A stretch of 64,000 nt of DNA from Thiosulfatihalobacter marinus (lineage in GTDB: Bacteria; Pseudomonadota; Alphaproteobacteria; Rhodobacterales; Rhodobacteraceae). The stretch lies in the NCBI RefSeq assembly GCF_016019955.1, contig NZ_JAECRZ010000007.1, positions 1 through 64,000 on the forward strand, read 5' to 3'. The position numbers and the translations under genes are program-made. Positions 1 through 64,000 of this stretch are shown in pieces (within the stretch, counting starts at the first letter, position 1; the number at the start of each line of letters is the position of its first letter). The notes under the pieces are model-generated. The model had not been told where the DNA came from. It ran no database searches and worked only from the letters and a program-made list of their open reading frames with translations.

Positions 1-201
1 ATCGCGGCCTGGGCGGCTGACTACAACACCGAACGACCCCATTCAGCCTTGGACTACCAAACCCCGGCTGACTATGCGCGGACCCCGACCACCGCAATCG
101 CCCGCCCCGCTACGCGAGATGAAAGCTCCACGCGTCGGGCGATTGCTCAACCTGCGCCAATCGGCGTAAACACAAACCGGGCTCCGGTCGCGGCTGGATG
201 A
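1..201 (+). CDS. IS3-family transposase (OrfB), C-terminal 66 residues
   Basis: The frame is open from base 1 to the TGA at 199-201. It encodes the end of an integrase-core (DDE) transposase that cuts and joins DNA during transposition. The diagnostic stretch is YNTERPHSALDYQTPADYA, the conserved segment after the last catalytic glutamate in IS3-type OrfB proteins. A tail of about 40 poorly conserved residues follows and the stop lies 18 bases before the inferred IS end, as usual in this family. The N-terminal part is outside the window, so I cannot tell whether the element is intact. Confidence 0.8.
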   Translation: MAAWAADYNTERPHSALDYQTPADYARTPTTAIARPATRDESSTRRAIAQPAPIGVNTNRAPVAAG

Positions 202-219
202 AAGTTCAGTGGCAGGTCA
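1..219 (+). mobile_element. right end of an IS3-family insertion sequence (partial)
   Basis: The window opens inside an insertion sequence. A transposase tail ends at 201 and is followed at once by a terminal sequence finishing in ggcaggtca (211-219). Read inward, this begins TGACCTGCC, the TGA-type terminus common in IS3-family elements. The left end lies outside the window, so the full element and its target duplication cannot be checked. Bases after 219 are AT-richer than the coding DNA around them, which supports a boundary there. Confidence 0.7.
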
Positions 220-340
220 AGGCCATTCAAAATAGCCCAACGCGCAACGATATAGTCTTCAATAGCTGCTAGACCAAGTGTTCCGCAAACAATCTGAACT
301 CTTGCTTTAGATTCTATCTGGCTTTCAAGAGAATAAACCC
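220..340 (-). pseudogene. possible gene remnant between parE and the IS end
   Basis: These 121 bases are visibly AT-richer than the flanking genes. On the minus strand they hold about 40 open codons (for example VYSLESQIESKARVQIVCG) that run into the IS end without a stop. This could be a fragment of a gene cut by the insertion, or plain spacer after parE. I recognise no family, and a frame this short can be open by chance. Confidence 0.25.
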
Positions 341-2302
341 TCAAACATCCAACTCCTCCACGAACCTCGCGTTCTCCTGGATGTACTCGAACCGCTTCTC
401 GGGTTTCTTGCCCATCAGCCGTTCCACCAGATCGCCGGTTTCGCCCGGTTCGTCCTCGTCGATCGTCACCCGGATCAGCTTGCGTGAGGTCGGGTCCATC
501 GTGGTTTCCTTCAGATCCTTCGCGTCCATTTCGCCCAGGCCCTTGAAGCGGCTCACGTCGATCTTGCCCTTGCCGCCCAGCCCCTTTTCCAGCCACACGT
601 CGCGTTCGGCTTCGTCCAGGCAATACACCCGTTTCGCCCCCTGCGTCAGGCGGAACAGCGGCGGGCAGGCGAGGTAAAGGTGCCCGGAATCGATCATCGG
701 GCGCATCTGGGTAAAGAAAAAGGTCATCAGAAGCGCTGCGATATGGGCTCCGTCCACATCGGCATCCGTCATGATGATAACCTTGTCATAGCGCAGATCG
801 TCGACGTTGAATTTTGTGCCCAGCCCAACCCCCAGCGCCTGGGTCAGGTCATTGATTTCCTGGTTCGAGCCCAGCTTTGACGAGGCCGCGCCCAGCACGT
901 TCAGGATCTTGCCACGCAGCGGCAGCAGGGCCTGGGTCTTGCGGTCGCGCGCCATCTTGGCCGAGCCACCGGCCGAGTCGCCCTCGACGATGAACAATTC
1001 CGTGCCCGCGCGATTGGTGGCCGAACAATCCACCAGCTTGCCGGGCAGGCGCAGCTTCTTGGTGGCGCTCTTGCGCTGGGTTTCCTTTTCCTGGCGCCGG
1101 CGCAGCCGTTCTTCGGACCGCAGGATCAGGAAATCCAGAATGGCGCCGGCCGATTTCGTGTCTGCCGCCAGCCAGTTGTCGAAATGGTCGCGCACCGCGC
1201 CCTCGACCAGCTTTTGCGCCTCGACCGTGGCCAGCCTGTCCTTGGTCTGGCCCACGAATTCCGGCTCGCTGATGAAACAGGACACCAGCGCGCAGCCCCC
1301 GGTGATCAGGTCGTCCCGCGTGATCTGCGCCGCCTTGCGGTTGTTGACCAACTCGCCATAGGCGCGGATGCCCTTCAGGATCGCGGCCCAGAACCCGGCC
1401 ACATGGGTGCCGCCCTCCGGTGTGGGCACGGTGTTACAGTAAGACTGGATGAACCCGTCCCGCGACGGGGTCCAGTTGATCGCCCATTCCACCTTGCCCG
1501 GCGCGTTGAACCGTTCGCGGAAATCCACCGTCCCGGCAAAGGGCTGATCGGCATAGGTGGACGAGCCGTTCATGGACTCCCTGAGATAATCGCTTAGCCC
1601 GCCGGGAAAATGAAACACCGCCTCTGTGGGGGTTTCGCCGTCGTCGATTGCCGATTTCCAGCGGATTTCTACGCCCGAGAACAGATAGGCCTTGGACCGG
1701 ATCGATTTGAACAGGCGCGCGGGCTTGAACCGGTGATGGCCGAAAATCTCGGGGTCGGCATGGAATGTCACCATGGTGCCGCGCCGGTTCTGCGTCGGGC
1801 CCAGCTTTTCCAGCGGCCCCTGCGGCAGCCCGCGCGAAAACCGCTGTTCGAACAGTTCCTTGTTGCGCGCCACCTGTACCACCATGGAATCCGACAGCGC
1901 GTTGACCACCGAGGCCCCCACGCCATGCAATCCGCCCGAGGTCTGATAGGCCTTGCCGGAAAACTTGCCCCCCGCGTGCAGCGTGCACAGGATCACTTCC
2001 AGCGCGGATTTGCCGGGAAACTTGGGATGCGGGTCCACCGGGATGCCGCGCCCGTTGTCGCGCACGCTCAGCGCGTAATCGGCGTGCAGTTCCACCTCGA
2101 TCCGGTTGGCATGGCCCGCCACCGCCTCGTCCATCGAGTTGTCCAGGATCTCGGCCACCATATGATGCAGCGCCCGCTCATCCGTGCCCCCGATATACAT
2201 GCCGGGGCGTTTGCGGACCGGCTCCAGCCCCTCCAGCACCTCGATCGAGGATGCGTCATAGCTGGTCTGGGACTGGCTCTCTGTCAGGAGATCATTGGGC
2301 AT
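341..2302 (-). CDS. parE: DNA topoisomerase IV subunit B
   Basis: ParE is the ATPase subunit of topoisomerase IV, which with ParC unlinks daughter chromosomes. The 653-residue length fits ParE rather than GyrB, which is usually about 800. The GHKL ATPase domain comes first: EILDNSMDEA (51-60) holds the catalytic Glu and the Mg-binding Asn, followed by DNGRGIP from residue 82 and the GGLHGVGA loop near 120. The Toprim domain shows EGDSAGG and TDADVDGAH, its metal-binding acidic residues, roughly between 435 and 515. The protein ends in a GyrB-type C-terminal domain. It is divergent from ppk2, and an IS end lies about 120 bp beyond its stop. I saw no clear terminator. Confidence 0.95.
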   Translation of the reverse strand: MPNDLLTESQSQTSYDASSIEVLEGLEPVRKRPGMYIGGTDERALHHMVAEILDNSMDEAVAGHANRIEVELHADYALSVRDNGRGIPVDPHPKFPGKSALEVILCTLHAGGKFSGKAYQTSGGLHGVGASVVNALSDSMVVQVARNKELFEQRFSRGLPQGPLEKLGPTQNRRGTMVTFHADPEIFGHHRFKPARLFKSIRSKAYLFSGVEIRWKSAIDDGETPTEAVFHFPGGLSDYLRESMNGSSTYADQPFAGTVDFRERFNAPGKVEWAINWTPSRDGFIQSYCNTVPTPEGGTHVAGFWAAILKGIRAYGELVNNRKAAQITRDDLITGGCALVSCFISEPEFVGQTKDRLATVEAQKLVEGAVRDHFDNWLAADTKSAGAILDFLILRSEERLRRRQEKETQRKSATKKLRLPGKLVDCSATNRAGTELFIVEGDSAGGSAKMARDRKTQALLPLRGKILNVLGAASSKLGSNQEINDLTQALGVGLGTKFNVDDLRYDKVIIMTDADVDGAHIAALLMTFFFTQMRPMIDSGHLYLACPPLFRLTQGAKRVYCLDEAERDVWLEKGLGGKGKIDVSRFKGLGEMDAKDLKETTMDPTSRKLIRVTIDEDEPGETGDLVERLMGKKPEKRFEYIQENARFVEELDV

Positions 2303-2483
2303 TCGCGCTGCTCTTTTTTTGGTGTTGATTGGGGCGCATTATGGCAGGGCGGATCACAAGGGAAAAGAGGCGAGTTGTACCTGCCGTGCCCGGCGGGGTG
2401 TGGGGGGCGTGTTGACGTGTATCAATGCAAGGTCTCGCCCGTTCCGCTAGGATGCGGCCTTGCTTTCAACCCAAGGAGACCTC

Positions 2484-3476
2484 ATGGCCGCATCCCCCGC
2501 GAAAACCCCGGAAACCCCCATAACTGCACAGGAAACAGACGCAAAGGCAAAGCCGAACGGGGCATCTGCGCCTGTCGGTGATCAGGCCGAGGTCGCCGCT
2601 GCGCCGCGTGCGCGCAAACAGGGGCCAACCGCCGATGACGTGCGCCGTGCCTTTGAAAGCGGCCAATACCCGTATGAAACCCGCCTGTCGCGCCGCACTT
2701 ACGAGCGGCAGAAGGCGCAGATTCAGGCCGAGCTGCTCAAGGTGCAGATCTGGGCACAGGAAACCGGGCAGAAATTCGTGATGCTGTTCGAGGGGCGCGA
2801 TGCCGCGGGCAAGGGCGGCACGATCAAGCGCTTTACCGAACATCTCAACCCGCGGTCCGCGCGCGTGGTGGCCCTGAACAAACCCACCGACGAAGAGCGC
2901 GGCCAGTGGTATTTCCAGCGTTATATCGACCATTTGCCAACTGCGGGCGAGATCGTTTTCTATGACCGTTCGTGGTACAACCGCGCCGGGGTCGAACGGG
3001 TGATGGGGTTCTGCGAGCCCAATGAATATCTGGAATTCATGCGTCAGACCCCGGATCTGGAACGGATGCTGGTGCGGTCGGGGATCCGGCTTTACAAGTT
3101 CTGGTTTTCGGTCACGCAAGAGGAACAAAGAAGCCGTTTCGCCAGCCGCGAGACCGACCCGCTGAAACAGTGGAAGCTGTCGCCGATCGACAAGGCCAGC
3201 CTGAGCAAGTGGGACGATTATACCGAAGCCAAGGAGGCGATGTTCTTTTACACCGACACGGCGGATGCGCCCTGGACGGTGATCAAGTCGGACGACAAGA
3301 AACGCGCGCGGCTGAACTGTATGCTGCATTTCCTGAACTCGCTCGACTATCCGGGCAAGGATCCCAGGATCGCCCATGCGCCCGATCCGCTGATCGTGAA
3401 CACGGCCAGCCATGTGATTCACCGCTCCGATCACATCCTGGGCGCGTCGCTGCATCCCGAAACGCGGCGCAGCTGA
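2484..3476 (+). CDS. ppk2: polyphosphate kinase 2 family protein
   Basis: PPK2 enzymes transfer phosphate between polyphosphate and nucleotides, often making GTP or ATP from the diphosphate. ATG 2484 is chosen over an upstream TTG at 2460 because AAGGAG sits five bases before it; this gives 330 residues. The first 50 residues are low-complexity, rich in Ala, Pro and Lys. The kinase core follows: Walker A GRDAAGKGG (104-112), then FYDRSWYNR (159-167), which includes the Walker B Asp and the start of the lid. The partner substrate (ADP, GDP or AMP) cannot be read with confidence. The gene is divergent from parE and convergent with the DUF2461 gene. Its likely terminator lies inside that gene. 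Confidence 0.92.
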   Translation: MAASPAKTPETPITAQETDAKAKPNGASAPVGDQAEVAAAPRARKQGPTADDVRRAFESGQYPYETRLSRRTYERQKAQIQAELLKVQIWAQETGQKFVMLFEGRDAAGKGGTIKRFTEHLNPRSARVVALNKPTDEERGQWYFQRYIDHLPTAGEIVFYDRSWYNRAGVERVMGFCEPNEYLEFMRQTPDLERMLVRSGIRLYKFWFSVTQEEQRSRFASRETDPLKQWKLSPIDKASLSKWDDYTEAKEAMFFYTDTADAPWTVIKSDDKKRARLNCMLHFLNSLDYPGKDPRIAHAPDPLIVNTASHVIHRSDHILGASLHPETRRS

Positions 3477-3536
3477 GTAACGGAACAAGGGCTTCGCCGC
3501 CGCGGGCGCGTTCCATACGGGTCCGCAGGTGCTGTG

Positions 3537-4181
3537 TCAGAGGAGGGGACGCAGAACCCTGGCCAAAGGTTGAAGCTCTGAAAAGGCGGTCTCGATCCCC
3601 GCGATCAGACCGCCTTTTTTGATGTCCGCCTCGGTCAGGTCATGCCATGCGGTCAGGCTTTTGCGGCGCAGAAGGCCGGCGTGGGGGTGGTCCTTGTCAA
3701 AGGGCGCGGGCACGCGTTTCAACTCGGGATCACTGATGCGGGCGCCGCTGGCCGACAGGGCCGTGACGCAGGCGGCGATCCTGTCGCCCCCGGGGCCGTC
3801 CACCGCCGCGCGCCAGCGTTGCAGGCCGTCCTTGTCAAACCCCATCGCCCCGGCGCCGGCGGTGACATACCCGGTTGAAATTCCAAGGAACCAGCCTACG
3901 CGCCCGGTGGTCCAGAGCATGTGCAGATGGGTGTGATAAGGTGTCTTGTCCTTTGAAAACCGCACATCGCGCTGTGGCCGGAACAGCTTGGTCGCGGGCA
4001 CCACGCCGGTTTGTTTTTCCAAACTGGCGGCGATCTTGTCCAGCAGGGCCAGCGCCGGGGTTTTCAGCGTGTCTTCATATTGCGCCTTGTGGTCATTGAA
4101 CCAGCCGCGCGTATTGTTCTGTTCCAGTTCGCCCAGAAAGGCGCGCGCGCGGGGCACCAGCTTGTCGAAATCCATGCTCAT
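3537..4181 (-). CDS. DUF2461 family protein
   Basis: A 214-residue protein of the DUF2461 (TIGR02453) family, common in bacteria and of unknown function. The family signature is clear: FLGELEQNNTRGWFNDHKAQYE near residues 15-36 (written here in part), then FRPQRDVRFSKDKTPYHTH around 68-86. No signal peptide or membrane segment is seen, so it is probably cytoplasmic. The start overlaps the stop of the upstream DsbA-like gene by four bases (ATGA), which implies translational coupling in a two-gene operon. A second Met lies two codons in and could be the true start. The last 28 codons contain the hairpin that probably terminates ppk2. Confidence 0.85.
   Translation of the reverse strand: MSMDFDKLVPRARAFLGELEQNNTRGWFNDHKAQYEDTLKTPALALLDKIAASLEKQTGVVPATKLFRPQRDVRFSKDKTPYHTHLHMLWTTGRVGWFLGISTGYVTAGAGAMGFDKDGLQRWRAAVDGPGGDRIAACVTALSASGARISDPELKRVPAPFDKDHPHAGLLRRKSLTAWHDLTEADIKKGGLIAGIETAFSELQPLARVLRPLL
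3581..3620 (+). terminator. intrinsic terminator of ppk2, inside the opposite gene
   Basis: A perfect 12-bp stem (AAAAGGCGGTCT at 3581-3592 with its complement at 3607-3618) ends in a run of six T on the plus strand. It lies about 105 bases after the ppk2 stop. It is entirely within the C-terminal codons of the convergent DUF2461 gene (3537-4181, minus), so the bases serve both as codons and as a hairpin. Confidence 0.75.
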
Positions 4182-4783
4182 TCCGGTGCCCGTTCGTGGC
4201 TCTTGGCCCAGTCGATGGCGTCTTCCAGCCGGTCATCGCCCCAGAACAGCTCATTCCCCACCAAAAAAGACGGCGCGCCGAAAATGCCCTTGGCGCGCGC
4301 CGCATCGGTGGCCGCCACATAGGCCGCCTCGCAATCCGGCGTATCCGCCGCCGCCAGCACGCGCGCCGGGTCCTGGTCAATGGCGCGCAGGCTGTCGCTC
4401 AGGTTCGGCGCGCTCCCGGCGGGCTGGCCCTGTTCGAACCAGCGCCGGTAGGTGGCGATCGTATAGGCCTCGACCCAGCCTTCCTGACGCGCCAGGATGG
4501 CCACCCTGTTGGCCAGGTCGAACCCGTCCAGCGGATAGGGCGCCGGCAGGCGCGGCGCCAGCCCGTATCGGGGCGCGCGGCGTTCGATGTCACGCCACAT
4601 ATGCGCCGCCCGCGCGGGCTTGGTGGCAAAAGGGATATTGTCCTGTTCGATCATGATGGCGCGCACGTTGAACGGGCGCCAGTCAAAGGCGATGCCGGTT
4701 TCCTCGGCCAGCGCGGTCAGGCGCATGACACTCAGATAGCTGTAGGTGCTGCCGATGGCATACCAGAATTCGATACGGGGCAT
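4178..4783 (-). CDS. 2-hydroxychromene-2-carboxylate isomerase / DsbA-like protein
   Basis: A 201-residue thioredoxin-fold protein of the DsbA/HCCA-isomerase (kappa-class GST-like) group. The start MPRIEFWYAIGSTYSYLS matches the family, where FWFDFGSPYSYL is typical and the Ser in place of Cys binds glutathione. The C-terminal KGIFGAPSFLVGNELFWGDDRL carries the cis-Pro loop and the FWG(D/N)DRL ending conserved in these isomerases (quoted in parts). Related enzymes isomerise hydroxychromene carboxylate in naphthalene breakdown, but no such pathway is nearby, so the substrate is unknown. The open frame continues far upstream, antisense to the MATE gene; the start is placed at 4783 because family similarity begins there. 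It overlaps the DUF2461 start by four bases. Confidence 0.85.
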   Translation of the reverse strand: MPRIEFWYAIGSTYSYLSVMRLTALAEETGIAFDWRPFNVRAIMIEQDNIPFATKPARAAHMWRDIERRAPRYGLAPRLPAPYPLDGFDLANRVAILARQEGWVEAYTIATYRRWFEQGQPAGSAPNLSDSLRAIDQDPARVLAAADTPDCEAAYVAATDAARAKGIFGAPSFLVGNELFWGDDRLEDAIDWAKSHERAPE

Positions 4784-4906
4784 GGGGCCGGTCCTGATCT
4801 GCGGATACGCCGGCGCAGCGTGCCAGAGGCTTTGCCTTCGATCAACCGCTTGATCAACCGTGCAACATCTCTTGCCCCGGCCCTCCATCGGCCCTAAGCC
4901 TTGGGG

Positions 4907-6277
4907 ATGACTCATCCCATCATGCCTTATCGCGATCATATGCGCGCGCTTCTCGGCCTTGGCGTGCCCCTGATCGGCGGGCATGTGGCCCAGTTTGCCA
5001 TCGGGCTGACCGACACGATCATGCTGGGCTGGTACAGCGTGGAGTCGCTGGCCGCGGTGGTGCTGGGCAGCACGTTCTTCTTCGTGATTTTCATCCTTGG
5101 GTCGGGCTTTGCCATAGCCGTCATGCCACTTGTGGCCGAGGCCGAGGCGGCGGGCGACGAAACCGCGCTGCGGCGCGTCACGCGCATGGGGCTGTGGCTG
5201 TCGGCCCTGTTCGGGCTGCTCGGGCTGCCGTTGTTCCTGTATTCCGGGCCGATCCTTCTGGCGCTGGGACAGACACCTGTGGTTTCCGCGCTGGCGCGGG
5301 ATTATCTGGTGATTGCCGGGTTCGGCCTGTTTCCCGCGTTGCTGGTCATGGTGCTGAAAAGCTATCTGGCCGCGCTTGAACGCACGCGGGTGGTGTTCTG
5401 GGTCACGGTTGCCGCCGTCCCGGCCAATGCGCTGGTGAATTACCTGCTGATATTCGGCAACTGGGGCTTTCCCGAACTGGGCGTGGCCGGGGCGGCGATC
5501 GCCTCGATCGTGGTTCAGGCGATCTCTTTGGCGGGCGTGGTGGCCTATGCCCGGCTGGCCATGTCGCATCACACATTGTTCGCCCGGCTCTGGCGCCCGG
5601 ACTGGGAGGCGTTTTTTCACGTATTCCGCCTGGGCGTGCCGATCGGTCTGACCAACCTGGCAGAGGTCGGGCTGTTTGCCGCCTCGTCGCTGATGATGGG
5701 CTGGCTGGGTACGGTGCAGCTTGCCGCCCATGGCATCGCGCTGCAACTTGCCAGTCTGGCCTTCATGGCGCATCTTGGTCTGTCCAACGCGGCCACGGTG
5801 CGGGCGGGCAACGCCATGGGGCGGCGGGACGCGGATCATCTGGCGCGCGGCGCGCGGGTGGCGCTGGCGGCGTCGCTGGTCACGGCGCTGGTCGCGGTCA
5901 GCCTGTTCCTGCTGTTTCCCGAATTCCTGCTGGGCCTGTTCATCGATCCGGCCGAACCCGAGCGTGACGTGATCCTGGCCGCCGGGGTGTCGCTTTTGTA
6001 TGTGGCGGCGCTGTTCCAGGTGATGGACGGGATGCAGGTGATGGCGCTGGGGCTGTTGCGCGGGGTTCAGGACACGCGCGGCCCGATGGTGATCGCCGCC
6101 TTCAGTTACTGGCTCATCGGCGTGCCGTCGGGCTATGCGCTTGGCTTCTCGCTGGGGCTTGGCGGGGTTGGTGTGTGGCTGGGTCTGGTGATCGGCCTGA
6201 CCCTGGCCGCGATCCTGCTGCTCTGGCGCTTCTGGGGGCCGGACCTGCGCCGCCTGCGCACGCGCTTTGCCACCTGA
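4907..6277 (+). CDS. MATE family efflux transporter
   Basis: A multidrug and toxic compound extrusion protein of about 456 residues with some twelve membrane segments, exporting organic cations or drugs by Na+ or H+ antiport. The N-terminal half has the NorM-type order: GLGVPLIGGHVAQFAIGLTD, then the IMLGWYSVESLAAV region (MATE motif with Asp and conserved Gly). An internal twofold repeat is visible, the second half restarting near FRLGVPIGLTNLAEVGLFA. ATG 4907 (MTHPIM) is preferred over the upstream TTG, but neither it nor ATG 4922 has a strong ribosome site. It is divergent from the isomerase gene, and its stop lies about 20 bases before the amidase start, suggesting one transcript. Confidence 0.9.
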   Translation: MTHPIMPYRDHMRALLGLGVPLIGGHVAQFAIGLTDTIMLGWYSVESLAAVVLGSTFFFVIFILGSGFAIAVMPLVAEAEAAGDETALRRVTRMGLWLSALFGLLGLPLFLYSGPILLALGQTPVVSALARDYLVIAGFGLFPALLVMVLKSYLAALERTRVVFWVTVAAVPANALVNYLLIFGNWGFPELGVAGAAIASIVVQAISLAGVVAYARLAMSHHTLFARLWRPDWEAFFHVFRLGVPIGLTNLAEVGLFAASSLMMGWLGTVQLAAHGIALQLASLAFMAHLGLSNAATVRAGNAMGRRDADHLARGARVALAASLVTALVAVSLFLLFPEFLLGLFIDPAEPERDVILAAGVSLLYVAALFQVMDGMQVMALGLLRGVQDTRGPMVIAAFSYWLIGVPSGYALGFSLGLGGVGVWLGLVIGLTLAAILLLWRFWGPDLRRLRTRFAT

Positions 6278-6299
6278 CATTCAGCCGACTGGAGGAGAC

Positions 6300-7727
6300 A
6301 TGACAGAATTTTTGGACTGGAGCGCTCAGGCGCAATGCGACGCCCTGCGCAGCGGCGCATTGTCTGCGCAAACCCTGATGAGCGCCACGCTGGACCGGAT
6401 TGACGCGCGCAACGGCGCTGTCAACGCCATTGTCGATCTGCATGGCGCCGAGACACTTATGGCACAGGCGCGCGCCGCCGATGCCGCGCCTCCTGATCGG
6501 CGCGCTCCATTGCACGGGCTGCCCATCGCCGTCAAGGCGCTGGCCCATGTCAGCGGCACCCGTAACACCGAAGGTTCCCCCCTTTTTTCAGAGCGTATCT
6601 CACAAAGCGACAGCGCCTTTGTCGCCCGGTTGCGGGCCGCCGGGGCGATCTTTATCGGCAAGACGAACGTGCCCGAATTCGGACTGGGCAGCCACAGCTA
6701 CAACCCGGTGCACGGCGTTACCCGCAACCCCTATGCCGCTGACCGGACGGCGGGCGGCTCGTCGGGCGGGGCTGGGGCGGCGCTGGCCTGTGGCATGGTG
6801 GCGCTGGCCGATGGCAGCGACATGATGGGCAGCCTGCGCAATCCGGCCGGCTGGAACAATGTCTATGGTTTCCGGCCCAGCTGGGGCGTGGTTCCGCGCG
6901 AAGCAGGCGGGGAAACCTTCTGGCAGCAGCTTTCGACCATCGGCCCGATGGCGCGCAGCCCGGGTGACATCGCGCTGATGATGCAGGTTCTGGCGGCACC
7001 CGATTCGCGCGTACCCTTCAACATGCCGCCACAAGACTGGGCGCTGCCGGGCACCGGAGACCTGAACGGGCTTCGTATCGGCTGGCTGGGCGATTGGGAG
7101 GGGGCGATGCCGACAGAGCCTGGCATACTGGATCTTTGCCGGGGCGCGTTGGACAAATGTAGCGATCTGGGCGCAAAAGTGACCCCGGTGGCGGCGCCGT
7201 TCGATGCCGAGGCGCTGTTCTGGTCCTGGACCGATCTGCGCGCCTTTGCGTTGTCCGCAGAGCTTGCGCCGCTGTTCAACGATCCCGCGCGCCGTGCCCG
7301 CCTCAAGCCCGAAGCCCAATGGGAGGTGGCGCGCGGCCTGTCTCTGTCCACCAGTGCGCTGCACGCGGCCTGTGCCACCCGTTCGGCGTGGTTCACCTGC
7401 GCCGCCGATCTGTTCGGGAGCGTGGATGTGCTGGCTCTGCCGGTTGCGCAATGCTGGCCGTTCCCGGCCAGCTGGGACTGGCCCGACAAGATCAACGGCA
7501 ATGCGATGGATACCTATCACCGCTGGATGCAGGTGATGGTCCCTGTCAGCCTGATCGGCCTGCCCGCCATCAGCGTGCCGGTGGGGTTTGGCGCCAACGG
7601 GCTGCCGATGGGGGTGCAGCTGTTTGCCGCCAAGGGACAGGATGCCAGGCTGCTGCAAGTGGCCGATGCTTATCACCGCGTGACCCGCTGGCCGCAAAAT
7701 CACCCGCCTCACATGCGAAAAGCTTGA
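6300..7727 (+). CDS. amidase (amidase-signature family)
   Basis: A 475-residue amidase-signature hydrolase that cleaves a carboxamide to acid and ammonia; the substrate cannot be read. The Ser-cisSer-Lys triad is present: Lys79 in LPIAVKALA, the cis-Ser in GGSSGGAGAALA (Ser154/155), and the nucleophile Ser178 in GSDMMGSLRNPA. The usual second motif is GSDTGGS, so MM replaces TG here. ATG 6300 has GGAGGA four bases upstream and is preferred over an upstream in-frame start. It follows the MATE gene closely and may be co-transcribed with it. GatA is unlikely, since no gatB or gatC is adjacent and the motif differs. Confidence 0.9.
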   Translation: MTEFLDWSAQAQCDALRSGALSAQTLMSATLDRIDARNGAVNAIVDLHGAETLMAQARAADAAPPDRRAPLHGLPIAVKALAHVSGTRNTEGSPLFSERISQSDSAFVARLRAAGAIFIGKTNVPEFGLGSHSYNPVHGVTRNPYAADRTAGGSSGGAGAALACGMVALADGSDMMGSLRNPAGWNNVYGFRPSWGVVPREAGGETFWQQLSTIGPMARSPGDIALMMQVLAAPDSRVPFNMPPQDWALPGTGDLNGLRIGWLGDWEGAMPTEPGILDLCRGALDKCSDLGAKVTPVAAPFDAEALFWSWTDLRAFALSAELAPLFNDPARRARLKPEAQWEVARGLSLSTSALHAACATRSAWFTCAADLFGSVDVLALPVAQCWPFPASWDWPDKINGNAMDTYHRWMQVMVPVSLIGLPAISVPVGFGANGLPMGVQLFAAKGQDARLLQVADAYHRVTRWPQNHPPHMRKA

Positions 7728-7787
7728 ATCGTCTGCGGAATCCCTGTCTCTTGGCGTTTACGCAATGCCATGCAGAGGGAGGAATGC

Positions 7788-8567
7788 ATGACGCAGACAC
7801 CAGAGCAGGGTGTGCCCGATCTGGGCGCCGTTGACATCGCGATGTTGCGCGCGGCCCTGCGCAATGGCTGGCGGGATTTCAGGGCCAAGCCCGGTTACGG
7901 CCTGGTCTTTGCCGCGTTTTACGTGCTGGCGGGCTGGCTTATGGCGTGGATCACCATTGCTACCGGGCAAAGCTATTGGCTGGTCTTTGCGGCCATCGGC
8001 TTTCCGCTGATCGGCCCTTTCGCCGCTGTCGGTGTATACGAGGTGTCACGCCGGCTGGAACGGGGCGAGGCGATGGACTGGTACGCGATCTTTGGCGTGA
8101 TCGGGCGGCAAAGCAAACGCCAGCTGCCGTCGATCTGTGCGGTGATCATCGTCGTGTTCCTGTTCTGGTTTTTCCTGGCGCATATGATCTTCGCCCTGTT
8201 TCTGGGCCTGTCGACCATGACCAACGTGTCCAGCTCTTACGAGATTTACCTGACCGGAAAAGGGATACAGATGCTTGTCATGGGCACGGCGGTTGGGGCG
8301 GCGTTCGCGCTGTTGCTTTATATGATCACGGTGATTTCCCTGCCGCTGCTGCTGGATCGCGAGGTCGATTTCGTGACCGCCATGATCACCAGCTTTCAGG
8401 CCGTGCAGAATAATTTCGTGGTCATGCTGATCTGGGCGGCGCTGATTTCGGGACTGACCTTTCTGGCGATGATCCCCGGCTTTCTGGGCCTGCTGATCGT
8501 TTTGCCGCTGCTGGGCCATGCAACATGGCATCTTTACTCGCTGATGCAGCACGCGGCAGAAGGCTGA
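7788..8567 (+). CDS. DUF2189 family integral membrane protein
   Basis: A 259-residue protein with about six membrane segments (near residues 40-62, 68-85, 115-140, 160-185 and two near the C terminus). It matches the DUF2189 family, common in alphaproteobacteria and uncharacterised. Family features are the opening [17 protein letters not shown] and [20 protein letters not shown]. The start at 7788 is preferred over 7770 because the strong GAGGGAGG at 7775-7782 is placed correctly for it and would fall inside the longer frame. The amidase ends 60 bases upstream. The gene is convergent with the small gene ending at 8594. Confidence 0.85.
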
Positions 8568-8593
8568 TACCGGCCCGGCGTGGCCCGGCGGCG

Positions 8594-8806
8594 CTATTCC
8601 TCGCGCCCCATCTCTTTCAGACGGTTACGCAGCGCGCCGATTTCGGGATGCCCGATCTCCAGCGCATAGACATAGGCATGGGTCAGGTAAAAGCCGCGCG
8701 CGTCCGCCTGCCTGGCCGCATCCGCCGCCTGCCGGTACAGGGCGACCAGCGCCTGCCGGTCGCCCGCCGCATGCGCATCCAGCAGGCGCGCGTCCAGATC
8801 GCTCAT
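8594..8806 (-). CDS. small hypothetical protein coupled to the Rieske oxygenase
   Basis: A 70-residue protein (MSDLDARLLDAHAAGDRQAL...) rich in Ala and Arg and predicted helical. It resembles one or two TPR-like helices: LLDAHAAGDRQALVALYRQA followed by FYLTHAYVYALEIG. I do not recognise a named family. Its ATG overlaps the stop of the Rieske gene by four bases (ATGA), so it is probably translated with it and may serve the same pathway. An upstream in-frame start at 8863 exists but would overlap the oxygenase by 61 bases. Confidence 0.7.
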   Translation of the reverse strand: MSDLDARLLDAHAAGDRQALVALYRQAADAARQADARGFYLTHAYVYALEIGHPEIGALRNRLKEMGREE

Positions 8807-9957
8807 TGCGCCGCGTGCGCCCGCAAGGCTTGCAGGCGCCCGGCCACCCAATCGTGAAAACAATGGGTTGGCCCGTCCATCGCAGGGGAAAACCGGCCCC
8901 CGTCAAAGCCCGGCGCGTGGCGTCCGCGCTGCATCCCCTCAACAACGAACACGTCCTCTTCGAAGACCAGCTTCCACTGGGCCGCGTTTCGCGCGCGCAG
9001 CGCGTCGTCGGTTTCGGGCGTGGCATAATACAGGTGGATATGCTCCAGCGTGCGGTCAATTGCCACCGGCTCCAGCACGATGGCAAAGGCATGATCGCGC
9101 TGCGCGCCCAGCAGGACATTGGGATAGACGGCAATATATTCCGCGCCTTCGTCCCACTGCGCCGACAGGCCCGCGAAATCCGGGAACATCACGCCGTTTT
9201 CACCCTTGATCCGGCGATACACCAGCGTGCCCTGGCCGGAATACTGTCCCGGCGCGGCAATGTGATAGTGATCCTCCAGCCGCGAATAGCTGTTCAGGCC
9301 GGGATGCACCCAGGGCAGATGATAGCTTTCACAGTAATTCTCGACCGCCAGCTTCCAGTTACAGCGCACATCCAGTTCAAACCGGCTGTCCTTGCCGCCA
9401 TGAAAAAGCGGCTGTTCCAGCCCGCCCCAGCGGGCCAGCAGATCGCGGTGCACCTCTTCAAAGGGCGGCGCATCGCCCGAGATGTTGATGAACACCACGT
9501 CGCGCCAGATATGGCTGCGGATTTCCACCAGCCCAAGCTCGCTTCGGTTGACGGCCTCGTGCGTGTTCTGTCCCGGCCCGCCCACATGCGGCGTGGTCAC
9601 AAGCCGCCCGTCGGTGGCATAACACCAGGAATGATAAGGACAGCGGATCGCGCCCTCGATCTTGCGCGGTTCGTCCACAAGGATCATGCCCCGGTGGCGG
9701 CAGGTATTGTTGAACACCCTCACCGCGCCGTCCCGGTCACGGATCAGCAATAGCGGCATCCCCAGAAAGGTCAGCGGCACCGCGTCGCCCGGTTCGGGCA
9801 CATCCGCGGCCACCGCCAGCCCGGCCCAGGTGCCGCAAAGCAGGGCGCGGTTTTCCTCCTGGAACAGGGTCGGATCCGTATAATGCGGGTTGGGCAGGCC
9901 ACGGGCCGTTTCCACCGGGCGGCGGACCGCGTCAAGATCGTCCGAACGGGTCGACAT
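8803..9957 (-). CDS. Rieske-type oxygenase, alpha subunit
   Basis: A 384-residue ring-hydroxylating-type oxygenase alpha subunit. The N-terminal Rieske domain has C86xH88 (TCRHRG) and C106PYH109, the [2Fe-2S] ligands. The catalytic domain has the mononuclear iron motif in ENYCESYHLPWVHPGL (His213, His218; the third ligand, an Asp, is expected near the C terminus in FEEDVFVVEG). The sequence looks closer to the quaternary-amine group (glycine betaine, carnitine or choline oxygenases) than to classical aromatic dioxygenases, but this is a judgement by eye. No reductase or ferredoxin gene is adjacent, so the electron donor must be elsewhere. The XRE regulator gene lies 118 bases upstream on the same strand. 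Confidence 0.88.
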   Translation of the reverse strand: MSTRSDDLDAVRRPVETARGLPNPHYTDPTLFQEENRALLCGTWAGLAVAADVPEPGDAVPLTFLGMPLLLIRDRDGAVRVFNNTCRHRGMILVDEPRKIEGAIRCPYHSWCYATDGRLVTTPHVGGPGQNTHEAVNRSELGLVEIRSHIWRDVVFINISGDAPPFEEVHRDLLARWGGLEQPLFHGGKDSRFELDVRCNWKLAVENYCESYHLPWVHPGLNSYSRLEDHYHIAAPGQYSGQGTLVYRRIKGENGVMFPDFAGLSAQWDEGAEYIAVYPNVLLGAQRDHAFAIVLEPVAIDRTLEHIHLYYATPETDDALRARNAAQWKLVFEEDVFVVEGMQRGRHAPGFDGGRFSPAMDGPTHCFHDWVAGRLQALRAHAAQ

Positions 9958-10075
9958 GGGCGAATCTCCTCTTGCTCGAAGAAGTTTCGCCCATTAACGC
10001 GCCGGTCAATTGCCGATCTGCGACCTGTCCTGACCGCTTCCGACACGGCTTGGCGTCAGGCGGGGCAGGGCGGCG

Positions 10076-10891
10076 TCAGCTGAACGGGCGGTCCAGTTGC
10101 AACAGCTTGCGGTGATAGGGCATCAGCTCGTCCGGGCTGCAAAAGCCAACCGACCGCGCCGCCTGCAAGACCGCGCCGGTATCCTTGCCCAGATGCTCAT
10201 AGGCCAGCCGCGCCGCACGGCAGCCGGTCACGGTTTCGCGCACCGTGCGGGTGGCATAGCCAACCCAGTAATGATTCTGGAACGACGCCACGCGGCTGAG
10301 ATAGTTGAATGAGGTTGCCATGGTGCGCGCATGACTGACCAGCGCCGCAACACCGTCTTCCTGTGGCAGGATCACGCCGCGAAACTCGCGCGTGGCTGTA
10401 TCGGTAGGCAGGCCCTGCTGGCGCATCGCCTCCTTGGCCTCGTAGCCGCGAATGAACGTGTGCTCATCCCGTCGAAACACGTAGACAAGGCCAATGATGA
10501 TAAGGTCCTGCTCGATGAAGGAGCGGCGCGAGAACCGGTAGAACCCGTCCGGAAACACGTCCTGGGGAATATCGGTCATCCCCGTGCCGACATAATCGGC
10601 GATCAACGGATGGTTGAGAACGCCCCGGTCGGTCTGCAAGGCGCCAAGAGGCTCCAGCAGGATGCGCGCGTCGACGTTAAAAAAGCTGCATATGCGGTGC
10701 AGAACGTCCGGGCGGGGAAAACTCTCGCCGGACAGGTAGCGATTGAATTGCGTGCGATTGATGCCAAGGTCGCGACATAATCGGGACACGGATGGGTAGT
10801 TGCGGGCCAGAATTCGCAGATTCTGCCCGAACATCTGCCGCAGTTCGGCTGGTGACTTCTGCGGTCGTAAAGAGGTGGGGCCTTCGTTCAA
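10076..10891 (-). CDS. XRE-family transcriptional regulator
   Basis: A 271-residue DNA-binding protein. Residues about 19-75 form a helix-turn-helix of Cro/C1 type (LRILARNYPSVSRLCRDLG, then INRTQFNRYLSGESFPRPD, where the recognition helix is expected). The remaining 195 residues are a conserved uncharacterised domain that probably senses a ligand. The start is a TTG with GGAGAG just upstream; the next ATG falls inside the HTH domain. The gene is upstream of the Rieske oxygenase on the same strand, so control of that gene is a reasonable inference. The region up to 11115 should hold divergent promoters. Confidence 0.82.
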   Translation of the reverse strand: MNEGPTSLRPQKSPAELRQMFGQNLRILARNYPSVSRLCRDLGINRTQFNRYLSGESFPRPDVLHRICSFFNVDARILLEPLGALQTDRGVLNHPLIADYVGTGMTDIPQDVFPDGFYRFSRRSFIEQDLIIIGLVYVFRRDEHTFIRGYEAKEAMRQQGLPTDTATREFRGVILPQEDGVAALVSHARTMATSFNYLSRVASFQNHYWVGYATRTVRETVTGCRAARLAYEHLGKDTGAVLQAARSVGFCSPDELMPYHRKLLQLDRPFS

Positions 10892-11115
10892 AACACTCTC
10901 CGGTTGGGGTTGGTGCCATCCATTCTACCATGTGGCGCGCGTTTTCATCTTTCCTGTTTTTCGGTGACGCTTATTAGCATCATCATGACGCATAATGGCA
11001 TCAGAAGAATGCCAAGTCGACACAATTTCGAAGCGACCGACGCTCAAATTTCCATGTCGTTGCAAAGGCACATTTGTGACACTCGACAATGAGGCAAAAA
11101 GGAGTTAGAACTCAG

Positions 11116-11466
11116 ATGCTTGGAGTGGTTCTTTGGAGTGATGCAGGTGACAACAAGGCAGTGATCTGGTGTGAGGATCACGGCGACCTGGCCTATTTCA
11201 ATGGCGGCGTAGACGATCCCGCCAGCCTGATGGATTTCGATGCCGGCGATCTTGTCCATTTCGATCTGCGCGAAGAACGCCACCAGCGATATGCACGAAA
11301 TCCGCGCCGGGTGGGGCAGGGCGCCTATGCCGGGCTCCCCGATAGATTGTGCGATGCGGCCGCCGCTCCCAGCGCCCGTCATGACGCTGTTGTGCCCTCG
11401 GCCCAGGTGATCCCGTTTACACCACCCCGCGCCCGCAAAAAGATTGCTGCCCTGGAACTTGCCTGA
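11116..11466 (+). CDS. small hypothetical protein
   Basis: A 116-residue protein without a recognised domain. The first 60 residues (MLGVVLWSDAGDNKAVIWCE...) look like a small beta-rich fold with many acidic residues (GDLAYFNGG, DFDAGDLVHFDL). The second half is disordered-looking and ends with a basic patch (PPRARKKIAALELA). ATG 11116 is chosen because AAAAAGGAG lies 11 bases before it; ATG 11089 would add nine residues and has no good ribosome site. It is convergent with ilvN, with a shared terminator between them. Confidence 0.65.
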   Translation: MLGVVLWSDAGDNKAVIWCEDHGDLAYFNGGVDDPASLMDFDAGDLVHFDLREERHQRYARNPRRVGQGAYAGLPDRLCDAAAAPSARHDAVVPSAQVIPFTPPRARKKIAALELA

Positions 11467-11493
11467 AACACACTCACGGACGACCACAAGGAA

Positions 11494-11517
11494 AAAGGGG
11501 GCCGGCGGGCCCCCTTT
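11494..11517. terminator. bidirectional terminator between the small gene and ilvN
   Basis: A perfect 10-bp stem (AAAGGGGGCC at 11494-11503 and its complement at 11508-11517) with a four-base loop. T runs flank it on both strands (three on plus, five on minus). It lies between the convergent stops at 11466 and 11542, so it can end transcripts from either side. Confidence 0.85.
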
Positions 11518-11541
11518 GTCATTCTGCCGTGTCTCGTGCGT

Positions 11542-12105
11542 CTATGCCGGGCCGCGTGACAGCGCCGCCACACCGGTGCGCGCGACCTCGACCAGCCCCA
11601 ACGGGCGCATCAGATCCGCAAAGGCGTCGATCTTTTCCGGCGCGCCGGTGATCTCGAACACAAAGCTTTCCAGCGTGCTGTCCACCACATTGGCGCGAAA
11701 GATATCCGCCAGCCGCAGCGCCTCGACCCGCTTGTCGCCCCCGCCCGTCACCTTGAACAGCCCCAGTTCACGCTCCACCGACGGGCCTTCCACCGTCAGG
11801 TCATGCACCTCGTGCACCGGCACGATTCGGCCCAGCTGGGTCTTGATCTGTTCGATCACCTGCGGCGTGCCCGTGGTGACAACCGTGATCCGGGAATGAT
11901 GCCCGGTATGGTCGATCTCGGCCACGGTCAGGCTTTCGATGTTGTAACCCCGGCCCGAAAACAGCCCGATCACGCGGGCCAGCACACCGGGTTCGTTGTC
12001 AACCACCACCGCCAGCGTATGGGTTTCCTGCACATCCGAAAAATTCGGGCGCAGATTATAGGCGGAATGCTTCGTCGAGCCTTTTTTGATTTTCAGAGCA
12101 GCCAT
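11542..12105 (-). CDS. ilvN: acetolactate synthase, small regulatory subunit
   Basis: The 187-residue regulatory subunit of acetohydroxyacid synthase, which binds valine and feeds back on the first shared step of Ile, Val and Leu synthesis. An N-terminal ACT domain begins at HTLAVVVDNEPGVLARVIGL with the RGYNIESLTVAE segment typical of IlvH/IlvN. The C-terminal domain holds ALRLADIFRANVVD and the FEITGAPEKIDAF segment. ATG 12105 has GGAG nine bases upstream. It follows ilvB by 12 bases on the same transcript, so both are under the leader attenuator upstream of ilvB. The alternative symbol is ilvH. Confidence 0.95.
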   Translation of the reverse strand: MAALKIKKGSTKHSAYNLRPNFSDVQETHTLAVVVDNEPGVLARVIGLFSGRGYNIESLTVAEIDHTGHHSRITVVTTGTPQVIEQIKTQLGRIVPVHEVHDLTVEGPSVERELGLFKVTGGGDKRVEALRLADIFRANVVDSTLESFVFEITGAPEKIDAFADLMRPLGLVEVARTGVAALSRGPA

Positions 12106-12117
12106 CCGTCTTTCTCC

Positions 12118-13872
12118 TTACACCAGCACCGCGCCACCGGCTTCGATCGCGCCCTGCGTCGAAGCCTCGCCCAGCAGCATTTCATTATGCGGCTTGCCCG
12201 ACGGGATCATCGGGAAACAGTTCTCGTGCTTCTCGACAAGGCAATCAAAGATCACCGGTCCGTCATGATTGATCATTTCCAGGATCGCATCGTCCAGATC
12301 ATCCGGGTTGTCGCAATAGATTCCCTTGGCGCCAAAGGCCTCGGCCAGTTTCACAAAGTCGGGCAGCGCCTCGGACCAGCTGTGCGAATAGCGCTCGCCA
12401 TGCAGCAATTCCTGCCACTGGCGCACCATGCCCAACCGTTCGTTGTTCAGGATGAACTGTTTCACCGGCAGGCGGAACTGGACCGCCGTACCCATTTCCT
12501 GCATGTTCATCAGCCAGCTCGCCTCGCCCGCCACGTTGATCACAAGGCTTTCGGGGTGCGCCATCTGCGCCCCGATGGACGCCGGAAAACCATAACCCAT
12601 CGTGCCCAGGCCGCCGGATGTCATCCAGCGGTTGGGGTCTTCGAATCCCAGGAACTGGGCCGCCCACATCTGGTGCTGGCCCACCTCGGTACAGATATAG
12701 CGGTCGTGATCCTTGGTCAGCGCCTCAAGCCGTTGCAGCGCGTATTGCGGCTTGATGATCCTGCCTTCCTGCTTGAACTTCAGGCAATCCACCTTGCGCC
12801 ATTCGCTGATCTTGTCCTGCCATTTCGCGATTCCCGCGCGGTTCAGCGTGCGCCCGCGCGCCTTCCAGACCTTCAGGATATCTTCCAGCACATGCGCCAC
12901 GTCGCCCACGATCGGGATATCGGTCTTGATCACCTTGTTGATCGAGGACGGGTCGATGTCGATATGCGCCTTTCTGGAGCGGGGCGAAAACGCCTCGATC
13001 AGCCCGGTGATCCGGTCGTCGAACCGCGCCCCGATATTGATCATCAGGTCACAGTCATGCATGGCCATGTTCGCCTCGTATAGCCCGTGCATCCCCAGCA
13101 TTCCCAGCCAGTTTTTGCCCGAGGCCGGGTAGGCGCCCAGCCCCATCAGGGTCGAGGTGATCGGAATATCGGTGGCGTCCACCAGCTCGCGCAGCAGCGC
13201 GCTGGCCTTGTCGCCCGAATTGATCACGCCGCCACCGGTATAGAAAACCGGGCGTTCGGCGGTCTCCAGCGCCTCGACCAGTTCGTTGATCATCTCGATA
13301 TCGCCGCGCAGCTGCGGCTGATAGTTGGAGGTGTTGGCCTTTTCCGGCTTGGTATACGCCGCGCTGGCAAATTGTACGTCCTTGGGAATATCCACCAGAA
13401 CCGGCCCCGGGCGGCCCGACCGGGCCACGTGAAACGCCTGGTGAATGGTTTCCGACAGCTTTGCCGTGTCCTTGGCCAGCCAGTTATGCTTGGTACAGGG
13501 GCGGGTGATGCCCACGGTGTCGGCCTCCTGAAACGCATCCGAACCGATCATGAAGGTCGGCACCTGGCCCGACAGGACAACAATCGGGATCGAATCCAGC
13601 AGCGCATCGGTCAGCCCCGTCACCGCGTTGGTCGCGCCGGGGCCGGATGTCACCAGCGCCACGCCCACCTTGCCGGTCGACCGCGCATAGCCCTCGGCGG
13701 CATGCACCGCGCCCTGTTCATGGCGCACCAGGATGTGCCGAATGTCATTCTGCTGAAAAATCTCGTCATAAATCGGTAGGACAGCCCCGCCAGGATATCC
13801 GAATACCGTGTCCACACCCTGATCCTTGAGGGCCTGAACCACCATTCTCGCTCCGGTCATCTGACGTGTCAT
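12118..13872 (-). CDS. ilvB: acetolactate synthase, large catalytic subunit
   Basis: The 584-residue thiamine-diphosphate enzyme that condenses two pyruvates to acetolactate, or pyruvate with 2-ketobutyrate. The catalytic Glu region is [15 protein letters not shown] in the N-terminal Pyr domain, and [20 protein letters not shown] carries the ThDP-activating Glu. The C-terminal PP domain shows [16 protein letters not shown] and [13 protein letters not shown], with GEAS in place of the common GDGS. ATG 13872 is chosen because GGAGAG lies just upstream, and the in-frame extension would run into the leader terminator region. It forms an operon with ilvN. Also called ilvI. Confidence 0.95.
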
Positions 13873-13912
13873 CTGTCTCTCCGTCTTCAACGTCACAATT
13901 TGTCGTCCGCAC

Positions 13913-13941
13913 AAAAAAGCCCCCGATCATCCGACGGGGGC
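13913..13941 (-). terminator. ilvBN leader terminator (attenuator)
   Basis: On the minus strand a GCCCCCG / CGGGGGC stem (13935-13941 with 13919-13925, nine-base loop) is followed by six T (13918-13913). It lies between the leader peptide and ilvB, 40 bases before the ilvB start, so it stops transcription inside the leader unless prevented. Confidence 0.85.
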
Positions 13942-13982
13942 GCATGGGTACCAATATGGTGTCCGTTACCGGCCCATGCGCC
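13939..13982 (-). promoter_or_regulatory. antiterminator stem of the ilvBN attenuator
   Basis: GGCGCATGGG (13982-13973, over the last codons of the leader peptide) can pair perfectly over 10 bp with CCCATGCGCC (13948-13939). The downstream arm takes the first three bases of the terminator stem's 5' arm, so the two hairpins exclude each other. A ribosome that completes the leader covers the upstream arm and lets the terminator form. One stalled upstream at the Leu/Val/Ile codons leaves most of it free. Confidence 0.7.
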
Positions 13983-14013
13983 ATGTTCCTACAATTACGA
14001 CTAGCTCTTGCAT
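13966..14013 (-). CDS. ilvBN operon leader peptide
   Basis: A 15-residue reading frame, MQELVVIVGTWRMGR, with AGGAG six bases before its ATG. Codons 4-8 are Leu-Val-Val-Ile-Val, exactly the three end products of the pathway encoded downstream. A terminator and a competing stem follow it. This is the architecture of branched-chain amino acid attenuation: low charged tRNA stalls the ribosome and lets ilvBN be transcribed. It is too short to be found by ordinary gene callers. Confidence 0.85.
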   Translation of the reverse strand: MQELVVIVGTWRMGR

Positions 14014-14235
14014 TGTCGGCTCCTGAATGCGGCTCGACGCGGACCATATTTCCGCCGCGTCGCGGCGTCAACCGTCAATCAGGTGGAAAAACTGTCTCTG
14101 ACCCATGTTTTTCTTTGCGAAAGTTGCGCAAACCGGGCGTTGGGCGGCAACAAGCGTAAATCAAGCCGGATTTTCACCGGTGCTTGCCCCGGCTTTCATG
14201 ACGCGCGTTCCCCTGTCGCCGCCACCGTCGCTATG

Positions 14236-15597
14236 CTACTTTTTCTCGGCCCGCCGCGCCGCCCCGACGATATCTTCCGCCCGGCGCCAGCCGCCGGATC
14301 CGCGCGGCAACAGGCCGCTGGCGCGCTTGGCGTGGACCTCGGCATCCTTCAGGCGCCCTTGCAGCGCATAGCGTTCGGCGGTGGCCAGCGCCGCCATGCC
14401 ATCCTGCCCGGTCTGGGCATAGGCCGACCCCAGATCGCGCAGCACCAGCGGATCGCTGAAATCCAGCGACCGGGCCTTTTCCAGATAGGTCAGCGCCTCC
14501 CTGGGCCGGTTGGTCGCCAGCAGTGCCCGGCCCAGACCCCCAAGGATCAGGGCATTGGACGGCGCCAGTTCGACGGCGCGTGCATAGGCCGTCACGGCGG
14601 GCTGGAACTGGCGGCTCTCCAGCAGGATCTGCCCCTTGAGATCATGGTAGAATGCGTCCTGCGGGCGCAGCGCAATGGCCCGGTCGATCCGGTTCAGCGC
14701 GGTGGCGCGATCCTGAAGCCTGTGATAGGCCACAGCCTCGCGCATCAGGCGAATGTCTTCGGTCAGGCTTTCATCGGCACGCGCCAACGTCCATTTCGGC
14801 GTGTTGACAAAGGCGGTCAACTTGCCGCGCGCCCGGTCATACCAATAATCCAGGTCCGGCTGCGGCTCGAACGTGCCGGCATAGGCCGCGACAAACCGTT
14901 CCATGGCGCGCATCCGGTCGCGGGTCAGCGGGTGCGACCGCATATAAGGATCCTGGCGCGTTACATTCAGCAATTCCTGCCCCTCGAAAATCCGGTGCAC
15001 CTCGACCGCGCCCTGCGGGTCGATCCCCGCCAGCGCCATATAACGTACGCCGGACTGGTCGGCCGAGGCCTCTTCGGCGCGGCTATGGGCCAGAAACTGA
15101 CGCTGGGCCGTCGCCTGAGAGCCAATCGCGATCCCCGCCGCCAGGTCTGACCGCCCCGTGGCCGCCGCCGCCGCCAGGGCCAGGGCCAGGCCCAGCCCGG
15201 CAAGGGTACGCGACGAATCCAGGTTGGTCATGCGCCGGGTGATATGCCCGTTGGCGATATGCGCCGCCTCATGGGCGATCACCGCCTGAAGCATTTCGGG
15301 CGTGTCCATCCGCGCCACCATGCCAGAGTGAAGGAAGATATTGTTGCTATCGATCACAAAGGCATTCAGCGAACGATCGTTGATCATCAGGATCCGCACC
15401 GTCCCGCCCAGCCCGGCGGCGCTCAGGATCGGGGCTGACATGCGTGTCAGCGCGTTTTCTATGTCCGCATCGCGGATCAGTGTCGCGGCGCGGGCGGGCA
15501 GGGTGGCCCATACCAACACCAGCGCCGCCGCCAGAAAGACGGCGAAGGCCCGCAAGCCAGTCATTGACGGCGCCGTCATTTCACGGTGAAACCTCAT
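14236..15597 (-). CDS. M48-family zinc metalloprotease with TPR repeats (BepA-like)
   Basis: A protein of about 453 residues. A signal peptide or anchor spans about 14-37 (LRAFAVFLAAALVLVWATLPARA). The M48 peptidase domain has HEAAH at 109-113 and the third zinc ligand in SRAEEASADQSG (Glu175 or 176). The second half contains TPR repeats (for example ALNRIDRAIALRPQDAFYH and ARAVELAPSNALILGGLG). This order is that of the periplasmic protease BepA (YfgC), which processes misassembled outer-membrane proteins. An upstream in-frame Met gives three more residues, and Met7 is also possible. It is divergent from the aminotransferase gene, 23 bases apart, so the promoters must overlap the 5' ends. Confidence 0.88.
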   Translation of the reverse strand: MRFHREMTAPSMTGLRAFAVFLAAALVLVWATLPARAATLIRDADIENALTRMSAPILSAAGLGGTVRILMINDRSLNAFVIDSNNIFLHSGMVARMDTPEMLQAVIAHEAAHIANGHITRRMTNLDSSRTLAGLGLALALAAAAATGRSDLAAGIAIGSQATAQRQFLAHSRAEEASADQSGVRYMALAGIDPQGAVEVHRIFEGQELLNVTRQDPYMRSHPLTRDRMRAMERFVAAYAGTFEPQPDLDYWYDRARGKLTAFVNTPKWTLARADESLTEDIRLMREAVAYHRLQDRATALNRIDRAIALRPQDAFYHDLKGQILLESRQFQPAVTAYARAVELAPSNALILGGLGRALLATNRPREALTYLEKARSLDFSDPLVLRDLGSAYAQTGQDGMAALATAERYALQGRLKDAEVHAKRASGLLPRGSGGWRRAEDIVGAARRAEKK

Positions 15598-15620
15598 GGG
15601 CGGCAATAGGAACGAAAATC

Positions 15621-16772
15621 ATGCGGAACTCAAGGCGCGGGGCGGTTGATCCCTTCATTGTGATGGATGTCATGGAGGCGGCCCGTCAGGCCGAGGCCGA
15701 CGGGCGCCACATCATCCATATGGAAGTGGGGCAACCGGGCACCGCCGCCCCGGCGGCGGCCCGCGCCGCGTTGGCACAAGCCATGCAGACAGATGCGCTT
15801 GGCTATACCGTCGCGCTTGGCCTGCCGGCCCTGCGCGCCCGCATCGCGCGCCTTTACGGCGACTGGTACGATGTCGATCTGGATCCGTCCCGCGTGATCG
15901 TCACGCCCGGGTCGTCCGGGGCATTCCTGCTGGCCTTTACCGCGCTGTTCGAGGCCGGCGACCGGGTCGCCATCGGCGCGCCCGGCTATCCCAGCTATCG
16001 CCAGATCCTGCGTGCCCTGTCCCTTGAACCGATCGACATCCAAACAGCGGATGAAAACCGCCTGCAACCGGTGCCCGCCGATCTGGCGGGGCTGGATTTC
16101 GCCGGGCTGATGGTGGCGTCACCGGCCAATCCCACCGGCACCATGCTGGATCGCGCGGCGATGTCCGCCCTGATCGACCTGTGCGCCGACAGGGGCGCGG
16201 CCTTTATCAGCGACGAGATTTACCACGGCATCGAATACGAGGCCAGGGCCGTCACCGCGCTGGAACTCACCGACGAGACCTATGTCATCAATTCCTTTTC
16301 CAAATATTTCTCGATGACGGGCTGGCGCGTGGGCTGGATGGTGGTGCCGCCGGATCATGTGCGTCTGGTCGAGCGTCTGGCGCAGAACATGTTCATCTGC
16401 CCGCCCCATGCCAGCCAGGTCGCCGCGCTGGCAGCGATGGATTGCGTGGACGAGCTTGAGTCGAACATGGATGTCTACCGCGCCAACCGGCAGATGATGA
16501 TCGAGGGTCTGCCGCGCGCCGGGTTCACCCGGTTTGCTCCGCCCGATGGCGCCTTTTACGTCTATGTCGATGTCAGCGCCTTCACCAGCGACAGCCGCGC
16601 CCTTGCGCGCGAGGCTCTGGACGAGGCCGGGGTGGCCGTTACGCCGGGGCTGGATTTCGATCCACAGCGCGGGCACCAGACGCTGCGCTTTTCCTATGCC
16701 CGCGCCAGCGCCGATATTGCCGAGGGGCTGGCGCGTCTGCGCCGCTTCATGGCGGCGCGGGGATTCGTCTGA
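15621..16772 (+). CDS. class I/II pyridoxal-phosphate aminotransferase
   Basis: A 383-residue fold-type I aminotransferase. It has the AspAT-like motifs: SPANPTG (167-173, Asn contacts PLP), the DEIYHGIEY segment with PLP-binding Asp198, Lys228 in NSFSKYFSMTGWRVGWM forming the Schiff base, and the C-terminal Arg in LRFSYA that binds the substrate carboxylate. The amino donor is not evident. ATG 15621 is the first start with the conserved N-terminal helix after it. It stands alone on the plus strand, divergent from the protease gene. A block of four 11-bp repeats follows it. Confidence 0.9.
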   Translation: MRNSRRGAVDPFIVMDVMEAARQAEADGRHIIHMEVGQPGTAAPAAARAALAQAMQTDALGYTVALGLPALRARIARLYGDWYDVDLDPSRVIVTPGSSGAFLLAFTALFEAGDRVAIGAPGYPSYRQILRALSLEPIDIQTADENRLQPVPADLAGLDFAGLMVASPANPTGTMLDRAAMSALIDLCADRGAAFISDEIYHGIEYEARAVTALELTDETYVINSFSKYFSMTGWRVGWMVVPPDHVRLVERLAQNMFICPPHASQVAALAAMDCVDELESNMDVYRANRQMMIEGLPRAGFTRFAPPDGAFYVYVDVSAFTSDSRALAREALDEAGVAVTPGLDFDPQRGHQTLRFSYARASADIAEGLARLRRFMAARGFV

Positions 16773-16839
16773 CGCCACGCCAATTCCTGCAATTTGGTGA
16801 CTGTCGCGCGCTTTGGGGTACTCCGTCATCCGCCCGATC

Positions 16840-16883
16840 CCGCACCGACGCAATACCGACGTGATACCGACGCCGCGCCGATC
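16840..16883 (-). repeat. four tandem 11-bp repeats, core CGTCGGTATTG
   Basis: Read on the minus strand, bases 16883-16840 divide into four 11-mers: GATCGGCGCGG, CGTCGGTATCA, CGTCGGTATTG and CGTCGGTGCGG. The two inner units differ at two positions. The block lies between the aminotransferase stop and ccmA (228 bp apart). The same four-unit array, in the other orientation, occurs at 63216-63259. An 11-bp period is close to one helical turn, so a protein could bind every unit on one face; a mobile intergenic repeat is the other reading. Confidence 0.75.
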
Positions 16884-17000
16884 ACTGGTTTTCCTGCCGG
16901 ATCAGTGCGTTAACCCCTGATTCGCCCTGCCGGGCCGCGCCGCGCGCGCGCCTTGACCATTTCGCTTTTGTCCGCTGTGCATTTCGGGTAATCGGGTGCC

Positions 17001-17624
17001 ATGAGTTTGAGCGTGCACGACCTGACCATCACCCGTGGCGGAATTCCCGTTCTTGAAGGGTTGAATTTCTCGCTGGAGCCGGGCCGGGCGCTGATCCTGC
17101 GCGGTCCCAACGGCGTGGGCAAGACCACGCTTTTGCGCACTGTTGCCGGGTTGCAGCCGCCTCTTTCCGGTCGTGTGGACTGCCCGCCCGAAAGCATCGC
17201 CTATGCGGCGCACAGCGATGGTCTGAAGGCCATGCTCAGCGTGACCGAGAACCTGAACTTCTGGTCGGATGTATTTGGCCGGAAAGATATTTCCGCCGCG
17301 ATCCAGGCATTTGACCTGGCCGCGCTGACGGACCGGATGGCTGGGACATTGTCCGCCGGGCAGAAGCGCCGGCTTGGTCTGGCGCGCCTGCTGGTGACGG
17401 GCCGTCCGATCTGGGTGCTGGACGAACCCACCGTGTCGCTGGACACCGCCTCGGTGCGGATGTTCGCCGACGCGGTGCGCGCCCATTTGCAGGCGGGGGG
17501 CAGCGCGCTTCTGGCGACCCATATCGATCTGGGTCTGAGCGAGGCCGAGGTGCTGGATGTCGGTCCGTTCCGCGCCGGGCCGAACAGCACCGTACCGGGC
17601 GGGTTCGACGAGGGTTTCTTATGA
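17001..17624 (+). CDS. ccmA: heme ABC exporter ATP-binding protein CcmA
   Basis: The 207-residue ATPase of the CcmABCD machine, which releases heme-loaded CcmE during c-type cytochrome maturation. Walker A is GPNGVGKTT (35-43), the ABC signature is [14 protein letters not shown], and Walker B is [11 protein letters not shown]. The short length without accessory domains and the start [13 protein letters not shown] fit CcmA. It is the first gene of ccmABCDG and overlaps ccmB by four bases (ATGA). No promoter could be pinned down in the 228-bp upstream gap. Confidence 0.95.
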
Positions 17625-18277
17625 TCTCGCTGTTGATCCGCGATCTGAAACTGGCCTTTCGCGCTGGGGGCGGCTTTGGTCTTGGCCTGGCTTTTTTCCT
17701 TATTGTAACGGTACTTGTGCCCTTTGGCGTTGGCCCGGAATCGTCGCTCTTGTCCAAGATCGCGCCGGGCATTTTGTGGCTTGGCGCGCTGCTGGCCTGC
17801 CTGTTGTCGCTGGATCGCATCCTGGCGCTGGACTGGGAGGACGGTTCGCTTGATCTTCTGGCCACGTCACCCTTGCCGCTGGAGGGCGTTGTCACCATCA
17901 AGGCGCTGGCGCATTGGCTGACCACCGGCCTGCCGCTGACCCTGGCGGCGCCGTTTTTCGGCCTGTTGCTCAGCCTGCCGGAACCGGGCTATCCATGGCT
18001 GGTTCTGTCGCTGTTGCTGGGCACCCCCGCGCTCAGCGTGATCGGCACGTTCGGGGCGGCGCTGACGGTCGGAATCAAGCGCGGCGGTTTGCTGCTTTCT
18101 CTCTTGGTTCTGCCCTTTTACGTGCCAACGCTCATCTTTGGCGCCGAACTCGCGCGGCGCGGCGCCGAGGGGCTGGCCACCACCACGCCGCTGCTGATGC
18201 TGGCCGGGATCACATTTGGCGTGATTGCGCTTTTGCCGTTTGCTTCGGCCTTGGTCTTGAGGGTCAATCTGCGCTAG
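17621..18277 (+). CDS. ccmB: heme exporter membrane protein CcmB
   Basis: A 218-residue inner-membrane protein with about six transmembrane segments, the permease partner of CcmA. Family marks are the opening [15 protein letters not shown] and [20 protein letters not shown] on the first cytoplasmic loop (quoted in part). Its ATG overlaps the ccmA stop. The usual CcmB length is about 220. ccmC follows after 91 bases. Confidence 0.95.
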
Positions 18278-18368
18278 GAACACCGGGATTGAGGGAAATC
18301 AAGGACGCCCGCACCGCTCTCGGCGATGTGAAGTGCAAGCCACCCAACCGGGCAGTAAGGAAGACAAC

Positions 18369-19100
18369 ATGGGTTCGATCTGGGAATATGCCAATCCGGT
18401 CAAGTTCAGCCGCACCGCCGGCCTTGTCCTGCCGTGGGTGTCCATCGGGGCGACGGTCACGCTGGTTGTGGGCCTTGTCTGGGGGTTCTTCTTTACCCCC
18501 GACGATTACCGGCAGGGATCGACCGTCAAGATCATCTACCTGCACGTGCCGTCGGCGCTGATGGCGATCAATGTGTGGTTCATGATGCTGGTCACGTCGC
18601 TTGTCTGGCTGATCCGCCGCCACCATGTCAGCGCGCTGGCCGCCAAGGCCGCCGCGCCTGTGGGCATCGTGATGACGGTGATCGCGCTGCTGACCGGCGC
18701 CATCTGGGGGCAGCCGATGTGGGGCACGTGGTGGGCCTGGGATCCGCGCCTGACCTCGTTCCTGATCCTTTTCCTGTTCTATCTGGGATATCTGGCCCTG
18801 TGGGGCGCGATCGACGATCCCGACACCGCCGCCGATCTGACATCGGTTCTGTGCATCGTTGGATCGGTCTTTGCCGTCCTCAGCCGTTATGCGGTGAATT
18901 TCTGGAACCAGGGCCTGCATCAGGGCGCGACACTCAGCCTGGACAAGGAAGAGAACATTGCCGACGTGTTCTCGACGCCGCTCTACATATCCATAGCAGG
19001 GTTCGTCCTGCTGTTCATCGCGCTGGTGTTCCTGCGGACCCGCACGGAAATCCAGAAACGCCGCACCAAGGCGCTTCTGGCACGGGAGAGACTGGGATGA
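18369..19100 (+). CDS. ccmC: heme lyase/exporter protein CcmC
   Basis: A 243-residue, six-segment membrane protein that delivers heme to CcmE on the periplasmic side. The tryptophan-rich heme motif is present as WGTWWAWDPRLTS near residues 118-130, flanked by the conserved His residues (IIYLHVPSA, and SRYAVNFWNQGLHQGAT). ATG 18369 is used because AAGGAAG lies just upstream; an earlier in-frame start adds 12 residues with no family similarity. Its stop overlaps the ccmD start. Confidence 0.95.
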   Translation: MGSIWEYANPVKFSRTAGLVLPWVSIGATVTLVVGLVWGFFFTPDDYRQGSTVKIIYLHVPSALMAINVWFMMLVTSLVWLIRRHHVSALAAKAAAPVGIVMTVIALLTGAIWGQPMWGTWWAWDPRLTSFLILFLFYLGYLALWGAIDDPDTAADLTSVLCIVGSVFAVLSRYAVNFWNQGLHQGATLSLDKEENIADVFSTPLYISIAGFVLLFIALVFLRTRTEIQKRRTKALLARERLG

Positions 19101-19249
19101 TGCCCGAACTTGGAAAATATGCCAGCACGGTCCTTAGCGCCTATGGCGTGTCGATTGTTCTGTTGATTGCTCTGGTCTGGTGGAGCCTGCTCGCGGCGCG
19201 CAGGGCAAGGGCCGATCTGGACAAGGTGGAGACCCGCCGCAATGGCTAG
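19097..19249 (+). CDS. ccmD: heme exporter protein CcmD
   Basis: A 50-residue single-span protein (MMPELGKYASTVLSAYGVS...), below the size cut of many gene finders. One transmembrane helix (about 13-33) is followed by a basic, charged tail with AARRARADLDKVE, the standard CcmD layout. CcmD helps release holo-CcmE from CcmABC. It overlaps ccmC (ATGA) at its start and ccmG (19242) at its end. The second ATG, one codon later, is also possible. Confidence 0.92.
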   Translation: MMPELGKYASTVLSAYGVSIVLLIALVWWSLLAARRARADLDKVETRRNG

Positions 19250-19775
19250 GGTCTCGCCGGTGATGCTGGTACCGTCGATCCTTTTCATCGCCCTGGCGGG
19301 GCTATTCTTTGCCGGCATGAATCGCCAGAATCCCGACGAATTGCCCTCGGTTCTGGTTGGCGCACCGGCCCCCGCCGTCGCGCTTGCACCTTTGGGTGAC
19401 AAGCCGCTCTGGACCAACGAGACCTTGCGCGACGGGCAGGTGAAACTGGTGAATTTCTGGGCAAGCTGGTGCGCGCCCTGCCGGGTCGAGCACCCCAACC
19501 TGACCATCTTGCAGAAAGAGGGCATGGCGATCTACGGGATCAACTACAAGGACACGGTTGAAAACGGATTGGGATTCCTGGAAGAGCTTGGGGATCCCTA
19601 TGTCGCCATAGGCGCCGATCCCGAGGGCAGAACGGGGTTGGAATGGGGGGTCTATGGACTGCCGGAAACCTTTCTGATCGACGGCGACGGTACGGTTCTG
19701 CTGCGCCTGGCCGGCGCCCTGACCGAGCGTGAACTGACCGAGCGTCTGCGGCCGGCTCTGGCGAAGCTGAACTGA
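19242..19775 (+). CDS. ccmG: thiol:disulfide interchange protein CcmG/DsbE
   Basis: A 177-residue membrane-anchored thioredoxin that reduces apocytochrome c cysteines before heme attachment. The anchor is at about residues 8-26. The thioredoxin fold has FWASWCAPCRVEHPNL with C77 and C80, the DsbE-specific GINYKDTVENG insert, and the cis-Pro loop GVYGLPETFLID. Its ATG overlaps the end of ccmD by eight bases. ccmE, ccmF and ccmH are not in this window and must lie elsewhere. Confidence 0.94.
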   Translation: MARVSPVMLVPSILFIALAGLFFAGMNRQNPDELPSVLVGAPAPAVALAPLGDKPLWTNETLRDGQVKLVNFWASWCAPCRVEHPNLTILQKEGMAIYGINYKDTVENGLGFLEELGDPYVAIGADPEGRTGLEWGVYGLPETFLIDGDGTVLLRLAGALTERELTERLRPALAKLN

Positions 19776-19893
19776 GCGCCCGCCCGGCACAAGGTGGTTT
19801 TGTTAACGTACAGGCTCTAATCTTGTCTCTTTGCGCGGCAGCGTCTGTGGGTTTGCGTGGCAATGGCGGGCGCCAGCCCTGGCGCGGCCCACG

Positions 19894-19920
19894 AAAAAAG
19901 CCCCGGCAGCGCGCCGGGGC
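19894..19920. terminator. terminator between ccmG and acnA
   Basis: An 8-bp stem (GCCCCGGC at 19900-19907, GCCGGGGC at 19913-19920) with a five-base loop. Six T on the minus strand (19899-19894) make it a strong terminator for acnA. On the plus strand it is followed by TTTGGATTTT and can also stop ccm transcripts. Confidence 0.85.
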
Positions 19921-19945
19921 TTTGGATTTTCTTAACCCGTCGGGT

Positions 19946-22633
19946 TTACGTTTTGGCGAGGTTGCGCAGCACGTAATGCAGCACGCCGCCATGTTCGACA
20001 TACTCGATCTCGGGCGCGGTATCGATCCGGCACTTCAGGGTGATCGTCCTGGTGGTGCCATCGGCATAGGTGATGTCGCAAGGCACTTCCTGCAACGGTT
20101 CGATCGTGTCCAGCCCGCGGATAGACACCGTCTCGTCACCGGTCAGGTCCAGCGATTTGCGGGTGTCGCCACCAGTGAATTCGAACGGGATCACACCCAT
20201 GCCCACCAGATTCGAGCGGTGGATACGCTCGAAGCTCTCGGCAATCACGGCCTTGACGCCCAGAAGCGCGGTGCCCTTGGCTGCCCAGTCGCGCGACGAG
20301 CCCGCGCCGTACTGTTCGCCGCCAAACACCACCAGCGGGGTACCTTGTTCCTGATAGGCCATCGAGGCATCGTAAACGCTGGTCTGAGCGCCGTCGGGCC
20401 CCTTGGTATAGCCGCCTTCGACACCATCCAGCATCTCGTTCTTAATGCGGATATTGGCGAATGTGCCGCGCATCATGATCTGGTGATTGCCGCGACGCGA
20501 CCCGTACGAGTTGAACTCGCGCACCGGCACCTGACGTTCGGTCAGGTATTTGCCGGCCGGGGTGGACTGGGCAAAGGAGCCGGCGGGCGAGATGTGGTCT
20601 GTTGTGACCATGTCGCCCAGGATCAGCAGTACCTTGGCGCCGTCGATATTCGAAATCGTACCCGGCTCGCTGCTCATGCCCTGAAAGTAGGGCGGGTTCT
20701 GGACATAGGTCGATTTCACCGGCCAGTCATAGGTTTCGCTGTCAGTGGTCTCGACGGCCTGCCACTTTTCGTCACCCTTGAACACGTCGGCGTATTTGCT
20801 GACAAAGGCTTCGCGTGTAACGGTTTTTTCCACCAGCGCGGCAATTTCGTCATTGCTGGGCCAGATGTCTTTCAGATACACGTCGTTGCCATTCCTGTCC
20901 TGGCCGATCGGCTCGGATGTCAGGTCGATGTTCATGTCGCCGGCCAGTGCATAGGCCACAACCAGCGGCGGCGAGGCCAGGTAGTTGGCGCGCACATCCG
21001 GGCTGATCCGGCCTTCGAAGTTGCGGTTGCCCGACAGCACGGCGGTGGCGACCAGATCGCCTTCGTTGATCGCCTTGGAAATCTCCGGCTGAAGCGGCCC
21101 CGAGTTGCCGATACAGGTGGTGCAGCCATAGCCCACCAGGTTGAATCCGATCGCGTCCAGATCTTCCTGAAGGCCCGCGGCTTCCAGATACTCGGTCACG
21201 ACTTGGGAACCGGGCGCCAGCGAGGTTTTCACCCAGGGCTTGCGGTTCATGCCCAGCTCGCGCGCCTTGCGTGCCACAAGTCCCGCGCCGATCAGCACAT
21301 AGGGGTTGGAGGTGTTGGTACATGAGGTGATCGACGCGATCACCACCTTGCCCGAAGACATGGTGTAATCCTCGCCTTCGACCGGTACTTCCTTGCCCTG
21401 CGGACGCTTGAAGGTTTCCTTCATTTCCTTGTCGAAGGCTTCCTTGGCGTTGGTCAGGGGCAGATAGTCCTGCGGACGCTTGGGGCCGGAGATTGCCGGC
21501 ACGATTGTGCCCATGTCCAGCTCCAGCGTGTCGGTATAGACCGGTGCATAATCCGCGTCCCGCCAGAAGCCGTTTTCCTTGGCATAGGCCTCGACCAGCG
21601 CGATGCGGTCCTCGTCGCGTCCGGTCTGGCGCAGATAGCGCAGGGTCTCGCCGTCGATCGGAAAGAAGCCGCAGGTTGCCCCGTATTCCGGGGCCATGTT
21701 GGCGATGGTTGCGCGGTCGGGCAGGGGCAGGCGGTCAAGCCCGTCGCCGTAAAACTCAACAAACTTGCCCACAACACCCTTGGCGCGCAGCATTTCCACG
21801 ACCTTCAGCACAAGATCGGTAGCGGTGGTGCCTTCGACCATCGCGCCGGTCAGCTTGAAGCCGACAACTTCGGGAATCAGCATCGAGATGGGCTGACCCA
21901 GCATCGCGGCCTCGGCCTCGATCCCGCCAACGCCCCAACCCAGAACGGCCATGCCGTTGACCATGGTGGTGTGGCTGTCGGTGCCGACCAGCGTGTCGGG
22001 ATAGGCTACGGTTTCGCCGTTCTGGTCCTCGTCGGTCCACACGGTTTGCGCCAGGTATTCAACGTTTACCTGGTGGCAGATGCCCGTGCCCGGCGGCACA
22101 ACACGGAAGTTGTTGAACGCGTTCTGACCCCATTTCAGGAACTGATACCGTTCCATGTTGCGTTCGTATTCCCGATCCACGTTCATCTGGAAGGCGCGCG
22201 GGTTGCCGAATTCGTCGATCATGACCGAGTGGTCGATGACAAGGTCAACGGGGTTCAACGGGTTGATCTTTTGCGCGTCACCTCCCAGGCCCTTGATGCC
22301 GTCGCGCATCGCGGCCAGGTCCACCACGGCGGGAACGCCGGTGAAGTCCTGCATCAGGACACGGGCCGGGCGATAGGCGATCTCGCGGGGGTTCTTGCCA
22401 TTGTTGGCACCCCATTCGGCAAAGGCCTTGATGTCTTCGATCGACACCGAGAAACCGCCATCCTCGAATCGCAGCATGTTCTCCAGAACCACCTTGAGCG
22501 ATGCCGGCAGTTTTGAAAAATCTCCCAGACCGGCCTCTTGCGCGGCGGGGATCGAATAATAGGAAATGGACTTGCCATTGACCGTAAGCGACTTGCGGGT
22601 CTTGGCGGTATCCTGTCCGACTTTGATGGGCAT
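19946..22633 (-). CDS. acnA: aconitate hydratase A
   Basis: An 895-residue aconitase of the AcnA/IRP type, interconverting citrate and isocitrate in the TCA cycle. The [4Fe-4S] ligands are visible: the Cys in [12 protein letters not shown] around residue 435 and the two in [14 protein letters not shown] near 500. The C-terminal swivel domain carries [12 protein letters not shown] with the catalytic Ser/Arg segment. ATG 22633 is chosen for the GGAGG four bases upstream; the in-frame extension to 22702 lacks family similarity. In a low-iron cell such enzymes can bind RNA, but nothing here shows that. Confidence 0.96.
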
Positions 22634-22845
22634 GTTGGCCTCCCTCAGATCAGAAAAATGGGGTCTCGCTGGCGCTGCTTTTGACCTATCGGCGCGCGGC
22701 AATCAAGGGGGCGTGCGCATTTTTTGTATACCATTGCACACAGAAAACGCGGCTTTCCCCCGGTCTCGCAAAACGGTGATTGGCATTTAAGGCTTTGAAG
22801 CCCTAGAAAAGAACGGGGATGACATGACATGAGAAAGACATACAC

Positions 22846-23541
22846 ATGATCCGCAGGTCAGGATTACTCGCGACATTATGGCTCATCCTGGCCAGTGTCG
22901 CGACCGCGCAGGATCGGCCGGTCGTGGTCGAACTTTACACGTCTCAGGGATGTGCATCCTGCCCGCCCGCGGTTTCCTTTTTCCGCAAGAATCTGGCCGA
23001 TCGGGACGACGTGATCGCGTTGGCGCTTCACGTCGATTACTGGGACTATATTGGCTGGAAGGACAGTTTTGCCGCCCCAGCCTACAGCGCACGTCAGAAA
23101 GCGTTTGCCAGGGCGTTGGGGAAACGGTCCGTGTATACGCCACAAATGATCGTGGACGGCGAGGATGACGTGGTTGGCACTTATCCCGACAAGGTTGAAG
23201 GCCTGATCAAGGCACACAAGTCGGCGCTGTCTCCGGTGGATCTGAAAATAGAACGCCGGGGCGACAAGGTGTGGATCGCTGCCAGATCCAGCGTGAGCGT
23301 CGCAATGGATGTGCAACTTGTGCGCTATGTTGACGAAGAGATCGTCAATATCCGTGGCGGTGAAAACGCCGGGCGCATCATGACGTACCGAAACATTGTC
23401 AATGACTGGAAGGTTGTCACCAAATGGAACGGCGACCGGCCGCTGAACATTGAAACAACCGCGCCGGGCAGCGCGCCGGTTGTCGTTTTGATCCAGAGGG
23501 CGGGGAGCGGGCCCATTCTGGCGGCGGCGCGTTTGCGCTAG
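22846..23541 (+). CDS. DUF1223 family exported thioredoxin-like protein
   Basis: A 231-residue protein with a signal peptide (cleavage near TAQ-DRP, residue 22). The DUF1223 family has a thioredoxin-like core: VVVELYTSQGCASCPPAVSF holds a CxxC (C-A-S-C) in the position of the thioredoxin active site, then LALHVDYWDYIGWKDSFA and RSVYTPQMIVDG, all conserved. It is probably periplasmic; the function is not established. It is divergent from acnA across 212 bp, and its stop overlaps that of the convergent EamA gene by four bases. Confidence 0.88.
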   Translation: MIRRSGLLATLWLILASVATAQDRPVVVELYTSQGCASCPPAVSFFRKNLADRDDVIALALHVDYWDYIGWKDSFAAPAYSARQKAFARALGKRSVYTPQMIVDGEDDVVGTYPDKVEGLIKAHKSALSPVDLKIERRGDKVWIAARSSVSVAMDVQLVRYVDEEIVNIRGGENAGRIMTYRNIVNDWKVVTKWNGDRPLNIETTAPGSAPVVVLIQRAGSGPILAAARLR

Positions 23542-24419
23542 CCGGAGCGGCGGCCGAACGTTTCGCGATACCAGACATAAATCCCTGCCGCCGCGATGAT
23601 TCCGGCCCCCAGAAGCGACCACCGATCCGGCCATTCCCGAAAAAACAGGAGCCCCCAGATCGTCGCGAAAACCAGACCGCAATAGGCGAAAGGCGCCAGC
23701 ATTGCCGCCTCGCCCTGTGACAGGGCGCGTATCAGGCACAGCTGGCCCAATGTTCCGAAGACCGCCAAAAGCGTCATCAACCCCCAGGCCGTGATTGACG
23801 GGGTTTGCCATGCGGGCACGACCAGAATGGTCATGATCGCTGTACCGATCAGACCGGTATATACCAGCGAAGTCCACACATCCTCGTCACGCCCCACGAA
23901 ACGCGTGGTCAGCGCATAGGCGGAATAGCAGGCGGCGCCAATCAGCGGAAAAACCGCGTAGAGGGTAAAAACGTTTCCGCCCGGGCGAATGACAATCAAC
24001 GCACCAATCATGGCCACCGCGATACCCGATACCCGACGTATGCCAAGCGGCTCCCCCAGGAACAGCGCCGCACCCAACGTGACCAGAACCGGATTCACAT
24101 TCATGATCGCGGTTGCCTCGGACAGGCCGATATTGGCAATTCCGACAAAAAAGAATGCGGTCGTCAGGAGCAGAAGCAGCGAGCGGGCGAGTTGCAGTTT
24201 CGGGTACCTTGTCTTCATCACGCCCGGGAACCGATGGGCGACCAGCCCCAGGACAAGCACGGTTTGGCCCGTGTAACGGGCCCAGAGGGTGGTGGTAATG
24301 CCGACTTCGCGCGCCAGTGCCTTTGCCGAGGCATCCATCGCCGTAAAGAACAGAACCGCGGCCACCATCAAAAGGATGGCGCGGGCCCGGGTGCCGGGAT
24401 CAGGGAGAAGGTTGGGCAT
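23538..24419 (-). CDS. EamA/DMT family transporter
   Basis: A 293-residue permease of the drug/metabolite transporter superfamily with ten predicted helices in two EamA repeats of about 135 residues. Typical features are NIGLSEATAIMNVNPVLVTLG at the end of the first repeat and FGTLGQLCLIRALSQGEAAML in the second (quoted in part). Substrate and direction cannot be read; S-adenosylmethionine, amino acids or drugs are known cargos of relatives. The gene is convergent with the DUF1223 gene and lies 56 bases after fliG on the same strand. Confidence 0.88.
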   Translation of the reverse strand: MPNLLPDPGTRARAILLMVAAVLFFTAMDASAKALAREVGITTTLWARYTGQTVLVLGLVAHRFPGVMKTRYPKLQLARSLLLLLTTAFFFVGIANIGLSEATAIMNVNPVLVTLGAALFLGEPLGIRRVSGIAVAMIGALIVIRPGGNVFTLYAVFPLIGAACYSAYALTTRFVGRDEDVWTSLVYTGLIGTAIMTILVVPAWQTPSITAWGLMTLLAVFGTLGQLCLIRALSQGEAAMLAPFAYCGLVFATIWGLLFFREWPDRWSLLGAGIIAAAGIYVWYRETFGRRSG

Positions 24420-24475
24420 GTTCGACCACGGGAAAGGGAGTTCCTGAACTTGCTAAGCATCTGGGCCCGGTCTGT

Positions 24476-25540
24476 CTAGTCTTCCGTTTCCTCTGGCCGG
24501 ATCAGCTTCAGCTCTCCGGCCGCCTCCAATTCGCGGATTGTGGTCGTCACCCGCGCCAGAGCGGCCTCTCCTTCGCGGGCAGACACGGCGCCGCGTTCTT
24601 CGACCGCGTCGCGCAGCTGATCGGCCAGCCGGGCAGATATATTGTCAAGCAGGAAGGTTGTGGTCGTGCCTGCTTCGCCTTCCGTGGCATAGGCGAGCGC
24701 GGTGACCAGTGTTTCCTCGTCTACGTCCTTCACCACGCGCGGCAGGTCGCGTGGTTCGACGCGCTGTGGAATATGCGCATAGGTGAAGATCGTCTTGCGC
24801 ACCTCTCCCGCGAAATCGGCATCGGTTTCGTCCAGGGCGCTGAGCAGGTCGTCGCGGGTAGAGGCGGTTGACGAGTTCAGGATTGCGCCGACCCGATTGA
24901 CGGGGGCCTCGTCAAAGGCGCGGGGGGGCACATCGTCCAGTTGGCTGGCCAGGGTCAGCCCGATACGGTCCACGGCGGCCGGCGTGATAGTTCCGGTCAT
25001 GGACACCGCATAGGTGATGCGCCGTGCCTTGTCGCCGGGCAAGGCGCCAAGCAATTCGGCCGCCTTTCCGACATCCAGCTTCGAGATCGTGACGGCGGCA
25101 ACCTCGGTGCTTTCGGCATCCACCAGATCCTTCAGTTCTGCAACGGAAAGCCCGCGGATACGCTCCCAGGGATCGCCCGCCAGGCGCACGCCGGCCTCCT
25201 TGCGCAGGCGCGCGGCGGTCATCGGGCTGATCCGCCCCTCCAACGCGGACAGCGCGCCGGGCATGCCGCCGGGAAAGGACAGGCCGATGGATTCCAGCTC
25301 CTGGGCAAATTCCATGAGGACAGCGCCCAGCGTCGTGCGGTCGACATAGCCCATTTCCCCCATCAGATAAGTCAGATCGGCCTGCATCGCGTCGGGCAAT
25401 TGGGTAAGGGCAACATCGGCGCCCTCGTTCAGCAGGAAACGCACGATGATCGCAGCCTTGTGCCGCTGGGTCAGGCGCGGGTTGGCCTTGGGTGGCGGGG
25501 CCGGGGGGGACAATCGGGCAAGCGATGTTGGCGTGGTCAT
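24476..25540 (-). CDS. fliG: flagellar motor switch protein FliG
   Basis: A 354-residue FliG. FliG sits in the rotor of the flagellar motor and transmits torque from the stator. The N-terminal domain begins TQRHKAAIIVRFLLNEGADV after about 25 Pro-rich residues. The middle domain includes AAELLGALPGDKARRITYAVS, and the C-terminal domain has VRKTIFTYAHIPQRVEPRDLPRVV (in parts), corresponding to the torque-helix region. The Gln of the usual EHPQ motif is not obvious, so this is a diverged FliG. No other flagellar gene is in the window; whether a second copy exists cannot be seen. Confidence 0.85.
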   Translation of the reverse strand: MTTPTSLARLSPPAPPPKANPRLTQRHKAAIIVRFLLNEGADVALTQLPDAMQADLTYLMGEMGYVDRTTLGAVLMEFAQELESIGLSFPGGMPGALSALEGRISPMTAARLRKEAGVRLAGDPWERIRGLSVAELKDLVDAESTEVAAVTISKLDVGKAAELLGALPGDKARRITYAVSMTGTITPAAVDRIGLTLASQLDDVPPRAFDEAPVNRVGAILNSSTASTRDDLLSALDETDADFAGEVRKTIFTYAHIPQRVEPRDLPRVVKDVDEETLVTALAYATEGEAGTTTTFLLDNISARLADQLRDAVEERGAVSAREGEAALARVTTTIRELEAAGELKLIRPEETED

Positions 25541-25605
25541 GTCAGAGTTCCAAGTGTTGGGGCCACCTAAGCACCCAACACTGAAGAATTCCTGAATGTC
25601 ACCGC

Positions 25606-26163
25606 TCAGAAATTGTAGGTCGCACCGGTTTCGATTGCATTCGTCAATGATTGTTCGGCCCAGGTGCCGCTGCCACCCCGAACGCGGATCTGTAACAGCT
25701 CGGCCCGCGCCAGTACCAGATCCCCCGCCTCGACATGGGCCTGACCCTTGTAAGAGCGTGCCAAATGGTTGTCGGGATTGGCGGCAAGTGCCTTTTGGTA
25801 ATAGGTCATACCAAGTTCGACATTACCCAGCTTGCGGTGGGTGAAACCCCAATAGGTCAGCACGCGATCATCGGATTGGTCCGGCATGGCCGCCAGAACG
25901 CGCTGTGCTTCCTCCAGCCGGCCGGAATAGGCCAGTTCGCGCACGGCATGGTAAAGCGCATCGTCGCTCAGCCCGGAATTCTCCGGATTGACACAGCGCT
26001 TCTTCTTGTCGCTCCAGACTTTGCCGGTCTTGCACTCTTTCGTGGTTTGGGTGGGCTTGGGCGCCACGCTGCCGCCGCCGCCGGCCGCAAGTAGGGGCAA
26101 GGGAGAAAACGCCGCGAACGCGGTGGCAAGAACGGCTGCCTGGCCAAAGCGGATCAGTGTCAT
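25606..26163 (-). CDS. exported tetratricopeptide repeat protein
   Basis: A 185-residue protein with a signal peptide (residues 1-27, ending LLA-AGG). A short Cys-containing segment, KECKTGKVWSDKKKRCVN, follows and probably forms a disulfide in the periplasm. About three TPR-type helical pairs cover the rest (RELAYSGRLEEAQRVLAAM; HRKLGNVELGMTYYQKALA; KGQAHVEAGDLVLARAELL). ATG 26163 has GGAGG six bases upstream. It is likely a periplasmic scaffold; no partner is evident. It lies between purB and fliG on the same strand. Confidence 0.82.
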   Translation of the reverse strand: MTLIRFGQAAVLATAFAAFSPLPLLAAGGGGSVAPKPTQTTKECKTGKVWSDKKKRCVNPENSGLSDDALYHAVRELAYSGRLEEAQRVLAAMPDQSDDRVLTYWGFTHRKLGNVELGMTYYQKALAANPDNHLARSYKGQAHVEAGDLVLARAELLQIRVRGGSGTWAEQSLTNAIETGATYNF

Positions 26164-26240
26164 ACAGACCTCCTGGTTACATACGCAGCCTAGCATAGCG
26201 CATGGCTGGAACGAAATCACGGAGGTGTCAGCGTTGAAAG

Positions 26241-26269
26241 AAAAGGGCCGCAGCAATCTGCCACGGCCC
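26241..26269 (-). terminator. terminator downstream of purB
   Basis: On the minus strand a GGGCCG...CGGCCC stem (26269-26264 with 26250-26245), with an inner CAG/CTG pair, is followed by TTTTCTTT. It lies 27 bases beyond the purB stop and before the TPR gene. Confidence 0.7.
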
Positions 26270-26295
26270 CAACCAAAGGCGATATGGTTTCCGGC

Positions 26296-27600
<1,305 letters not shown>

Positions 27601-27678
27601 GTCACGGCCTTGTGTATTGGGAGCGTTCGCGCGCGGTTTAGACTGGTGGGCGACAAACAACAAGGCAGGAGCGCCAGG

Positions 27679-28011
27679 ATGGGACGGTTTGCCCTTGTCG
27701 CCGGGTTGCTGGCGAGCGCCGCGGGCGCACAGGACTGGCGCCCGCTCGTCGGGGAGGAGATCGCGGCATTCCTGACAGATCGCGAAGTCGGCTATGACAG
27801 GGCATGGCAACGTTTCTTCGCCTCTGGCCGCACGCTTTACAACGCCGGGCAGGTCAGCTGGGGATACTGGCAGGTGCGCGGCGATCGCTATTGCAGCCAA
27901 TGGCCCCCAAGCAGGTTGTGGGACTGTTATCTCGTGCAACGCCAGGGAACGGATGGTGTCCGGTTTGTCGGCCCGGATGGATCCGCCACGACCGGGACGC
28001 GTCGCCCATGA
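27679..28011 (+). CDS. small secreted hypothetical protein with a Cys pair
   Basis: A 110-residue exported protein. A signal peptide ends near ASAAGA-QDW (residue 17). The mature part contains GQVSWGYWQVRGDRYCSQWPP followed by LWDCYLV (quoted in parts): two Cys flanking a W-P-P turn, as in small secreted lipocalin-like proteins of the DUF995 type, though I cannot confirm the family. ATG 27679 has GGAG about eight bases upstream. The open frame runs far upstream antisense to purB; that part is not coding. It is the first of three consecutive exported proteins. Confidence 0.72.
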   Translation: MGRFALVAGLLASAAGAQDWRPLVGEEIAAFLTDREVGYDRAWQRFFASGRTLYNAGQVSWGYWQVRGDRYCSQWPPSRLWDCYLVQRQGTDGVRFVGPDGSATTGTRRP

Positions 28012-28090
28012 AACGTATCGGGCTGTCCCGGGCTGGACATGGGGGCGGTTCGAACTAGGATGGTATCAGATTTGCAGGAGAAATTGAGAC

Positions 28091-28642
28091 GTGACCCCAG
28101 GATTTCGGTTAGCGACGGTCTCGGCGGCCCTTGTGCTGGCTGTGGGCCTTGCACATGCAGGTACGCCCGTGACGTATACCGACGGCGACAAGCCGGTTTT
28201 CAGCATAGAAGTGCCTGATTTCTGGAAAGTGCGGGTTGGGGGCGATCGTTCGCTGACCCCACCGGGCGAAGAGGAATCGCGGGTTGTCGAGCGGGTGATC
28301 GGCTTGCAACCCGAAAAGGACAGCGGGGTATGGATCGGGTTTGTCTCTCCGGACGGTCTGCGCACGCTGGACGAGGCCGAGGACTATGCCAGATCACTGG
28401 CACAGCAGGTTGCAAAGGGTGCGACTGTCACCGATTTGGAAAGCCGCCGTATCGCCGGCTATCCCGCGCGCGTCTATCGCGGGCAGGGGCGCCGGGACAA
28501 TCAGACAGTATTTTTCACGGTGTCCCTGATTGACCTGCCCAACGGGCGTGTGGTGTTCAGTATGACCGCGCTGAGCGCGGATTACGCGCCGGACGCATTG
28601 GTGGATGTCAACGCCATCTACAATTCCATACGGTCACGTTGA
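28091..28642 (+). CDS. exported hypothetical protein
   Basis: A 183-residue protein with a signal peptide (cleavage near GLAHA-GTP, residue 24) and no membrane segment after it. The start is a GTG with GGAG upstream. The mature domain has a core like YTDGDKPVFSIEVPDFWKVR and a final strand-helix unit ending DALVDVNAIYNSIRSR. I do not recognise a named domain; the pattern resembles small periplasmic proteins with a PsbP/LpqN-like fold, which is a guess. The next gene starts 11 bases later, so they are probably co-transcribed. Confidence 0.75.
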   Translation: MTPGFRLATVSAALVLAVGLAHAGTPVTYTDGDKPVFSIEVPDFWKVRVGGDRSLTPPGEEESRVVERVIGLQPEKDSGVWIGFVSPDGLRTLDEAEDYARSLAQQVAKGATVTDLESRRIAGYPARVYRGQGRRDNQTVFFTVSLIDLPNGRVVFSMTALSADYAPDALVDVNAIYNSIRSR

Positions 28643-28653
28643 GGGAGGTCGCG

Positions 28654-28914
28654 ATGAAGCTGTTCTCAAAATCCGCACTTCGCCTTGGCGGGCTGCTCGT
28701 TGCCGGCGGACTGACACTCAGCGCTTGTGAAAGCACCGGTGTGACCGGCACGGCACAAGTGGGCGTGTATTATGATTCGATGATGTGGAACGACTATTAC
28801 CGGCCGCGACCGCCGCGACCGCCGCGTCCTGTCCACCCGATCGAACGACCACCCCGTCCGGTCCATCCCATTGCGCCCAGGCCGCCGGTTGCCAGGCCCA
28901 CACCGCGCCGCTGA
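28654..28914 (+). CDS. small proline-rich lipoprotein
   Basis: An 86-residue protein with a lipoprotein signal ending in LTLSAC (Cys29 would be lipidated). The mature part begins ESTGVTGTAQVGVYYDSMMW and then becomes a Pro/Arg tail in which RPVHPI occurs twice, with RPPRPPRP before it. GAGGGAGG precedes the ATG by five bases and fixes the start. The tail would be extended and basic and could contact the cell wall or outer membrane. It is co-directional with the exported gene 11 bases upstream, and its stop abuts the convergent hydrolase-OsmC gene. Confidence 0.78.
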   Translation: MKLFSKSALRLGGLLVAGGLTLSACESTGVTGTAQVGVYYDSMMWNDYYRPRPPRPPRPVHPIERPPRPVHPIAPRPPVARPTPRR

Positions 28915-30132
28915 TCAGGCCGACACCAGTTCGGTGATCACCCGACTGTTGCTTTCCAGCGTCCGGTGCACGGGGCAACTGTCGGCAATTTCCAGAAGCC
29001 TGGCCCGCTGTGAGTCATTCAGCGGGCCTGTCAGCCGAACCACCCTGCGAAACGTATCCACCTTGGACTGACGCCCTGTTTCGGCGTCGTGGGCATGGAT
29101 CTTGTCATGACAGACATCCACCTGGACATGTTCCAGGGGCCATCCCTTTCGTCGCGCATACATGCGCACCGTCATCGACGTACAGGCCCCCAGCCCGGCG
29201 GACAGGAAGCCATAGGGTGACATGCCGCGATTGGTGCCGCCATAGGCCAGCGGTTCATCCGCCAGGGCATGATGATAAGGACCGGCATTGATATCCTGCA
29301 AAAACCCTGCGGGATCGGCTTCGTTGACCCGAATGATCCCTTCGGGCGCACCGGGTGGCGGGGCAGGGGGGCGCAGATCAAGGTAGCGCCCGGACCATGC
29401 GGCAATCACCTCTGCTGCATATTCCGCATCTTGTGCGCGGCTGACCAGATGATCGGCCTCGTCGAGGGTGACAAAGCTCTTGGGGTGCTTGGCCGCGCCG
29501 AAAATCTGGCCTGCATTTTCGATGCCGACAACATCGTCGCGTGGTCCGTGCATCACAAGCAAGGCTCTTTGAAGATTGCCGATCGCCGAGGCAAGGCGCA
29601 CTGAAGACACGTCTTCGACAAAGGACTTGCGTATGGTGAAGGGACGCCCGCCAAGGGAGACTTCCGCCTCGCCCTTCTGCGCGATCAGGTTCAGCGCGTC
29701 GCCGAAATTATGGGTCACATGGCCCGGATCGAACGGCGCGCCGATCGTCACGACGGCGCGCGCCGAGTCAATCTCGCCCGCCGCCCGCAAGATCGCCGCG
29801 CCGCCCAGGCTATGGCCGATCAACAGGGCGGGGGGCAGCCCCTGGTCCGACAGGTGGCGCGCGGCCGCGACCAGATCGTCTACATTGGAACTGAAAGTCG
29901 TATTGGCGAATTCGCCCCCGCTATGGCCAAGCCCGGTAAAGTCGAATCGCAACACGCCGATCCCCATTGCCGCCAACCGCGCCGAAATACGCCGCGCGGC
30001 GGGAATATCCTTGGAGCAGGTGAAACAATGAGCAAACAGCGCGGTTGCAAGATGCGGTCCGTCCGGCAAATCGAGCCGCGCGGCCAGCATGTCACCGGAA
30101 TGGCCGGGGAAAGTGAGGCGTTTGGTGGGCAT
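28915..30132 (-). CDS. alpha/beta hydrolase - OsmC fusion protein
   Basis: A 405-residue two-domain protein. Residues 1-250 are an alpha/beta hydrolase with the nucleophile elbow GHSLGGA and a GPRDDVVGIENA segment holding the acid. Residues about 270-405 are OsmC-like, with the two conserved cysteines in LGACTSMTVRMYARRKGW and ADSCPVHRTLE, and a Gly/Met-rich GGTNRGMSPYGFL lead-in. OsmC proteins reduce organic peroxides; the fusion is widespread in proteobacteria and its substrate is unknown. ATG 30132 (MPTKRLTF) has GGA upstream; the longer frame adds 14 residues without family similarity. Confidence 0.9.
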   Translation of the reverse strand: MPTKRLTFPGHSGDMLAARLDLPDGPHLATALFAHCFTCSKDIPAARRISARLAAMGIGVLRFDFTGLGHSGGEFANTTFSSNVDDLVAAARHLSDQGLPPALLIGHSLGGAAILRAAGEIDSARAVVTIGAPFDPGHVTHNFGDALNLIAQKGEAEVSLGGRPFTIRKSFVEDVSSVRLASAIGNLQRALLVMHGPRDDVVGIENAGQIFGAAKHPKSFVTLDEADHLVSRAQDAEYAAEVIAAWSGRYLDLRPPAPPPGAPEGIIRVNEADPAGFLQDINAGPYHHALADEPLAYGGTNRGMSPYGFLSAGLGACTSMTVRMYARRKGWPLEHVQVDVCHDKIHAHDAETGRQSKVDTFRRVVRLTGPLNDSQRARLLEIADSCPVHRTLESNSRVITELVSA

Positions 30133-30232
30133 GGGCGGTCCTTTGGTTGGCGTATCTCCAACCTGCGCCCGCAAACCCGGCCCGCCAAGGGGCGTGTCGG
30201 GTGGATCACGTCATGGTGACGCATCGAGAGCG

Positions 30233-31579
30233 TCAGGTTGGCTCGCCCATCAGGACCGGATCGAACGGATAGGTGGACAGGTTTTCATACCCGTCTTCCG
30301 TGATCAGCACCTGATCCTCCAGTTTGATCGAAAAATCGCCGCCGCTTTCACCGACAAGCGCCTCGACGCACAACACCATGCCCGGCTCCAGCGCGTAGTC
30401 GAACGCGCCGGGCACGGCCTTGTCGGAATAGGCGACAAGCGGCCACTCGTCACATAACCCGACGCCATGCATCAGACAGCCATATTTCTGACCCCAGAAT
30501 TTTTCGTCCAGCTTGTGGGCATTGGCCGTCAGTTCGGGGATGGTTATTCCGGGCCTGAGCATGTCCATATTGGTCATGATGTGTTCATGGGCGTGGCGCA
30601 TGGCATAGACCATCGTGTTGGTCGGCTTGGCGTCGCCCACCCACCATGTGCGGCTTATGTCGATACAGATGCCATAACTGCTGATCAGATCGGTATCGAA
30701 GGCCACGATCTCGTTGTTTTGCACGATCCGCGGCCCGCATTCCTGAAACCACGGGTTCGTGCGGGGCCCGGATGTCAACAGGCGGGTTTCGATCCATTCG
30801 CCGCCACGGCGGATGTTTTCGGCGTGAAGAACGGCCCAGATGTCATCTTCCGAGGTGGCGCCGAGCGGTATGTTCTCGCGCGCGAACCGCTCCATCTCGG
30901 CGACCGCGCTTTCGCAGGCGTGATTTGCGCAACGCATGGCCAGGATCTCGTCCGGTCCCTTGACCGCGCGCGCCTTTTCGGTGACTTCCTCGCCCTCCAT
31001 GATCTCCAAACCCTGCGCCTCCAGCGCGCGCAGCCCGTGCAGCATGATCTTGTCGACGGCCAGCCGCCGATTGCCGGGGGCATGCGCCTGCATCAGGATG
31101 CGGACTTCGTTTGAGAAAGTATCCGCGGCCACGTCGATCTTGTCGCCGCGATCAAAGTAGAACAGGTCGGCCCCCGAGCGGGCTTCGCGCACCAGGGGAT
31201 TGAACGAGGACAGGAAGGGCGAATTCTTGTAGTCCCAGATCACCATGTAGCCATCCGCGCACAGCAGAACCGCGCGAAACGGGTTGTGCGTGTTCCACAG
31301 CTGCATGTTGGTGCTGTCGGTGGCATAACGGATGTTGAGCGGATCGAACATCAAAAGACCGCCATAGTCGCGGTCCACCAAATGCTGCGTCAGCCTTTTC
31401 CAGCGATGCTCGCGCATGGCGGCGAGATTGGGCAATTCCAGCCCCGCACCCGCCCATTCGTCAAAGGCGAGCCGGGTCGGGCCGATTTCGATTCGGTTTG
31501 CGTCGTTCGGAGAACCGTCACCCAGAGTGGTGCCGCGCGTCGGATCGATTTTGCGGATGTCGCGGTAGTGATGGTTCAT
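30233..31579 (-). CDS. dddP: DMSP lyase DddP (M24 metallopeptidase fold)
   Basis: A 448-residue protein of the M24 aminopeptidase fold that cleaves dimethylsulfoniopropionate to dimethyl sulfide and acrylate. Length and sequence agree with the Roseovarius and Ruegeria enzymes as I remember them. The metal ligands known from the crystal structure all fall at the published numbers: Asp295, Asp297 (AFDTDL), Asp307 (IDIS), His371 (MHGVG), Glu406 (VEAL) and Glu421 (LEDQ), with catalytic Asp377 in GLCDEWP. True prolidases differ around 295-310 and 371-380. It is cytoplasmic, so a DMSP importer is needed; none is in the window. A DUF3445 gene is divergent from it, 123 bases away. Confidence 0.95.
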   Translation of the reverse strand: MNHHYRDIRKIDPTRGTTLGDGSPNDANRIEIGPTRLAFDEWAGAGLELPNLAAMREHRWKRLTQHLVDRDYGGLLMFDPLNIRYATDSTNMQLWNTHNPFRAVLLCADGYMVIWDYKNSPFLSSFNPLVREARSGADLFYFDRGDKIDVAADTFSNEVRILMQAHAPGNRRLAVDKIMLHGLRALEAQGLEIMEGEEVTEKARAVKGPDEILAMRCANHACESAVAEMERFARENIPLGATSEDDIWAVLHAENIRRGGEWIETRLLTSGPRTNPWFQECGPRIVQNNEIVAFDTDLISSYGICIDISRTWWVGDAKPTNTMVYAMRHAHEHIMTNMDMLRPGITIPELTANAHKLDEKFWGQKYGCLMHGVGLCDEWPLVAYSDKAVPGAFDYALEPGMVLCVEALVGESGGDFSIKLEDQVLITEDGYENLSTYPFDPVLMGEPT

Positions 31580-31702
31580 GGTGATCTCCCTTGTCGGCGA
31601 TGCCTAGTCTGAGCGGGCGAATCGCCCACAGTCGTGCCTGTTTCCGACGCGGCCATGTCTTTTTGAGATGCGTCGCGGCGGTTCCATGTCTAGAAATGGC
31701 CC

Positions 31703-32500
31703 ATGATCCCCGTTCTCCAGAAAACCATTCCTTTTGACCCTTTCGACCGCGCGGCGCTTCCGGGTATCGCGCCATTGCCGCCTGAAGAATGGTTGCATGT
31801 GGATGATGCCTATGCCGGGCAGATGCACCTGCGCGAGGCGATATTGCGCACACGACGCAAGGATGTTGTGGCGGTGGACGCCGGCGCGATGCCTGCGGCG
31901 CAGGAACTGCTTGTGCGGGTGCTGGAACAGTTGACGCGGCGAGAAGGCTTTGCGCGGCGTGGCAACGTGATGATCTGTCCGGATGGTCGCGAGGTTTCGG
32001 TCGAGGCCGACGACCCTTTGGGGAGCGTCGGGCGGCTGGTTCAGGAAGACATGTGCCTTTTGCAGAAACACGGGGACCAGCATGTATTGACCGGCGCGGT
32101 TTTGTGTTTTCCCGCCAGCTGGAGCCTTTCGGAAAAGTTCATGAAACCCCTGACCGATATCCATACACCAGTTTCGGGCTATGACGAAAATATCGCGAGT
32201 CGGGTGCAACGCCTGTTCGACGGGGTGCGAAAAGAGCGGCCGCTATGGCGGCGAAACGCGTTGTGGTACAACGATCCTGCCCTGCATCAGCCGCGCCATG
32301 AAAATGCGCCGCGTGACCATGTGAACACGCAGACCGCGCCGTATTTGCGATCCGAACTTCAATCCATACTGCGCCTGCCCGACAGCGACGCGGTGGTGTT
32401 TTCGATCCATACCTTTGTGTTGGCACGTGAAAACCTGCCGGATCCGCATGACAGGGATGATCAGAATGCGCCCATTGCCAATCCGGCGCCAAATGCCTGA
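31703..32500 (+). CDS. DUF3445 / heme-dependent oxidative N-demethylase-like protein
   Basis: A 265-residue protein of the DUF3445 family. Members are heme-dependent oxidative N-demethylases or subunits of dimethylamine monooxygenase in marine methylamine users. Conserved segments seen are MHLREAIL, TDIHTPVSGYDENIASRVQRL and PLWRRNALWYNDPALHQP, plus an internal VLCFPASWSLSEKFMKPL. No reductase (DmmB- or DmmC-type) is next to it, although the convergent gene encodes a flavodoxin-like protein. The exact amine substrate cannot be read. It overlaps that convergent gene by 40 bases at the 3' end. Confidence 0.78.
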   Translation: MIPVLQKTIPFDPFDRAALPGIAPLPPEEWLHVDDAYAGQMHLREAILRTRRKDVVAVDAGAMPAAQELLVRVLEQLTRREGFARRGNVMICPDGREVSVEADDPLGSVGRLVQEDMCLLQKHGDQHVLTGAVLCFPASWSLSEKFMKPLTDIHTPVSGYDENIASRVQRLFDGVRKERPLWRRNALWYNDPALHQPRHENAPRDHVNTQTAPYLRSELQSILRLPDSDAVVFSIHTFVLARENLPDPHDRDDQNAPIANPAPNA

Positions 32501-32946
32501 CCCAGTGCCCGGCAATCTTCGTGTTGTTGGCGGGTCAGGGTCTTGCGGGCAAGGATTGCTTCGGGTGATTGCGCGTGGGTACACAGGATAAAGGGCGGCT
32601 GGACTTCCCTCAAACGCCAGCCTGTCGCGATCCGTGCCAGCTGCCGTGCCGCGTTGCTTCCATCGGAACCGGCGCAGATCATCTGGGCGTAGGGGCGGCC
32701 TTCGATCCGACCCAGTACAGGGTAATAACACCGGTCGAAAAAGGCCTTCATTTCACCGGACAGCGCGGCAAGGTTTTCCGGAGCGGCGAATATGTAACCC
32801 TTGGCCGACAGCAGGTCGTCAGGCTGAGCGTCCTGGGCGCGCAACAGCATTGTCCGGCATTCGGTGCTGGCGCCATCTAAGGCGCTTTGTGCCATCTGAC
32901 GGCTACCGTCGGTGCGGGAATGATAGACGATCAAAAGGTCAGACAT
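32461..32946 (-). CDS. flavodoxin-like / NADPH-dependent FMN reductase family protein
   Basis: A 161-residue flavodoxin-fold protein. The FMN phosphate-binding loop is YHSRTDGSRQMAQ (residues 8-20), followed by GYIFAAPENLAALSGEMKAFFDR around 49-71 (in parts), typical of the flavodoxin/NAD(P)H:quinone-oxidoreductase group. It could supply electrons to an oxygenase or reduce quinones. It converges on and overlaps the DUF3445 gene by 40 bases. The start lies about 60 bases from the double hairpin at 33007-33051. Confidence 0.8.
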   Translation of the reverse strand: MSDLLIVYHSRTDGSRQMAQSALDGASTECRTMLLRAQDAQPDDLLSAKGYIFAAPENLAALSGEMKAFFDRCYYPVLGRIEGRPYAQMICAGSDGSNAARQLARIATGWRLREVQPPFILCTHAQSPEAILARKTLTRQQHEDCRALGQAFGAGLAMGAF

Positions 32947-33006
32947 GGCGGGGTTTTCTGATTACGCTCGTGCTACTTTAACGCGACGCCAGCAATGTCG
33001 CGAACC

Positions 33007-33051
33007 GGAATTTTGCAAAAATTCCGTGCCGTTTTCTTGGCAAGAAAACGG
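33007..33051. repeat. double hairpin element
   Basis: Two perfect inverted repeats lie side by side: GGAATTTT/AAAATTCC (33007-33014, 33018-33025) and CCGTTTTCTT/AAGAAAACGG (33029-33038, 33042-33051), each with a three-base loop. The AT-rich arms differ from the surrounding DNA. The element lies between the flavodoxin start and the glnA terminator. It could be a second terminator, an mRNA stabiliser or an intergenic repeat. Confidence 0.8.
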
Positions 33052-33068
33052 TGCCGCTCCGGCTGGAC

Positions 33069-33096
33069 AAAAAAAGGGCGCCCGGATTGGGCGCCC
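33069..33096 (-). terminator. glnA terminator
   Basis: On the minus strand an 8-bp GGGCGCCC stem (33096-33089 with 33083-33076) is followed by seven T (33075-33069). It lies 24 bases after the glnA stop. Confidence 0.9.
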
Positions 33097-33120
33097 ATTC
33101 TCTTTTGCAGATACCGGGGA

Positions 33121-34527
33121 TCAGCAGCTGTAGTACATGCCGAACTCGACTGGGTGGGGTGTATGCTCATAAAGCTCCACTTCTTCCATCTTCAGTTCGA
33201 TATAGCCTTCGATCTGGTCCTTCGTGAACACGTCGCCGGCCAGCAGGAAGTCATGATCGGATTCCAGAGCTTCCAGGGCTTCGCGCAGCGAGCCGCAGAC
33301 GGTCGGGATACCGGCTAGCTCTTCGGCAGGCAGATCATACAGGTTCTTGTCCATGGCTTCGCCCGGATCGATCTTGTTGATGATACCGTCCAGACCAGCC
33401 ATCAGCAGCGCGGCAAACGCCAGATAGGGGTTGGCCGAGGGATCCGGGAAGCGGGCCTCGACGCGCTTTGCCTTGGGCGATTCCGTCCACGGAATACGGA
33501 CGCAACCCGAACGGTTACGGGCCGAATAGGCGCGCAGGACCGGGGCTTCGAAGCCGGGGATCAGACGCTTGTAGGAGTTGGTCGACGGGTTGGTGAAGGC
33601 GTTCAGGGTCTTGGCATGTTTCAGCACGCCGCCGATGAAATACAGCGCTTCCTGGCTCAGGTCGGCGTATTTGTCGCCCGCGAAAAGCGGTTTTCCGTCC
33701 TTCCAGATCGACATGTTCACGTGCATCCCGGTGCCGTTGTCGCCATAAATCGGCTTGGGCATGAATGTCGCGGTTTTGCCGTAGGACTGGGCCACGTTGT
33801 GAATCACGTATTTGTACTTCTGAAGCTCATCGGCCTGCTTGGTCAGCGAGTCAAAGATCAGCCCAAGCTCGTGCTGACAGGAGGCAACCTCGTGATGGTG
33901 CTTGTCCACCTTCATGCCCAGACGTTTCATGGTCGAGAGCATTTCCGACCGCAGATCTTGCGCGTCGTCGATCGGGTTCACAGGGAAATAGCCGCCCTTG
34001 ACGCCCGGACGATGACCGGTGTTGCCCATCTCGTATTCGGTGTCGGTGTTCCAGGAGGCGTCGATCGCGTCGACCTCGTAAGAGACCTTGTTGATCGAGT
34101 TGGAGAAGCGCACGTCGTCGAACAGGAAGAATTCCGCTTCCGGGCCCATATAGGCAACATCGCCGATGCCAGAAGATTTCAGATATGCCTCGGCTTTCTG
34201 CGCGGTGCCGCGCGGATCGCGTTCGTACGACTCGCCGGTATCGGGCTCGACGATCGAGCAATGGATGCAGATTGTCTTTTCGGCATAAAACGGATCGACA
34301 TAGGCCGAGGTCGTGTCCGGCATCAGCTTCATGTCCGAGTTTTCGATCGACTTCCAGCCAGCGATCGACGACCCGTCAAACATGAAGCCTTCTTCCAGGA
34401 AGTCTTCGTCAACAAGATCCACGTCCACGGTCACGTGCTGCAACTTGCCGCGCGTGTCGGTGAAGCGGATGTCCACATAGGCGGCGTCTTCGTCTTTGAT
34501 CAGCTGGAGAACTGCGTCTGCGCTCAT
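33121..34527 (-). CDS. glnA: glutamine synthetase, type I
   Basis: A 468-residue type I glutamine synthetase, which makes glutamine from glutamate, ammonia and [13 protein letters not shown] (49-58) and the ATP/metal motifs [10 protein letters not shown] (128-137) and [16 protein letters not shown] (258-273) are in place. The adenylylation Tyr397 is in [10 protein letters not shown], so activity is probably controlled by GlnE. It follows glnB by 36 bases in the usual glnBA operon, and a strong terminator ends the transcript. Confidence 0.97.
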
Positions 34528-34563
34528 TCTCTTTTTCCTTTTTCTAAACTTGGAAAGGGTGGA

Positions 34564-34959
<396 letters not shown>

Positions 34960-35075
34960 TCACAATTGGCTAAGATGTAGCAGGGCGGCGGGTGTTGGGG
35001 GATTCCAATTTGCTGCCTAAAAAATGTGCAACTTGCTGACAAACTGTGCTGAATTGAATCGCAAGGGATTTCTAA

Positions 35076-36632
35076 ATGAGCGAATTGCTGACCGCCGCAC
35101 AAATGCGCGCCATTGAACAAGCGGCGATTCATTCCGGGACCGTGACCGGGTTGGAACTGATGGAACGGGCCGGGCGAGGGGTTGTCGAGGCAATTTTCGA
35201 GGCGTGGCCAGAGGTGGCGGATCAGCCGGGCCGTGCCGTCGTGCTGTGCGGTCCGGGCAACAACGGTGGCGACGGATATGTGATCGCGCGCCTTCTCAAG
35301 GCGCTTGGTTGGATTGTTGACATCTTTCAATTCGGCGATGCCGCGAACCTTCCTGCGGACGCCAAGGAAAACCACAATCTTTGGCAAGCCGAAGGGGGCG
35401 TGCGACCATGGCATGTCCCGGATATTGCCAAGGCTTCGGGCGACTTGTTGGTTGATGCGGTCTTTGGTGCGGGATTGACGCGCGCTGCGCCAGCCGAGGT
35501 GCTCGCCCCGCTGGTCACGGTATTCGAGCATGACCGGTTCGCCGGGCGCGTCGTTGCGGTGGATGCGCCCACAGGATTGTGCATGGACAGCGGAACGGCG
35601 CTGTCCGCGGAGCATGGTGCCGCCTTGGCGGATTTGACCGTCACGTTTCATCAGGCCCGACCGGGGCATTTTCTGAATGACGGTCCTCGCCACTGTGGCC
35701 GTGTTGTGGTCAAGAGTATCGGGCTGGAAGGGTATGATGTGCCCGGTACCGTCCAATACGCCGATGAGCAGATCTGCTGGGCGCTTGGCAAATCGGCTGA
35801 TCGGCACAAGTATGGGTATGGGCATGCCCTTGTGTTGTCGGGAGGCGCAGGAAGAACCGGCGCCGCGCGGCTGGCGGCGCGCGGGGCGCTTCGTGTCGGG
35901 GCTGGGCTTGTCACCCTGGGGGTACCGCCGGCGGCCCAGATGGAGGTGGCCTGCCAGATTACCGCGGTGATGCTGAATCGTATCGACAGTGCGGGGGCCT
36001 TGGCCAAGGTGCTGACGGACAGCCGGTTCAATGCGCTTTGCCTTGGGCCGGGCATGGGGACCGAGCGCGCGCGCGAATTGGTTCCCGTCGCGCTTGCGGC
36101 GTCGGCGCCGGGAGATGGGGCGCACCGTGCAGTGGTTCTGGACGCCGATGCGATCACGGCCTATGAGGCGGCGCCCGAAACTTTGTTCGATATGCTTCAT
36201 GCACAATGTGTGCTGACACCCCATTTGGGCGAATTTTCCCGGCTGTTCCCGGATATTGCCGGAAAAATCGGCTCTGTGACAGGGGGCGGGCCAGCCTATT
36301 CCAAGGTTGACGCAGCCCGTGACGCGGCGAGGCGGGCTGGATGCACGGTCTTGCTCAAGGGGGCGGATACGGTGATCGCGGATCAGTCCGGGGCCTGTGC
36401 GATCAATGCCGCGGTGTATGACAGGGCGGCTCCCTGGCTGGCGACTGCGGGATCGGGGGATGTGCTTGCCGGGTTTGTCACGGGTATGCTGGCGCGCGGG
36501 GAGGCACCATTGCGTGCCGCCGAGATTGCGGCGTGGCTGCACGTGGAATGTGCGCGGCGCTTCGGGCCGGGCCTGATCGCCGAGGACTTGCCAGAGATGC
36601 TGCCGGGAGTTCTGAAATCGCTCAGGGCATGA
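35076..36632 (+). CDS. nnrD: bifunctional NAD(P)H-hydrate epimerase / ADP-dependent dehydratase
   Basis: A 518-residue fusion that repairs damaged NADH and NADPH hydrates. Residues about 1-215 are the YjeF_N epimerase, with GPGNNGGDGYVIARLL (68-83) and DAVFGAGLTR. Residues about 225-518 are the carbohydrate-kinase-like dehydratase, with KYGYGHALVLSGGAGRTGAARL, the PHLGEFSRL motif, and the nucleotide motif TAGSGDVLAGFVTGMLARG (the GSGD Asp is catalytic in the ribokinase family). Length and domain order match E. coli YjeF/Nnr. AAGGGA precedes the ATG. It is divergent from glnB, and about 425 bp of non-coding DNA follow it. Confidence 0.93.
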   Translation: MSELLTAAQMRAIEQAAIHSGTVTGLELMERAGRGVVEAIFEAWPEVADQPGRAVVLCGPGNNGGDGYVIARLLKALGWIVDIFQFGDAANLPADAKENHNLWQAEGGVRPWHVPDIAKASGDLLVDAVFGAGLTRAAPAEVLAPLVTVFEHDRFAGRVVAVDAPTGLCMDSGTALSAEHGAALADLTVTFHQARPGHFLNDGPRHCGRVVVKSIGLEGYDVPGTVQYADEQICWALGKSADRHKYGYGHALVLSGGAGRTGAARLAARGALRVGAGLVTLGVPPAAQMEVACQITAVMLNRIDSAGALAKVLTDSRFNALCLGPGMGTERARELVPVALAASAPGDGAHRAVVLDADAITAYEAAPETLFDMLHAQCVLTPHLGEFSRLFPDIAGKIGSVTGGGPAYSKVDAARDAARRAGCTVLLKGADTVIADQSGACAINAAVYDRAAPWLATAGSGDVLAGFVTGMLARGEAPLRAAEIAAWLHVECARRFGPGLIAEDLPEMLPGVLKSLRA

Positions 36633-37057
36633 CCCTTCAAAGTGACCAAATCTTGATGGCAGGTTCGAACGATTTTGCGAGATTGTCGTGGCAAGTGGCG
36701 AAGCGGCGCGCCGATCGCTATCGCCGCATAAGGCGCGTTCAAGTCGTTTCGTGCGACATAGCTCAATTCACCAAGCGGAATATAGGCGCGCGCGCGTGGG
36801 TGACGCCATAAAAAGGTACGTCTGGAAAGTCAGGGTGCCAGAACGCGAAAGGTCGGACAACTCCATGTTCAGCGACCAGATTGGATCAACGGTTGAGATG
36901 ATCTCGGTCGGCCCATGATTTCCAGCAGCCCGCCCAATCGCCGCCAAAGCCGGTTCCGAAGGCCGAAACGAACCCACAAATTCCGAAACCTACGGTTGAA
37001 CGATCCCGATGAAACACCAGATGAGCGGCAGACCGCCATGTTGACCGGGTCCTGACC
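36633..37057. other. 425-bp intergenic stretch, no recognisable gene
   Basis: Nothing here could be assigned. Frames up to about 70 codons exist on both strands (for example minus 36977-36768) but show no family similarity that I recognise and no good ribosome site. There is no tRNA-like or strong terminator structure. The stretch TCGGTCGGCCCATGATTTCC and what follows looks like decayed sequence or an intergenic repeat, which I cannot check here. Confidence 0.5.
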
Positions 37058-38242
37058 CTAACGCGTCAGGCCCCGCATACCCCGTTCCAACCCTTCGAGC
37101 GTCATCGGAACCATGCGATCTTGGAAAATCTCGCGCACCATCTTGATGGAATGGGTATGCGGCCAGTAGTGTTCCGGGATCGGGTTGATCCACAGGTTTG
37201 ATTTCCACTGATCGCGGGCACGTTCCAGCCAGACTTGCCCCGCCTCCTTGTTCCAGTGCTCGTTGGCGCCGCCGGGATAGGCGATTTCATAAGGAGACAT
37301 GGACGCGTCCCCGACGAATATGCATTTGTAGTCGGGTCCATAGGTGCGCAGCACTTCGTGCGTGGGGGTCTGGGCATCCCAACGGCGGCGATTGTCACGC
37401 CAGACACCTTCGTACAGACAGTTGTGGAAGTAATAGTATTCGAGATGCTTGAATTCGGCCCGCGCGGCGGAAAACAGCTCTTCGACCACTTTCACATAAG
37501 GGTCCATCGACCCGCCCACATCCAGAAACAACAGCACCTTGACCGCGTTGTGCCGTTCGGGGCGGGTTTTCACGTCAAGATAGCCATGCTCGGCAGTGGC
37601 GCGGATGGTGCCGTTGAGGTCAAGCTCTTCGTTGGCGCCTTCGCGCGCCCAGCGGCGCAGGCGTTTGAGCGCCACTTTGATATTGCGGGTACCCAGTTCG
37701 ACCGTGTCGTCGAAATTGCGGAATTCGCGCTTGTCCCATACCTTTACCGCCCTTTGGTGGCGGCTTTCCTTTTGACCGATGCGCACGCCCTCGGGGTTGT
37801 ACCCATAGGCGCCAAACGGCGAGGTGCCGGCGGTGCCGATCCATTTGTTGCCGCCCTGGTGGCGGCCTTCCTGTTCCTTGAGCCGCTCCTTGAGCGTTTC
37901 CATCAGCTTGTCAAAACCACCAAGCGAGTCGATCTCGGCCATTTCTTGGGGGCTGAGATGTTTCTCGGCCATCTTGCGAAGCCAGTCTTCGGGGATATCG
38001 ACGGCTTCCAGCACCTGCTGGATGGAAATCTCGCCCAGCCCCTCGAACGTGGCTGCAAAAGCGCGATCGAACTTGTCGATATTGCGCTCGTCCTTCACCA
38101 TCACCGTGCGGGCAAGGTAGTAGAAGGCCTCGACATCATAGGTGGCAAGCCCCGCCCGAAGGCCTTCGAGAAATCCGAGAAATTCGCGCAGCGATACCGG
38201 CACACCGCCAGACCGCAGATTTTCGAAGAACCTCAGAAACAT
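37058..38242 (-). CDS. VWA-domain protein, CoxE family
   Basis: A 394-residue protein with a CoxE-like N-terminal half and a von Willebrand factor A domain. The VWA core begins VKVLLFLDVGGSMDPYVKVVEE: a MIDAS-type DxGxS, here DVGGS (the usual form is DxSxS, so one Ser is Gly). A second site is FVGDASMSPYE with the later MIDAS Asp. In CoxE/YehP proteins this domain works with a MoxR ATPase on assembly of metal enzymes. A MoxR gene (40404-41243) lies upstream on the same strand. The start is four bases after the stop of the 55-residue membrane protein gene. Confidence 0.88.
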   Translation of the reverse strand: MFLRFFENLRSGGVPVSLREFLGFLEGLRAGLATYDVEAFYYLARTVMVKDERNIDKFDRAFAATFEGLGEISIQQVLEAVDIPEDWLRKMAEKHLSPQEMAEIDSLGGFDKLMETLKERLKEQEGRHQGGNKWIGTAGTSPFGAYGYNPEGVRIGQKESRHQRAVKVWDKREFRNFDDTVELGTRNIKVALKRLRRWAREGANEELDLNGTIRATAEHGYLDVKTRPERHNAVKVLLFLDVGGSMDPYVKVVEELFSAARAEFKHLEYYYFHNCLYEGVWRDNRRRWDAQTPTHEVLRTYGPDYKCIFVGDASMSPYEIAYPGGANEHWNKEAGQVWLERARDQWKSNLWINPIPEHYWPHTHSIKMVREIFQDRMVPMTLEGLERGMRGLTR

Positions 38243-38246
38243 GAGC

Positions 38247-38414
38247 CTACAGGCTCAACCTGTGCACCAGGATGGTGGCGAACAGGCCAAGCAGCGCAAA
38301 GGCGACGGCGTAGATAAAGGTATACTGCAGGACATCAAGGCGTTTGCCGCCACGTTTGCGGGCCAGAAAGGCGCCGACAACGGCACCGGCTATGGCTGCG
38401 AAGAAAACGATCAT
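38247..38414 (-). CDS. small two-helix membrane protein (55 residues)
   Basis: A reading frame below common size cut-offs (MIVFFAAIAGAVVGAFLA..., 55 residues). It has two hydrophobic segments, about 3-18 and 31-50, separated by the basic loop RKRGGKRLDVLQYT. It starts six bases after the DUF2927 stop and ends four bases before the VWA start, with GGGAGA upstream of the ATG. This tight packing argues that it is translated as part of the operon. I recognise no family; a membrane anchor for the MoxR-VWA pair is one possibility. Confidence 0.75.
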   Translation of the reverse strand: MIVFFAAIAGAVVGAFLARKRGGKRLDVLQYTFIYAVAFALLGLFATILVHRLSL

Positions 38415-38420
38415 GATTTG

Positions 38421-39785
38421 TCAGAATCTCCCGTTCAGCGGGTTGAGCGCGGCAATCTCGCGAATTTTCGAACGCACGGCCCAATCCGGGCCAAATCCGT
38501 AGCGTGCCCAGCCAAGACTGTCCAGCCGGACAGTGCTTGCCTCTTGTCGTCTGCCCTCCATGTCCAGCGCCTCCGCCCGCAAGAGCATCAGGGTAGAGAG
38601 CAGAGCCGCATTCTCATATTGCGCGGCGACCGCGAGTTGCGGGTCGATCAAGGCGAGCGCCTGTTGGTCCTGGCCTGTCGAAATGGCGTGGGCCGAAAGC
38701 TGTGTCGCGACAAAGGCGCGGTGTGGCCCGAGTTGTGGCGCGCGGGCATACGCGCGATCGGCATTGAGGAACTGGGTTTGTGCGGCGTCCACATCCTGAG
38801 ATTGCAACAGACGCCCCAGCGCATAATAGGAAAAGCCCAGCCGATGATCCTGCCAGCCCTGATTTTGCGCGATGGAAAGCGCCTGACGCGCGGCAACCCG
38901 GCGGGCGGCGGGGGCTGTGCCCGGGCCAAGAGCGGTCTGGATCGCGTCGATCCAGGACCGTGGCGTGGCCGGCAGATTGCGGGGCGAAAGCCCTTCTCCG
39001 CGCGGGTTGATGCGGGCAAGGATGGCGGGGAGACGGGCAGCCACCTGATCGCGGGTCATGCCATTGCGCAGCGCCGGGTCGTAATAGGCGCGCAGCACGG
39101 TCATGTCGAAGCCGGTCAGCACGGCGTGGATATTGTCGTCGTTGAAAATGCTGTCGGGAAGGCGATAGAGATCGTTGAGCGGACCAATTGCCTGAGCCAG
39201 TTCTTCCTGGAGGCAATCGCGGGTTTCCTGCGGGCTGGTGTCGTTGGGAACGAAGATCGCCAGCTTTTCGCGGCGTTCCAGCAACGCCCAGTTGGTGGAC
39301 GCATTGCGCCGGGCCGAGCGATATTGCGACAGGTTCGAGATATTGGGTACGACGAAACAGGCCGCCTGGGGCAGGGCGCGCCGGATTTCGCGCCGCGAGA
39401 CTGACTGAATTGTAATGTTGGCGCTGCTGTCGCGCACAAGGCGGATATCGATACGGGCCTCGGTTCGGAGGCGCGAGATCAAGCGTTGCAGATCAGACAT
39501 CATACCCACCGGCGTCTTGCCGACGACTCGGACCGTGATCGGGCCTTCGAAACGCGTCAGCCGATCAAGTTTTCGCCCGCTTTCAAGTTGGAAGCTGAGA
39601 TCAAGAAAATCCCGCGCAATATCGCGGTTCGCCCGTGCCGGAGGAGCAGGTTGCGGGGTCGCGAAATTCTTCATCGGCGGCAGAGTCGTGTCCGCGACAG
39701 CGGCGCGGGTGGGTGTGTCCAGATTACCGCTCGACACGCAGGCCGAAAGCGCAAGAAGCGCTAAAAGAGCCAGGCGCAACTTCAT
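38421..39785 (-). CDS. DUF2927 family lipoprotein
   Basis: A 454-residue protein with a lipoprotein signal: LLALLALSAC, Cys about 16. The DUF2927 domain shows ALPQAACFVVPNISNLSQYR, then IFVPNDTSPQETRDCLQEELAQAIGPLNDLYRLPDSIFNDDN (here only named in parts), and YYDPALRNGMTRDQVAARLP, all family features. It has a zinc-protease-like look (EELAQAIG helix with Glu residues) but no HExxH. The C-terminal 120 residues look like TPR repeats. It is probably periplasmic; no function is known. The start overlaps the GNAT stop (ATGA), so it is translationally coupled. Confidence 0.85.
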   Translation of the reverse strand: MKLRLALLALLALSACVSSGNLDTPTRAAVADTTLPPMKNFATPQPAPPARANRDIARDFLDLSFQLESGRKLDRLTRFEGPITVRVVGKTPVGMMSDLQRLISRLRTEARIDIRLVRDSSANITIQSVSRREIRRALPQAACFVVPNISNLSQYRSARRNASTNWALLERREKLAIFVPNDTSPQETRDCLQEELAQAIGPLNDLYRLPDSIFNDDNIHAVLTGFDMTVLRAYYDPALRNGMTRDQVAARLPAILARINPRGEGLSPRNLPATPRSWIDAIQTALGPGTAPAARRVAARQALSIAQNQGWQDHRLGFSYYALGRLLQSQDVDAAQTQFLNADRAYARAPQLGPHRAFVATQLSAHAISTGQDQQALALIDPQLAVAAQYENAALLSTLMLLRAEALDMEGRRQEASTVRLDSLGWARYGFGPDWAVRSKIREIAALNPLNGRF

Positions 39786-40246
39786 GGGCGGTTGTACCGG
39801 ATGAAGGGCGAGAGCGTTCCAACCCGGTCGTATAGATGTCGGGCGCGCGCGTTGAACTCCTGAGTAAGCCAATACACTGATGGGGCGCCGGCGCGATCGG
39901 CAGCGGCATAGACCGCTTCGATCAGCTGGCGCCCGACGCCGGTGCCGCGCACCTCAGGATCGGTGTACAAATCCTGGAGATAGCAAACATTCTCCACTTT
40001 CCAGGCATGCCGGTGAAACAGGTAGTGGGCGAGCCCGACCAAATCTTCGCCGCGTTGCGCCACAAGGCCGGAAAAATCCTGTGGATCATCGCCCGTCAGG
40101 CGCGCAAAGGTGGTGGTGTAGACGTTGCCGGAGACGGTGGTTTCGTAAAATTCCAGATAAGCCGTCCACATTCGGCGCCATTCGGCCTTGTCTGTCAGGC
40201 GCAACGGGCGGATCACAATTTCCCTGGTGTCAACCATGCCTGTCAT
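39782..40246 (-). CDS. GNAT family N-acetyltransferase
   Basis: A 154-residue acetyl-CoA-dependent acyltransferase. The GNAT fold is seen as IVIRPLRLTDKAEWRRMWTAY at the start, strand VCYLQDLYTDPEVRGTGVGRQLIEAVYAAA (motif A with the acetyl-CoA loop RGTGVG), and the closing YDRVGTLSPFIRYN. The substrate is unknown; relatives act on amino groups of small molecules or proteins. Met1 and Met4 are both possible starts. It is between moxR and the DUF2927 gene on the same strand and overlaps the latter by four bases. Confidence 0.88.
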   Translation of the reverse strand: MTGMVDTREIVIRPLRLTDKAEWRRMWTAYLEFYETTVSGNVYTTTFARLTGDDPQDFSGLVAQRGEDLVGLAHYLFHRHAWKVENVCYLQDLYTDPEVRGTGVGRQLIEAVYAAADRAGAPSVYWLTQEFNARARHLYDRVGTLSPFIRYNRP

Positions 40247-40403
40247 TCTCTGCTCAAAAATGTCCGTAATTATCGCTCAGGGTAGCATATGAGCGCCCTG
40301 CGGCAAGAATGTGAAGCGGTTTCGATTATTCAAAGGCTAGCGAAGGGTGCCTGTGCCGGTTTCGGGCCGGTTTCATTCACCCCGTTGCCGTCAAGCACCC
40401 GGC

Positions 40404-41243
40404 CTAGCGGCTGGAACGCGCCATGAATGCAAGACGTTCAAACAGGTGCACGTCCTGTTCGTTCTTGAGCAGAGCGCCATGCAGCTTGGGCAGGGCATTG
40501 ACCCCGTCGCGCTTGAGATCCTGCGGGTCCATGTCTTCGGCCAGCAGCAGCTTGAGCCAGTCCAGAACTTCGGATGTGGACGGCTTTTTCTTGAGCCCGG
40601 CCACGTCGCGGATTTCGTAGAACTGCGTCAATGCGGTGGTCAGCAGGTGGTCCTTGATTCCGGGGTGATGCACTTCGACGATCCGCTTCATTGTGTCGGA
40701 ATCGGGAAAGCGGATATAGTGAAAAAAGCATCGGCGCAGAAATGCGTCAGGCAGTTCTTTTTCGTTGTTCGACGTGATGATGATGATCGGGCGCTGCCTT
40801 GCGCGGACGGTTTGCCCGGTTTCGTAGACGTGGAACTCCATCTTGTCGAGTTCCTGCAAGAGATCGTTGGGAAATTCGATATCCGCCTTGTCGATCTCAT
40901 CAATCAGCAAGACAACACGTTCGTCCGAATCAAACGCCTCCCACAGCTTGCCGCGCTTGATGTAATTGGAGATGTCATGCACGCGCGCATCGCCCAGTTG
41001 GCTGTCACGCAGGCGTGATACCGCATCGTATTCATAGAGGCCTTGTTGCGCCTTGGTGGTGGACTTGATGTTCCATTCAATCATACGCAACCCGAGCGCG
41101 GCGGCCACTTGCCGGGCCAGTTCGGTCTTGCCCGTACCCGGCTCGCCCTTAACCAGCAGAGGCCGTTCCAACGTAACCGCCGCGTTGACGGCAACCGTCA
41201 GGTCTTCGGTCGCGACGTAATCCTTGGTGCCTTCGAATTTCAT
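40404..41243 (-). CDS. MoxR-family AAA+ ATPase
   Basis: A 279-residue AAA+ ATPase with Walker A GEPGTGKT (33-40), Walker B LLIDEID (112-118), sensor 1 in ITSNNEKELPDAFLRRC, and the Arg finger in RRCFFHY. MoxR proteins act as chaperones that help metal cofactor assembly together with a VWA-domain protein. The CoxE-type VWA gene is 2.2 kb downstream on the same strand, separated by GNAT, DUF2927 and small-membrane-protein genes. A gap of 157 bases separates it from the GNAT gene, so the operon may start here or have an inner promoter. Confidence 0.92.
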   Translation of the reverse strand: MKFEGTKDYVATEDLTVAVNAAVTLERPLLVKGEPGTGKTELARQVAAALGLRMIEWNIKSTTKAQQGLYEYDAVSRLRDSQLGDARVHDISNYIKRGKLWEAFDSDERVVLLIDEIDKADIEFPNDLLQELDKMEFHVYETGQTVRARQRPIIIITSNNEKELPDAFLRRCFFHYIRFPDSDTMKRIVEVHHPGIKDHLLTTALTQFYEIRDVAGLKKKPSTSEVLDWLKLLLAEDMDPQDLKRDGVNALPKLHGALLKNEQDVHLFERLAFMARSSR

Positions 41244-41428
41244 GAGGAATTTCCTGCCCGTTCGCGTGTTTCGGGCGGCACCCTACCGTGAACATAATTT
41301 GTCCGCAATGCACTGCTAAGGGGTAGTGACAATCCCGGACCGAAGGGGTATTGGCAGGCGCAGAGAAGGGGGGTTCGATGTCTGAAGATTCAACCGCGAT
41401 GGACGTTGACCACGAAGAGGGAGCAGCC

Positions 41429-41851
41429 ATGAAAGCCGAAACCTTCCTGCCTGACGACTATCGTCCCGCAGAAGATGAGCCGTTCATGAACGAACGGCAG
41501 GTAGAGTATTTCCGCCGCAAGCTGATCAACTGGAAAAATGAGCTTCTGGCGGACAGCCGGGACACGATCGAAGGATTGCAGGACGGAACGCGTAATATCC
41601 CCGACGTGGCCGATCGCGCCAGCGAAGAAACCGACCGGGCGCTGGAATTGCGCACCCGGGACCGTCAGCGCAAGCTGGTGCTCAAGATCGATTCGGCCCT
41701 GCGCAGGATCGACGAGGGCGAATACGGCTATTGTGAAGTGACCGGCGAGCCGATCAGCCTGAAACGGCTGGATGCGCGCCCCATCGCAACCATGAGCCTG
41801 GAAGCCCAGGAGCGCCACGAGCGCCGGGAAAAAGTGCACCGCGACGAATAA
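41429..41851 (+). CDS. dksA: RNA polymerase-binding transcription factor DksA (single-cysteine type)
   Basis: A 140-residue DksA, which binds the RNA polymerase secondary channel and works with ppGpp to adjust rRNA and amino-acid promoters. The coiled-coil tip DVADRA (59-64) matches the E. coli D-x-x-D-x-A tip needed for activity. The C-terminal zinc finger of E. coli has four Cys; here only Cys102 remains, with Thr105, Ser123 and Ala126 in the other places, so zinc should not bind as in E. coli. ATG 41429 has GAGGGAG upstream; ATG 41378 (17 residues longer) also has a fair ribosome site. A terminator follows. Confidence 0.92.
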   Translation: MKAETFLPDDYRPAEDEPFMNERQVEYFRRKLINWKNELLADSRDTIEGLQDGTRNIPDVADRASEETDRALELRTRDRQRKLVLKIDSALRRIDEGEYGYCEVTGEPISLKRLDARPIATMSLEAQERHERREKVHRDE

Positions 41852-41877
41852 GCCGGTGGAACATGGAAAAACACAGG

Positions 41878-41904
41878 CGCCGGGGCTTTTGTCCCGGCGT
41901 TTTT
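41878..41904 (+). terminator. dksA terminator
   Basis: A CGCCGGG / CCCGGCG stem (41878-41884, 41893-41899) with an eight-base loop, followed by TTTTT (41900-41904). It begins 26 bases after the dksA stop and just before the monooxygenase gene. Confidence 0.85.
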
Positions 41905-41912
41905 CGTTTCAT

Positions 41913-43094
41913 ATGGCCAGTATGGAAATGATGGGATTGAAAACCGGTGTGATCGGTGCCGGTATTGGCGGGCTTACGGCCGCTTTGTGCCTGCAACGAC
42001 GTGGCGCGCTGGTGACCGTGCTGGAACAGGCCGAAGATATCACCGAAGTTGGCGCCGGGTTGCAGATAAGTCCGAATGGTGTGGCGGTTTTACGCGCGTT
42101 GGGGCTGGAGACGGCACTGGCGCAAAAGGCGGTGCGTGCCCGCGCGGTGGAACTGCGCGACTATGCGGTGGGGCGTCTGGTAACGCGGGTGGACCTGGGG
42201 CATCTGCCCGAAGAGATGCGGTATTATTTCGTGCATCGCGCCGATCTGATCGATCTGCTTGCCGAAGCCGTGCGCCGGACAGGCATCCGCGTACGTCTCT
42301 TGCAGAAAGTCGAGGATGTGCTGCCGGGTGAAAAACCGGTGGCGCGCATGGCAAACGGTGCCGAGTTCGGGGCAAAATTGCTGTTGGGTGCTGACGGTCT
42401 GCACAGCCGGGCGCGGGCGGCGCTGAATGGCACTGTCGCGCCGTTCTTTACCCGTCAGGTGGCCTGGCGTGCCACGGTGCCAAATACCAGCGGCCACCCG
42501 GATGTGGCGCAGGTACATATGGGGCCGCACCGCCATGTGGTGACGTACCCGCTGCGAGGCGGAGCGCTGGTCAATATCGTGGCCGTGCAGGAGCGTGCGG
42601 CATGGGCCGAGGAAGGTTGGCATATCGCGGATGACCCGGCCAATCTTCGGGCCGTCTTTGCCGACTTTGGCGGCATCGTTCCTGATTTGTTGAAGCAGGT
42701 GGACACTGTGCGCCGCTGGGGTTTGTTCCGGCATCCGGTCGCGCCGGTGTGGCACAAGGCGAATGTTGCGATTCTGGGGGACGCGGCGCATCCAACGCTG
42801 CCTTTCATGGCGCAGGGCGCAGTCATGGCGATGGAAGATGCCTGGGTTCTGGGCGATGCCCTGGCAGAGGCGCCCGATACGGAATCGGGGCTTTCCGGAT
42901 ACCAGGCGCGCCGGGAAGAACGGGTGAAACGCGTTGTGGCGGCGGCGTCAAAAAACGCCTGGAAATACCACCTGAGCGTGCCGCCGGTAAGGGCGCTGGC
43001 ACATTTGGGGTTGCGGATCGGTGGGGCGGTCGCCCCCAAACGCATGTTGTCCCAGTTTGACTGGATCTACCGGCACGACGTTACGGCCGGGTAG
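41913..43094 (+). CDS. FAD-dependent monooxygenase (salicylate hydroxylase-like)
   Basis: A flavoprotein hydroxylase of about 393 residues. The Rossmann GAGIGG (15-20) opens the FAD domain, GADGLHSRAR holds the DG motif, and ILGDAAHPTLPFMAQGAVMAMEDA has the GD motif that binds the FAD ribityl chain. This class hydroxylates aromatic acids such as salicylate or 3-hydroxybenzoate with NAD(P)H and O2. The substrate is not visible and no ring-cleavage genes are adjacent. Starts at 41913, 41922, 41928 and 41931 are all possible; the first is kept because the dksA terminator ends at 41904. It converges on xth. Confidence 0.88.
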   Translation: MASMEMMGLKTGVIGAGIGGLTAALCLQRRGALVTVLEQAEDITEVGAGLQISPNGVAVLRALGLETALAQKAVRARAVELRDYAVGRLVTRVDLGHLPEEMRYYFVHRADLIDLLAEAVRRTGIRVRLLQKVEDVLPGEKPVARMANGAEFGAKLLLGADGLHSRARAALNGTVAPFFTRQVAWRATVPNTSGHPDVAQVHMGPHRHVVTYPLRGGALVNIVAVQERAAWAEEGWHIADDPANLRAVFADFGGIVPDLLKQVDTVRRWGLFRHPVAPVWHKANVAILGDAAHPTLPFMAQGAVMAMEDAWVLGDALAEAPDTESGLSGYQARREERVKRVVAAASKNAWKYHLSVPPVRALAHLGLRIGGAVAPKRMLSQFDWIYRHDVTAG

Positions 43095-43169
43095 GAGGCG
43101 CGAACCGAAAGAGTGCCTGCGGCACCCCGTTTTGAGCCCGACTGCGCCTCTGGCGCGCGGGCGGCCTGG

Positions 43170-43949
43170 TCATGCCGCGAGATCGACCCAGACAGGCACG
43201 TGGTCGGATGGCCTGGTTTCGCCGCGCACGTGCTTGTCGATCTGGCAATCGCGCAACAGATCGGCACATTGCGGGCTGAGCAGAAAGTGATCGATGCGTA
43301 TCCCGTCATCGCGGTTCCACGCCCCGGCCTGATAATCCCAGAACGAATAATGGCCCGCGCCAGCGGTACAGGTGCGAAAGGCTTCGGTCATGCCGAGATA
43401 GAGCAGACGGCGGAATGCGGCGCGGCTTTGGGGGAGGGCCAGCGCATCCTCGCGCCAGGCTTCCGGACGCGCGGCGTCTTCGTCCTGGGGGATGACGTTG
43501 TAATCTCCGGCCATCAGAAACGGCTCTTCCGACGCCAGCAAAACGCGCGCCCGATCGATCAGCCGTTCCATCCAGGCGAGCTTGTAGTCGTATTTTGGTC
43601 CTGGTGTCGGGTTGCCGTTGGGCAGGTACAGGCCACATACCCGAACTGGCACATCGCCCATCACGGTGGCTTCGACATAGCGGGCCTGTTCATCGCTGTC
43701 GTCGCCCGGCAGGCCACGGCGGATGTCCTCCAGCGGCAATTTTGACAGTATGGCCACGCCGTTAAAACTTTTCTGGCCGTGGGTTTCGACGATGTAGCCG
43801 CGATCCTCGAACAGGGCGCGCGGGAATGACGCGTCGACGGATTTGATCTCTTGTAGCAGAGCCACGTCGGGCTGAGCCTCGTCCAGCCACCGCGGCAGCG
43901 CCTCGGCCCGGGCCTTGATGCCGTTGATATTGAATGTCGCGACCTTCAT
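43170..43949 (-). CDS. xth: exodeoxyribonuclease III
   Basis: A 259-residue AP endonuclease/3'-exonuclease for base-excision repair. Active-site residues of the family are at Asn8 (FNING), Glu34 (LLQEIKS), Asp149 and Asn151 (GDYNVIP), and Asp249-His250 (PSDHVP). Length agrees with exonuclease III (about 265). The start MKVATFNINGIKAR is the conserved family beginning; GGGG lies about nine bases upstream. It converges on the monooxygenase and is divergent from the repeat-protein gene across a 390-bp gap. xthA is the other symbol used. Confidence 0.95.
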   Translation of the reverse strand: MKVATFNINGIKARAEALPRWLDEAQPDVALLQEIKSVDASFPRALFEDRGYIVETHGQKSFNGVAILSKLPLEDIRRGLPGDDSDEQARYVEATVMGDVPVRVCGLYLPNGNPTPGPKYDYKLAWMERLIDRARVLLASEEPFLMAGDYNVIPQDEDAARPEAWREDALALPQSRAAFRRLLYLGMTEAFRTCTAGAGHYSFWDYQAGAWNRDDGIRIDHFLLSPQCADLLRDCQIDKHVRGETRPSDHVPVWVDLAA

Positions 43950-44339
43950 GAGACAGCCCCCTTGCGCCTGGTTCTCGGGAACTATCCACCGGAAACTGGG
44001 GTTCTGCAAGGGACGTATCCGGGCATTTCAGCGAGCGATATGCCGGGGAATCACGCGCTGCACGGGCCGGGAATCGTGGGGCGTGGCGGGTGTGATTCTC
44101 TGTGTGGCGACGGTGCGCGACATGCGGCCAAAGTGCGATTGTGGTGAAAATGAGGCGTGAATGAGGCGAAAATATTGCGGACCCGTTGAGTCACAAAAAG
44201 CAATATAAAACAAGTTTTTAAGGATTGATATTGAAGTGATTATGATTGTTGCGAACTCGCTAAGCGAGAAAAAATTGTTTGAAAAACCCGGAATGAGTGC
44301 AAGCGTGAAGAGGTCGAAACTTCAACTGGGAATTCAAAA
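43950..44339. promoter_or_regulatory. 390-bp upstream region of the repeat-protein gene
   Basis: This gap holds no gene I can support. Its last 180 bases are clearly AT-richer than the rest of the window (for example the stretches AAAAAGCAATATAAAACAAG near 44195-44215 and GAGAAAAAATTG near 44265), which fits a promoter or recently acquired DNA. A small CTCGC/GCGAG hairpin lies near 44257. No sigma-70 or sigma-54 motif is convincing by eye. Confidence 0.45.
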
Positions 44340-44987
44340 ATGCTCGCCAAAAAATCCATCGAAAACGTTAACGAAACCTTTGCACAGCGTACGCCGGGCA
44401 ACACCCACCTCAGCCCGTTTGACGGAGAGGCCACCGGAATGTTCACTTCGGGACTGACGGCCGAGATGACGGGCGATGCCATGTCGGGCGATGACACCGC
44501 GCTTTTCACCAGTGGCCTGGTGCAGATGTTCACCAGCGGATTGGCCCCGCGTGCAACGGCCGATGCAACCGCCGGCGAAGGGCTTGAAATGTTCACGAGC
44601 GGTCTGTCCGCAGCGGGCCAATCGGCGGAAGCCGGTGACGCGGTGGAGATGTTCACCAGCGGTCTGGTTCAGATGTTCACAAGCGGGTTGGCCGCCGAAG
44701 GCTCGTCTGCCGAAGCCGGAGATGCGGTGGAAATGTTCACCAGCGGGCTTGTGCAGATGTACACCAGCGGTCTGGCCCCGACGCAAACCGCCCAAGCCAC
44801 TGCCGGCGAGGGGCTTGAAATGTTTACCAGTGGTCTGGCGGCCGAGGGGTCTTCTGCCGAAGCCGGAGATGCGGTGGAAATGTTCACAAGTGGCCTGGTG
44901 CAGATGTTCACCAGCGGGCTGGCCCCGCGCGGTGAAGCCCGCGCCGAAGCCGGTGAAGGCGCCGAGCTTTTCACGTCGGGTCTGTGA
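44340..44987 (+). CDS. repeat protein with twelve [M/L][F/Y]TSGL motifs
   Basis: A 215-residue acidic protein with no family I can name. After about 33 residues of N-terminal sequence with the only Lys residues, [M/L][F/Y]TSGL occurs at residues 34, 55, 63, 84, 104, 112, 132, 140, 161, 181, 189 and 210. The copies at 55/63, 104/112, 132/140 and 181/189 are doublets joined by VQ. Spacers such as AEAGDAVE and TAGEGLE are rich in Ala, Gly and Glu. The last six residues are LFTSGL. There is no Cys or Trp, and no signal peptide or membrane span. The ribosome site is weak (GGGA about ten bases upstream). A partner gene and an exporter follow. Confidence 0.85.
   Translation: MLAKKSIENVNETFAQRTPGNTHLSPFDGEATGMFTSGLTAEMTGDAMSGDDTALFTSGLVQMFTSGLAPRATADATAGEGLEMFTSGLSAAGQSAEAGDAVEMFTSGLVQMFTSGLAAEGSSAEAGDAVEMFTSGLVQMYTSGLAPTQTAQATAGEGLEMFTSGLAAEGSSAEAGDAVEMFTSGLVQMFTSGLAPRGEARAEAGEGAELFTSGL
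44439..44987 (+). repeat. coding tandem repeats of 49-codon super-units
   Basis: The repeats are visible in DNA. Doublets start 49 codons (147 bp) apart at residues 55 and 104 and again at 132 and 181, and the last single motif is 49 codons after the one at 161. A 35-base run (44706-44740) recurs without change at 44853-44887, exactly 147 bp later. The 28-codon step between 104 and 132 looks like a super-unit that lost 21 codons. Such identity points to recent duplication or recombination. Confidence 0.85.
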
Positions 44988-45046
44988 TCCGTTGACTGGG
45001 GACCGGGGCGCGGTTGCGCGCCTCTGACAAGGTGAGGAGAAATCCG

Positions 45047-46123
45047 ATGTCGAATGTCGTGCAACTGATCGTCCCGTCCCAGCGGCAAACCCCTGCTGAG
45101 CGCCATGGCGCGCTCATGCAGAGCTTTGCCCGGCATCGCCGCTTTGGCGACGATGTGTTCTGGCTGAAGGAAAACGCCGAACTGCTCAATATCCTTGAGT
45201 GCACGGGTGCGGATGTGGATGGGTCCTCATTGGGTGCCTATGCGGATTTCTACGAAAATGTGGAAAAGCGCCTTCAGTTCTTCCCGCAATACTATCGCTT
45301 CCTGCTGTCGATCTGCCTGGATCTCGAAGATCTGGGACTGGGTGGCGACAAGGGCGCGCGGCTGTCTGAATGGGTCGCGGCGCAAGGGTTTGCCAAGGCG
45401 GAGCTTTCCGACCTGCAACGTCTGGAAGCGCGCCGCCTGATGTTGCGGCGCGGGGTTGAACCGCTGCCCGAGGATGAAACCCTTGAAACACGGATGCGTG
45501 CCTTTATGGGGCGGTCGGCCACGTTTTCGATGCCCAACAAGAAGGCAGCCTATGAGCTGACCCATGCGGTGTTCTATCTTTCGGAATATGGCAGGCGTGA
45601 CCCCCATCTGGGGTGTGAAGTGAAAAAATCTTTGGAATTCATTGGGTTGCTGGCCTTTCTTGAACAGAATGCCGATTTGCTGGCCGAAGTTTGTGTGGCG
45701 ATGCGACATAGCGGGATGCCGGTTCCGGAAATGTGGGACACCTGGCTGCTGCGCCATACCGCGCTGTTTGACGTGGAATGTGGCGACCGTGTTGCGCAAC
45801 AGGATGATTATCACGAATTCCTGGTCTGCAACTGGGCCATGGCGGCGGCTGGGAAAGCGCCGTTCAACAAGGCGTTCGAGGCCGGGCGCATGGGGTTCTT
45901 CCGCCCCGAAGCGATTGGCGGGCCGCTGCGCGAGCTGTCGGAAATCATGTATCGGCTGGACGACAATCGCAGCGGCGACTGGGGCGCGATGCGGCCGGTC
46001 GTGTTGGACGGGTTGAGCCCGGATGCCCAGGTCATCATGGCATGTGCCGAAAAATCCACCGACGTTTTCGAAGAATTCTTTGAGGGATTTGCACGCGCCA
46101 ACGCGATGGCGGGGGCAATGTGA
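45047..46123 (+). CDS. uncharacterised protein downstream of the repeat protein
   Basis: A 358-residue protein, probably all-helical and cytoplasmic, without signal or membrane segments. I do not recognise a named domain. Visible features are WLKENAELLNILECTGADV near residues 36-54, a run FYENVEKRLQFFPQYYRFLLS, and YELTHAVFYLSEYGRRDPHLG in the middle (about 167-187), with LLRHTALFDVE later. The TH..FY....GR pattern recalls helical proteins beside peptide-tailoring genes in actinobacteria, but this is only an impression. GAGGAGA precedes the ATG by six bases. The repeat-protein stop is 59 bases upstream, and the stop overlaps the EamA start by one base (TGATG). Confidence 0.75.
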   Translation: MSNVVQLIVPSQRQTPAERHGALMQSFARHRRFGDDVFWLKENAELLNILECTGADVDGSSLGAYADFYENVEKRLQFFPQYYRFLLSICLDLEDLGLGGDKGARLSEWVAAQGFAKAELSDLQRLEARRLMLRRGVEPLPEDETLETRMRAFMGRSATFSMPNKKAAYELTHAVFYLSEYGRRDPHLGCEVKKSLEFIGLLAFLEQNADLLAEVCVAMRHSGMPVPEMWDTWLLRHTALFDVECGDRVAQQDDYHEFLVCNWAMAAAGKAPFNKAFEAGRMGFFRPEAIGGPLRELSEIMYRLDDNRSGDWGAMRPVVLDGLSPDAQVIMACAEKSTDVFEEFFEGFARANAMAGAM

Positions 46124-47073
46124 TGGGGCTGCACCGTCCGGCATTGATGGGCACTGGCCTTGTGCTTTTGTACACGCTGATGATTTCTTCGGCTGATGCG
46201 ATCACCAAGCTGATCGCGTCCGGGTATGCCGCGCCGCAGCTTTTTGCGGTGTCGGGTTTCCTTGTTGTTGCGCTTAGCTTGGGATCGGCGCGCCTAAAGG
46301 GGCGGGGGCAAAGCCTGAAAACCGCCTGTCCGCGTGCGATGGCGCTGCGATCCTTTCTGACGGTGATTGGATCTGTTGCGTTTTTCTACGCGTTCCGGCT
46401 GCTGCCGCTGGCCGAAGTTTTTGTGTTCATCGCCCTGATGCCCCTATTCGCAGGGCTTTTGTCCGGCCCGATCCTGCGAGAACATGTCCGGCCCATGGCC
46501 TGGGCTGCATTGGCGGCGGGGTTTGTGGGCATGTTGTATCTGTTCCCGGGCGGGTTGGGCGCTGTGACGGCCGGACATCTTGTGGCGCTGTTTGCCAGCC
46601 TGTGCGGAACCCTGTCTCTTGTTCTTGCGCGCTATATCGGACGGATTGAAACCAATTCGCTGGCGCAGGTCTTTTATCCCAATCTTGCCCTGGCGGCGAC
46701 TATGTTGCTGGCCTTGCCGTTTGTCTACACGCCGATGCCGCTTGCCGATCTGGGATGGGTTGCGGCCTATGGCGTGCTGTTGTTCGCCGCACGCTGGCTG
46801 TCGGTTGTCGCGCTGCGCCTGTTGTCGGCCTATTCGGTGACGCCGCTGATGAACCTGCAATTTGTCTGGATGGTTGTACTGGGGGCGCTGTTCTTTGGTG
46901 AGGTGCCGGGGTTGAACATCTATCTGGGTACAGCCATCGTGATTGGATCCGGCGTGTTTCTTGTCTATGACCAGATGCAACCGGAGGGTATGCCATACCC
47001 GTGGTTGCTGCGCCTGAAAACGCGTTTTTTGCGGCTCAAAGTTGCAAGAACTTTGGTGCGTAACGAATTGTGA
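46123..47073 (+). CDS. EamA/DMT-family transporter linked to the repeat protein
   Basis: A 316-residue permease with about ten helices in two EamA repeats (ALRSFLTVIGSVAFFYAFRLLPLAEVFVFI; then VVALRLLSAYSVTPLMNLQFVWM, quoted in part). DMT transporters of this class usually export small molecules. ATG 46123 overlaps the stop of the preceding gene (TGATG), so both are probably made together. This suggests that its cargo is related to the unknown upstream gene and perhaps to the repeat protein. A 10-helix EamA would normally not carry a 20-kDa protein, so a cleaved peptide or small product fits better. The stop abuts the erpA stop with no gap. Confidence 0.88.
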   Translation: MGLHRPALMGTGLVLLYTLMISSADAITKLIASGYAAPQLFAVSGFLVVALSLGSARLKGRGQSLKTACPRAMALRSFLTVIGSVAFFYAFRLLPLAEVFVFIALMPLFAGLLSGPILREHVRPMAWAALAAGFVGMLYLFPGGLGAVTAGHLVALFASLCGTLSLVLARYIGRIETNSLAQVFYPNLALAATMLLALPFVYTPMPLADLGWVAAYGVLLFAARWLSVVALRLLSAYSVTPLMNLQFVWMVVLGALFFGEVPGLNIYLGTAIVIGSGVFLVYDQMQPEGMPYPWLLRLKTRFLRLKVARTLVRNEL

Positions 47074-47397
47074 TTACATTGAAAAACTCGTTCCACAGCC
47101 GCAGGAGCTTGTGGCGTTGGGATTGTCGATGACAAAGCGAGCGCCGATCAGTTCTTCGGTGAAATCAATCGTGGCATTTTGCAGAAACGGCAGGGAAACC
47201 GAATCCACCAGCACCTTTTCGCCACCCTTTTCCAGCACCAGATCGTCATCGCGCGGTGCATCCAGCCGGATCTCGTACTGAAACCCCGAACATCCCCCGC
47301 CTTCGACTGCGATGCGCAGGGCCTGCCCCTGAGCGGCGGCGCCAATCTCGGCCAGACGGGCAAAAGCCCGCTCCGTAACCTTTGGAGGCAGTTGCAT
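47074..47397 (-). CDS. erpA: iron-sulfur cluster assembly/insertion protein (A-type carrier)
   Basis: A 107-residue A-type Fe-S carrier that delivers clusters to apo-enzymes. The three cluster Cys are present: GGGCSGFQY and SSCGCGTSFSM at the C-terminal end. Length and the start MQLPPKVTERAFARLAEIG agree with ErpA/IscA. The precise subtype (ErpA or IscA) is an inference. It is divergent from dgt and converges, without a gap, on the EamA exporter. Confidence 0.9.
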   Translation of the reverse strand: MQLPPKVTERAFARLAEIGAAAQGQALRIAVEGGGCSGFQYEIRLDAPRDDDLVLEKGGEKVLVDSVSLPFLQNATIDFTEELIGARFVIDNPNATSSCGCGTSFSM

Positions 47398-47495
47398 TTT
47401 TTCACCCAAAGACAGTTTCGCGCGTTGACCCGGTTCAAACCGGAGCCACCGTGCAATATAGAAGGACCAGGGACAGGCTACAAGGACCTCAGAAC

Positions 47496-48641
47496 ATGAT
47501 TGCGCCCTATGCCTCTGATCCGGCACGCGCCAGGGGACGGCGCTACCCGGAGGAGGAAAGCAGTTTCCGGTCATGTTTTCAGCGTGATCGGGACAGGATC
47601 ATACATGCCAGCGCCTTTCGGCGGCTGAAGCACAAGACGCAGGTGTTCGTTGAGCACGAGGGCGATTATTTCCGCACGCGCCTGACACATTCCATTGAGG
47701 TGGCGCAGGTCGCGCGCACGATGGCCGGGGCCCTGGGGTTGAACCAGGAACTGACAGAGGCGGTGGCGCTGGCCCATGATCTGGGTCATACGCCGTTCGG
47801 CCACACGGGTGAGGATGCGCTGAATGCCCTGATGGCTCGCTATGGCGGGTTTGATCACAATGCACAGGCAGTGCGGATCGTGACCGCGCTGGAGCGGCAT
47901 TACGCCGGATTTGACGGGTTGAACCTTACCTGGGAAACCCTTGAAGGTATTGCAAAACATAACGGTCCAGTCCTGGGTGAACTGCCTTATGCCCTGGCGG
48001 ATTACAATGCCGAGCACGATCTGGAGCTGCACACCCATGCCAGCGCCGAGGCCCAGGTTGCGGCCTTGTCGGATGACGTGGCCTATAACAACCACGATCT
48101 GCATGACGGCTTGCGCGCCGGGCTGTTCAGCGAAGAAGAGATAGCCAATCTCCCGATTGTCGGAGATGCCTATGCAGAAGTAGACCGGCTGTATCCGGGG
48201 TTGGACCGTATCCGGCGGCGTCATGAGGCATTGCGCCGGGTGTTCGGCGTGATGGTGTCGGACGTGATCGACACGTCGCGACAGCTTTTGTGGAACAGCG
48301 GCGCGCAATCGGTAGAGGCTGTCCGGCTGAATGGTGCGCCGGTGGTGCGGTTTTCGCCCGCCTTGTGGTCTGATCTGAAGCAGATACGCGCCTTTTTGTT
48401 CAGCCGTATGTACCGTGCGCCGTCCGTGGTGAGAATGCGCGAAGAGGTGACGCAGGTGGTGAACGACCTGTTTCCGTTGTTTCTGGCCAGCCCAACGCTT
48501 TTGCCGGAGCGCTGGCATCCTGATCTGCGTGATTGCGATGGCGAAGTTGCCGTCGCGCGCATGGTCTGCGACTATATTGCCGGAATGACCGATCGATTTG
48601 CCTTGCAGGAACATGCGCGGCTGATGGGCAAGGCACATTGA
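47496..48641 (+). CDS. dgt: deoxyguanosinetriphosphate triphosphohydrolase-like protein
   Basis: A 381-residue HD-domain dNTP triphosphohydrolase, which removes tripolyphosphate from dGTP or other dNTPs. The metal site is His65 ([10 protein letters not shown]), His94-Asp95 ([11 protein letters not shown]), and the later Asp in [16 protein letters not shown]. The family sequence [22 protein letters not shown] (quoted in part) opens the domain. ATG 47496 is the conserved start; an upstream in-frame start would overlap erpA. It is transcribed with argS about 50 bases downstream. Confidence 0.94.
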
Positions 48642-48693
48642 CCTGACCGCTGGCAATGTTAAACCCGGCCCAAATCGAAAAGGACGGGTCCAA

Positions 48694-50439
48694 ATGAACC
48701 TCTTTACCGAGATGCGTGCGTTGGTGATTGGCGCGCTGGAACGAATGCAGGCCGAGGGCGCGCTGCCTGCGGAACTGGATTTCACCAACGTCGCCGTCGA
48801 ACCGCCGCGCGATGCCGCGCATGGCGACATGGCGACCAATGCTGCGATGGTTCTGGCGAAACCCGCCAAAGCCAAACCCCGCGATATAGCCGAGGGTCTG
48901 GCCAGCATCCTGGCCGGGGATGCGCGGATCACGAGCGCCGATGTCGCGGGCCCCGGTTTCATCAACCTGCGCCTGGCGCCGGAAATGTGGCAGGGGGTGG
49001 TCAAGGCTTCGTTGGAAGAAGGCGCGGATTTTGGCCGCTCGGCCATGGGGAAAGGCAAGCGGGTGAACGTCGAATACGTTTCGGCCAATCCGACCGGGCC
49101 GTTGCATGTGGGCCACACGCGCGGCGCGGTATTTGGCGATGCTCTGGCATCGTTGTTGGACTTTGTCGGCTATGCTGTGACGCGCGAATATTACATCAAT
49201 GACGGTGGCGCGCAGGTCGATGTGTTGGCCAGATCGGTCTATCTGCGTTACCTGGAGGCGCATGGGCAAGAGGTTGCCTTTGAGGATGGAACTTATCCTG
49301 GCGATTACTTGATCCCGGTGGGCGCGGCATTGAAGGACAAGGTGGGCGATGCGTATGTCGGTCAGCCCGAAGGTGTGTGGCTTGTGGCCATTCGTGAGTT
49401 TGCCACAGAGGCGATGATGAACCTGATCCGCGCCGATCTCAAGGCGCTGGGGGTCGAGATGGATGTGTTCTACTCTGAAAAATCCCTGTACGGCACGGGA
49501 CAGATCGAGGCGGCGCTGAAATCTCTGGAAGACAAGGGCTTGATCTATGAGGGTGTTCTGGAGCCGCCCAAGGGCAAGAAACCCGAGGACTGGGAGCCGC
49601 GCGAGCAGACGTTGTTCAAATCGACCGAGCACGGTGACGACGTAGATCGCCCCGTCAAGAAATCCGATGGTGCCTGGACCTATTTCGCACCGGATATTGC
49701 CTATCATTATGACAAGGTTTCCAGAGGGTTCGACGCGCTTATTGATGTGTTCGGGGCGGATCACGGCGGCTATGTCAAGCGCATGAAGGCCGCTGTCTCG
49801 GCGCTGAGCGATGGCCGGGTGCCGCTGGATATCAAGCTCACCCAACTGGTGAAGCTGTGGAAGAACGGCCAGCCTTTCAAGATGTCCAAGCGCGCGGGAA
49901 ATTTCGTGACGCTGCGCGATGTGGTCGATCAGGTGGGCGCGGATGTGACCCGCTTTGTGATGCTGACGCGCAAGAACGACGCCCCGCTGGATTTCGATTT
50001 CGACAAGGTGTTGGAGCAATCCAAGGACAACCCGGTGTTCTATGTGCAATACGCCCATGCGCGTGTGTGTTCGGTATTGCGCAAGGCGGATGAGGCCGGG
50101 ATCGCGGCGGATGATGCCGCTTTGATCGGTGCTGATCTGACAAAGCTGGATCACGAAGCCGAGATCAGTGTGGCCCGGAAACTTGCGGAATGGCCTCGGC
50201 TGGTAGAGATCGCGGGGCGTACGAACGAGCCGCACCGGGTTGCGTTCTACCTTTACGAACTGGCAAGCGAGCTTCACGCGCTATGGAACCGTGGAAACGA
50301 CGATCCCGGTTTGCGGTTCATTCAAGAGGGTGACAAGGCCACAAGTCAGGCGAAAATCGCCCTGGCTAGGGCCGTGGCCGTTGTTATTTCTGCTGGTCTT
50401 GGTATTCTTGGCGTAACCCCGGCACAGGAGATGCGGTGA
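48694..50439 (+). CDS. argS: arginine-tRNA ligase
   Basis: A 581-residue class I aminoacyl-tRNA synthetase that charges tRNA-Arg. The HIGH motif reads HVGH (138-141, in [18 protein letters not shown]) and the KMSKS motif reads KMSKRAGNF near residue 395. The N-terminal Add-1 domain and the C-terminal anticodon-binding domain ([41 protein letters not shown]) are both present. Length is normal. It follows dgt and precedes the SPOR-domain gene by 81 bases on the same strand. Confidence 0.97.
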
Positions 50440-50520
50440 TAAAGCCGCACGGCGCGCGGAGGTGAGGCAACGGCAAGGCAACTCCGGTGACAACGTATCG
50501 CCGGTGGCAGTGAGGCGAAA

Positions 50521-51513
50521 ATGGCAGAGATTCCTTTGGGGATGCGTGGCGCCGACGCGGCGCCAACGCAAAACACCGGTAAGGTTGTGACCTGGGCCGG
50601 GGCAGTTCTGTCGTTGGCCTTGGTCGCGGGGACCGGCGTATGGGGCTATAAGCTTTTGGTGCGGGATGTCAGTGGGGTGCCGGTGGTGCGCGCACTGGAA
50701 GGCCCGATGCGCAAGAAACCGGATAACCCCGGAGGGGAACCGGCGGAAAACCAGGGGTTGGCCGTGAACAAGGTGGCGGCGGATGGATCGGCGGAAAAGC
50801 CGGCGGATCGGCTGGTGCTGGCACCGCCGCCCATTCAGCTTTCAGAGAGGGACGCGGTTGTCGAAGCGACAAGGGCGCCCGTTCTGGAAACCGAAAAGCT
50901 GGAGAAACCCGCCCCGCGCTCCAAGCCGGACGCCATCAAAGCGCCGCCTGCTCTTAAGAGCGGCGAGGCGCTGACCGTCGAGGAACTTGCCGCGCAACTG
51001 GCGGCGGGGGCCGCTCCGCTGAGCGAAAGCGGGCCTGCCGACACACCACCGGTCAAAACCAGGGTGGCGGCGCTGACGCCAGAGTCCGAACCGGCCAAGG
51101 CTTCTCCCAAACCAGTGATCAAGGGTGGTATGAAGCGGTCTTTGCGTCCGGTTCCCCGTCCGGCCACGCTTGCCGCTCCGCAGGCGGAGCAGGTACAGCT
51201 GGCGTCGGCCACACCCGCAATCGAGGCCGCGCCCAAGGCCGTCGACGCGGCGGATATACCGGTTGGCACGCGGATGGTTCAGTTGGGCGCCTTTGCCAGT
51301 CCCGAAATTGCCGCTGCGGAATGGGACAAGCTGAGCACACGTTTCAGCGACTATCTGGGCGAAAAAACGCGGGTAATCCAGAAAGCGTCGAGCGGTGGCA
51401 AGGTGTTTTATCGTTTGCGGGCCATGGGTTTTGCGGATGTGTCTGACGCACGCCGCCTGTGTTCGGCGCTCAAGGCTGAAAACGCCGATTGCATCCCGGT
51501 CACAACCCGATGA
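50521..51513 (+). CDS. SPOR-domain membrane protein
   Basis: A 330-residue protein: a single membrane helix at about residues 22-44 (VTWAGAVLSLALVAGTGVWG), a long Pro/Ala/Glu-rich linker, and a C-terminal SPOR domain (about 255-330: TRMVQLGAFASPEIAAAEWDKL ... YRLRAMGFADVSDARRLCSAL, in parts). SPOR domains bind denuded glycan strands at the division septum. This is the usual neighbour of argS and nagZ in Rhodobacterales. Its stop overlaps the nagZ start (ATGA). Confidence 0.9.
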   Translation: MAEIPLGMRGADAAPTQNTGKVVTWAGAVLSLALVAGTGVWGYKLLVRDVSGVPVVRALEGPMRKKPDNPGGEPAENQGLAVNKVAADGSAEKPADRLVLAPPPIQLSERDAVVEATRAPVLETEKLEKPAPRSKPDAIKAPPALKSGEALTVEELAAQLAAGAAPLSESGPADTPPVKTRVAALTPESEPAKASPKPVIKGGMKRSLRPVPRPATLAAPQAEQVQLASATPAIEAAPKAVDAADIPVGTRMVQLGAFASPEIAAAEWDKLSTRFSDYLGEKTRVIQKASSGGKVFYRLRAMGFADVSDARRLCSALKAENADCIPVTTR

Positions 51514-52493
51514 GCCGTTTCGGCGCCGCGATCTTTGGCTGTGATGGCACGAAACTGAGCAAGGATGAGCGCGCGTTCTTCGGGGATGCGCAACCGTTTG
51601 GGTTCATCCTGTTTGCACGCAATATCGACACCGCCGACCAGGTCAGAACCCTGTGCGCCGATCTGCGCGACAGCGTGGGTCATGCCGCACCGATCCTGAT
51701 CGATCAAGAGGGTGGCCGTGTCCAGAGGATGCGTGCGCCTCTGGCCACCGATTGGCCCGCGCCGCTGGATCACGTTATGGGCGCTGGTAACGCTGCGGAG
51801 CGGATGATGTACCTGCGCTATCGCCTGATCGCGCATGAATTGCATGCGGTTGGTGTGGATGCGAATTGTGCCCCGATGCTGGATGTCGCCCGTCCCGAAA
51901 CCCATCCCTTTCTGAAGAACCGCTGCTATGGCGACGATCCTGCGTTGGTCGCACGGATTGGGCGGGCCGTGGCAAACGGGTTGCTGGATGGCGGCGTTCT
52001 GCCGGTTGTGAAGCATTTGCCGGGCCATGGACGGGCCGTTGCCGACAGCCACCATGACCTGCCACGCGTCACGGTTTCGGCGTCCGGGCTGGAAGCTGAT
52101 TTTGCCCCGTTCCGGGCCTTGAACGACCTGCCGATGGGGATGACGGCGCATCTGGTTTATGAGGCACTGGACACGGTTCCGGCGACGATTTCGCCGGGGA
52201 TACTTCAACTGATCCGAACCGACATTGGTTTCGGCGGGCTGGTCATGACGGATGACATCTCGATGCAGGCGCTGTCGGGCGCCGTGCCCGAGCGTGCGGC
52301 GGCAGCGATTGGGGCGGGCTGTGACGTGGTGTTGCATTGCAACGGTGCGCTGCCCGAACGGGTGGCGGTGGCCGCGGCCTGTGGCGAGATGGGCCCAGAG
52401 GCGCAGGCACGGGCCGAGGCCGCGCTTGGGGCGCGGCGGACACCCGAACCGGTTGACATTACGGCGTTGACTGCGGAACTTAAAGCGTTCTGA
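51510..52493 (+). CDS. nagZ: beta-N-acetylhexosaminidase NagZ
   Basis: A 327-residue family 3 glycosidase that removes GlcNAc from muropeptides in peptidoglycan recycling. The family motif KHLPGHG is at 168-174, the general acid His loop at ADSHHDLP (His181), and the nucleophile Asp248 in LVMTDDISMQAL. ATG 51510 overlaps the SPOR-gene stop by four bases; the upstream ATG at 51489 lies within that gene. scpA follows after 12 bases. Confidence 0.94.
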   Translation: MSRFGAAIFGCDGTKLSKDERAFFGDAQPFGFILFARNIDTADQVRTLCADLRDSVGHAAPILIDQEGGRVQRMRAPLATDWPAPLDHVMGAGNAAERMMYLRYRLIAHELHAVGVDANCAPMLDVARPETHPFLKNRCYGDDPALVARIGRAVANGLLDGGVLPVVKHLPGHGRAVADSHHDLPRVTVSASGLEADFAPFRALNDLPMGMTAHLVYEALDTVPATISPGILQLIRTDIGFGGLVMTDDISMQALSGAVPERAAAAIGAGCDVVLHCNGALPERVAVAAACGEMGPEAQARAEAALGARRTPEPVDITALTAELKAF

Positions 52494-52505
52494 GCGGGCA
52501 GGGGC

Positions 52506-53303
52506 ATGGCCGAAAGCGAGTTCGAGGAAAGCCGGGGGATTTCCGTTGCCGAGCGGTTGGCGGCGGAATCGCTGATTGTGGATGTGGACGGGTTCGAAGG
52601 GCCGCTGGACCTTTTGCTGACGCTGTCGCGAACTCAAAAGGTGGATCTGCGCAAGATTTCGATCCTGCATCTGGCCCGCCAATACCTTGCCTTTGTCGAA
52701 AAGGCCAAGCAGCTGCGGCTGGAACTTGCGGCGGACTATCTGGTGATGGCCGCTTGGCTGGCTTTTCTGAAATCGCGCTTGCTGCTGCCGCCAGACCCGA
52801 CGGAAGAGGGGCCAAGCGGCGAAGAACTTGCTGCCCACCTGGCGTTCCAACTGGAGCGATTGCAGGCCATGCGCGATGCGGCCTCCAAGCTGATGGCACG
52901 GGATCAGCTCGGGAGGGATTTCTTTGCGCGTGGAATCCCGGAAGACATTATGCGGGTGCGGCGCGTGACGTATACCGCAACATTGCTGGACCTGATGCAG
53001 GGCTATGCGCGCATTCGAACGCGTGACGAGTTTCGCCCGTTTACGATGGACCGCGACTCGGTTTTCACCATGGAAGAGGCGCTGGAACGGATGCGCGGGC
53101 TGATTGGTTTTGCCGGAGCCTGGACCGATATCCTGAGCTATTTGCCGGTCGGCTGGGAAAACGATCCCAAGAAGCGCCGATCCGCCACGGCGGCCACTTT
53201 TGCGGCCTCTTTGGAACTGGCCAAGGAAGGCAGGATCGAAATTCGCCAATCCGAGACATTTGCACCGATAGAATTGCGCAAGAAAGATGAGGGTCATGTC
53301 TGA
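52506..53303 (+). CDS. scpA: segregation and condensation protein A
   Basis: A 265-residue kleisin that joins Smc heads in chromosome condensation. The conserved start is VDVDGFEGPLDLLLTLSRTQKVDLRKISI near residues 26-54 (in part), followed by LRLELAADYLVMAAWLAFLKSRLLLPP. The C-terminal winged-helix segment ends ...SATAATFAASLELAKEGRIEIRQSETF. ATG 52506 has GCAGGGG upstream. It overlaps the scpB start. Confidence 0.95.
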   Translation: MAESEFEESRGISVAERLAAESLIVDVDGFEGPLDLLLTLSRTQKVDLRKISILHLARQYLAFVEKAKQLRLELAADYLVMAAWLAFLKSRLLLPPDPTEEGPSGEELAAHLAFQLERLQAMRDAASKLMARDQLGRDFFARGIPEDIMRVRRVTYTATLLDLMQGYARIRTRDEFRPFTMDRDSVFTMEEALERMRGLIGFAGAWTDILSYLPVGWENDPKKRRSATAATFAASLELAKEGRIEIRQSETFAPIELRKKDEGHV

Positions 53304-53952
53304 AGGCGTTGACAAAAAAGAGGAAAGTCTTTTCGAAGCTCCGCCGATGGGGGAGCAGGAGCGCATGTGTGAAGCCATCCTGTTTGCCAGTGCAGAGCCG
53401 GTGAGTGTCAGGGAAATGAATGCCCGGATGCCGCATGGATGCGACGCTGCCGAGGCGCTGGTTCATCTGCGCAAACGCTACGAGGGGCGTGGTGTGCAGG
53501 TGATCAAGGTGGGGGATGCCTGGGCGATGCGCACGGCCGGGGATCTTGGGTTTCTCATGCAGAAGGAAACCGTGGAAACCCGCAAACTCAGCCGGGCGGC
53601 CATCGAAACCCTGGCGATCATCGCCTATCATCAGCCCGTCACCCGCGCCGAGATCGAGGAGATACGCGGTGTCAGCGTAAGCCGGGGCACGGTGGATCAG
53701 TTGTTGGAAATGGAATGGATCCGGTTTGGGCGCCGCCGGATGACCCCGGGGCGTCCGGTAACTTTTGTTGTTACCGGGGAATTTCTGGACCATTTCGGGC
53801 TGGAAAGTGCGCGAGATCTGCCCGGGCTCAAGGAACTTCGGGCAGCCGGTTTGCTGGAAAACCGTCCTCCGCCGGGCGCAATGCCCATGGGTGGAGACGC
53901 CGAGGACGAGGCCGAAGACGTGGAAGGCCAGTCCGAATTGTTCGAAGATTGA
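53296..53952 (+). CDS. scpB: segregation and condensation protein B
   Basis: A 218-residue protein with two winged-helix domains that binds ScpA as a dimer. The family sequence CEAILFASAEPVSVREMNARM is near residue 26, and LSRAAIETLAIIAYHQPVTRAEIEEIRGVS (in parts) is the strongest block, followed by WIRFGRRRMTPGRPVTFVVT. The C-terminal tail is acidic (GGDAEDEAEDVEGQSELFED). ATG 53296 overlaps the end of scpA; ATG 53287 is three codons upstream. Confidence 0.94.
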   Translation: MSEGVDKKEESLFEAPPMGEQERMCEAILFASAEPVSVREMNARMPHGCDAAEALVHLRKRYEGRGVQVIKVGDAWAMRTAGDLGFLMQKETVETRKLSRAAIETLAIIAYHQPVTRAEIEEIRGVSVSRGTVDQLLEMEWIRFGRRRMTPGRPVTFVVTGEFLDHFGLESARDLPGLKELRAAGLLENRPPPGAMPMGGDAEDEAEDVEGQSELFED

Positions 53953-54041
53953 GAACAATCCGGTGTATTGCGGCACCCTGGCCATATTTCGGGCACAATT
54001 TGCGCCTATCTAGGAACGCAACCAGGATTGGAGAATCCAAG

Positions 54042-54251
54042 ATGAACGCCAACCAACTTATGAACATGATCATGCGCATGTTTTTTCGCAAAGCCGTAAA
54101 TGGGGGCATTCGGGCAGGCATGAAGGCGATGTCAACGCCCGAAAGCGCCGGTCGTGGCAAGCAGCGCAACGGCCAGGGTGGCGGGCAGCAGCAGAACACC
54201 AAACGCGCCAGGCAGGCGATGCGCATGGCCCGGCGGATGAACAAGTTCTGA
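54042..54251 (+). CDS. small basic hypothetical protein
   Basis: A 69-residue protein with many Met, Arg and Lys: MNANQLMNMIMRMFFRKAVN at the start, a Gly/Gln-rich middle, and a basic helix KRARQAMRMARRMNKF at the end. GGAG lies eight bases before the ATG. The charge (about +15) suggests binding to nucleic acid or membrane, but no family is known to me. It follows scpB by 89 bases. In many Rhodobacterales tatABC would come here; they are absent. Confidence 0.65.
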   Translation: MNANQLMNMIMRMFFRKAVNGGIRAGMKAMSTPESAGRGKQRNGQGGGQQQNTKRARQAMRMARRMNKF

Positions 54252-54260
54252 GGGTTATCC

Positions 54261-55334
54261 CTATGTCTTGAAGTGCTTGGAAAGCTTCAGGCCCTGTCCC
54301 TGATAATTCGACGCGATTCCGGCGCCATACAGCTGGTCGGGCACTTCGGCCATTCGTTCGTAGACCAGTCGGCCAACAATCTGGCCATGTTCCAGTACAA
54401 AAGGCGCTTCGTGACATCGTACTTCAAGCACCCCGCGTGAGCCAGCCCCGCCGGCGGCGTCATGGCCGAAACCGGGATCGAAGAACCCCGCGTAATGTAC
54501 CCGGAATTCGCCGACCATCGCCAGGAAGGGCGCCATTTCAGCGGCGTAGGCGGGGGGGATGTGGACGGCTTCGCGGCTGACAAGGATGTAGAACGCGCCG
54601 GGATCAAGAATGATCTTGCCATCCGAACTGTGCAGCTCCTCCCAGTATTCCGCCGGGTCGTAAATCCCGATATTGTCAAGGTCGATCACCCCGGTATGAG
54701 GCTTGGCGCGATATCCAACAAGCGTACCCTGTGAGGGGCGCAGATCGACAGAGAACCCCAGCCCGTCATCGATCACGGCGTCGCCATCCACCAGGGGGCT
54801 TCGCTCGTGCAGCACGTGAAGATCCGCGTCGCTTAGCACGCTTTGGCCGTTACGGAAACGGATCTGGTTCAGCCGCATGCCGGGGCGCACGAGAACGGAA
54901 AAGCTGCGCGGGCAGATTTCGGCATAAAGCGGGCCAGTATAGCCGGGCGCGATCCGGTCAAACTCGGTGCCGCCATCGGTGATTGTGCGGGTCAGAAGAT
55001 CCAGCCGTCCGGTTGAACTTTTGGCATTGGCAACAGCCTGCACGCTCTCGGGCAGGGCCAGCCCCTCCATCAACGGCACCAGATACACACAGCCCTTTTC
55101 CAGAACCGCGCCGCCGGACAGATCAATGCGGTGCATCTCGAATTCCGCAAGCCGCTCGGCGACGCTGCGCTCTTTGCCGGACAGGAAAGAGGCGCGCACG
55201 CGGTAAGCCACCTCGCCAAGGCGCAGATCCAGCGAGGCGGGTTGCACCTGCCCCTCCACAGGTGGGCGCGTTGTGGTGATCTCTCCGGAGATCAGCATCT
55301 TTTCAATGGTTTGGCTGGGCAATACGCCGGTCAT
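54261..55334 (-). CDS. 2'-deoxycytidine 5'-triphosphate deaminase family protein (long form)
   Basis: A 357-residue protein of the long dCTP deaminase type found in alphaproteobacteria, about twice the length of E. coli Dcd (193). It has two trimeric-dUTPase-like domains. Visible parts are PASLDLRLGEVAYRV, NAKSSTGRLDLLTRTITDGG and, in the second half, GFFDPGFGHDAAGGAG with VLEHGQIVGRLVYERM at the end. The reaction would be dCTP to dUTP, supplying thymidylate. ATG 55334 (MTGVLPSQ) has GGAG upstream. It is close to tRNA-Pro, which is also on the minus strand. Confidence 0.88.
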   Translation of the reverse strand: MTGVLPSQTIEKMLISGEITTTRPPVEGQVQPASLDLRLGEVAYRVRASFLSGKERSVAERLAEFEMHRIDLSGGAVLEKGCVYLVPLMEGLALPESVQAVANAKSSTGRLDLLTRTITDGGTEFDRIAPGYTGPLYAEICPRSFSVLVRPGMRLNQIRFRNGQSVLSDADLHVLHERSPLVDGDAVIDDGLGFSVDLRPSQGTLVGYRAKPHTGVIDLDNIGIYDPAEYWEELHSSDGKIILDPGAFYILVSREAVHIPPAYAAEMAPFLAMVGEFRVHYAGFFDPGFGHDAAGGAGSRGVLEVRCHEAPFVLEHGQIVGRLVYERMAEVPDQLYGAGIASNYQGQGLKLSKHFKT

Positions 55335-55392
55335 GATGCTCTCCCCGGATAAGCAAAACGCCCGGGCCTTGCGACACACGGGCGGTTTTGAA

Positions 55393-55469
55393 TGGTCGGG
55401 CTAGCAGGACTCGAACCTGCGACCTTCCGTCCCCCAGACGGACGCGCTACCAGGCTGCGCCATAGCCCG
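55393..55469 (-). tRNA. tRNA-Pro(GGG)
   Basis: A 77-base tRNA with CCA encoded. The acceptor stem pairs CGGGCTA (55469-55463) with TAGCCCG (55103 in tRNA order; bases 55103 omitted here, genomic 55403-55397). The anticodon stem-loop TCCGT-CTGGGGG-ACGGA gives anticodon GGG for proline (CCC and CCU codons). The T-loop GGTTCGAGTCC is normal. It lies between dcd and the MerR gene. Confidence 0.96.
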
Positions 55470-55527
55470 ACGATGGGCTGTACATAGCGAATTTGCGGAC
55501 AGGAGCAAGTCAAAAACGCAACTTTTC

Positions 55528-56481
55528 TCAGGTGGTTCCGCATTCACCGGCGTGGGCACGCAACGCTGTCAGTTCTGCGACAAGCCGGGCGGCTTTGGCC
55601 CGGTGCTGCGGCGCGATATGGGTGGTATGCGCAAGCTGCTGCATGAAGGCTTCGCGCAGATAGGGCGAGGGGGGCGACGGGCACCGTTCGGCGGTTGTGT
55701 CGTCGGCCGCGGTTTCCGGAATCGGCACGCGGTCTTCGGGTTCGTCGATGACCGCCGCCGCGCTGTCGCCTTGTGTTTCGTCGCCGGAACGCAAGGTTTG
55801 TTCGGAAACACGGTTGATAAGGGCCGGAATCGTATCTTGTGAGGGCGTCACGTTGTCGTCAGACCCATCGGGCGTGCCGCTGTGCAACGTGTCCTGTGCA
55901 TGGGCAAACAGATCGCTGGCCCCGCCCTGGGACTGTTCCGAGGCCAGCTCTGGGCTTTCCTCGATGTTGTCGTCCAAATCGGTTTCGAAAGACGCATCGG
56001 CAGTGGCAATCTGCCTGAGATCTTCGGCGTCCAGTTCGGGCAGATCATCGTCTTCGTCGGACATGCTGACCACTTCGGGCAGATCGTCATCGGCCATTTG
56101 CACAGCGTCGTTTTCGGGTAGATAGTCCGCTTCAGCCACCTCAGTGCGGATCGGTTCTGCCATTTTGCCTACGGCATCCATTTCCTCTGTGGTGCTTTCT
56201 TCACCATCCAATGGCTGTGACAGGCCAGAGACGTATTTGACTCCCTTTTCGCGCAGCAGTTTCTGCGCGCCTTTGATTGTCATGCCATCGTCATGTAACA
56301 GTGTTTTGATGCCGCCCAATAGCAGCATGTCCTGTGGGCGATAGTAGCGCCGCCCGCCGGCGCGTTTGACCGGTTTGACCTGGGTGAATTTGCTTTCCCA
56401 GAAACGCAAGACATGGGCCTGGGTATCGAGCCATTCGGCGACTTCGCTGATTGTGCGAAATGCGTCCGGGGATTTGGCCAT
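55528..56481 (-). CDS. MerR-family transcriptional regulator
   Basis: A 317-residue regulator with an N-terminal MerR winged helix-turn-helix: [25 protein letters not shown] (8-32), followed by [27 protein letters not shown]. The middle (about 90-250) is acidic and low in complexity, rich in Asp and Glu, and the end ([22 protein letters not shown]) is a short helix. It is the usual third gene after fabH and ihfA. The target is not known; relatives are annotated as pleiotropic. Confidence 0.9.
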
Positions 56482-56496
56482 GTCCGGTGTCCTGCC

Positions 56497-56799
56497 TTAG
56501 CTCTTGTTTCCTGCCGCGACGCGATCTTTCATCAGGTGGGACGGGCGAAATGTCAGCACCCTCCGGGGATTGATTGGCACTTCTTCGCCGGTCTTTGGAT
56601 TGCGGCCAACCCGCGCGGCCTTGTCGCGCACGCTGAATGTGCCGAAGGATGAAATCTTGACTTGCTCGCCCGCGACCAATGAATCCGACATATGGGCCAG
56701 CACACTTTCGACCAGCTGGGCCGAGTCATTGCGGGAAAGGCCAACTTCGCGGAAGACCGCTTCGCTGAGATCCATACGCGTCAACGTTTTTCCGGCCAT
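56497..56799 (-). CDS. ihfA: integration host factor subunit alpha
   Basis: A 100-residue DNA-bending protein of the HU/IHF family. The start [20 protein letters not shown] and the beta-arm [30 protein letters not shown] (67-96 region, in parts) identify IhfA, with the DNA-intercalating Pro in INPRR. The usual length is 99-100. ATG 56799 is used; a start two codons upstream is also open. It lies 15 bases before the MerR gene. Confidence 0.95.
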
Positions 56800-56926
56800 T
56801 CCCAATTCCCCCTGAACAATGTTTCATAAAACATAGGGCCAAGCGAATTTCCGAGTCAATAACAACAGCCTGGGAAGGCGCGATTAATTGCAATGAAGTC
56901 CAATGGGTTACCCGCCGGTATTGCCC

Positions 56927-57901
56927 CTACCACCGCAACACGACCGCGCCCCAGGCCAGTCCGCCACCAATGGCCTCGGCCACCAGAAGATCGCCACGCT
57001 TGATTTGTCCACGGGTCACACCCACAGACATGGCCAGCGGAATCGATGCCGCGGAAGTGTTGCCGTGATCCTGCACTGTGACAATCACGCGCTCCATCGG
57101 TACGCCCATCTTGCGCGCCGTGCCCTGGATAATGCGGATATTGGCCTGATGCGGCACGATCCAATCCACTGCGTTGTCATCCAGCCCGATCTTGGACAAT
57201 GCAGCGTGAGCGGTGGATGTAAGCTTTTCCACCGCCTGACGGAACAAGGCATTGCCCTGCATACGCAATTTGCCCGAGTCTCCGGTGGTGGAAACACCCC
57301 CGTCGACATAAAGCATGTCGCGATATCGGCCGTCGGAATTAAGGTCGCTGGAGAGAACGCCCCGGTCAGTCACGTCGCCGGCGCCATCGCAAGCTTCAAG
57401 AACAAGCGCGCCCGCGCCATCGCCAAAAAGCACGCAAGTCGATCGGTCGGTCCAGTCCATGATGCGAGAGAAGGTTTCGGCGCCGATAACCAGAACCCGC
57501 CTGGCCTGGCCCGAGACGATCAGCGCGTTGGCGTTGGTCAGGGCAAAGATGAAACCGGCACAGACCGCCTGAACGTCAAACCCAAAGCCCCTTGTCATGC
57601 CCAATTTGTCCTGCACCATGGTCGCCACGGACGGGAAAGTAAGATCTGGGGTAGAGGTCGCGACAACAACTGCATCAATGTCATCAACGCTCAGACCGGC
57701 ATTGTCCAGCGCCGCACGCGCGGCAAACGTCGCCAGATCCGACGTGGTCTCATTCTCGGCGGCAAAATGGCGCCGCTCTATTCCTGAACGCGACCGAATC
57801 CACTCGTCAGACGTATCCAGCGATTTTTCAAATTCCGCATTGGGTACGACCCGTTCCGGCAAGTAGTGGCCTACGCCCATCACCACGGCGCGTGTCGTCA
57901 T
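56927..57901 (-). CDS. fabH: 3-oxoacyl-ACP synthase III
   Basis: A 324-residue condensing enzyme that starts fatty acid synthesis with acetyl-CoA and malonyl-ACP. Active-site residues: Cys114 (VCAGFIFAL), His in WIVPHQANIRII near 250, and Asn in DHGNTSAASIP near 280. The length matches FabH (about 320). It follows plsX by 12 bases in the plsX-fabH operon. Confidence 0.96.
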   Translation of the reverse strand: MTTRAVVMGVGHYLPERVVPNAEFEKSLDTSDEWIRSRSGIERRHFAAENETTSDLATFAARAALDNAGLSVDDIDAVVVATSTPDLTFPSVATMVQDKLGMTRGFGFDVQAVCAGFIFALTNANALIVSGQARRVLVIGAETFSRIMDWTDRSTCVLFGDGAGALVLEACDGAGDVTDRGVLSSDLNSDGRYRDMLYVDGGVSTTGDSGKLRMQGNALFRQAVEKLTSTAHAALSKIGLDDNAVDWIVPHQANIRIIQGTARKMGVPMERVIVTVQDHGNTSAASIPLAMSVGVTRGQIKRGDLLVAEAIGGGLAWGAVVLRW

Positions 57902-57913
57902 GTCAATGCCTTG

Positions 57914-59011
57914 CTAGTTGTCTGTTGCGCTGCCTTGCGGCGCATCTTGCGGCAGCGAGACTGCGGATGCAACCCGCGCCGCGAGCTTTTGCGAAAAGCC
58001 CGAGTGGCCCAGTTTGAAGGCCAGCTTCACAGCCGAGGATACACCCGTCGCATCCGAACTGCCATGCGATTTCACCACGGTTCCGTTCAGCCCCAGAAAC
58101 ACGCCGCCATTCACGCGCCGCGGGTCGATCCGCTTGTTCAGACGGTTGAGCGAGGTATAGGCCAGAAGTGCCGCAAGGCGGGACAGGGGCGAGAACTTGA
58201 ACGCTTCGCGCAGCAACTGTCCGATCAGTCCGGCGATACCTTCTCCGGTCTTCAGCGCCACGTTGCCAGTAAAGCCATCGGTCACGATCACGTCGGCCAC
58301 ATTGCCTGGAAGATCGCGCCCCTCGACAAATCCGACATACTCATAATTCGCGGCCTCGGCGTTCTGGGCGATCAGGGCATTAGCCAGCTTGAGCTCGGAA
58401 CGCCCCTTGTGCTCTTCGGTGCCAACATTCAACAAACCGATGCGCGGACGTGAAATTTCCATACCGTTGCGGGCATAAGACGCGCCCATCAGCGCATATT
58501 GCAGCAGATCGTTTTCGTCGGCCCGGATATCGGCACCCGCATCGAGCATAATGTTGAACCCTTGCGGGTTGGTCGAGGGCCAGAACACGGCGATGGCCGG
58601 GCGGCTGACGCCGGGCAGTTTGCGCAAGCGCAGCACCGAAAGCATCATCAGCGCCCCGGTATTGCCACAGGAAACGCAGGCGTCGGCCTCTCCGTTGCGC
58701 ACGCTGTCGACTGCCGACCACATCGATGTATTCTTGCCGTGCCGCATCACCTGGCTGGGCTTGTCGCCCATCGACACGACATCGTCCGCGTGGCGAATCT
58801 CGACCCGTCCGGCAAGGTATTTGCGCCGGGCCACGAGTTTTTCCAACTTGGCCTTGTCACCATGCAGAATGAACCCGATATCGGGGTTCTTTCTGGCGGA
58901 ATGCGAAATGCCGGCAACAACAGCTGCCGGCCCGCGATCGCCACCCATGGCGTCAACAGAGACAATAGTGCGCCCGACACCCGGGTTTGCTGTATGAGTC
59001 AAACCTGACAT
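57914..59011 (-). CDS. plsX: phosphate acyltransferase PlsX
   Basis: A 365-residue enzyme that makes acyl-phosphate from acyl-ACP for phospholipid synthesis. The start VSVDAMGGDRGPAAVVAG and the motifs RHGKNTSMWSAVDSVRNGEADACVSCGNTGALM (in parts) and VVTDGFTGNVALKTGEG (as IVTDGFTGN) are diagnostic. The Rossmann-like fold is complete. It is 21 bases after rpmF and 12 before fabH on the same strand. Confidence 0.96.
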   Translation of the reverse strand: MSGLTHTANPGVGRTIVSVDAMGGDRGPAAVVAGISHSARKNPDIGFILHGDKAKLEKLVARRKYLAGRVEIRHADDVVSMGDKPSQVMRHGKNTSMWSAVDSVRNGEADACVSCGNTGALMMLSVLRLRKLPGVSRPAIAVFWPSTNPQGFNIMLDAGADIRADENDLLQYALMGASYARNGMEISRPRIGLLNVGTEEHKGRSELKLANALIAQNAEAANYEYVGFVEGRDLPGNVADVIVTDGFTGNVALKTGEGIAGLIGQLLREAFKFSPLSRLAALLAYTSLNRLNKRIDPRRVNGGVFLGLNGTVVKSHGSSDATGVSSAVKLAFKLGHSGFSQKLAARVASAVSLPQDAPQGSATDN

Positions 59012-59032
59012 GCGGGCGCGTGTCCCAAAAAG

Positions 59033-59239
59033 TTAAGCCGCGTCTTCGTCCAGATCGACTTCTTCGACCATGGCCACGATCTCACGGTCATCATAGTGAC
59101 CACAAGAGGCGCAAACGTGGTGCGGACGTTTCAGTTCGCCACAGTTCGAGCATTCGTTGGGGTTCGCTGCAACCAAGGCGTCATGGGCACGGCGGTTGTT
59201 GCGGCGCGATTTCGATACTTTGTTCTGCTGGACAGCCAT
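59033..59239 (-). CDS. rpmF: 50S ribosomal protein L32
   Basis: A 68-residue L32. The start [20 protein letters not shown] and the zinc ribbon [20 protein letters not shown] (all four Cys present) identify it. The acidic C-terminal tail is usual in alphaproteobacteria. GAAGG precedes the ATG by nine bases. It lies between the YceD-family gene and plsX on the same strand, an order conserved across bacteria. Confidence 0.97.
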
Positions 59240-59391
59240 TGTCGCAACCTTCGATTTACAGGGGTGAATGACAGCGCATTCCACCCGATTTCCTGAGCGT
59301 CCCGAGCCATTACGCGACCTGCGCGCCCGAGTCCAACTCTAAATTCCAATGAGCGCGCGAAAATACTGCGAATTCCGCCCGACGCAACCCC

Positions 59392-59949
59392 CTATTTTTC
59401 GTCCTTGTCACCCAGTTTGTCGCGCAGGGCGGCCAGGCCGGCAAAGGGGCGTGCATCTTCGTCGGTCATCGCCTGTATCCCAGGTTCTGTAAAGGCGGTT
59501 TTGAAGATCTCCGCGCCTTTTGCCCGCGGATAAAGCGGCAGATGCAGAGCCAGCGCCTCGGTCATGACCAAAGCAACATCGATCTGCGCCCCAAGCTGTT
59601 CGGCGTTTTCATCCTCGGGCATCTCGATCTCTTCCTCGTCGCCCAATTCGGGCATCGTCGCCATAAAGTGGCGCACGATATCCGTGTCGATCCGGGTGGT
59701 GACGGGAGCAAGCGTTACGACGCAGGGCTGCACAACTGTGGCGCCCAGCCGCGCATGAAGGGTCCAGTCTGTTTTGCCTCTTGCGGTAATGCCGCCCACC
59801 AGCGACAATTTACGTAATCCAAGAAGGCCAAGCTCGTTGGTGAGCCCGTCAAGCCATGTTGGATCCGGGCGCAGTTCGAACCGCGTGGGCCGGTTCTGTG
59901 GCAGGTCGGCAACGCGAAAACACGAGATGGGGCGGGATCTGGCAGGCAT
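59392..59949 (-). CDS. DUF177 / YceD-family protein
   Basis: A 185-residue YceD-like (DUF177) protein, generally encoded just upstream of rpmF as here and thought to act in rRNA processing or ribosome assembly. Typical of the family are WTLHARLGATVVQPCVVTLAPVTTRIDTDI (in parts) with its single Cys, the acidic stretch GDEEEIEMPEDE, and PLYPRAKGAEIFK near the end. The start at 59949 (MPARSRPIS) gives family-like length; no strong ribosome site is seen. It is divergent from bamE. Confidence 0.85.
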   Translation of the reverse strand: MPARSRPISCFRVADLPQNRPTRFELRPDPTWLDGLTNELGLLGLRKLSLVGGITARGKTDWTLHARLGATVVQPCVVTLAPVTTRIDTDIVRHFMATMPELGDEEEIEMPEDENAEQLGAQIDVALVMTEALALHLPLYPRAKGAEIFKTAFTEPGIQAMTDEDARPFAGLAALRDKLGDKDEK

Positions 59950-60034
59950 CGGCAGGTGCTTCCATTCTTGAACAGGGGGCTTTCCTTCTGTAAGCGGGAT
60001 AGAAGGCAGGACAGGCCAAGGCAAGAGGGCAGGC

Positions 60035-60490
60035 ATGGCACGAGGCGGCAAGGCGATCAAATCGATACTTTTCGGCATGGCGCTGATCGTGGCGGTTTCC
60101 TGTACGACACAGTACCGCAATCACGGCTACATGCCGCCGGACGAGGACATCGCGGCGATCACACTGGGTGTGGATACACGCGATACCGTGGTCGAAACCT
60201 TGGGGTCGCCGTCGGCGGGCGGGGTGTTGAAGGATGGCAGCTTTTACTACGTGCGCTCCAGGGTCAGAACCTATGGCGCGCGCGAACCGAAGGTGATCGA
60301 GCGCAAGGTGATGGCGGTGGATTTCGATAACCGCGGAATCGCGCGCAACATACGCCAGTTCGGTCTGGAAGACGGACGGGCAGTTCCGCTGGTGGTGCGC
60401 GTGACAGATGGCAATCTGGGCAATGTCAGCTTTCTCAAGCAACTGTTGGGCAGCATCGGCAATTTTGACCCGTCCGGTTTTGGTATCTAA
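60035..60490 (+). CDS. bamE: outer membrane assembly lipoprotein BamE
   Basis: A 151-residue lipoprotein of the SmpA/OmlA (BamE) family, a part of the BAM complex. The lipoprotein signal ends at VAVSC (Cys23). The core has GVDTRDTVVETLGSPSAGGVLKDGSFYYVRS, where the LGSP turn and the following strand are family hallmarks (quoted in parts). The C-terminal extension after about 115 (VRVTDGNLGNVSFLKQLLGSIG) is longer than in E. coli BamE, as in alphaproteobacteria. olsB starts 32 bases downstream. Confidence 0.9.
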   Translation: MARGGKAIKSILFGMALIVAVSCTTQYRNHGYMPPDEDIAAITLGVDTRDTVVETLGSPSAGGVLKDGSFYYVRSRVRTYGAREPKVIERKVMAVDFDNRGIARNIRQFGLEDGRAVPLVVRVTDGNLGNVSFLKQLLGSIGNFDPSGFGI

Positions 60491-60522
60491 GCGAAATTGT
60501 CGCTCGGCTGTTACCTGCGCCC

Positions 60523-61296
60523 ATGTATAGTGCAACGCATCAGATGGGCGGGCCGGACATGGTTTCACTTTGCAGGGGACGGTATTGCGTGCGCCTGGCG
60601 CAGACGCCGCAGGATATCGGCGCCGCGCAACGATTGCGCCAGCGCGCGTTTCTGGGTGGAGATGGCGGGCGGCGTGACGCAGACCCGTTCGATGAGATTT
60701 GTGCACATATTCTGGTCGAGGAGGCCGAATCCGGGAGGCTGGTTTGCTGTTTCCGTTTTCTGACTTTCAGCGGCGGGGGTGAGATCGAGCGCAGCTATTC
60801 TGCGCAGTTCTACGAGCTGAGCGCATTGCGCAGATTTGACGGTCCGATGGTCGAGATGGGGCGGTTCTGTATAGATCCTGATTGCACAGACCCAGACATC
60901 CTGCGCGTGGCCTGGGGCGCGATGACCGCGTATGTGGATGAAAACAATGTGGAAATGTTGTTTGGGTGCTCGTCTTTTTCCGGAACGGACACGCGGGAGT
61001 ACCTGGATGCTTTTGCGATGCTGCGCGACCGCCACATCGCCCCCAAACGGTGGCTTCCGAAGGTCAAGGCGCCCGATGTATTTCGGTTCGCGACACGGCT
61101 GCGGCGCAAGCCCAACCCGAAGCTGGCGCAGTTGCGTATGCCGCCCCTGCTGCGTTCCTATCTTCTGATGGGCGGATGGGTCAGCGATCATGCCGTGGTC
61201 GACCAGCAGATGAACACGTTGCACGTGTTTACAGGATTGGAGATCCGGGCGATTCCCCCGGCGCGCAAGCGCCTGTTGCGAGCGATTGCCAGTTGA
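60523..61296 (+). CDS. olsB: L-ornithine N(alpha)-acyltransferase (OlsB-type)
   Basis: A 257-residue GNAT-type acyltransferase. OlsB adds a 3-hydroxy fatty acid to ornithine, the first step of ornithine lipid synthesis, a phosphorus-free membrane lipid used by marine alphaproteobacteria. Family segments are RLRQRAFLGGDGGRRDADPFDE, ERSYSAQFYELSAL and VEMGRFCIDPDCTDPDILRVAW, and FGCSSFSGTDTREYLDAF. The partner OlsA is not in the window. Met1 or Met8 may be the start. It follows bamE closely. Confidence 0.88.
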   Translation: MYSATHQMGGPDMVSLCRGRYCVRLAQTPQDIGAAQRLRQRAFLGGDGGRRDADPFDEICAHILVEEAESGRLVCCFRFLTFSGGGEIERSYSAQFYELSALRRFDGPMVEMGRFCIDPDCTDPDILRVAWGAMTAYVDENNVEMLFGCSSFSGTDTREYLDAFAMLRDRHIAPKRWLPKVKAPDVFRFATRLRRKPNPKLAQLRMPPLLRSYLLMGGWVSDHAVVDQQMNTLHVFTGLEIRAIPPARKRLLRAIAS

Positions 61297-61356
61297 GTAT
61301 TTGGGGAACAATGAAAGGCAGTTGACCGGATCGGCACGGCGGTTTAGCCGGTGCAC

Positions 61357-63174
61357 ATGGCACGTATACCCCTTTTACAGATGAGCGACATTTCCCTGAC
61401 CTTTGGCGGGGAGCCGGTGTTTGACGATCTGAACCTTGTGGTGCAGCCCGGAGATCGGGTGGCGCTGGTGGGGCGTAATGGATCGGGCAAGTCGACCTTG
61501 ATGAAGGTGATGGCCGGGCTGGTGGAGCCGGATCACGGCAACATGGTGGTCCCGCCGGGAACCAGCGTGGGATACATGGAGCAAGACCCTGATATGACTG
61601 GGTTTTCCACGTTGGGAGACTTTGCGTCGGCGGGGCTGAATTCAGGCGAGATGTACAAGGTGGAGCGAGCCGGGGAGGGATTGAAATTTGATCCAGCACG
61701 ACCGGTTCAGACGGCCTCGGGCGGGGAACGGCGGCGGGCGGCGCTGGCGCGGCTGATGGCCGAAGCGCATGATCTGATGTTGCTGGACGAGCCGACCAAT
61801 CATCTGGACATCGAAGCGATCGGGTGGCTGGAGGCAGAGCTGAAGGAAACGCGGGCAGCCTTTGTTCTGATCAGCCACGATCGCGCCTTTTTGCGTGAAT
61901 TGACGCGGGCAACCCTCTGGATTGACAGGGGTATGGTGCGTCGAAGTGAAAAGGGATTTGAAGGGTTCGAAGCCTGGCGCGACAAGATATGGGATGAGGA
62001 AGACACCGCGCGGCACAAGATGAATCGCAAGATCAAGGCGGAAGCGCGGTGGGCCGTAGAGGGGATCAGCGCGCGGCGCAAGCGGAACATGGGACGGGTG
62101 CGCGCGCTTAAAGAATTGCGGGCTGTGCGGGCGTCGATGATTCAGCGACAAGGCGCGGCGGCGCTGGATTTGACTTCGGGGCCGAAATCGGGAAGAAAAG
62201 TGATTGATGCCAGAGGTTTGTCCAAGTGTTTTGACGGCAAGCATATCGTGCGGAATTTTTCGATCACGGTGCAGCGCGGTGATCGGGTTGCGTTTGTCGG
62301 ACCCAACGGAGTTGGCAAGACGACGCTGATCAAGATGCTGATGGGCGAGGTGACGCCGGATGAAGGCACGGTGACACAGGGCACTGGCCTGTTGCCGGCT
62401 GTGTTTGATCAGGCGCGCAGCAAGCTCGACCCGGAGTTGTCCTTGTGGGACAGCCTGACGGGCGATCCGGAGATGCGGGTTTCGGGCAAGGCCGATCAGG
62501 TGATGGTGCGCGGCAACCCCAAGCATGTTGTTGGTTATCTTAAGGAATTTCTGTTTGACGAACGGCAGGCGCGCGCGCCTGTGAGGTCTCTATCCGGGGG
62601 TGAGAAAGCACGTCTGCTTTTGGCGAGGCTGATGGCCAGGGAAAGCAACCTGTTGGTGCTGGATGAACCGACAAATGACCTGGATGTGGAAACGCTCGAC
62701 CTGTTGCAGGAGGTGCTGGACGACTACGACGGCACCGTGCTTCTGGTGAGCCACGATCGGGATTTTCTGGACCGTGTGGCCACGACAACGGTAGCGATGG
62801 ACGGTACTGGGCGCGCGGTGATTTATGCCGGGGGATGGAGCGATTATCGCCGTCAGCGTGGGCAGGATTTTCCGGAAAAAAATGCTGTAAAAACAGTGCC
62901 GAAAGCGGAGAAGGTCAAGCAGGAGAAAGCAGCTAGGGAGGGCTTGAGCTTTACCGAGAAACACCGGCTGGACGCATTGCCGGAGGTGATGGATCGGTTG
63001 GGGGCGGAGATTGCCAGGCTGGAAGCGTTCATGGCCGATCCCGAATTGTTCTCCAAGGAGCCTGTGAAGTTCCGGAAGGCGACGGAAGCGCTTGTGGAGC
63101 GCCAGAAGGCGCTGGCGGAAGCAGAGGAAGAGTGGCTTGAACTTGCGGAAAAGGCGGAAGATTCGGGAGCCTGA
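61357..63174 (+). CDS. ABC-F family ATPase (Uup/EttA-like)
   Basis: A 605-residue twin-ATPase without membrane domains. Walker A motifs are GRNGSGKST and GPNGVGKTT; signatures are ASGGERRRAALARL and LSGGEKARLLLARL; Walker B motifs are LMLLDEPTNHLD and LLVLDEPTNDLD. The linker between them is charged and helical, and the C-terminal coiled-coil (EKAAREGLSFTEKHRLDALPEV to the end) is the DNA- or ribosome-binding tail of Uup. ABC-F proteins act on stalled ribosomes or recombination intermediates. ATG 61357 is preferred over the GTG two codons earlier. A gap of 60 bases separates it from olsB. Confidence 0.9.
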   Translation: MARIPLLQMSDISLTFGGEPVFDDLNLVVQPGDRVALVGRNGSGKSTLMKVMAGLVEPDHGNMVVPPGTSVGYMEQDPDMTGFSTLGDFASAGLNSGEMYKVERAGEGLKFDPARPVQTASGGERRRAALARLMAEAHDLMLLDEPTNHLDIEAIGWLEAELKETRAAFVLISHDRAFLRELTRATLWIDRGMVRRSEKGFEGFEAWRDKIWDEEDTARHKMNRKIKAEARWAVEGISARRKRNMGRVRALKELRAVRASMIQRQGAAALDLTSGPKSGRKVIDARGLSKCFDGKHIVRNFSITVQRGDRVAFVGPNGVGKTTLIKMLMGEVTPDEGTVTQGTGLLPAVFDQARSKLDPELSLWDSLTGDPEMRVSGKADQVMVRGNPKHVVGYLKEFLFDERQARAPVRSLSGGEKARLLLARLMARESNLLVLDEPTNDLDVETLDLLQEVLDDYDGTVLLVSHDRDFLDRVATTTVAMDGTGRAVIYAGGWSDYRRQRGQDFPEKNAVKTVPKAEKVKQEKAAREGLSFTEKHRLDALPEVMDRLGAEIARLEAFMADPELFSKEPVKFRKATEALVERQKALAEAEEEWLELAEKAEDSGA

Positions 63175-63215
63175 GAGACTCAAAGGTTAACGCCCTTGTT
63201 TTTCAGGGAGTCGCG

Positions 63216-63259
63216 CGTCGGCAGCACGTCGGTATTGCGTCGGTATTGCATCGGTTCGG
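63216..63259 (+). repeat. four tandem 11-bp repeats, second array
   Basis: Bases 63216-63259 divide into CGTCGGCAGCA, CGTCGGTATTG, CGTCGGTATTG and CATCGGTTCGG, with the two middle units identical. The core unit and number of units match the array at 16840-16883, which is in the other orientation. The array lies 41 bases after the ABC-F stop and between two convergent genes, so it is not in an obvious promoter. Confidence 0.8.
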
Positions 63260-63400
63260 ACATCCAGGGCACCGGCGGTTAACCGCGCGTGCGCAAGGGT
63301 TTGGTAAGGTTTCGCGCTTAAAGTGGAGCGGGTGGTGCCTTGGGCGCCAGGCATACGGATCGAAATGGCGCGTGGACGGATATGGGTTTTTTGGCAAGGT

Positions 63401-63994
63401 TCAGTCGGGAAGGCCGATTTGCGGGATGTATCCGGCGCGCAGAGCCTTGAGAGAGGGCAATGGGGTCAGGACCGTGACGTGCCCAGCGGGGCGTGGTTGC
63501 GGTGTGGCATAGCCTGAAGGGCGGAAGGGACAAACAGCGTCGTGCCAGATCAGGGCGGGGCCGGCTTCCGTCAGGATGAACGCGCCGTCAGGGAGCGTTG
63601 CGGCCTCGGCGTCATAACGGCGTTGCGTAAAGCGACGCGGAATAGCGCGGGCCGCATGCAAAATGGTGTCGAATTCGGAGATGGAGCCGGAATGCCCGGT
63701 GGCATGGAGAAAGGCTCGGTAGGCAGTTCGGCGGCATTCGCCGCAGGGGCGATGGCCAGCGGCGAGGGCGACAGCCTCGTCATGGAAGAACAGTTCCGTG
63801 TAGTGCCCCGGGACCATGAGCGGGCGTTTACGGCCCTTGAAACGGGTCAGGCAGCAGACCCATGCCTTGTGACGCCAGCGGCGGCGGGTCAGGCCATGTT
63901 CATCGTGCAGGATGCCACGATTGCCCATGAAAGCCCCGCGCGCGGGGTGTGCGATGATCTCCGAGGTCGGTTGAACGCGGTTCTGGAGGGGCAT
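63401..63994 (-). CDS. conserved hypothetical protein with CGEC motif (possible metal site)
   Basis: A protein of at least 197 residues at the right edge; the true start may lie at 63994 or beyond the window. The conserved block reads RWRHKAWVCCLTRFKGR, PGHYTELFFHDEAVALAAGHRPCGECRR and RAFLHATG. The C-G-E-C with the preceding His and CC pair resembles the metal-binding turn of Ada-like proteins (HRPCGRCRP), but the rest does not match Ada as I know it. I therefore leave the function open. It is convergent with the ABC-F gene, 226 bases apart. Confidence 0.7.
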   Translation of the reverse strand: MPLQNRVQPTSEIIAHPARGAFMGNRGILHDEHGLTRRRWRHKAWVCCLTRFKGRKRPLMVPGHYTELFFHDEAVALAAGHRPCGECRRTAYRAFLHATGHSGSISEFDTILHAARAIPRRFTQRRYDAEAATLPDGAFILTEAGPALIWHDAVCPFRPSGYATPQPRPAGHVTVLTPLPSLKALRAGYIPQIGLPD

Positions 63995-64000
63995 GGCACG

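Follow-up and report, generated by a model that had tools for sequence, protein, structure and literature searches.

A repeat precursor gene and a DUF6902 gene form a candidate multi-core RiPP system in Rhodobacteraceae

Genes and features of the locus

Three genes follow one another on the + strand of the window (the whole stretch of 64,000 nucleotides which was analysed): a repeat precursor gene (44340-44987), which encodes 215 aa, a DUF6902 gene (45047-46123), which encodes 358 aa and belongs to PF21843, and an EamA/DMT-family exporter gene (46123-47073), which encodes 316 aa and matches PF00892 with 61.6 bits for a cut-off of 28.2. A preliminary description of this DNA had placed the three genes in one direction between xth and erpA, and coordinates and strands bear this out: xth (43170-43949) and erpA (47074-47397), both on the - strand, are the conserved left and right flanks of the system and lie outside it. 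Among the 74 loci with enough flanking sequence, xth is upstream of the system in 73 and erpA downstream in 69. The same description rightly made the DUF6902 gene begin 59 bases 3' of the repeat gene with a good ribosome-binding site (AGGTGAGGAG, 45030-45039, + strand, as read from the sequence), and the stop of this gene does overlap the start of EamA in TGATG (46121-46125). Judged by this spacing, it is plausible that the precursor, DUF6902 and EamA genes are transcribed as one unit. Only these three genes are present in the xth-erpA block, which holds no protease gene. A lasso peptide cluster was considered and rejected: Pfam and NCBIfam find neither a leader protease (B) nor an asparagine-synthetase-like cyclase (C) between xth and erpA.

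The AT-rich DNA said to precede the block is also there. The region 5' of the precursor gene (44150-44339, + strand), probably its promoter and leader, has 38.4% GC, compared with 61.2% in the whole window, and a content as low is found in only 0.09% of the window's 190-base windows. A sigma-70 consensus scan of this region gave no site on the + strand, a scan for promoters and terminators gave fewer sites than in shuffled sequence, and the single match in Rfam at E<=1 lies far below its gathering score. The region contains an element, GCGAGAAAAA..TTTGnAAAACnCG..GTGCAAGCGTGAAG (44264-44310, + strand), which is kept across loci: 39 of 79 loci have a best upstream match to CGTGCAAGCGTGAAG with no more than 3 mismatches, compared with 1 of 79 for shuffled sequences, a few of these matches being situated far upstream, in other contexts.

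The 215 aa protein contains an array of 12 pentapeptides [FY]TSGL (44442-44984, + strand; 11 FTSGL and 1 YTSGL), which we call cores, and the last copy is the C-terminus of the protein. TSGL is thus counted 12 times, whereas 2000 shuffles of the protein's own residues contain it 0.02 times on average and twice at most. Eight cores are preceded by a G[DE]xxx[ML] motif and the four others by VQM. Pfam and NCBIfam give nothing meaningful for this protein, every match being below its cut-off.

The precursor and DUF6902 occur together

The preliminary description had taken the three genes for one system, and had proposed to compare gene order in relatives. We sampled 198 genomes of the family, and 55 of them have a DUF6902 gene. 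We built a profile from 20 repeat proteins (that of the window and those of 19 loci) and searched the same genomes with a cut-off of E<=0.001. The profile matches 50 of the 198 genomes, and all 50 have a match beside the DUF6902 gene (the match coordinates were compared by hand), two of them having an additional match on another contig. At this cut-off, the profile matches none of the 143 genomes of the family which are devoid of DUF6902. Five DUF6902 genomes have no profile match: three of them have precursors with other cores (YIAGL x2, MMCCS x2 and [FY]TTSC x2), in one (G139) the match is found only at a contig edge, and one (L113) has no repeat ORF beside DUF6902. In the alignment, L113 also has other residues at both of the otherwise conserved histidines; a loss of the histidines and of the precursor is what can be expected if the gene lost its job together with its substrate.

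A repeat ORF lies upstream of DUF6902 in 79 of the 79 assessable named loci (there are 80 named loci: L104 was left out, as it has too little upstream DNA, while L065 was counted, its array ending 342 bases upstream). Two loci of the family, L140 and L141, have arrays of STSSF and FTSWS, and the nearest named relatives of the window's DUF6902 are those of Shimia. According to the preliminary description, homologs of the repeat protein regularly found without the other two genes would speak against the association; homologs without DUF6902 were found nowhere in the 198 genomes of the family. We are therefore dealing with an encoded precursor beside a partner gene, conserved as a pair, as is the case in RiPPs. 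That the precursor and DUF6902 form one system is strongly supported by these comparisons, and we infer that DUF6902 would chemically modify the precursor.

The exporter is linked but dispensable

The claim of a single system holds for this pair but not for the third gene. EamA directly follows DUF6902 in 61 of 78 assessable named loci (tblastn, 1e-6) and is absent next to it in the 17 others, 13 of which are named Marivita, so that the exporter cannot be counted in a "minimum set" as had been proposed. We checked 12 exporter-less genomes, 8 of them from these 17 and 4 from elsewhere: their best EamA matches reach only 24-33% identity, compared with 51% or more for the EamA genes adjoining DUF6902. 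This means that EamA was probably lost from these genomes, not moved.

The three genes are also found at a second genomic place. Of 4 genomes in a genus which belongs to another proteobacterial class, 3 have DUF6902, in each case followed by an EamA gene 62% or more identical to that of locus L149; the fourth genome gives no match for DUF6902 and, for EamA, a best match of 24% identity. At L149, Pfam confirms DUF6902 and EamA, the stop and the start overlap as in the window, and neither xth nor erpA lies within the 12 kb of the locus. Upstream of DUF6902, L149 and L172 encode a protein of 76 or 78 residues, with three [FLY]GCY cores behind GxGxEL (the sequence of L171 is cut at the position of the upstream precursor). 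Hence, the unit of three genes is not confined to the xth-erpA site.

We then sampled empty sites in 20 of the 143 DUF6902-less genomes of the family, all fairly complete. In 17 of the 20, xth and erpA still adjoin each other on the same strand, and in 3 they are on different contigs. The intervals between the two genes measure 29-2066 bases (by hand from match coordinates), ten of them being below 650 bases, too short to hold the block; the 8 longest encode neither DUF6902 nor EamA, and 7 of these 8 contain other long ORFs.

One could suppose that the system consists of the precursor and DUF6902 while EamA is a separate passenger, in keeping with the 17 loci without it and with the fact that no close replacement exists in the 12 exporter-less genomes checked. 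However, a passenger should hardly overlap the DUF6902 stop in both the window and L149, nor accompany DUF6902 in 3 of 3 DUF6902 genomes of another class, and no lone EamA appears in the 8 longest empty intervals; we consider this supposition quite unlikely. Since EamA accompanies DUF6902 even in a genus of a different class, yet 17 of 78 loci do without it, we describe it as linked but dispensable. It would export the core peptide, and a product of about 500 Da would be a more fitting cargo for a small-molecule exporter than for a peptide ABC exporter.

Cores are uniform within arrays and change between species

The statistics of cores were calculated on 671 cores in 79 arrays, that of the window among them (this set leaves out L065, for the distance mentioned above, and L104, which is at a contig edge). 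A first core pattern missed unusual cores; a wider one picked up chance matches in 8 arrays, and these lower the measured uniformity. The cores are five residues long, number up to about 20 per protein and mostly have each their own short motif, with a G six residues ahead of the core in 605 of the 671. Their sequences include FVSGL, IMSAS, FPSGS, MMCCS and YIAGL; the majority are rich in Ser or Thr and some contain Cys, while YIAGL has none of these three residues. Position -1, just before the core, is variable (M, L, A), so the product is probably the pentapeptide.

At core positions 1-4, identity is 95-98% within arrays, compared with 44-82% between arrays; for the first core residue the values are 90% and 87%. 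Within an array, identity is 23-35% for spacer positions and 42-60% for the motif residues which directly precede the core. The mean fraction of the majority core is 0.934, compared with 0.393 when cores are shuffled among arrays, and 53 of the 79 arrays are fully uniform. The 26 others consist of 15 which vary only at the first residue, 8 which are non-uniform only through chance matches of the pattern, and 3 true mixes of two cores (L057 and the Ruegeria loci L108 and L109); two further loci, L119 and L120, also mix two core types.

From one array to another the cores do change. There are 18 majority core types in the 79 arrays, and the cores changed at least 24 times on the DUF6902 tree, a count taken from a quick tree with many weak branches. 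Among the pairs of DUF6902 proteins which are at least 80% identical, 18 of 48 differ in core (these pairs are not independent, as L093 and L090 recur in them). In a second member of the window's genus, with a DUF6902 at only 49% identity, the core is FSSGL (x4) and not FTSGL as in the window. The sister loci L049 and L054, whose DUF6902 DNA is 90.7% identical, have FSSGS in 6 of 6 cores and FTSGS in 7 of 7. In their second and last units, which have clearly orthologous flanks, the switched codons are TCG versus ACG and TCT versus ACT, the third base being kept, while in the first unit (TCC versus ACG) the third base differs as well; the inner units of L054 have one and the same DNA sequence. 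This shows that point change and unit duplication both take part.

The existence of such identical units raises the question of whether uniformity merely reflects the homogenisation of a neutral repeat at the DNA level by unequal crossing over, the more so as the repeats of the yeast alpha-factor are consistent with concerted evolution in the part of PMC5850478 cited here. Yet the codons of identical core residues are scattered (they agree in 45% of pairs within arrays and in 34% between), hence DNA copying does not explain the uniformity; moreover, spacers differ within the same arrays, and two of the three units compared in L049 and L054 kept the third base of the switched codon. We find homogenisation alone hardly credible. 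The pattern of the cores speaks for selection on the exact peptide.

It could also be argued that we are looking at a structural or surface protein, with DUF6902 as its chaperone or secretion partner, since such proteins often have tandem repeats in variable number. However, the pentapeptide is locked while spacers vary freely, 71 of the 79 arrays stop exactly at a counted core and one more at a variant core, and in the other class the repeat protein has no more than the 76 or 78 residues and three copies given above. The window's precursor is moreover predicted to be unstructured (mean pLDDT of 40.8), a weak point as it comes from a shallow alignment of 20 rows. A structural role appears very unlikely to us.

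The DUF6902 protein and its relatives

The window protein matches DUF6902 (PF21843) with 542.8 bits for a cut-off of 27 (E 3.9e-163) and, over residues 28-238, DUF6895 (PF21836) with 94 bits for a cut-off of 23.8 (E 1.4e-26). These are its only Pfam matches at E<=1, and NCBIfam gives nothing. The comparison of the DUF6902 profile with the DUF6895 profile gives a probability of 94.9% (E 4.2e-8, 134 columns). The MNIO (DUF692) RiPP enzymes were tried and rejected: there is no match in Pfam or NCBIfam at E<=1, and the likeness of the numbers is coincidental. In an alignment of 12 sequences including DUF6895, residues H173, F176, D210, E214, Y255 and H256 are nearly invariant, and 81 of 81 sequences have H173, Y255 and H256; the motifs THxxFY and YH are common to both families. 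The two histidines would suit an acid-base pair.

The model of DUF6902 is nearly all helical (pLDDT of 90.7, pTM of 0.89). VIA-align ranks alpha/alpha toroids first, the best being a class II diterpene cyclase (Z of 12.1, rmsd of 4.0, 228 aligned), with many others at or below this score, tied or close: terpene cyclases, farnesyltransferase, complement domains and glycoside hydrolases. For helical proteins, the quoted background includes a Z of 12. Since Foldseek gives no match to the model at E<=0.001 and many VIA matches are tied, we call a toroid fold only tentatively. Solved structures include no sequence relative of DUF6902 (best E of 0.42). N-acyl-glucosamine 2-epimerase, which has a two-histidine mechanism, is absent among the 50 VIA matches listed, and so is MslH; this absence proves nothing.

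Like DUF6902 genes, DUF6895 genes adjoin small precursor-like ORFs. This is the case for 6 of the 6 strong DUF6895 places read in other taxa (77.7-271.7 bits), i.e. L136, L137, L138, Kitasatospora (L143), Streptomyces (L153) and Pseudalkalibacillus (L155). The small ORFs resemble one another in a helical-looking leader, e.g. SGLxxxxxTxxQL, and two of them have a doubled core. The weaker DUF6895 matches L139, L150, L151 and L152 (35-47 bits) have no evident precursor, the search at L139 covering one strand and one pattern, while L154 is without the DUF6895 domain; G274, G285, G739 and G901 (below cut-off) and G557 were left out of this reading. A search of plasmids with the window protein gave two weak matches, one of which led to the Kitasatospora pair. 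The DUF6895 proteins fetched, which do not include the published epimerase, are 15-20% identical to the window protein.

Discussion

We propose that the locus encodes a multi-core RiPP system, and we would give this reading a probability of roughly 60%. The repeat protein would be an unfolded precursor carrying many short cores (here FTSGL), and the G[DE]xxx[ML] pattern found before most of them would be a recognition motif. DUF6902, whose pairing with the precursor is observed, would grip these motifs and alter the core behind each. An unlinked protease would then free the pentapeptide, which EamA would export, another route being needed in the lineages which lost EamA. As copies match within a genome while species differ, the product could, speculatively, be a species-specific signal or competition molecule.

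What DUF6902 would do to the core can be approached from two sides. Since the side chains of the cores vary freely, the modification is probably backbone-centred: no fixed position has a reactive side chain common to YIAGL, FVSGL, FPSGS and IMSAS, and a change of the backbone, above all an epimerisation, is the most economical guess. On the other side, the title of Shi et al. 2026 (cited in PMC13352647) speaks of an epimerase of the DUF6895 family in the modification of lasso peptides; DUF6895 belongs to the same remote superfamily as DUF6902 and has the THxxFY and YH motifs in common with it. From this distant relationship and from the two invariant histidines, we propose that DUF6902 epimerises one residue of the core to the D form, to which we would give slightly less than an even chance; the product would then be a short, probably epimerised pentapeptide. 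The activity of DUF6895 may not carry over to DUF6902. DUF6902 could instead macrocyclise, cross-link, dehydrate or cleave a multi-core precursor, or only bind and present it, as toroid-like helical folds serve many reactions and the cores are mostly rich in Ser or Thr, some having Cys. Against this stands the naming of the DUF6895 relative as an epimerase, and the chemistry of the cores is not conserved (MMCCS may be added to the four just compared), which makes a side-chain reaction at a fixed Ser, Thr or Cys unlikely. We hold these other activities to be somewhat improbable.

The enzymes of microviridins are ATP-grasp enzymes. Microviridin precursors, in the part of PMC5934393 cited, resemble that of the window in that several cores per ribosomal precursor are modified in place; the window enzyme is unrelated as far as Pfam shows, and the window cores have five residues. 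As to the DUF6895 lasso system, judging by the title cited above, it differs in that the window precursor is a pentapeptide array and the block is without lasso machinery. If DUF6902 epimerises, its step would be of the same kind as that of MslH, the lasso epimerase of MS-271, in which a single enzyme performs a post-translational epimerisation; MslH is metal-dependent according to the cited part of PMC10406935, while the window protein has only its two DUF matches in Pfam at E<=1. Finally, the yeast alpha-factor MF-alpha-1, as presented in the cited part of PMC5850478, is likewise a polyprotein with repeated near-identical peptides in variable copy number; the window system is bacterial, is not known to undergo secretory processing, has DUF6902 as a dedicated enzyme and a shorter peptide, and that it works like alpha-factor is a guess.

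DUF6902 is named in no paper found by our literature search (most subscription papers being outside its reach) and DUF6895 in a single one, and the titles and abstract openings which it returned describe no multi-core family of this kind. Core-peptide strings in this search mostly matched skin-graft papers. RiPPs with many cores are already known, and the DUF6902 system is possibly a new RiPP class. Its fullest version, in which epimerised pentapeptide pheromones of marine Rhodobacteraceae are made from an alpha-factor-like polyprotein, each species having its own five-residue word rewritten in lock-step, is unlikely to hold in all its parts.

Core copies which change in a coordinated way speak for selection on the exact product, and their change may reveal a receptor or target which must recognise one word. 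If the proposed reading is true, both the substrate and the probable reaction of DUF6902 would be assigned; marine bacteria of a common group would be credited with a so far unrecognised and cheaply testable peptide product, the sequence of which can be read from each genome. A system of two or three genes could then be a minimal tool for writing D residues into short peptides.

Upstream of the precursor gene, we found a conserved element (GCGAGAAAAA..TTTGnAAAACnCG..CGTGCAAGCGTnAAG, window 44264-44310) which may be a promoter or an operator. When upstream regions were compared, the same element was found 5' of the precursor gene in many relatives belonging to several genera.

The DUF6902 copy of locus L113 (G039:C23) is divergent and has neither of the two conserved histidines (H173 and H256 in the window protein); it lies between xth and erpA. 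A repeat ORF was looked for at this locus and none was found. This copy is probably a decaying remnant. In three Rhodobacteraceae genomes without the system (L156, L157 and L159), the xth-erpA interval is occupied by a different single gene; the ORFs found there contain FGERNTGTRA. Variable genes may thus have a hotspot at this position.

In two Ruegeria arrays (L108:4396-4941 and L109:4338-4937), the first and last cores are FSSGS and the inner ones FSTSC, as if cores were being replaced starting from the middle of the array.

Among the matches to DUF6895, a distant relative of DUF6902, three are plasmid-borne (L143, L153, L155). These and a related locus without the domain (L154), all four taken from a plasmid collection, lie about 5-6 kb or less from polyketide or ketoacyl synthase genes. 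In other taxa (L136, L137, L138, L143 from Kitasatospora, L153 from Streptomyces, L155 from Pseudalkalibacillus), small ORFs with similar, helical-looking leaders and aromatic tails (e.g. GPWFVL, DWTFISHNYVYKG) adjoin the DUF6895 genes. It is possible that these genes and their small ORFs constitute a second, undescribed RiPP family.
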